Shown here one piece after another: positions 1 through 23,211 of a stretch of DNA of 23,211 nt. Each line of letters begins with the position of its first letter. The first letter of the stretch is position 1. The position numbers were made by a program, and so were the translations under genes. The notes under the pieces are model-generated. The model ran no database searches. It had not been told where the DNA came from and worked only from the letters and a program-made list of their open reading frames with translations. Source of the DNA: a virus; the IMG/VR virus record IMGVR_UViG_3300042197_001243, positions 1 to 23,211 of that record; one strand, written 5' to 3'.

Positions 1-1474
1 AAATAGGAACTACTGTTGTATCTCCCCATTCCTTGATTAGAACATCTTTAAGAACCATAGGATCTGCAACGTCATAATCAATATCTGGGAATCCATCTTG
101 GTTTTTGGTCATAAATCGCTCAAAGAGCAGACCGTGTTTGATAGGATCTACCTGTGTGATCCCAAGCACATAAGATACAAGCGAACCAGCAGCAGAGCCA
201 CGACCAGCACCTACAAGTTGCATTTGTTGAGCACGATCAGAAACTGCCTTCATAGTAAGGAAGTATTTGCTGAATCCTCTATCTTCAATAACAGAAAGCT
301 CTTGTTCAAGACGTTCAGTATAGTTTTTCTTTTCGTGAAGATTTAGAGAACGCAAACCTTCAAAAGAATATTGAGAAAGTGCTTGTCCCGCTGTATATCC
401 TGCAGGAACAACAAACTCTGGCAAACGAACAGTATTATCTGGCATAAATGCTTCAATACGTTGGTGTGCGATTTTATAGGTTTCTGTGATGCTTTCCATT
501 ACAACGTCATCGTTATAAGAGAAACCACAAGAAGCAGAATACTTCTTATAGGATTCCCAAACTTGATCGCCATTCTTTGGATATAGCTCATATCCGATTT
601 CATCTACACCAGCAGGAAGCTCGCCTTCCTTATCTGCCCATTCTGGCTTACCTTTTCCAAGCCAACCAAGACGCTTATAAAGCTCACGATCCTTCCAAGC
701 GTTTGGATTAGGATAATGGGAATCACAAGTAGAAACTATACCAATACCAAACTCGTCCTTCATACGAAGAACATATTGATTTAGTTCGTGTTGTTCTTTA
801 ATATTATTCCACTGGATCTCGCCATACCAGCGATCACCAAAAATAGAAATCATTTTCTTGGTTGTTTCGCGGAATGAGTTAAGAACAGCTTCTTCGCCCT
901 TGTCGCGGTTTTCCCAATAACATCCTGCATAAACGCCACCAAGGCAAGCAGAAAGTGCAATAACACCTTCATTATGCTTTTGTAGTAGATCATAGTCCAT
1001 TCTTGGATAGCGATAGAAGTTTTCGGTCTTATAGCTTTCAGATACAAGCTTGAAAATATTGTTTAGACCTTGCTGATTCTGTGCGAGCAAAACAAGATGA
1101 CGACGACGATTAAGAATGGACTTAATCTCTTTCTTCGATGCATTTTCATCTTCGATAGTTGCGCCAGAAACTGCTTCTTCTGCACTCTTCTTTTCTGCTT
1201 GAATGCGCTCATATTCTGTATGCCACTCACTAATAGAAGGAATGAAATAAGCTTCGCAACCAAAGATTGGCTTAAAATTCTTTCCTTCTTTCTGCATCTT
1301 TTTCGCATGAAGAACTTGCCACGAAAGACCATTCATGTTTCCGTGATCGGTAAGCGCCAAAGCATCAGATCCATTAGAGTAACTAAAATCCATATGCTCG
1401 TCTGGTTTTCCAAGACCATCAAAGATACTACCGACACCAGAATGAGCGTGAAGTCCAACAAATGGAATAGCCAT
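1..1474 (-). CDS. dnaE: DNA polymerase III alpha subunit, C-family (N-terminal 491 residues, cut by window edge)
   Basis: Replicative C-family DNA polymerase; the 3' end of the gene lies outside the window. The ATG at 1474 follows a GAGGAG ribosome-binding site inside the upstream gene, 1 base after its stop. An N-terminal PHP domain is plain: LHAHS (H9, H11), ALTDHGN, PIFGCEAY, ALSACLGG and a TCDSHY motif. Then come GFSKYFLT, the glycine-rich GAGRGSAAGSLVSYVLGITQVDP block and LLFERF, leading to the palm motif FPDIDYD at about residue 461, which holds the first catalytic aspartates. This order is diagnostic of bacterial Pol III alpha. The PHP domain keeps the H-x-H pair that E. coli DnaE has lost, so intrinsic metal-dependent proofreading is possible (inference). 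It is the last gene seen in the long operon beginning at 6396. The family assignment is firm; fingers, beta-binding and C-terminal parts cannot be judged. Confidence 0.95.
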   Translation of the reverse strand, partial: MAIPFVGLHAHSGVGSIFDGLGKPDEHMDFSYSNGSDALALTDHGNMNGLSWQVLHAKKMQKEGKNFKPIFGCEAYFIPSISEWHTEYERIQAEKKSAEEAVSGATIEDENASKKEIKSILNRRRHLVLLAQNQQGLNNIFKLVSESYKTENFYRYPRMDYDLLQKHNEGVIALSACLGGVYAGCYWENRDKGEEAVLNSFRETTKKMISIFGDRWYGEIQWNNIKEQHELNQYVLRMKDEFGIGIVSTCDSHYPNPNAWKDRELYKRLGWLGKGKPEWADKEGELPAGVDEIGYELYPKNGDQVWESYKKYSASCGFSYNDDVVMESITETYKIAHQRIEAFMPDNTVRLPEFVVPAGYTAGQALSQYSFEGLRSLNLHEKKNYTERLEQELSVIEDRGFSKYFLTMKAVSDRAQQMQLVGAGRGSAAGSLVSYVLGITQVDPIKHGLLFERFMTKNQDGFPDIDYDVADPMVLKDVLIKEWGDTTVVPI

Positions 1475-1475
1475 A

Positions 1476-1919
1476 TTATTCACTATACTCCTCTTCTGGT
1501 TCATAATGATATTCTTTATTATCACCTTGCCAATATTCTACATCACCATCAGAATCTTTACCATCATTATTTGGTTCAGTATTGTCAGGATCATTAGGAT
1601 GAAACTCTATCATTTTTGACTCCACAAGTTCTCCATCAGTAAATTTAAGTTTCCAAGTTTGGGTTGGGCTATATATCTCTATAATACCGTGATACTCTGT
1701 ATCTTTCATTCCCAAGAATTTGCCACGAAGCAAGCCAAAAATAGGATGTGTTCTTTCCTCTTCTGGCACGACCTCATACTTTATTAGTTTAACATACAGA
1801 CGATTGTTTTGCAACACATACTTGTCCAAACAATTTTCTAAATCTTTTGTTTGATAATCATCTGCTGGTGGGCCACCTTCTATATCAGATAGAACCTCTA
1901 CTTCATCAAACATTCCCAT
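1476..1919 (-). CDS. phage hypothetical protein, MGMFDEV family
   Basis: A protein of 147 residues starting MGMFDEVEVLSD, with YQTKDLENCLDKY near residue 22. The combination of an N-terminal MGMFD and a downstream F/YQTKDL is a pattern I recognise from many small uncharacterised proteins of tailed phages; no function is known to me. The last 45 residues are very acidic and rich in D, E, N and Y, so the tail is probably disordered or protein-binding. It overlaps the end of the nucleotidyltransferase-like gene by 14 bases and ends 1 base before the polymerase start, so translation with the polymerase is likely coupled. No transmembrane segment or catalytic motif is seen. Confidence 0.8.
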   Translation of the reverse strand: MGMFDEVEVLSDIEGGPPADDYQTKDLENCLDKYVLQNNRLYVKLIKYEVVPEEERTHPIFGLLRGKFLGMKDTEYHGIIEIYSPTQTWKLKFTDGELVESKMIEFHPNDPDNTEPNNDGKDSDGDVEYWQGDNKEYHYEPEEEYSE

Positions 1920-2766
1920 TTTTTTCTTTTCGCTCCCTATTATATAACTTTCTAAATTTGAATGGTATAAAAATTGAGTTTATAACTTTATCGTTCTTGG
2001 TGAGTGGAGAGCCCATATATTCTCTCAGTCCATCCCAAGTTTTAATATCAAAGCAATATTTAGGTTCCCAAATATAACTATTTTCTGAGTTTATTTTTCC
2101 AAACACTTGTTGATAAGAAAAGTTATTTTTAATTTTTGACCACTTTAAAATATTGTATAAATCTTTATTATCTATTGTAAAAGCAGAAGGAATATCATCT
2201 AAAATAGTTTTTGAGTTATGGGATACAAAAAAAGGATTTTCGTTTTTAATATGACTTCTAATATCGTATAAATCTTTAATATTATAATGCTGATTTAAAA
2301 AACTAAAAAAATACCTATCTGGTTTTATCCACTTTGAAAGCTTATGAGAAATTTTCTTTATCATATATGCGCCATAAAGCGCGCTAAATGGAGTTGTGCA
2401 ATTTAAAAGATATTTCATATCCATTCCAATATACATAATTGGAATTATCTTTCTTCTATGCATCTTCCTGCCACTTTTGTTTATATAAAATTGTTGGAAG
2501 GTTGCTGGGTCTATTACAGATTCTCCGATTAGTTCTTTAACAATATTAATATGATCATAGTTGCATACAACCCATATTGTATCACAACCAGCATAAGCAC
2601 ATTCTAAAACAGATTTATGTAATGGGTAATATCCTTTATTTATTGGATGAAGATAATCAGGCCAAAAGTTCTCATATTCATTTTGGTATCCAGCGACGGG
2701 AATAACGCCAGCAAGATTAAATGAATTTCTAATAGTATTAAAATCTAGGATCTCAATCGGTTCCAT
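1906..2766 (-). CDS. nucleotidyltransferase-fold-like phage protein
   Basis: A protein of 286 residues. The N-terminal part, AGVIPVAGYQNEY at about residue 19 followed by LHPINKGYYPLHKSVLECAYAGCDTIWVV, has the layout of sugar-nucleotide transferases: a strand ending in a small glycine motif, a conserved proline and lysine, then a helix and the strand before D/E-binding loops. The usual GGxGTRL signature is absent, so it is a divergent member or only a fold relative. The C-terminal half is rich in aromatic and basic residues (WKPDRYFFSFLNQHYN-like stretches) and is unrecognised. It overlaps the next upstream gene (2745-3593) by 22 bases, suggesting a paired function. A substrate cannot be named. 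Confidence 0.7.
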   Translation of the reverse strand: MEPIEILDFNTIRNSFNLAGVIPVAGYQNEYENFWPDYLHPINKGYYPLHKSVLECAYAGCDTIWVVCNYDHINIVKELIGESVIDPATFQQFYINKSGRKMHRRKIIPIMYIGMDMKYLLNCTTPFSALYGAYMIKKISHKLSKWIKPDRYFFSFLNQHYNIKDLYDIRSHIKNENPFFVSHNSKTILDDIPSAFTIDNKDLYNILKWSKIKNNFSYQQVFGKINSENSYIWEPKYCFDIKTWDGLREYMGSPLTKNDKVINSIFIPFKFRKLYNRERKEKNGNV

Positions 2767-3593
2767 AATCTATTTGTTTGTAGTTGTTTCAACAATTGTG
2801 CTTCTAACATATCTGATGGTTCAATAAAAGTCAAGTTTTCTTGTGAATGGTATTCGTTCATAACTGTCTTTTCAATAATGCGTTTTTCAAACCTTAAATC
2901 AAGTTTTTTAAATCTTGGAATTTTTAATTCTTTTCTGTAATGATAAATACCATTTTGTTTGCCTTTATATCCATATTGTTTAGCAAGTTCAAGAACACGA
3001 AATCTTATCATATAATCTGGAATATCTTCATAAATATTTTGTGTTTTTGTGACAACAATACCGTTTTTATCTTTAATCCATACTTGATTAACAAAATCTT
3101 GTTCTGTTTCAATAAGCATTTTTTTATAATCGTGAAGAGTCAAAAAGTGAAAATAATCATAAATCATACCAGCAGTCGTAATATGTTTTATATTTGGCAA
3201 ACCTTCAATATTTTCTTCAAACATATACATATGATTAAATTTTAGTTTTATAACTCTTGAATTTTTAGTTGTTAGTTTCAACATATCTTCATCTATTCTT
3301 GCCGATAAACACCCATCTGGTAGTTGATTATCACCCGCTATAGAATGAGCTAAAGACAAAGAATGCCACAAATCTATCTTCCTCATTCCAACTTCTACTA
3401 TTTCGTTGTTTATAATAATAGAATTTTTATCTTTAATGTTGCCAAAACTAAACGATGCATCAAAATATTCAAAATATCTTGGCTTGTTAAGACCACAATA
3501 AAAAAGTGGTATTTGGTTTATATATGCATACAATAAAGCACACATATTGGAACCAAATACCACTTTATCGTATTGGTGGATTAAATCCCTCAT
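2745..3593 (-). CDS. hypothetical protein paired with the nucleotidyltransferase-like gene
   Basis: A protein of 282 residues, unrecognised by function. It begins with a hydrophobic strand-helix pair, YDKVVFGSNMCALLYAY at about residue 8, that resembles the first beta-alpha unit of a dinucleotide-binding fold, though the GxGxxG signature is not complete (only GSNMCA). The rest is mixed alpha/beta with many aromatic and basic residues and a C-terminal leucine/glutamine-rich segment. The start overlaps the ThyX stop by one base (TAATG) and its 3' end overlaps the next gene by 22 bases, so it is translated as part of the 6396 operon. No signal peptide or membrane segment is seen. Confidence 0.75.
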   Translation of the reverse strand: MRDLIHQYDKVVFGSNMCALLYAYINQIPLFYCGLNKPRYFEYFDASFSFGNIKDKNSIIINNEIVEVGMRKIDLWHSLSLAHSIAGDNQLPDGCLSARIDEDMLKLTTKNSRVIKLKFNHMYMFEENIEGLPNIKHITTAGMIYDYFHFLTLHDYKKMLIETEQDFVNQVWIKDKNGIVVTKTQNIYEDIPDYMIRFRVLELAKQYGYKGKQNGIYHYRKELKIPRFKKLDLRFEKRIIEKTVMNEYHSQENLTFIEPSDMLEAQLLKQLQTNRLWNRLRS

Positions 3594-4237
3594 TACTCTA
3601 CATTTGGAAGCATACCAGCAATACGCATAGCATGAATAGTATCAGGAAATGCGTTTGTTTCTTCAACTAATGCAAGCATCTTCTTAGCTATATCTTGAAT
3701 CTCAACTTGTGCGTGTTGCTCATTTCGTAGTTTTTGAAAATGAGCAAATGAACGCCAGTTAAACATAATATCGCAAGTAATCTGAATACCATATGGAAGA
3801 TAGAATCTAGCTGATTCTTTTGCACGTTTGCGAGAAACACCCTTTGCTTCAAGTTCCTTGATGCAATTATGATAGCGATCAAAAGAGTTTTTGATATGAT
3901 TTTCTAGTTGGATTTTTTGATTCTCAGGCCAATCATCTGGAACATAAAACTTATCAATAGTAAACTCTTTATAGCGAGCAGATTCAGCATTAATATTAAC
4001 ACCAATACGGTGCTTTAAAAGATGGATATGTGAAGCAATATCGGATGTGACGAGAAAGTGAAGCGATGATTTTTCAAAAGGGGTATGATGCCCTTCTTTT
4101 GCAAGCATGGTAAGAAGTTGTTTGATTCTTCCACGCTTTTCATCGCTTAAATCTCTGGATGTAGAAGTCCAAGCTGAAAGAGCAATTATTTCATCATTTC
4201 CATAATAACCGATTAGCTCAACTTTGTTTTCATACAT
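3593..4237 (-). CDS. thyX: flavin-dependent thymidylate synthase ThyX
   Basis: ThyX methylates dUMP to dTMP using methylenetetrahydrofolate, NADPH and FAD. The protein is 214 residues from the ATG at 4237; a TTG one codon earlier is less likely. The signature region is KHRIGVNINAESARYKE (residues 75-91), matching the ThyX RHRX7S motif but with lysine in place of the first arginine and eight, not seven, residues before the serine. The distal substrate-binding block is present as MFNWRSFAHFQKLRNEQHAQVEI at about residues 158-180. The N-terminal GHHTPFEKSSLHF block is also typical. With NrdJ and the deaminase elsewhere in the window it completes a dUMP-to-dTMP route. The variant motif is shared, as far as I recall, by a phage branch of the family, so the enzyme is probably active. 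Confidence 0.95.
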   Translation of the reverse strand: MYENKVELIGYYGNDEIIALSAWTSTSRDLSDEKRGRIKQLLTMLAKEGHHTPFEKSSLHFLVTSDIASHIHLLKHRIGVNINAESARYKEFTIDKFYVPDDWPENQKIQLENHIKNSFDRYHNCIKELEAKGVSRKRAKESARFYLPYGIQITCDIMFNWRSFAHFQKLRNEQHAQVEIQDIAKKMLALVEETNAFPDTIHAMRIAGMLPNVE

Positions 4238-4245
4238 CAATCACC

Positions 4246-4764
4246 CTATTCCATATTTGGTGGTTCTTCTTTTGGTGGCTGTGCTTTAGTGCCGAAATAA
4301 TAAGCAAATACCATCAAACAAGTTTGTTGAATAAATTCAAGTACTTTGAGTGCTTCTTGATCGTTAAGAAGTTGTGTTGAAGGTCCAGCAATTATTTTAT
4401 CTGCGATAAAAACACCAGCAATAAGTGCAAACATCGTTGTTACGAATTGAGTTAAAGCCGCGTGATCTGATTTGGCTTTGCGATAAATATATGTAACAAT
4501 ACCAATAACAGAAGAAATTATAATTACTGCCAATACAATTGCAACAAAAGTAGTTCCATATGAATCATATAAGCTTGGATATTGTCTAATAGTATCCGCA
4601 GGAGATATTGTTGGAACAGTTGTGGTTGTTTCATAAATAGCTGTTTTATCAGCTAAACTTTGATCATTTACTTGACCAGTATATTCTACTTCTTCAGTAG
4701 ATACTTCTTCACTTCCATCTTCTGCTGAAGCATCTGAAATAGCCAAATCTAATAGTGGGTCCAT
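4246..4764 (-). CDS. membrane protein with three predicted transmembrane segments
   Basis: A protein of 172 residues. The first 70 residues are acidic and rich in S, T, E and D. Three hydrophobic segments follow: FVAIVLAVIIISSVIGIVTYIY (about 73-94), FVTTMFALIAGVFIADKI (about 107-124) and VLEFIQQTCLMVFAYYFG (about 140-157). Positive charges (YRKAKSD) follow the first helix, and the C-terminus is short and proline-rich. A polar acidic N-terminus with three helices is compatible with a holin or another phage inner-membrane protein, but nothing proves this and no endolysin lies nearby. The start codon directly follows the upstream stop (TAAATG), 8 bases before the thyX start, within the 6396 operon. 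Confidence 0.8.
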   Translation of the reverse strand: MDPLLDLAISDASAEDGSEEVSTEEVEYTGQVNDQSLADKTAIYETTTTVPTISPADTIRQYPSLYDSYGTTFVAIVLAVIIISSVIGIVTYIYRKAKSDHAALTQFVTTMFALIAGVFIADKIIAGPSTQLLNDQEALKVLEFIQQTCLMVFAYYFGTKAQPPKEEPPNME

Positions 4765-5046
4765 TTATTCGTTTTCCTCTTCATCGGTCACTATGCCGAT
4801 AACGTTTTTTTGTTGTTTAATGGTACGATATGCTTGTCGTAGTTCATCAAAATCAACGTCTTGCTTCATCAAGCGATAAGCACGAATAGCAAGCTTAATA
4901 TCATCCTTATCAAGCCAACCATTATCTACATAAGATTTACGCAAGTCCTTACGTTGCTCTTTAAAAGGAAGCATAGCTTCTTCAAGAGTTGCAATTGACT
5001 TGATATAATTTACAATATAATCTTCTTTTGTAGGTTCTGATGACAT
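4765..5046 (-). CDS. small helical protein of unknown function
   Basis: A protein of 93 residues, predicted almost entirely alpha-helical, with heptad-like spacing (IATLEEAMLPFKEQRKDLRKSYVDNG, then IRAYRLMKQDVDFDELRQAY) and an acidic end. The pattern of two helices split by a short turn, with basic and acidic faces, loosely recalls GapR/DUF2312-type nucleoid-associated proteins; that is only a resemblance. GGAG six bases before the ATG is a good ribosome-binding site. The start shares bases with the upstream stop (TAATG at 5046). Confidence 0.75.
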   Translation of the reverse strand: MSSEPTKEDYIVNYIKSIATLEEAMLPFKEQRKDLRKSYVDNGWLDKDDIKLAIRAYRLMKQDVDFDELRQAYRTIKQQKNVIGIVTDEEENE

Positions 5047-5237
5047 TATTTCTCCATTTTTAAAAGTTTATTTTTCAACATTACTATCATTTTTGTTTCG
5101 TGTTCAATCATATGCATATGATGCGATTTGAACTTTTCTGTTTTATCAGGTAAAGTTATTAAACGTTTTCTGTTATTAATACTTTGTTCTAATATTGTTA
5201 TTTCGTCAAGAATTTTAATCTTTTGGATAGCGTCCAT
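5046..5237 (-). CDS. very small coiled-coil protein
   Basis: A protein of 63 residues, lysine-rich, with regularly spaced I/L/M residues (IQKIKILDEITILEQSI, then MIVMLKNKLLKMEK), predicted to form one or two amphipathic helices. No known family is recognised. It is kept because it fills the space exactly between two genes: its stop overlaps the next start (TAATG) and its ATG follows an AGGA and the upstream TAA. Confidence 0.65.
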   Translation of the reverse strand: MDAIQKIKILDEITILEQSINNRKRLITLPDKTEKFKSHHMHMIEHETKMIVMLKNKLLKMEK

Positions 5238-5882
5238 TTATCCTAGCACTTTTTTTGCTATAGCTGAAACTGCCATTTTTTGAAGTCGTGGAAGTTTGCT
5301 GTAGGTTTCAAGACCTTCATTTGTGCTGATTGGACGATTGCGAACTTTGGTCATAAACTCAGCACTTCTTCCATACTTCATATCTCCAACAGAAACTTCT
5401 TGGTCTAAGCCGGGAAACTGTGAATTGTTGGTTCCATAAAGCTTAACATCTTTTCCGCCTTGTGGCACAACCAAAATGGAATCTTGACAATACTTTTTGC
5501 CAAGCACTTTGATCTGATCGTAAAAAGATGGATCATCTTGTAGATTTACAACAAACAAAGAATCTTCTTTAACTTCGATTGCATCTGGTGTATCGAACTT
5601 TTCTACGAAAGTTCCATCAACTGCTGTAACGCCATAACCAAGCTTTAAAAGCGTTGCTTTAAGATCACGATTATTAAGTTTGTTAATATCAAGCTTTTGT
5701 AGATTATCCGCTTGATAAGAAGAAGGAGTATTATCGTGAATACAACTGGAGTGATCAGATGGATCTCCTCTAAATGCTGTAATAATAGCACAATCATGTT
5801 CTGAAACATGTTGGTGTATTCTTGACAAAGAAGATTCTTGAATTACTTCTCTTACTACACCTTTTAGTTCATTAAGATCCAC
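5238..5882 (-). CDS. phage hypothetical protein, DUF3293-like pattern
   Basis: A protein of 214 residues. The start is GTG at 5882, supported by GAGGG upstream; no ATG fits as well. The N-terminus is an amphipathic helix (LNELKGVVREVIQES). The central part, IITAFRGD, then NRDLKATLLKLGYGVTAVDGTFVE, then EDSLFVVNL, LGKKYCQDSILVV and KLYGTN, follows the order of small phage/bacterial proteins of the DUF3293 type: a strand with ITA, a helix that repeats 'L...L...GY', a hydrophobic strand, then 'LG..Y.Q.s.l'. The function of that group is unknown. The C-terminal 60 residues carry KYGRSAEFMTKVRNRP. It lies in the 6396 operon. Confidence 0.75.
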   Translation of the reverse strand: MDLNELKGVVREVIQESSLSRIHQHVSEHDCAIITAFRGDPSDHSSCIHDNTPSSYQADNLQKLDINKLNNRDLKATLLKLGYGVTAVDGTFVEKFDTPDAIEVKEDSLFVVNLQDDPSFYDQIKVLGKKYCQDSILVVPQGGKDVKLYGTNNSQFPGLDQEVSVGDMKYGRSAEFMTKVRNRPISTNEGLETYSKLPRLQKMAVSAIAKKVLG

Positions 5883-5885
5883 TTT

Positions 5886-6170
5886 TTAACCCTCCAATTC
5901 TTTTACAGTAGCCAAAATATAATTGTCTGTTACTAAATAGAACTTTTGCTTGTTTATCTCTATTTCTTCCATAACATTTGTTGGAACTAAAATAAGAGAT
6001 TCTGGCTCATATTTGGCATTTGAGTCCTCAATAACTCGCATAACTTTATAAGGTTCTTCTTTCTCCCGATAGTTGGTTGGGAGCACAAATGACCTTTCCT
6101 CTTGTTTATGTATATTAACATCTTTCTCTTCTACAAGCAAGTATCTATTTCGTGGGGATAGAAAATACAT
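5886..6170 (-). CDS. possible GroES/gp31-like co-chaperonin
   Basis: A protein of 94 residues from the ATG at 6170, chosen over an upstream TTG (6182) because GAGG lies 6 bases before it. Length and layout suggest the Cpn10 fold: an N-terminal FLSPRNRYLLVEE strand, like the 'kPL.DRvLV' of GroES; a polar stretch at about 16-27 where GroES has its mobile loop; FVLP; then KVMRVIED, a loop, SLILVP, a turn, and a final YLVTDNYILATVKE strand like the GroES C-terminus 'eylil.e.dIlAvv'. A co-chaperonin would redirect host GroEL as T4 gp31 does for capsid folding. The identity rests on pattern, not on an obvious signature, and a plain beta-barrel of other function is possible. Confidence 0.5.
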   Translation of the reverse strand: MYFLSPRNRYLLVEEKDVNIHKQEERSFVLPTNYREKEEPYKVMRVIEDSNAKYEPESLILVPTNVMEEIEINKQKFYLVTDNYILATVKELEG

Positions 6171-6171
6171 A

Positions 6172-6396
6172 TTATACCTCAATAAACCTTTTGTTTAAAT
6201 TATATTCATCTTTAGAAAAGAAGTTGGTTGCTCTTTTGTTGCAATATTTACAACAAAAATCAGCAGAAATCAAACCATTAAATATGGTTTCAACCCTTCC
6301 AGTAGGAATCCAATAATGAATTCTACTTTCTGGATCAGAAGGATTACACTTCTTATTTTGTTCTTCTCTTGGGACTAAATGATTGCACTTTTCCAT
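6172..6396 (-). CDS. small putative zinc-binding protein, first gene of the operon
   Basis: A protein of 74 residues with cysteines and histidines placed like a zinc ribbon: CNHL (C4, H6), C17, an RIHYWIPTGRVE strand, then FCCKYCNKRA (C48, C49, C52). No named family is recognised. The ATG has the strongest ribosome-binding site in the window (AGGAGG, 4 bases away), and that site lies in the 3' arm of a perfect 11 bp inverted repeat that also contains the promoter. It ends one base before the GroES-like start (TAATATG). Confidence 0.8.
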   Translation of the reverse strand: MEKCNHLVPREEQNKKCNPSDPESRIHYWIPTGRVETIFNGLISADFCCKYCNKRATNFFSKDEYNLNKRFIEV

Positions 6397-6401
6397 ATAT
6401 C

Positions 6402-6440
6402 CTCCTGTTTGGCTATAAAATAAATATAACCAAACAGGAG
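6402..6440 (-). promoter_or_regulatory. perfect 11 bp inverted repeat (hairpin A) enclosing a promoter and hiding an SD
   Basis: The arms 6402-6412 and 6430-6440 (CTCCTGTTTGG / CCAAACAGGAG) are perfectly complementary with a 17-base AT-only-but-one loop. On the minus strand the 3' arm contains most of the AGGAGG ribosome-binding site of the gene at 6396, and the 5' arm (CTCCTG) mimics the anti-SD end of 16S rRNA. RNA reading through from nrdJ would fold and occlude the site; RNA begun at the nested promoter lacks the 5' arm. It could also slow or end transcription after nrdJ, but there is no U-tract. Confidence 0.75.
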
Positions 6441-6451
6441 AACTATGTCAA
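6423..6451 (-). promoter_or_regulatory. sigma-70-type promoter PA (TTGACA-17-TATATT)
   Basis: On the minus strand the -35 TTGACA (6446-6451) and -10 TATATT (6423-6428) are separated by exactly 17 bases. The -35 starts one base after the nrdJ stop codon. The expected start is near 6416, in the loop of the hairpin, giving a leader of about 20 bases with AGGAGG. It should drive the operon from 6396 through thyX to the polymerase. Confidence 0.8.
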
Positions 6452-6452
6452 G

Positions 6453-8858
6453 TTAGTTGCATTTACTCCAACCACAAGTCGTGCAACTTACGCAACCATC
6501 TTGATAAGAAAGCTCGGTTGAACCACATTCATCACAAGTTTTCTGACCAGTAGCTTTTGTACCGTTTGGAACATATTGTTTTAGAACTCTGGCGATGCAA
6601 CGTGCGAAAGAGAACATATCAGATGTTTCGTCTTTTTGCATTTGTTCAACAACATAGTTGATTGGAGCACCGTGACGAAGAGATAGAGAAAGTAATCTTG
6701 TAAATGCTGAATAGTTTGCATTATCAAATACTTGCACAACATCTTTTACTGTTAAATCATCTACAACCAAATCGTATCTTGCTTTGTTCTTTGTAATAGA
6801 TGTTTTAAGAATAGTTCCTTTCTTTGCACTCTTTGGAAGATCTACAAGCTTGTTTGCTCCACCAAGGATTTCGTATGGTTTATTATCAAGCAATCCAACA
6901 AGAACAGTCCATTTTTCGCCTTTTACAGTTAGATTGTGAATATCACATTCAAGTGTTTGAGGGCGTTTTGGTGCATTATATTGTGGAAATACATCTTTCT
7001 TGGTTTCTGTGATAAGAACACCATCACGGGAACCATCGACATATACTGTAATACCTTTCAATCCAAGCTTCCAGCCAAGTTGATAAAGTTCTGCAACTAC
7101 TTCTGGTGCTGTTCCTTTTGGAAGATTGATTGTAGAAGAAATAGAATGGTCAATATGCTTTTGAATAATACTTTGAATCTCAACTCTGCGTTTCCAATCA
7201 ATTTTATCTGATTCTGTAAAGAAATGTGGAACAATATCTGTTTCAAATCTAGCCAAATATTGACTTACATTATGATGATAAACTTTATATTCTGCCCATT
7301 TATCACCAACAGAATCAACAAATGCTGCTATTTGGTCTTGTTCGTTGTGTGAAAGTTTGCGACGACGAATATAAAAGTTACGGAATACTGGCTCCAAACC
7401 AGATGAAGTTTGAGAAAGAATAGAAACAGAGCCAGTTGGAGCATTAGTTAGAATACTAATATTTCTACGACCATTTATTCTAATCATATCTTGAATATGC
7501 AAAGGAAGAGATTTAATAAACTCATTATCTTTTTCTTTTTCCCAATCAAACACAGGGAACGCACCACGCTCTTGTGCGAGAATACAAGATTCTGTATAAG
7601 CAGATCCTTTTAATGTTGCATAAATATTATCTATTACTACTAACGCATCTGCTGAATCGTATGGAAGTCCCATACAAGCCAAAGCATCAGCTAATCCGTG
7701 GGTTCCAAGTCCTGTTCTACGTCCATTTTTACAAGCATCATATAACTTTTGCCATAGTTCTTTTTCATCTGGCATATCTGCTTTGGTTATGATTGAAGCA
7801 AGTTTTTCAAGTTCAAGTTCAATAAGATCGTCAGACAATCTCATAGCACGATAAGCAACATGACCAAGCTTTACATAATCAAATTTTGCATGTTCTGTAA
7901 ATGGATCGGATACAAATGATTTTAGATTAATAGATATAAGACGACAAGAATCATAAGCAGAAAGAGGAATTTCTCCACAAGGATTAGTAGTTACTGTCTT
8001 AAACCCACAATCTTTGTAGCTTTCTGCTGGCAAGTACTTTTCAATATTGCCCCACATTAAGAGTCCGGGTTCTGCGGTTTTCGTTGCAGAATCAACGATA
8101 CTTTTCCATAAATCTCTGGCTCTAATAGTTTTAGTGTAAGTAGGATTAAGGGAAGCAACAGGAAATCCAAGAGTAAAATCCTTGTCTTGTTCCACAGCTT
8201 CCATAAAATCGTCTGAAATCCTAATTGAGACATTTGCACCTGTAACCTTTGTTAAGTCTTGTTTCATTATAGCAAATTTTTCAACGTCAGGGTGTCTTAC
8301 ATCAATAGAAATCATAAGAGCACCACGACGACCATTTTGGCCAATCATTCTACAAACATAAGAATAAAAGTCGGCAAACGACCAAGCACCAGTTGTAGTA
8401 CCAGCAGAATTATTTACCGACATTCCTTCTGGACGTAGATTTGAAATATCAATACCTACACCACAACGACGTTTAAATAAATTCGCAAGATGCTTGCCAG
8501 AATCAACAATAGATGAAACATTATCGTCTGGGGAGGCAACAACTACACAATTTGATAATGAAGCAATAGAGAAGTTATTGCCAACACCAAACATAGGCGA
8601 GCCTTGTGGAACAATATGTTTAAAATCTTTTATATCATCTAAGATTTGTTCATACGATAATTGTCCTGCTCCACCAAACTTTGCTTCGATACGAGCAAAC
8701 TCAGAAGCCAAACGTTTATGCATATCGTCTGGTGTTACTTCTTCGTATGTTCCTTGTTTATTTTTAAGAGCATATTTTGTCATAAAGACATTTGCGGCGA
8801 GTTCATCACCTTTAAAATATTTTAAGCTTGCATCTAATACTTCTTGTTTGTTATACAT
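6453..8858 (-). CDS. nrdJ: class II (adenosylcobalamin-dependent) ribonucleotide reductase NrdJ
   Basis: It reduces ribonucleotides to deoxyribonucleotides in one polypeptide, with a cobalamin radical. The protein has 801 residues, normal for single-chain NrdJ. Seen: SNCVVVASP with redox C104; RCGVGIDISNLRP; the NGRRGALMISID block; TNPCGEIPL with active-site N292, C294 and E296; the second redox cysteine C305; NAPTGSVSILSQTSSGLEPVF; HSISSTINLPKGT; and GLKGITVYVDGSRD. The C-terminus is a four-cysteine zinc/redox tail (C775, C778, C792, C795, final KCN) as in bacterial NrdJ. No NrdB-like or NrdD/NrdG partner is present, and the NPTGSVS-type arrangement fits class II. The start overlaps the helicase end by 8 bases, so both come from the promoter at 10257-10285. 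It depends on host or scavenged cobalamin (inference). Confidence 0.95.
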   Translation of the reverse strand: MYNKQEVLDASLKYFKGDELAANVFMTKYALKNKQGTYEEVTPDDMHKRLASEFARIEAKFGGAGQLSYEQILDDIKDFKHIVPQGSPMFGVGNNFSIASLSNCVVVASPDDNVSSIVDSGKHLANLFKRRCGVGIDISNLRPEGMSVNNSAGTTTGAWSFADFYSYVCRMIGQNGRRGALMISIDVRHPDVEKFAIMKQDLTKVTGANVSIRISDDFMEAVEQDKDFTLGFPVASLNPTYTKTIRARDLWKSIVDSATKTAEPGLLMWGNIEKYLPAESYKDCGFKTVTTNPCGEIPLSAYDSCRLISINLKSFVSDPFTEHAKFDYVKLGHVAYRAMRLSDDLIELELEKLASIITKADMPDEKELWQKLYDACKNGRRTGLGTHGLADALACMGLPYDSADALVVIDNIYATLKGSAYTESCILAQERGAFPVFDWEKEKDNEFIKSLPLHIQDMIRINGRRNISILTNAPTGSVSILSQTSSGLEPVFRNFYIRRRKLSHNEQDQIAAFVDSVGDKWAEYKVYHHNVSQYLARFETDIVPHFFTESDKIDWKRRVEIQSIIQKHIDHSISSTINLPKGTAPEVVAELYQLGWKLGLKGITVYVDGSRDGVLITETKKDVFPQYNAPKRPQTLECDIHNLTVKGEKWTVLVGLLDNKPYEILGGANKLVDLPKSAKKGTILKTSITKNKARYDLVVDDLTVKDVVQVFDNANYSAFTRLLSLSLRHGAPINYVVEQMQKDETSDMFSFARCIARVLKQYVPNGTKATGQKTCDECGSTELSYQDGCVSCTTCGWSKCN

Positions 8859-10236
8859 CTAGCATTATCTCCGTTTTTGATTTCTTTTTAAACTTTGAAT
8901 ACTTCTTTTTTAGATTATCTTCTTGCTCTTTGGAAGATTTCACAATCAAGTCAGAGGCACTTTCTCCATTTGATTGAAGAACCTTGATTTTTACGCTTGC
9001 TGTATCCATATAGATTGGGAACACCAAACCATCAGGTCCATTACGATTCTTTGCAACGAATATTCTACCACCGTTTGAAGCTTTATCTTCGATTGTTCTA
9101 GATACAGAACAAATAAAATCTGCCACGAAACACTTATTAAATGCTTCAGAGATTGATTCCATCGTAATAACTTCTGCATTTAGACCAGAACGATTTGTTT
9201 GTGAAGCTGTCCAAACAGGGCAGTTATTTTCTTGTGCGATTCCTCGTAGTTCTTCGTAAATAGTTTCCAACTCTTGTCTCTTCTCTCGTTGAGAAGAAAT
9301 AGGTTTCAAAAGATCTCCATAATCTACGATGATCATATCTGGTTGAATATCACGCATTTTGAGTTTTTCTAGATGCAACTTCAACGTATTTGTAGATGCT
9401 GATTTGGTTGGATATTCCTTGACAATAAGTTTTCCAGCAAGATTCTGGACTGAATCATAAATCTGCTCTTTGAACGTATAAAGATCGCGAATCTCAATAC
9501 CAGTTAGGCAACTATCATAACGTGAAGCTACTACAGAATCTGCCAACTCCAAAGTATAGTGAATAACGGTCTTTCCAAGTTTTAATGCTTCTGTTCCAAG
9601 ATGAACAAGAACCATCGACTTTCCAGCACCAGTTGGAGCAATAACAACTCCAAGTTCGCCAGAACCTAATCCGCCTTTACAAATACCATCGATTTCTTCC
9701 CAGCCCATCGTAACGGGATTTCTTGATTTGATTTGGAAACGCTTCTCAAAATCAACAAGATAGTCATAACCAAAATCATTCGATGAGCCAAGTTTTAAAG
9801 CATCGTTGATAGTTTTGGAGATTTCATCAAAAGAAGAGTTTTGAAGAAGTTTAACAGATTTGAGCATAGCTTCTTTCAATTTTTGCTTTTTACAGAAATC
9901 AAGAGAGGTTTCTTTGATAAATTGAGAACCCTCTGGTTCTTTGTCGTGAATACGAGCAAAATAATCACGAACTTGCTTTTGAACTGTTTCGTTTTGATCT
10001 TCAAGTCCAGTTCTAAGCAACGTAGTCATAATGTCATACGTTGGATGAACCTTGTATTTATCCTTATATTCAAAGATTTTCTGAACGAATACTTGTAGAT
10101 ATTTTAGTTCTAGAAACTCAATTGTTAAGACTTCTTTAATTTGGTCCGCAAATGGACGATCAAGAAGAATAAGCTGACATAAATTCTCTTGGAAAGCTTT
10201 TCCAAAGAATCCAAACGTGTCTTTTTCTACAGACAT
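8851..10236 (-). CDS. replicative DNA helicase, DnaB/T4 gp41-like
   Basis: A hexameric 5'-3' helicase that unwinds the fork and normally recruits a primase. The protein has 461 residues. The N-terminal helical domain (1-150) is followed by a RecA-fold core: Walker A APTGAGKS (200-207), a catalytic glutamate in HYTLE (230), Walker B MIIVDYGDLL (301-310) and the sensor glutamine in TASQTNRSG (346). NPVTMGWEEIDGICKGGLGSGEL before Walker A is characteristic of the DnaB/gp41 family. The C-terminus is a lysine-rich tail (about 430-455). GAGG lies 6 bases before the ATG, and a TTGACC-17-TATACT promoter is in the 53-base gap upstream. No primase is visible in this window. Confidence 0.93.
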   Translation of the reverse strand: MSVEKDTFGFFGKAFQENLCQLILLDRPFADQIKEVLTIEFLELKYLQVFVQKIFEYKDKYKVHPTYDIMTTLLRTGLEDQNETVQKQVRDYFARIHDKEPEGSQFIKETSLDFCKKQKLKEAMLKSVKLLQNSSFDEISKTINDALKLGSSNDFGYDYLVDFEKRFQIKSRNPVTMGWEEIDGICKGGLGSGELGVVIAPTGAGKSMVLVHLGTEALKLGKTVIHYTLELADSVVASRYDSCLTGIEIRDLYTFKEQIYDSVQNLAGKLIVKEYPTKSASTNTLKLHLEKLKMRDIQPDMIIVDYGDLLKPISSQREKRQELETIYEELRGIAQENNCPVWTASQTNRSGLNAEVITMESISEAFNKCFVADFICSVSRTIEDKASNGGRIFVAKNRNGPDGLVFPIYMDTASVKIKVLQSNGESASDLIVKSSKEQEDNLKKKYSKFKKKSKTEIMLDV

Positions 10237-10256
10237 TCAATCCTCAATACATAAAC

Positions 10257-10285
10257 AGTATATCTCGCTATAAGTTGAAGGTCAA
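10257..10285 (-). promoter_or_regulatory. sigma-70-type promoter PD (TTGACC-17-TATACT)
   Basis: The -35 (10280-10285) and -10 (10257-10262) on the minus strand have 17-base spacing, starting 4 bases after the stop of the 748-codon frame. The expected start is near 10250, with a leader of about 14 bases holding GAGG. It drives helicase and nrdJ. A weak six-pair complement exists between CTTCAA in the spacer and TTGAGG at the SD, a faint echo of the hairpin layout at other promoters. Confidence 0.75.
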
Positions 10286-10289
10286 TACG

Positions 10290-12506
10290 TTAGTCCAAAA
10301 ACATCTTCCATCTATTGTTAATATATTTGAACTCTTGAAGTTTTTGTTTTGGAACAGTATTTTGAGCTTTGAACAAGGAGTTTATTAGGGCAGTCATATT
10401 GTGAGCTATGGTTGCTTTTGAAGATGTAATCATTTCTCTTGTAGCTTCAACGTATTTATCTTCTACGCCCTTGGGTAGTTCTAACTTGATATAGATCATA
10501 AAGTCATCATCTAAATCAAAGAATACATCAAGTAGTTCATACTGTGGAAACTTATAGATATTCTTCTTTATTTGTGAAATAAAGGTTTTGTTTGATAAGT
10601 TTGCTTTTAGTACATCCAAACTTTTAATGTCTGATAGTGGGATAAAAACTCCTATTTCCGCAACAATCGCATCTGGATTATCATAGTCAGTTTCATCAGA
10701 TTCTAAATTCCATTCAACGCCATCTGTTTCAGCTTCGCCATCAACAATATATCTGTTAAAGTTTATTAGTGCTCCACCATTTATTACGCCTTCTCTTCTC
10801 AAATAACCTTCAATTATATAATCAAGAACTGCTACTTTATCGTCTTTGGCAATAAACTGATAATGGATATTTCCTAGATATTCGTGCAAATCTTCTTCAT
10901 TACCAATAAAGGTGTCAAGAAAATCAGGTATTTTCAAAAAGAACTTTATTCTTATTGTTGTTGAAGTATCCTCGACCTTTATTTGATCCCAATCACCAAT
11001 AAACTTTGGCTCAACAAACTCGTTTAGTTCTTGGTGTAAATAACGAAGTCCTTTTTGAGATAATAAAAATTCAAGAGATTTCTCATTTATTACATCTTTC
11101 TTATAAACATCATAATAATAATATGTTCTTGGATCAATATAAACATCTTCACCTTCAATCATAACCATAGGTGGCTTTTCGCATAATAATGGAATATCTT
11201 CTTTCTGACTATTAATATTAAACTGTTCTACTATATCTGCTGCTAGTTGCTGTAAGTTTCCAACGTTTTCAATATCTATTTCATTTTGAGTAGTAGCATC
11301 ATAATTTGTATGGTTAGAAAGCTTATACTTTTCCAAAGAAGGAATAAACTGTTTTAATTTATAAAATAGATTTTCGATTTCTGTATCTTGATATTTTCCG
11401 CCAATACGATAAAAATCAGATAGGTTTATTTCTTTATCTTCGGAATAATATTGTATTATTTCATCAAAATCAGAACCTTGGTTCTTTACGGCCCATTCGG
11501 TTACTGTTTCTCTAAATCCTTTAATATCTTCGCCATAAACTCTATCTTCTGGAATAGCAAGTGTCACGCCTATTTCTGGTTGATTTAGACCTCTCAAACG
11601 TAATCTTGCGATTGGATCAACGATTTGCTCACCTCTTATTTCGTCAGAGAGAATAAACTTTTGGGTTAGATCAACGTCTTTTATATCAGCAGTTTTAACC
11701 AAGAAAGCAATAGCACCACCGTCACGGGCTTCTGCAATAGCACAGTTATAATAAGAACCACCACCAGCATATTTTCCAGTTGGTCTTGATTTTGGTGCGT
11801 GGCAAGAGTTAATATCTTTGAAGTCAGACATTCTCAAAACATCTACGGGGTGTCTTGAAAAGAGAACAGAATAAGTTGATTCTTCTGCCATTTTACCTTT
11901 TATTTTTGACGCTTCTGATTGCCAAGTTTTGATAAACTCATTTATTCTTTGTTCGGCTTTCTTGAAAGCCATACCAGAAGCATATTGACCAGCTACTGTT
12001 TCTCCCATTAAAGCCTGTAATTGAGAACTTATTTTATTTAGTTCTGGATTGGTTGCCACATATTCTGCAATATCGGCAAGATCTGGACTTTGTTTGTATG
12101 CATTATCGAATATTATTTCGTGTTTTTTTAATAAATCTAAAAATGTAGTCCAAATGGCATTTACCTTCATCTGACGGGTTTGTTTTCTAACAACGCCTTC
12201 AAACTCTCTTTCGGTTTCTTTTGATGCTAAGCCAGTATTTAAATCTACTTTCCAACCTGCAAGTCCAAGTTGATTTAATAGTTTGCCTAATGGACCTTCA
12301 TCCCTATAAGGATCATAAGCAATAGGGACAACAACTCTTAACTTTCCACCAAACTGATCATTAAATGGTAAAGCTTGTGGATGATTTGTTGCTTTATCTA
12401 TTGCTTGTGAAATAGATTGAAGTTCTTCATCTGTTATCTCTGTCAAGAGATCGTTTAGATGATTATTCCATTCTTTAAAGATGTTCTTCGATTTTTGGAA
12501 GTTCAT
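10290..12506 (-). CDS. large phage protein, probably virion-associated (unknown function)
   Basis: A protein of 738 residues from the ATG at 12506; the frame can be extended to a TTG at 12536 but the N-terminus MNFQKSKNIFKEWNNHLNDLL from the ATG matches the packaged-protein peptide seen at 13791 and 15082. A central block, LFSRHPVDVLRMSDFKDINSCHAPKS, then GSYYNCAIAEARDGGAIAFLVK (about residues 225-275), is one I recognise from large proteins of marine and T4-like phages, with paired cysteines (SCH ... YYNC) but no assigned activity. The N-terminal 200 residues look helical; the C-terminal 350 are mixed alpha/beta with many acidic residues. No SD is visible; a 12-base motif related to ACTATTTATTAT ends one base before the ATG. 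The function is unknown; a head-packaged enzyme or scaffold is possible. Confidence 0.8.
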   Translation of the reverse strand: MNFQKSKNIFKEWNNHLNDLLTEITDEELQSISQAIDKATNHPQALPFNDQFGGKLRVVVPIAYDPYRDEGPLGKLLNQLGLAGWKVDLNTGLASKETEREFEGVVRKQTRQMKVNAIWTTFLDLLKKHEIIFDNAYKQSPDLADIAEYVATNPELNKISSQLQALMGETVAGQYASGMAFKKAEQRINEFIKTWQSEASKIKGKMAEESTYSVLFSRHPVDVLRMSDFKDINSCHAPKSRPTGKYAGGGSYYNCAIAEARDGGAIAFLVKTADIKDVDLTQKFILSDEIRGEQIVDPIARLRLRGLNQPEIGVTLAIPEDRVYGEDIKGFRETVTEWAVKNQGSDFDEIIQYYSEDKEINLSDFYRIGGKYQDTEIENLFYKLKQFIPSLEKYKLSNHTNYDATTQNEIDIENVGNLQQLAADIVEQFNINSQKEDIPLLCEKPPMVMIEGEDVYIDPRTYYYYDVYKKDVINEKSLEFLLSQKGLRYLHQELNEFVEPKFIGDWDQIKVEDTSTTIRIKFFLKIPDFLDTFIGNEEDLHEYLGNIHYQFIAKDDKVAVLDYIIEGYLRREGVINGGALINFNRYIVDGEAETDGVEWNLESDETDYDNPDAIVAEIGVFIPLSDIKSLDVLKANLSNKTFISQIKKNIYKFPQYELLDVFFDLDDDFMIYIKLELPKGVEDKYVEATREMITSSKATIAHNMTALINSLFKAQNTVPKQKLQEFKYINNRWKMFLD

Positions 12507-12507
12507 G

Positions 12508-12519
12508 ATAATAAGTAGT
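12508..12519 (-). promoter_or_regulatory. gene-start motif, copy 1 (ACTACTTATTAT)
   Basis: One of four copies of a 12-base motif near ACTATTTATTAT in the sense direction of the following gene. This copy ends one base before the ATG at 12506. No ribosome-binding site is present. It may be a late promoter element or a translation element; its role is unproven. Confidence 0.45.
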
Positions 12520-12539
12520 TTTAATTTTTGTTTCAAATA

Positions 12540-12565
12540 ACCATTTTTTATAATACCATTTTTTA
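12540..12565. repeat. 11-base direct repeat in the divergent intergenic region
   Basis: ACCATTTTTTA occurs at 12540-12550 and again at 12555-12565, separated by TAAT. It sits between the divergent starts at 12506 and 12598. TATAAT on the plus strand (12549-12554) overlaps it, with a poor -35. It could be a protein-binding site or simple AT-rich duplication. Confidence 0.5.
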
Positions 12566-12570
12566 CAAGA

Positions 12571-12590
12571 CCACACTATTTACTATGTGG
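12571..12590 (+). promoter_or_regulatory. short hairpin over the ribosome-binding site of the plus-strand endonuclease
   Basis: The arms CCACA (12571-12575) and TGTGG (12586-12590) are perfect, with a 10-base loop holding most of motif copy 2. The 3' arm shares its GG with the GGAG ribosome-binding site (12589-12592), 5 bases before the ATG at 12598. This recalls the RBS-occluding hairpin of T4 I-TevI. The stem is only 5 bp, so stability is modest. Confidence 0.45.
12575..12586 (+). promoter_or_regulatory. gene-start motif, copy 2 (ACTATTTACTAT)
   Basis: The plus-strand copy of the 12-base motif, ending 11 bases before the endonuclease ATG. With copy 1 it makes the 12507-12597 gap a divergent regulatory region. 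Confidence 0.45.
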
Positions 12591-12597
12591 AGTAAAA

Positions 12598-13347
12598 ATG
12601 TATAAATTATATATTATAAAAAATAAAATTAACAATAAAATTTATATTGGTCAAACAAAAACATCAATAAATAAAAGATGGATAGGGCATAAAAGCAGAG
12701 CAAATAAAGGTTCTAAACTTGTATTACATTCTGCTATGAGATTGCATGGAATTGAGAACTTTGATATTGAGTTATTAGACACGGCAAATAATTTAGAAGA
12801 AGCAAATCAAAAAGAATATATTCTAATAAATGAGCATAATTCTAAATGTCCAAACGGCTACAATATGGTTGATGGAGGAAATGTTGAGTTTCCAAATGCA
12901 ATACAACCTAAATCAAAAGAACATAAACAAAAGATACAAAGTAGTCATATAAAAAATGCCAAACCTATTATCCAATTTGATATTGCTACTGGCAATTTTA
13001 TAAAAGAGTGGAATTCTGGTAAAGAATTATTAAGAAATAATTATAATCGCACCAACATCATAGCATTATGTAAATCTACAAACAACTTTGGTTATATTTA
13101 TGGATTTGGATGGTGTTATAAAAAATATTATGACAGTATAGAGCTTAAATTAATACTTTCAAATCCAAACTATAATCCACATGGAAGAACAATACAATCA
13201 ATTGATAAAGATGGTAATATTGTAAAAACATATTACAAACTTATTGACGCTGCAAAAGATATGAATTGTAGCCCTTGCAGTATTGGCGATGTTTTGGCGG
13301 GGCGAATTAAAAGATGTAAAGGATTATTTTGGAGATATGCCGATTAG
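12598..13347 (+). CDS. GIY-YIG homing endonuclease with NUMOD1-type repeats
   Basis: A free-standing homing endonuclease of 249 residues, the only convincing plus-strand gene. The catalytic domain begins with LYIIKNKINNKIYIGQT (residues 4-20), the GIY...YIG pair with LYI in the first half, followed by the catalytic arginine region (INKRWIGH), the glutamate of NQKEYILI and the NGYNMVDGG block. Two DNA-binding modules follow: KPIIQFDIATGNFIKEW (about 125-165) and TIQSIDKDGNIVKTYYKL to FWRYAD (about 200-249), both of the NUMOD1 type. GGAG precedes the ATG by 5 bases. It lies between two minus-strand head-type genes and converges on the next with a 3-base gap, as expected for a mobile gene inserted at a gene border. 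Confidence 0.92.
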   Translation: MYKLYIIKNKINNKIYIGQTKTSINKRWIGHKSRANKGSKLVLHSAMRLHGIENFDIELLDTANNLEEANQKEYILINEHNSKCPNGYNMVDGGNVEFPNAIQPKSKEHKQKIQSSHIKNAKPIIQFDIATGNFIKEWNSGKELLRNNYNRTNIIALCKSTNNFGYIYGFGWCYKKYYDSIELKLILSNPNYNPHGRTIQSIDKDGNIVKTYYKLIDAAKDMNCSPCSIGDVLAGRIKRCKGLFWRYAD

Positions 13348-13351
13348 GCAT
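13337..13351. other. small palindrome at convergent gene ends
   Basis: ATGCC-GATTA-GGCAT is a perfect 5 bp stem overlapping both stop codons of the converging genes. It is too short and lacks a T-tract on either side, so a bidirectional terminator is possible but weak. Confidence 0.25.
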
Positions 13352-13791
13352 CACCAAGAGCGGCACGCCCAATAACCGGCAGTTGTCTTATCTTTCTTCT
13401 GACTGCATTTATGTCTTGCTCTGAAAGATTTGCGTCTTGCTGGAATGTTCTTTTTAATCTTCATGTTAGGATCACCAAAGTTGACTTTCTTAACGTTACC
13501 AGTTGAAGGATCTTTAACATATACTTTAAATTTCTTAACATCTCCTTTCATGGGTTTGTTAAGAGTTACAGTACGACCTTGATATTTTGCTTCTTGAATA
13601 ATGGTTCTTTGGCTCTCTAATAACTCTTCTAAGCAAGCTTCGCAAACAAGAGTTCCATCATCTAAGTGAGCACCTTCATAAATGGAGGGTTCTTCTTCGA
13701 TTGAATCATTTATTGGTCTTTGTTCAACCATATAGTTTCTCCAACCTTCTGTTAGTAACTGTTGTTCTTTGAATGATGAATATTTTGTCAT
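13351..13791 (-). CDS. small phage protein with KVNFGDPNM...FRARHKC module, likely head-packaged
   Basis: A protein of 146 residues. The N-terminus has KEQQLLTEGWRNYMVEQ, sharing the W-x-x-[FHY]-[LM]-x-E peptide of its neighbours. An acidic linker with CEACLEELLESQ follows (about 52-63). The C-terminal 65 residues contain KVYVKDPSTGNVKKVNFGDP, then FRARHKCSQKKD and YWACRSW, a conserved, strongly basic module I recognise from many large marine and T4-like phages; its function is unknown but the charge and cysteines suggest nucleic-acid or metal binding. It lies 7 bases after the stop of the 427-residue protein and is probably co-transcribed with it. Confidence 0.85.
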   Translation of the reverse strand: MTKYSSFKEQQLLTEGWRNYMVEQRPINDSIEEEPSIYEGAHLDDGTLVCEACLEELLESQRTIIQEAKYQGRTVTLNKPMKGDVKKFKVYVKDPSTGNVKKVNFGDPNMKIKKNIPARRKSFRARHKCSQKKDKTTAGYWACRSW

Positions 13792-13798
13792 AACTTAA

Positions 13799-15082
13799 TT
13801 AGTCCTTTTTCTTTTTCTTAACCCAAGAGATTGGTTTGGAAGATTTCTTTTTTCTTAGTGGTCCTCTACCGGCAGCTTTGCACTGTGCCTTTGTTGGTCT
13901 GCAAGCTGGATATTTGCCACCTTTTTTATCTGCGCTACTTCTTCCACAAGGACCGCCAGTTCTACAATTTATCCAACCTTTGCCTTTATTTCTTGCGAAC
14001 CATCCGTGAAGCCCTTGTTTCTTTTCTCTTGAAAAATTTGGTTTATATGGTTTTTTCTTTTTCGCTTCGTCTATTATTTCTTCTTCAAGAAGTTCAATAT
14101 CATCAAATACTATTTCTTCGTTCTTTTTTCTGCCTTGACAGTGGGCTTTTTGTGAGAAACCTTTTGGATTTTTACAATCAATAGAACGCTTGTATTTATC
14201 CGACCATTTTTCTTCTATTGTTTGAAGTTCTTGATCTTCAATTTCTTCGTTTGTTTTTTTAACACAGTTTGGGTACTTTTTTCCAAACATAGTTTTCATA
14301 CCCTTTTGTGTATATCCTTTCCAACATCTTTCATTAAGCAAGGTTTCTTGTTGCTCTTTTTGTAAAGATTGAGTTTTTTTCTTAGAAGCTTCTTTTCTTT
14401 CTTCTGCGTAATCAAGGGCTTTTTTAAGTCTTGCTTTAACATCTGGTTCTTTGGCTCTTTCGTAAGCTACACGCACTCTCTGATGGATCAGATTTATTAT
14501 TTGTGACTGACGGGCATGAGATTTAGATTTAAACGACTCTTTCGATAAAGTATCTTTTATATCTTGTACAGTAGAAAATTTTACACTTACTGTATCTTTT
14601 GGGTTTTCATCTGTGTATAAACGTCTTCCAGAACCTTCTGGTTTTTTACCAGAACCAGTTTTTGGATCTTTTTCTTCTATTAAACTTAGTTCCTCTAATA
14701 AAAGTTGGTATTTTATTTGTTCATCGGTAGCATCTTCAGAAATGCCTTTCCAAATCTCTCCCCTTCTACATCTAACAACAGCACCAGAGGCATAAGCCGA
14801 GGGCCAAACATCATATTTGCTTTTAGCTATTCTGGTGCAGCGATCATCTTTACCTTTCTTTTTCTTTTTTGCTTCTGATAGTGAAGCCTGTAATATATTA
14901 GCTTGGTTTTGTATATTTTGTATTGCAGTTTTTAAATCTATTAGAGCTTTTTGAGCTTCAACTTTTTTCTTTTCGTCTTCCGCTTGTTTTGCATCTGGTG
15001 CGGTAGAAGTTGTTGTAGTAGAAGTGGCATCTTCTTCATTTAAGAATTTGTTCCAGTTTTCTAATAAAAGGTCATATTTCAT
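13799..15082 (-). CDS. modular basic, cysteine-bearing phage protein with DUF5872-like C-terminus
   Basis: A protein of 427 residues built like beads on a string. The N-terminal peptide LLLENWNKFLNEE is a likely capsid-targeting or prohead-cleavage segment. An STTTT linker and a coiled coil (about 35-75) follow. Then come a KYDVWPSAYASGAVVRCRRG module (about 90-108), a basic helical region, an RCWKGYTQKGMKTMFGKKYPNC module (about 256-277), a YKRSIDCKNPKGFSQKAHCQ module (about 302-321), and a C-terminal GLHGWFARNKGKGWINCRTG...CGRSSADKKGG...KCRPT-type domain of the DUF5872 family (about 360-427), ending KKKKKD. Each module is known separately in phage or algal-virus proteins. No SD is visible; the 12-base start motif ends one base before the ATG. 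DNA binding in the head is the best guess, not shown. Confidence 0.85.
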   Translation of the reverse strand: MKYDLLLENWNKFLNEEDATSTTTTSTAPDAKQAEDEKKKVEAQKALIDLKTAIQNIQNQANILQASLSEAKKKKKGKDDRCTRIAKSKYDVWPSAYASGAVVRCRRGEIWKGISEDATDEQIKYQLLLEELSLIEEKDPKTGSGKKPEGSGRRLYTDENPKDTVSVKFSTVQDIKDTLSKESFKSKSHARQSQIINLIHQRVRVAYERAKEPDVKARLKKALDYAEERKEASKKKTQSLQKEQQETLLNERCWKGYTQKGMKTMFGKKYPNCVKKTNEEIEDQELQTIEEKWSDKYKRSIDCKNPKGFSQKAHCQGRKKNEEIVFDDIELLEEEIIDEAKKKKPYKPNFSREKKQGLHGWFARNKGKGWINCRTGGPCGRSSADKKGGKYPACRPTKAQCKAAGRGPLRKKKSSKPISWVKKKKKD

Positions 15083-15083
15083 A

Positions 15084-15095
15084 AAGATAAATAGT
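15084..15095 (-). promoter_or_regulatory. gene-start motif, copy 3 (ACTATTTATCTT)
   Basis: The third copy of the 12-base motif, ending one base before the ATG at 15082, in a 15-base gap without a ribosome-binding site. Read on the other strand it contains GATAAATA, close to the TATAAATA of T4 late promoters, but that would point away from the gene. Confidence 0.45.
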
Positions 15096-15097
15096 TT

Positions 15098-15445
15098 TTA
15101 CTTCCAGAATAGTTGTATGCAAACAATAACAAGAGATAAAAAGATACAAACTACTGTCTTTGTTGTGAATGCTTCGTTTAAAAACATCCAAGTTAAAAAT
15201 GAAAAACTTATTGTTCCAAAACAAAACGTAAAGATTCTAACAGGCCAAACGTGATTATCGAAATATGGAATAGAAAGTTTGGTTGCATAGATAAACAAAT
15301 AGTTTGTTATTGTTCCAAAGATTACAGAAACTATAAAAGGATGATTTTTAAAACTATCATTTACGAACTGGCCGTTTGTTGAGATCCAGTTCAAACACTG
15401 TGCGATAAATATTAGGGATAAACCTATTATTAAGTTATTTATCAT
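15098..15445 (-). CDS. four-helix integral membrane protein, small DMT-like
   Basis: A protein of 115 residues, almost wholly hydrophobic, with about four transmembrane segments: LIIGLSLIFIAQCLNWI (5-21), PFIVSVIFGTITNYLFIYAT (36-55), a WPVRIFTFCFGTISFSFLTW segment (about 67-86) and TVVCIFLSLVIVCIQLFW (97-114). Conserved-looking motifs are the NGQF after helix 1, YFDNHVWPVR before helix 3 and NEAFTTKT before helix 4. Similar small proteins occur in marine phages; the size matches half of an EamA/DMT transporter, so it may dimerise. The substrate is unknown. ATGA overlaps the exonuclease stop by 4 bases, implying coupled translation. Confidence 0.8.
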   Translation of the reverse strand: MINNLIIGLSLIFIAQCLNWISTNGQFVNDSFKNHPFIVSVIFGTITNYLFIYATKLSIPYFDNHVWPVRIFTFCFGTISFSFLTWMFLNEAFTTKTVVCIFLSLVIVCIQLFWK

Positions 15446-16392
15446 TTGTTAAATACAAACTTTTTCATTACTGAAAATAAAGTTGAAAAATCAACCACTC
15501 CAAATCCATCTTGCATAGACATTTTCTTGAATTCCATTTGATTCAACTCTGGCGTAAAAGATTCTAATACACTATTGATCTGTGTTTTTGTCTGAATAGA
15601 TATTTGTGGAGCAGCAAGTTGCATAAGTTTATAGTTGTCTCGGATACTATCAACAGATGAAACAATATTTTCAAATGTCTTTCCATCTTTATCACTACAA
15701 AAGTCAATAACTTCATCAACAAGACAGGATTTCTGCTCTAAAAGCATGGGTATTTTCTTGGCTACTGTTGTCATACCAACACCACGAACACCTTTGATAT
15801 TATCGCTATCATCGCCAACTATTGCTCTTGCTATTGCAAAGTTATTGGGATGAATACCATATTTTTCAACAACTCTTTTTGTATTCAGTATCTCTTCTTG
15901 GATAGGTCTGAATAGGATTGTTGTATCATCGACAAGTTGAATAAAGTCCTTATCAGAGGAAACAATAACCTTTTGCCAATCTGCATATTGTGGATGATTT
16001 ACGACATAAGAAACAAGATCATCTGCTTCAATATTTGGATAAAGAAACTGAATAACTGGAAGTTGGTTTAGATATTCTGCCAACCTTGTTTGCTGCCATA
16101 CTTTGTTTTCAAATTCTTCATTATCGGAAAGATTACGAATATCTCTATTCAAACGAATAGGACTTCTTCCTTCTTTATAGTTCTTGTTCATCGATTTGCG
16201 TTTGGATGAACCATTTTCTCCATCCCAGCAAATAACAATTTGATCTGGATTTATTTCTTTACAGAGTTTTTGTAGGATTTTTAGTGTCCCAACAATACCA
16301 CCAATAGGTTGCCCATTTGGAGATAAAGTAGGATTGACGATATATGCTCTCAAATACTGGTTGTTTCCATCGACTACCATCAACCTTGGCAT
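15442..16392 (-). CDS. 5'-3' exonuclease / flap endonuclease (T4 RNase H-like)
   Basis: It removes RNA primers and 5' flaps during lagging-strand synthesis. The protein has 316 residues. FEN-family blocks in order: VVDGNNQYLRAY with metal-binding D8; VICWDGENGSSKRK and NYKEGR (about 57-77, the arch and its basic residues); EADDLVSYV (about 123-131); VIVSSDKDFIQLVDD with metal-binding aspartates; and AIVGDDSDNIKGVRGVGMTTVAKKI (about 190-214), the last aspartates plus the helix-hairpin-helix that grips DNA. The C-terminal 90 residues are less conserved. AGGA precedes the ATG. It overlaps the upstream small gene by 13 bases and the membrane-protein start by 4. Confidence 0.93.
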   Translation of the reverse strand: MPRLMVVDGNNQYLRAYIVNPTLSPNGQPIGGIVGTLKILQKLCKEINPDQIVICWDGENGSSKRKSMNKNYKEGRSPIRLNRDIRNLSDNEEFENKVWQQTRLAEYLNQLPVIQFLYPNIEADDLVSYVVNHPQYADWQKVIVSSDKDFIQLVDDTTILFRPIQEEILNTKRVVEKYGIHPNNFAIARAIVGDDSDNIKGVRGVGMTTVAKKIPMLLEQKSCLVDEVIDFCSDKDGKTFENIVSSVDSIRDNYKLMQLAAPQISIQTKTQINSVLESFTPELNQMEFKKMSMQDGFGVVDFSTLFSVMKKFVFNK

Positions 16393-16619
16393 TTTTCAAC
16401 ATCCTTATAATATAAATAATAAAATCTTTCTAGATCCAGAATCCAAACATAACACATTTCAGCGTGAAGTTCCAGAACAACGCCTAAAAAAGAATACTCC
16501 CCAAACAACATTTGCTGTTTAGGGAAGATTCCTCTTGTGGGATCGTAAATCTCAAATGGATAAAATGAAGCACTCCATTTATTTACTTTTACAATATCAC
16601 CTATTTTGTAGTTCTGCAT
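16380..16619 (-). CDS. small hypothetical protein, beta-rich
   Basis: A protein of 79 residues from the ATG at 16619; an earlier in-frame ATG at 16643 would bury it deeper in the upstream gene. The sequence begins NYKIGDIVKVN, a strand-turn-strand typical of SH3-like barrels, and is full of aromatic residues and short hydrophobic strands (FLGVVLELHA, CYVWILDLERFYYLYY). No family is recognised. It overlaps the gene before it by 19 bases and the exonuclease by 13, so it is a translated member of the operon rather than a shadow frame. Confidence 0.65.
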   Translation of the reverse strand: MQNYKIGDIVKVNKWSASFYPFEIYDPTRGIFPKQQMLFGEYSFLGVVLELHAEMCYVWILDLERFYYLYYKDVEKCQG

Positions 16620-16978
16620 TCTTCGCACAGAGCCATGATCCAACCACCACTTTTAGTTTGGGTGGCTGGACTACTGCACATTTCACAAATAGTGTATGAT
16701 GCACTTTCTGCTTGTTGAATAAGCTTATCTTTAAGTTCGTGGTCTTCCTTACGAATATTGTCAGTAGTATAACAATAAAAGCGTAGCCCACCAAACTTTT
16801 GCTTTACTTGAACAGCATAAATGCGTTCTTCAAAGTCAGCATACTTATTATTAATCTCTTCAAGCTTTTTAGAAAGCTCGTCAATAAGACCTATCCAACC
16901 ATCCTCACACTCAAAATATGGAAGATCTGCATAAAGCTTTGGATACTTTACAAGAAGTTCATCATATGAAAGTGTCAT
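16601..16978 (-). CDS. hypothetical zinc-binding protein, ECxDGW family
   Basis: A protein of 125 residues. FECEDGWIGLIDELSKKLEEI (about 22-42) and VKQKFGGLRFYCYT (about 58-71) match a phage/bacterial family of unknown function with 'ECGDGW..LI..L' followed by 'qiKEKFGtLRFY'. A C-terminal treble of cysteines, ICEMCSSPA (about 96-104) and MALCEECRTTK (about 115-125), makes a CxxC...CxxC zinc-binding site, and the Trp-containing strand between them is also usual. The biochemical role is not known. The start overlaps the previous stop (16975) by 4 bases. Confidence 0.8.
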   Translation of the reverse strand: MTLSYDELLVKYPKLYADLPYFECEDGWIGLIDELSKKLEEINNKYADFEERIYAVQVKQKFGGLRFYCYTTDNIRKEDHELKDKLIQQAESASYTICEMCSSPATQTKSGGWIMALCEECRTTK

Positions 16979-17193
16979 GGCATTTGATCCAGAGTAATTT
17001 CCTTAATAATAAGATTCTTCTCAAAGAATCCAATCGTTGAGTTATCCTCGATTCCTTCGTGAATAGCCTTCGCCATCGCCTTTTGCTTTGCTTTCCCAGC
17101 ACCAAGCATAGACGAATAAACACCTACAACATTCACATTATTTGTATATGAATTTGTATCGTTTAGATCAAGAACCAGATAAATCTTAGACAT
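16975..17193 (-). CDS. small hypothetical protein
   Basis: A protein of 72 residues beginning KIYLVLDLNDTNSY, then VVGVYSSMLGAGKAKQKAMAKAI: a strand, a second strand ending in 'GVYSS', then an alanine/lysine-rich helix. That order is common in small phage proteins that start 'iYlV......ivGvfss...A'. The function is unknown. AAGGAG lies 12 bases before the ATG in the 16-base gap. Confidence 0.7.
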   Translation of the reverse strand: MSKIYLVLDLNDTNSYTNNVNVVGVYSSMLGAGKAKQKAMAKAIHEGIEDNSTIGFFEKNLIIKEITLDQMP

Positions 17194-17209
17194 TTAAAAA
17201 CTAATCTCC

Positions 17210-17527
17210 TTATGTATTATTAGTATAACTTTTCTTTTGCTCAATTGCAAGTTCTTTTAGACCCTTTACTATATCAAGTGCAAGGTCTGATGCAGAGAAA
17301 AAACCGTTTTTATCATCGTTAAACTTCATAATTCTTTCAACAACAATATCATAACATCTTGCAGCAGCATATTCAAGTTCTTCGTAATCTGCATTTTCTA
17401 TTTTTTTATATGAAGTGCAACCATTTTTCTTTGTAACTATCCAGCATCCTTCCTTGGCTTCTTCCCAAGGTTCCTTGTATGGTTCAAATGGTGGAATTGT
17501 AATTGGCTTTGGAAAATTAGTTCTCAT
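17210..17527 (-). CDS. hypothetical protein
   Basis: A protein of 105 residues with a proline-rich start (NFPKPITIPPFEPYKEPWEE), then WIVTKKNGCTSYKKIEN and two helices, the second SDLALDIVKGLKELAIEQ. No catalytic or binding signature is seen and no family is recognised. It overlaps the deaminase end by 11 bases, which supports real translation within that operon. Confidence 0.7.
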   Translation of the reverse strand: MRTNFPKPITIPPFEPYKEPWEEAKEGCWIVTKKNGCTSYKKIENADYEELEYAAARCYDIVVERIMKFNDDKNGFFSASDLALDIVKGLKELAIEQKKSYTNNT

Positions 17528-17939
17528 TATTAATAATCCTCATAGACTGAATGTTACCATATTCATCAGAATAAATAACCTTCTTAACTCCAACATATTC
17601 AAGTGCTGCTTCGCACATAGGACACGGCTTAGAGTTGCGAAGAATTCCAGCCTTTCCGATACGGACAACATACATCGTTGCACCTTCGGTAATAGAACGA
17701 TCAAGGCCAAGAACACAGCCAAGCTCTGCATGATGCGTTGCATGACCGCATTGCTTCTTGCGGAAACGCTCTCCCCAAGCACGATACTTATTCTTATTAC
17801 AAGAGGTATTTATAACGGAACCTCCACGAACAAGAACTGCTCCGTGACGATATTCCTTAAACTCGGATTGATCTGCAATCCGCTTTGCAAGCTCAATATA
17901 CCTGCGCTTCTTATGAGACAACTTCGGGTCAGACTCCAT
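17517..17939 (-). CDS. zinc-dependent deaminase, deoxycytidylate-deaminase-like
   Basis: A member of the cytidine/deoxycytidylate deaminase superfamily, 140 residues from the ATG at 17939; a GTG at 17951 lies inside the hairpin arm and is less likely. The zinc site is complete: H-A-E at 70-72 (HHAELGCVLGL) and PCPMC at 105-109. HGAVLVRGGSVI (32-43) is the usual first strand. dCMP is the likely substrate, giving dUMP for ThyX; a tRNA or free-nucleoside deaminase cannot be excluded because no allosteric dCTP site is obvious in this short protein. It heads the operon that continues to the exonuclease and membrane protein. Its SD, AGGTGAT, is in the 3' arm of hairpin B. Confidence 0.85.
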   Translation of the reverse strand: MESDPKLSHKKRRYIELAKRIADQSEFKEYRHGAVLVRGGSVINTSCNKNKYRAWGERFRKKQCGHATHHAELGCVLGLDRSITEGATMYVVRIGKAGILRNSKPCPMCEAALEYVGVKKVIYSDEYGNIQSMRIINNEN

Positions 17940-17944
17940 AAAGA

Positions 17945-17992
17945 CAATCACCTATCGAACATAAGTAATATACCATGACCGATAGGTGATTG
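17945..17992 (-). promoter_or_regulatory. perfect 13 bp inverted repeat (hairpin B) enclosing a promoter and hiding an SD
   Basis: The arms 17945-17957 and 17980-17992 are perfectly complementary with a 22-base loop. On the minus strand the 3' arm contains AGGTGAT (17947-17953), a full match to the anti-SD end of 16S rRNA, placed 7 bases before the deaminase ATG. The 5' arm contains ATCACCT, identical to that anti-SD end. Read-through RNA would seal the site; RNA begun in the loop would not. Confidence 0.8.
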
Positions 17993-17995
17993 CAA
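17967..17995 (-). promoter_or_regulatory. sigma-70-type promoter PB (TTGCAA-17-TATATT)
   Basis: The -35 TTGCAA (17990-17995) overlaps the outer end of the 5' arm, the -10 TATATT (17967-17972) lies in the hairpin loop, and the spacing is 17. The expected start is near 17960, just before the 3' arm, leaving a leader of about 21 bases. It drives the deaminase operon. Confidence 0.75.
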
Positions 17996-18004
17996 GTGTT
18001 TGGG

Positions 18005-18020
18005 TGTAAGAAACCTTACA
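18005..18020 (-). terminator. weak hairpin after the GIY-YIG gene
   Basis: TGTAAG and CTTACA form a perfect 6 bp stem with a tetraloop, 2 bases after the endonuclease stop. There is no U-tract after it, so at best it is a weak terminator or RNA-stabilising end. Confidence 0.35.
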
Positions 18021-18022
18021 GA

Positions 18023-18670
18023 TTATTTTACTTCTGTATATGTCTTGCCGTTTATTATGGATGCTATTGTTTGCCTTGGGCTATTAAAAATTTTCCCTAT
18101 TTCTCGAAATAACATACCTTGTTCTCTCATATTTCTTATTTGTCTTATTTCTTCTTCTGAAAATTTACTAAACGGATTTTCTGTTCCTTTATATTTATTT
18201 TTTCTTGAAAGAGATATTTTTTCTTTTGTATCAGATTTATGTTTTCTTCCAGTAGATTTAAGTTTCATTTTTTGTTTTGTTTCATCGGAATGTTTTTTAC
18301 CAAAAAAATGATTTTTTTCTCCTATTTGTGATAATGATTTGTTAATACCAAATTCTATTGTGCGTTTAATGCCCAAACAACTACCCGCAATTTCACAAAT
18401 ATTTAATTCTGGTTTTAGTGTGTCTAAAAAATATTGTTCTCTTTGTAATAAAAAATCTTTATCTTGTTTATCTATTGTTTCTAAAATTTCAAACTGAAAT
18501 TTCTCTTCACCATACTTGTTCCAACAATTTTGTAAAACTTTTGAATGATGCTTATTCTTATTCAATAATGATTTATGTATCGTCCAGCGTCTTTCAAAAT
18601 CTACTGTGCTACCAACATAAAATTTATTATTTTCCTTACAGGTTATTTTGTAGATATATGATTTTTCCAT
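18023..18670 (-). CDS. GIY-YIG homing endonuclease with NUMOD3-like repeats and a C-terminal HTH
   Basis: A free-standing homing endonuclease of 215 residues. YIYKITCKENNKFYVGST (5-22) is the GIY...YIG core (YIY/YVG), followed by the catalytic arginine region (FERRWTIHK), the QREQYFLDTLKPELN block with the glutamate and asparagine, then NHFFGKKHSDETKQKM and related STGRKHKSDTKEKISLS (about 120-155), which are NUMOD3-type beads. The end, KFSEEEIRQIRNMREQGMLFREIGKIFNSPRQTIASIING, is a helix-turn-helix. It sits between recA and the deaminase with 35 and about 70 bases on either side, so it is probably a mobile insertion. No SD; the 12-base start motif abuts the ATG. Confidence 0.92.
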   Translation of the reverse strand: MEKSYIYKITCKENNKFYVGSTVDFERRWTIHKSLLNKNKHHSKVLQNCWNKYGEEKFQFEILETIDKQDKDFLLQREQYFLDTLKPELNICEIAGSCLGIKRTIEFGINKSLSQIGEKNHFFGKKHSDETKQKMKLKSTGRKHKSDTKEKISLSRKNKYKGTENPFSKFSEEEIRQIRNMREQGMLFREIGKIFNSPRQTIASIINGKTYTEVK

Positions 18671-18682
18671 ATAATAAATAGT
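18671..18682 (-). promoter_or_regulatory. gene-start motif, copy 4 (ACTATTTATTAT)
   Basis: The best copy of the motif, directly abutting the ATG at 18670. With flanking bases it reads CATACTATTTATTATATGG, strikingly like CACACTATTTACTATGTGG before the other endonuclease. No SD is visible. Confidence 0.5.
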
Positions 18683-18705
18683 ATGTTAATGCTAGTTAAA
18701 CCACT

Positions 18706-19836
18706 TTATTCCTCATTTACTTCTAAATTATAATAATTTGAAGCATTACCTGTTTGTTTATCAAATTTAATAATAAGTTCTTCTTCAACAATATTTAATA
18801 CAGTTTTTCTAAATTCTTCATCTTCAAGTTCTTTGGAAAAATCAGAAGATCTAAATTTTTTCTTATTTCCATTTAAAAGAGTAATGTTCCACCAAGCACC
18901 ACTTTCTGCTCTTTCTGATCTAGAAAGTATATCAAGCCACGCTTCATAATCGGACACTTCTATTTTTTCTCCTCCCCATAAAAGCTTTAACGAACATTCT
19001 CTTCCTTCGGTGCCAAAACGAGATTTTTTCAAAACGCATTTAGTTTCCGATCCTATTCTAAATCCTGTGGGTGATACAACATAGCTTGCTTTACTTTTCT
19101 TTGGAGTTAGCCATATTCTAAGTGAATAAGCATATGATAGTGCTTTTCCACCGGGAGTGATAAAAGGATTTATCAACATTTCAGTATGAGCAGTTGGTCC
19201 CATAACGATATTTTGTTTTAATTGATTTAACACAAGAAAAGAACTTTTTTTATTTGCAATTGGTTGTATAAGCTTGGCTAATCCTTTCGACATAATTCTT
19301 GGTTTTACTGCCATAGAAGATTGTGGATTAAAATCGCCTTCTAAATCAGCTAATGATGGAGTAAATGCAAATGAATCAAGAACAAACAAAAAGCGTTCTG
19401 ACTCTCCAAGAAGTTGTTCAATTGTTTCAAGAACAAATTCTATATTAATTGCTTGGGTATAAATAATTTCTCCAACATTACATCCTGCTTTTATTAAAAA
19501 TGCAGGATCTAGCGCCGATTCTGAATCGAAATATACTACTGTCATTCCCATTTTTTGAGCATTTGCAGCTATTTGTGCTGCGAAATAAGATTTACCAGAT
19601 GCCTCAATTCCAGCTAGCTCTGTGATTCTTCCGACAGGTATTCCAGCTTTTTTTCCTCTACAAATAATAGAATCCAAAACATCTGATCCTGTTGGAATCC
19701 ATTCTGTTACTTCTGACGGATTTTGTTCAAGAAGATCAAATGATACTTCTATACCTGCTTTTTTGTTTATAGCTTCTCTTAATTCTGCTATAGAAAGTTT
19801 TCCATTTTTAGTAGTTGTAGTTTTTTTAGTTGCCAT
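18706..19836 (-). CDS. RecA/UvsX-family recombinase
   Basis: It forms filaments on single-stranded DNA for strand exchange and recombination-dependent replication. The protein has 376 residues. Walker A GIEASGKS (76-83), a catalytic glutamate in YFDSESALD (E106), Walker B FLFVLDSFAF (149-158), then VLNQLKQNI and FITPGGKALSYAYSLRIWL (about 225-245), the L2/DNA-binding region and following strand. The C-terminal acidic helix (EDEEFRKTVLNIVEEELI) is typical. It is longer than bacterial RecA cores and lacks strict RecA signature residues, so UvsX-like is the better label. GAGG is 7 bases before the ATG; the upstream region has promoter PC and hairpin C. Confidence 0.93.
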   Translation of the reverse strand: MATKKTTTTKNGKLSIAELREAINKKAGIEVSFDLLEQNPSEVTEWIPTGSDVLDSIICRGKKAGIPVGRITELAGIEASGKSYFAAQIAANAQKMGMTVVYFDSESALDPAFLIKAGCNVGEIIYTQAINIEFVLETIEQLLGESERFLFVLDSFAFTPSLADLEGDFNPQSSMAVKPRIMSKGLAKLIQPIANKKSSFLVLNQLKQNIVMGPTAHTEMLINPFITPGGKALSYAYSLRIWLTPKKSKASYVVSPTGFRIGSETKCVLKKSRFGTEGRECSLKLLWGGEKIEVSDYEAWLDILSRSERAESGAWWNITLLNGNKKKFRSSDFSKELEDEEFRKTVLNIVEEELIIKFDKQTGNASNYYNLEVNEE

Positions 19837-19852
19837 ATTTGAACCTCATAAT

Positions 19853-19893
19853 AATAAAGACGGGCATACTATTAAGATACACCCGTCTTTATT
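19853..19893 (-). terminator. perfect 12 bp inverted repeat (hairpin C), terminator-like, enclosing a promoter
   Basis: The arms 19853-19864 and 19882-19893 (AATAAAGACGGG / CCCGTCTTTATT) are perfect, with a 17-base loop. On the minus strand it follows the single-strand-binding-protein stop by 12 bases and is followed by a T-rich run (TTTATTATTAT), so it resembles an intrinsic terminator. Its loop holds the -10 of the recA promoter, and the GAGG of recA lies 5 bases beyond the 3' arm, so here the SD is not itself paired. Confidence 0.75.
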
Positions 19894-19902
19894 GTTTGTC
19901 AA
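19874..19902 (-). promoter_or_regulatory. sigma-70-type promoter PC (TTGACA-17-TATCTT)
   Basis: The -35 TTGACA (19897-19902) starts 3 bases after the upstream stop codon; the -10 TATCTT (19874-19879) is in the loop of hairpin C; the spacing is 17. The expected start is near 19867, just before the 3' arm. It drives recA. Confidence 0.75.
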
Positions 19903-19905
19903 GAA

Positions 19906-20688
19906 TTACTTAGCCGAAAATTCCTCAAATGCTTCATCAACAGAAGATGCAGCACCCTTAAATTTAGTTCCGCCCTTTACAATCTCACGGGAAGAAGTTT
20001 CTGCACTTTCATCGGATGCAAGAGCATTATCAAGAATCTTTTGAACCTCTGCGCTTGTATGACGCTTATAAAGCGTTGTAAAGTCAGGAATAGTGTCAAG
20101 AAGTTCCTTACATTTTGCAGGACCACCATAAGCAGGATCGCAAAGTGGAGAGGACTTACGACGAGGAGTAATCTTTGTTTCGGGGAATGCACCGGGAGCA
20201 GTTGGCTTGGTATAATCAATAACCATATCTAGACCATCATCTGGATCGGTAATATCACCGTATTCTGGATTTAGAACAAGTTGAATGAGAGTTTCATAAG
20301 CGCGCTTGCCATATGACCAGATTTGAACACCCTTTGCTTCATCACCACGAACGATGATTGGAGACATAAAGCGTTGACGAGGGAATAGGTCTTTTGCCAT
20401 CTTTTGGCTTTCCTTGTCCTCGTTTGCTGTACCCTCACGCCAGAGTTGTGAAGCAAAATCACATACTGGACAGTTCTCATTATAATTCTTTTTTGGACAA
20501 AGGAAGTTCTGATTTCCTACGCCATAGTGAAACCACATTTCCTTGAATGGATCACCATCTTCGGTAGGAACAATACGGATTGAGTGTTGCCCTGCCTCAA
20601 TCTTCCACATATTTGTATTTGATGATCCACCACCCTTGTTGTTGAGTGAATCAAGTTTTGCCTTCATTTTTGCTAGATCAAGTCCCAT
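19906..20688 (-). CDS. single-stranded DNA-binding protein, T4 gp32-like
   Basis: It coats single-stranded DNA at the fork and interacts with helicase, polymerase and recombinase. The protein has 260 residues. An N-terminal basic helix (MGLDLAKMKAKLDSL) precedes the core; zinc ligands H54 (FHYG), C64, C73 and C76 (ENCPVC) follow the gp32 H...C...C-x-x-C pattern. The core includes QRFMSPIIVRGDEAKGVQIWSYGKRAY, typical of gp32 relatives. The C-terminal 50 residues end in the acidic DEAFEEFSAK, the usual partner-binding tail. GGAG lies 8 bases before the ATG after an A-run. It comes last in the NUDIX operon. Confidence 0.9.
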   Translation of the reverse strand: MGLDLAKMKAKLDSLNNKGGGSSNTNMWKIEAGQHSIRIVPTEDGDPFKEMWFHYGVGNQNFLCPKKNYNENCPVCDFASQLWREGTANEDKESQKMAKDLFPRQRFMSPIIVRGDEAKGVQIWSYGKRAYETLIQLVLNPEYGDITDPDDGLDMVIDYTKPTAPGAFPETKITPRRKSSPLCDPAYGGPAKCKELLDTIPDFTTLYKRHTSAEVQKILDNALASDESAETSSREIVKGGTKFKGAASSVDEAFEEFSAK

Positions 20689-20717
20689 AGTAATACTCCT
20701 TTTTTATTGATAAGAAC

Positions 20718-20740
20718 GGATAAGTAAATCTCCTTACCCG
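20718..20740 (-). promoter_or_regulatory. imperfect leader hairpin before the gp32-like gene
   Basis: GGGTAAG pairs with CTTATCC (7 bp including one G-U) around an 8-base loop in the 55-base gap before the single-strand-binding-protein gene. T4 gene 32 is autoregulated through a structured leader; whether this short stem has such a role is unknown. It may equally be a weak terminator for the small gene upstream. Confidence 0.3.
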
Positions 20741-20743
20741 CCA

Positions 20744-21007
20744 TTAGAAAACATAACCATCTGTGAATACTTCGTCAAGAGAAATCTTTTCAACATTTCC
20801 AATAACTGTTTTTTCATTAAAGATACGAAAATCTCTGGCTTCTAGGTCATAAACAACACGACTACCTTCTTGCAGTGTCCGAGTTGTACCAGAACCCTTG
20901 ATACGTTCTTGAATAACCTCTTTTGGAAGTTGGTCAAGATTGTAAAATACCATAGTTCGCAAAGAACCGTCTTTCTTTTTAAATGTTGCTTTATTTGCTA
21001 TTTCCAT
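20744..21007 (-). CDS. small DUF2693-like beta-barrel protein
   Basis: A protein of 87 residues. FKKKDGSLRTMVFYNLDQLPKEV (9-31) and RVVYDLEARDFRIFNEKTVIG (about 50-70) match the layout of the DUF2693/SH3-barrel group: 'F.KKDGt.R.m...L....lP.e', then a variable loop, then 'vvtvyDle...wRsFr.dsvi'. The function of the group is unknown; it often occurs in phages. It lies between the tubulin-like gene (6-base gap) and the single-strand-binding-protein gene. Confidence 0.65.
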   Translation of the reverse strand: MEIANKATFKKKDGSLRTMVFYNLDQLPKEVIQERIKGSGTTRTLQEGSRVVYDLEARDFRIFNEKTVIGNVEKISLDEVFTDGYVF

Positions 21008-21013
21008 TCATTC

Positions 21014-21838
21014 CTACTTTTGAATATAAGGGGATTTATAAACTACATAACAATAGTTTTGATCAAACTGCGTTGAATAAACGCCATACATTATATTAGT
21101 GTTTTCTTCGATTTTAGAATCAATCTGCTTGTTTATCAAGTCAAACAACTCACCGTCTGTGTCTAGTTGTTTCTCGTTGATACAGTAATAATATCTCTTC
21201 TCACGGATGTTGTCAATACTGAATAACCTATTTTCTTCACCATCATCAAAGTTCATGATGCCGATAGTATTAAGGCAATATGTAGGTGGAGTTTCTTGAT
21301 AGTTAGACATAACAGGTTCGTTATGATCAAGAAAGTTAATCATATGGATAGTAGAACAAATAGTTTCTGAAAACTTAGATTGTACTTGAGTTAATGGCAC
21401 TTTGCCAATCATTTTTATGATTGCGTCGTATTCAAAAACATACATAGAATCAAAACGATTTGAGCGTGTATATTCTTGAAGAACATTATATACAACTTTA
21501 TCAGTTAGTTTCTGTGTTTCAGAAATAAACTTATAGTTTGGTTTTACATAGAATATTCTTATTGTGCAATCTTTATAGTTTTCAAGAACTCTTAAAGTAG
21601 AAGCTATAGCAATATCATCCCCGACAAGAACAACATCGAGAGAACCATCAATAGGAAAGTTTGGGTTAAGTGCATTTCTATCATAGTCCTCTGCGCTTGA
21701 ATACTCAGCAAGGCTGAAGTTAGAGCTATTGCTCGTTGTCTCGATGTTGATTCCAATTTTATATACCTCATATTGTGGATAAGAACTAAACTTATCTGCT
21801 ATTAGACAGCCAGTTTTTCCGATGCCTAAAATGTTCAT
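21014..21838 (-). CDS. divergent tubulin/FtsZ-fold protein
   Basis: A protein of 274 residues that follows the tubulin/FtsZ order. The N-terminus MNILGIGKTGCLIADKF is the first strand and T1-like glycine loop. DVVLVGDDIAIASTLRVLE (about 68-86) stands where the GGGTGTG loop should be. TIRIFYVKP (strand), ETQKLTDKVVYNVLQEYTRS (helix), FDSMYVFEYDAI (the 'vDsliViPN' strand) and VPLTQVQSKFSETICSTIHMI (the start of the core helix) come next. The C-terminal half ends IMYGVYSTQFDQNYCYVVYKS, like the last strands of FtsZ. The glycine-rich phosphate loop is largely lost, so GTPase activity is doubtful. TAATG couples it to the NUDIX gene. The assignment is by pattern only. Confidence 0.5.
   Translation of the reverse strand: MNILGIGKTGCLIADKFSSYPQYEVYKIGINIETTSNSSNFSLAEYSSAEDYDRNALNPNFPIDGSLDVVLVGDDIAIASTLRVLENYKDCTIRIFYVKPNYKFISETQKLTDKVVYNVLQEYTRSNRFDSMYVFEYDAIIKMIGKVPLTQVQSKFSETICSTIHMINFLDHNEPVMSNYQETPPTYCLNTIGIMNFDDGEENRLFSIDNIREKRYYYCINEKQLDTDGELFDLINKQIDSKIEENTNIMYGVYSTQFDQNYCYVVYKSPYIQK
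21188..21216 (-). promoter_or_regulatory. possible internal promoter (TTGACA-17-TATTAT)
   Basis: Inside the tubulin-like gene, TTGACA (21211-21216) and TATTAT (21188-21193) on the minus strand are spaced 17. It would give extra transcripts of the small barrel protein and the single-strand-binding protein, needed in large amounts. It may be chance coding sequence. Confidence 0.4.
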
Positions 21839-22248
21839 TAGTAATAACCAAGAGGAATTAGCAGAGCTAATGCTGCAAATTCCTTACAACGTGGAGTTGT
21901 TTTTAAATCATCTAGATCGTCTATTTCAACCCATTTAAAATCTGAATGTTCAAAGTTTAGAGTTACATCGCCTTCATAATCTTCACATTTAAAAAGATAA
22001 AGTTTATTACCTTCTTTGTTAAGTTTAGTTGAAAGTTGTACTAAAGTTGCTGCTTTAAGTCCTGTTTCTTCTTCAAGTTCTCTTTTAGCAGCGCGATAGG
22101 GAGATTCACCTTCCATAATATGCCCACCGGGAAAACTCCAGTGTAAGGGCATCCAATAATCTGTCTTTGAACGTTGAACAGTTAAAATCTTGTGTTTCTT
22201 AACAACGATAATGATAACAGAGTTATTTGTATCTTTTTCTTCTTTCAC
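21838..22248 (-). CDS. NUDIX hydrolase, MutT-like
   Basis: It hydrolyses a nucleoside diphosphate linked to another group. The complete Nudix box, GX5EX7REUXEEXGU, is present as GHIMEGE...RELEEETGL (about residues 42-64). Flanking strands SVIIIVVKKHKILTVQRS and LYLFKCED and an adenine-side FKWVEIDDL are normal. The protein has about 136 residues from the GTG at 22248, chosen over a TTG at 22263 because the promoter should start transcripts near 22259 and GGGG lies 5 bases before the GTG. Sanitising oxidised nucleotides or trimming dNTPs is likely, but substrates cannot be told from sequence. It heads the operon through the tubulin-like protein to the single-strand-binding protein. Confidence 0.9.
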   Translation of the reverse strand: MKEEKDTNNSVIIIVVKKHKILTVQRSKTDYWMPLHWSFPGGHIMEGESPYRAAKRELEEETGLKAATLVQLSTKLNKEGNKLYLFKCEDYEGDVTLNFEHSDFKWVEIDDLDDLKTTPRCKEFAALALLIPLGYY

Positions 22249-22265
22249 AGTAACCCCACACAAAT

Positions 22266-22294
22266 ACTATAACAAAGTTCTTTTAGAATGTCAA
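22266..22294 (-). promoter_or_regulatory. sigma-70-type promoter PE (TTGACA-17-TATAGT)
   Basis: TTGACA (22289-22294) and TATAGT (22266-22271) on the minus strand with 17-base spacing, beginning 1 base after the upstream stop codon. The expected start is near 22259, so the leader before the GTG is only about 11 bases. No inverted repeat surrounds it. Confidence 0.8.
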
Positions 22295-22295
22295 A

Positions 22296-23211
22296 CTAAC
22301 CTATACCAGCTTTTTTTAGATTTGTATAATATTTTGGATCTTCTGACAAGTGATCTTTCGCTATTTCTTTGGCCATTATTTTATTACCTGTATGCTCAAA
22401 CTCATGTTCTATTCCTTTTTTAAGTTCTATAGGATCAAAATCGGAATCTGGTTTGTAATCACCTTTTCCTCCGTGAAGAACATCTTTTTGCTTGCTAAAC
22501 TTAATCATCAACTTTTTGTTTTTTACCAAAGATTCTTTAAATTGAGTTGTTGCAGAAGTGGTGGTATAAGTTCCATATGAAATATCTTTTTTTGTTATAC
22601 CAAGTTCTTTGGCAATATTTTTAGCTCCTAAACCATTATTTTCTTTCACATCTTTCATGGCAACAACTAAAATATTTAAATCACTCATTTCTGGATTTTT
22701 CATCTTATAAAGTGCAGATGCGTCTTGTAATGACTTAGCATTAACCCAAGATGAAGGTGTTCCCATATTAAGTTCTAAATCTTGCATAAAATAATCAGCT
22801 ACTTTATCTTGTTTAGCTTCATCGGGAAACTTACTATCTATATCGTAAATATCAATAATTTTACTTTTTAGTTCTGTTGTAAATCCTTCCATGGTTGGAT
22901 CTTTATCTGGCATAAAATCGTACTTATTTCGGTACTTTTCAAACTCTGCATTTGCCTTGTTTTGCTTTTCAAGTTTTGCTTGAAACTGTTGTTCTTGTTT
23001 TTCTTTTTGTTTTGCATAATCAATAGCACTAGCTCCTACTTTAGCAGCACCAGCAGCCAAACTAGCAGCAGTAAGACCAGCAGCTATTTGTTTGCCTATA
23101 CCCTCTCCCATAGGTGGAGCAGATTTAGAACGTTCCATGGATGGTTTTTTGGTGTATGGAGGAGTGTTACTTTGTTCGCCATGACCTATAACTCTTTTCT
23201 TAAGACAAGGA
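22296..23211 (-). CDS. phage protein with C-terminal DUF5661-like segment (5' end outside window)
   Basis: The frame is open from the stop at 22296 to the window edge, at least 304 residues; an internal ATG at 23138 exists, but the codons before it read like the same protein (VIGHGEQSNTPPYTKKPS), so it is probably incomplete. A glycine/alanine-rich helical stretch (about QIAAGLTAASLAAGAAKVG) could be a weak membrane or packing helix, followed by a Q/K/E-rich coiled coil. A middle region has a possible helix-turn-helix (GAKNIAKELGITKKDISYGTY). The C-terminus, LKKGIEHEFEHTGNKIMAKEI followed by DHLSEDPKYYTNL, matches the DUF5661 pattern 'gievE.EHt.....A.eIa.DHL.E.p.YY..L', found in phage proteins often linked to the virion. 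The function is unknown. Confidence 0.8.
   Translation of the reverse strand, partial: PCLKKRVIGHGEQSNTPPYTKKPSMERSKSAPPMGEGIGKQIAAGLTAASLAAGAAKVGASAIDYAKQKEKQEQQFQAKLEKQNKANAEFEKYRNKYDFMPDKDPTMEGFTTELKSKIIDIYDIDSKFPDEAKQDKVADYFMQDLELNMGTPSSWVNAKSLQDASALYKMKNPEMSDLNILVVAMKDVKENNGLGAKNIAKELGITKKDISYGTYTTTSATTQFKESLVKNKKLMIKFSKQKDVLHGGKGDYKPDSDFDPIELKKGIEHEFEHTGNKIMAKEIAKDHLSEDPKYYTNLKKAGIG

Follow-up and report, generated by a model that had tools for sequence, protein, structure and literature searches.

A conserved hairpin with an embedded sigma70-type promoter as a probable translational lock against nrdJ read-through in T4-like phages

In phage T4, genes e, soc, 49 and I-TevI are preceded by hairpins that sequester the ribosome-binding site and have a late promoter embedded in them, an established mechanism, and T4 segB and Aeh1 mobE provide further cases of such sequestering hairpins (PMC3014915, PMC2988022). 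The T4 hairpins are understood as keeping late genes silent in early RNA. In the transposable elements IS10 and IS50 a sigma70-type promoter lies inside the element, and RNA reading through from outside folds the inverted repeat over the Shine-Dalgarno sequence (SD) of the transposase gene. Here we describe hairpin A, which combines an SD-burying stem with a sigma70-type promoter at the junction between nrdJ and the next gene of a phage.

The window, as we call the whole stretch of DNA analysed (23,211 nucleotides), corresponds to an entire IMG/VR record and is a fragment of an uncultured T4-like phage, in which uvsX, gp32, a DnaB-like helicase, ThyX and nrdJ were recognised with Pfam or PHROGs. 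The nrdJ product matches phrog_84, ribonucleoside-diphosphate reductase large subunit, with E = 2e-106. The junction consists of the following features, all read on the minus strand:

6453 to 8858, minus strand: nrdJ, B12-type ribonucleotide reductase (open reading frame and phrog_84 match), the upstream gene whose read-through RNA would be gated
6423 to 6451, minus strand: putative promoter PA, TTGACA (6451-6446), 17 nt and TATATT (6428-6423), matching the consensus at 11 of 12 positions
6425 to 6443, minus strand: 5' arm of hairpin A, core 6440-6425, lying within the PA spacer and -10 and bearing the anti-SD CTCC
6418 to 6424, minus strand: loop of hairpin A
6399 to 6417, minus strand: 3' arm of hairpin A, core 6417-6402, holding the SD AGGAGG (6406-6401)
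6172 to 6396, minus strand: the gated gene, encoding by translation a 74-residue cysteine-rich protein (MEKCNHLVPREEQNKKC...) and heading the downstream gene run

The preliminary description of this DNA had placed the -35 box one base past the nrdJ stop, and this is indeed the arrangement, as the TAA (6455-6453) is followed by a single C at 6452 and then by TTGACA. PA is the sole sigma70-like site with an 11/12 match in the first 12 kb of the window, and its -35 and -10 are retained among relatives. When the records of ten relatives are summed, the pattern TTGACA-N16/17-TAnnnT occurs 71 times on coding strands, compared with 12 on the opposite strand and 18 for a reversed-pattern control. Transcription from PA is expected to start near 6416 or 6414 (minus strand), in or past the hairpin loop. 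The gated cysteine-rich protein has relatives of 56-68% identity, and related N-termini are found behind every junction hairpin; a domain search with it returned a sub-threshold zf-DNL match alone (E = 0.032).

The inverted repeat of hairpin A (6402-6417 / 6425-6440) has 16-nt arms and a loop of 7. The stem had been called perfect, and all 16 pairs are present, with the qualification that one is G-U and 15 are Watson-Crick. CTCCTG (6440-6435) faces CAGGAG, so the proposed pairing opposite the AGGAG of the SD for the gene at 6396 holds. Extra G-U pairs lengthen the stem to 6443/6399 (19 pairs), so that the whole AGGAGG, which sits a few bases 5' of the ATG at 6396, is paired. The PA -10 overlaps the loop-proximal part of the 5' arm. 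The 81-nt RNA 6460-6380, whose folding had been suggested as a check, reaches -34.2 kcal/mol (z = -7.4; 0 of 200 dinucleotide shuffles as good), compared with just -0.7 kcal/mol for the shortened RNA 6416-6380 that begins near the expected PA start. Hairpin A is also the most stable 60-nt segment on both strands of the window (-30.5 kcal/mol; mean -7.4, s.d. 3.8). The second most stable fold there, at 16526-16497 (minus strand), is a terminator-like hairpin of 13 pairs followed by TATTCTTTTT, which lies inside the ORF 16643-16380. In an Rfam covariance-model scan of hairpin A the best match was folP RNA, whose gathering score of 99 was not reached (24 bits). Neither the T4 late promoter TATAAATA nor the CTATTTA motif discussed below is found on the sense strand of the element. 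The exact arm sequence has no match elsewhere in the viral contigs, as expected if pairing alone is conserved.

How would such an element work? A polymerase traversing nrdJ would copy both arms, and a stem of 16 to 19 pairs would form in the read-through RNA, burying the SD and leaving the next gene untranslated from nrdJ RNA. A polymerase starting at PA would begin near 6416 and transcribe the 3' arm only; the SD would then be open and the gene translated. In this way the downstream genes would be uncoupled from nrdJ and answer to PA alone. The setting is one in which such a lock could be useful, as nearly all genes are co-oriented and read-through is to be expected. The predicted cost of opening the SD of the window copy is 14.3 kcal/mol in the read-through RNA and 5.1 in the PA RNA, falling to 0.9 if the PA RNA ends 15 nt past the AUG. 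The probability that the SD is unpaired does not exceed 0.012 in the read-through RNA, but it is also near zero in the longer form of the window's PA RNA, as the SD pairs weakly with the coding region, and the contrast is therefore about 9 kcal/mol rather than one of closed to fully open. Over 19 loci the mean costs are 15.5 kcal/mol (10.5-18.9) for read-through and 2.5 (0.2-5.9) for promoter RNA, whereas in the hairpin-less locus L009 they are 4.0 and 1.6. Activity of PA, read-through from nrdJ and the extent to which translation would be affected are what we infer from these data. Taking all the evidence together, we think it probable that hairpin A locks the next gene against translation from nrdJ read-through RNA and that PA, embedded in it, provides the bypass.

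If this is the function of hairpin A, the arrangement should be preserved among relatives. A scan of viral contigs for nrdJ gave 69 loci, of which 25, with nrdJ identity of at least 77% and a complete junction, are considered here as near relatives. In 24 of these 25 a hairpin is found between nrdJ and the homologous small cysteine-rich gene, overlapping the promoter and holding the SD. The -35 of these junction copies is TTGACA or TTGACG, positioned ahead of the 5' arm or at its outer end (degenerate in L004 and L006, with TTGCTA or TTGCAT), TAnnnT is at the inner end of that arm, and the SD is GGAGG, GGGAG, GAGG or GGGG, 4-8 nt 5' of the ATG. In L006 the outer SD bases stick out past the uninterrupted stem, yet the opening cost is still 10.7 kcal/mol. 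The remaining near relative, L009, keeps promoter and gene while the hairpin is absent, and the more distant L043 likewise has the promoter without a hairpin at its nrdJ junction, so that the lock is evidently dispensable; both loci are natural hairpin-less controls. In most of the more distant relatives nrdJ is followed directly by another gene, with no hairpin at the junction.

The pairing itself, rather than the sequence of the arms, appears to be what is maintained. In a MAFFT alignment of 19 copies, L016, L019, L020 and L021 were one base off, and covariation was thus counted on the 15 distinct copies with gap-free arms, in which 98.7% of the cells are paired and 7 of the 16 pairs have changed on both sides; as these copies share kinship, the cell counts do not represent independent events. 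The covariation score is 0.494, compared with 0.218 for shuffled copies (0 of 500 shuffles as high) and at most 0.123 with slid partners. Unguided RNAalifold recovers the same stem, with 8 pairs altered on both sides. Over 18 distinct copies the stem pairs comprise 264 Watson-Crick, 28 G-U and 0 A-C, and since the counting rule treats G-U and A-C alike, this asymmetry indicates selection on the sense-strand RNA and not on a DNA palindrome. The stem and the promoter embedded in it are thus seen, at the level of the aligned sequences, to be conserved jointly and to covary. The preliminary proposal that read-through RNA hides the SD and PA RNA exposes it gains support from this conservation, from the compensatory changes, from the presence of G-U without A-C and from the opening costs.

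Is the nrdJ junction a singular case? Two further overlaps of hairpin and promoter-like site are found in the window:

17944 to 17995, minus strand: TTGCAA-17-TATATT in a 19-pair stem (17993-17975 / 17962-17944), before the ATG at 17939 of a dCMP-deaminase-like gene
19853 to 19902, minus strand: TTGACA-17-TATCTT in a 16-pair stem (19893-19878 / 19868-19853), before the uvsX ATG at 19836

The dCMP-deaminase-like product contains a deaminase domain (PF00383). In relatives of its gene TTGAC is in the loop and the -10 is past the stem; the geometry differs, but the result would be the same, since RNA from such a promoter lacks the stem. In the uvsX hairpins, both of the window and of relatives, the SD is outside the stem. 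A promoter-first scan, covering the ten relatives' records and the window, detected strong helices within strong promoters on the coding strand only: most records have one at the nrdJ junction, the window and G007 have one at uvsX, and one more site was detected in G008 and G010. When the element was turned into a covariance model, it also matched the junction downstream of uvsX in the distant loci L105, L037, L047, L040, L031 and L035; these have TTGACA or TTGACT, and several of them have an SD in the stem.

A hairpin-first scan revealed SD-burying hairpins of another kind, which lack TTGACA and have (A/G/T)CTATTTA in the loop, and which we call class 2:

Class-2 hairpins with CTATTTA in the loop: G001 at 19051 and 23153; G003 (minus strand) at 47769 and 74975; G007 at 6121 and 22818; G008 at 10573; G009 at 29608; L004 at 1312; L016 at 492; L018 at 962

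In class 2 the SD or the AUG is usually in the 3' arm, and the genes behind are of unrelated content. The 8-mer ACTATTTA is the most strand-biased one upstream of genes, present in 75 upstream regions and 0 antisense (records G001-G010, loci L071-L104), and its core CTATTTA is found in 92 of 740 upstream regions compared with 3 antisense (G001-G010). The ACTATTTA(T) motif stands before virion-type genes. It plausibly serves this T4-like clade as its late promoter. The late promoter of Aeh1 is CTAAATA at -12 (PMC1524935), and the motif of the clade is comparable to it and to T4 TATAAATA but different from both. With the sigma70 class on one side and the CTATTTA class 2 on the other, a single architecture would seem to accommodate promoters of two types.

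Several observations were made alongside. The distance from CTATTTA to ATG in G001-G010 is bimodal: 22 sites form a narrow peak at 11-13 nt, and a second, broad peak lies at about 22-30. If transcription began 12 nt from the C, the distance suggested in the case of Aeh1, leaderless late mRNAs would result from the 11-13 nt group. In the window, CTATTTATCTTTATG at 15094-15083 (minus strand) precedes the ORF at 15082. Otherwise unrelated proteins (window 5238-5882 and 13799-15082, both minus strand, and products of relatives' class-2 genes) share the N-terminal motifs MKYDLLLENWNKFLNEE..., MRITEAQLRKIIR... and MDLNELKGVVREVIQESS..., which might, by analogy with the T4 internal head proteins, be capsid-targeting peptides; one of these proteins is S-adenosylmethionine-lyase-like (PF23780, E = 4.4e-9). 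Two ORFs, 12598-13347 on the plus strand of the window, which is otherwise almost empty, and 18023-18670 (minus strand), were read by eye as candidate GIY-YIG homing endonucleases.

Like many DNA operators, the palindrome of hairpin A covers its promoter between the spacer and the start site, and one could think of a dimeric repressor or activator bound to both arms and controlling PA. However, the arms vary freely in sequence among relatives while their pairing is maintained, a second copy of the arm sequence was not found in the viral contigs, and the excess of G-U over A-C is a strand-specific RNA signature to which a DNA palindrome would be indifferent. We therefore give the operator the least credence of all readings, the asymmetry and the compensated arm variation having largely refuted it. 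Scarcely more probable is that the hairpin stabilises the 3' end of nrdJ RNA, or marks a site where nucleases process it, and plays no part in the translation of the next gene. Stable stems behind stop codons commonly protect RNA 3' ends and this stem is 11-13 nt past the nrdJ stop, but such a role does not account for the invariable position of the SD in the 3' arm, for the constant overlap of the 5' arm with the promoter, or for the class-2 hairpins, which embed a late-type motif before other genes.

The more serious alternative, which we nevertheless regard as unlikely, is that hairpin A is primarily an intrinsic terminator of nrdJ RNA with the next promoter tucked in, the burial of the SD being a by-product of compactness. 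The lack of a U-tract had been taken to argue for translational control rather than termination. For the window copy the observation stands: the stem is followed by GGATATATGG, with no U-run, and there are no terminator-like calls at 6400-6450 on the minus strand; this copy has lost the U-run or never had it. As a statement about the family it does not hold, as many relatives have GGAGGTTTTTTATG. Runs of at least four T between SD and ATG are found in 50% of class-1 (n = 16) and 64% of class-2 genes (n = 11), counting genes headed by a hairpin whose stem contains the SD, compared with 3.5% of other SD genes (n = 576; Mann-Whitney p = 3e-10 for U-run length, uncorrected for kinship). The uvsX hairpins, which overlap a promoter-like site and have U-rich tails with the SD outside the stem, also fit a terminator. 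On the other hand, the tail is merely TTATTT in L011, L013-L015 and L017, and across all junction copies it is the SD in the stem that is constant and the U-run that varies. Judging by the U-runs, the family probably has termination as an additional function, which in many relatives the U-run after the SD would add to the translational lock.

We tentatively suggest, as a generalisation on which we remain less than evenly convinced, that the clade routinely fuses hairpin and promoter into elements of about 45 nt, which would at the same time terminate and translationally lock incoming RNA and provide the promoter of the following unit, with sigma70-type promoters at the nrdJ, uvsX and dCMP-deaminase junctions and late-type ACTATTTA in class 2. 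If so, these fused elements would cut a co-oriented phage genome into independent units without separate terminators. Being self-contained, the element of about 45 nt is testable in E. coli reporters and may offer a compact insulator-promoter-RBS part.

How does hairpin A compare with the known systems? As in T4 gene e, the read-through RNA would pair the SD, while the gene's own promoter in the 5' arm would give an RNA without that arm, left open, and the opening costs follow the same pattern (9.1 vs 0.6 kcal/mol by the same method for gene e, for which measurements exist). The promoter, however, is of sigma70 type (TTGACA-17-TATATT) in place of the T4 late TATAAATA, the stem has 15-18 Watson-Crick pairs and that of gene e is shorter, many copies carry a U-run unlike the T4 set, and the gated gene encodes a small cysteine-rich protein with several genes after it, whereas the T4 hairpins gate a lysis, head or homing gene. 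Judged by its sequence PA looks early, while the gated genes of T4 are late, which makes it less obvious why a gene should be gated here; the conserved sigma70-type version suggests a broader use, in which a gene answers to its own promoter only. With intrinsic (Rho-independent) terminators many relatives share stem and U-run, but the window copy lacks the U-run, and the SD within the stem and the embedded promoter set the element apart; no direct precedent for promoter-in-terminator elements in phages was found in the literature searched. IS10 and IS50 resemble hairpin A in their sigma70-type promoter and in the SD hidden in read-through RNA, although those are transposon ends in bacteria, unrelated in sequence, and this is a phage operon junction. 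As the late promoter, a defining feature of the T4 gene e set, is absent, hairpin A is best described as a variant that would work like the T4 members.
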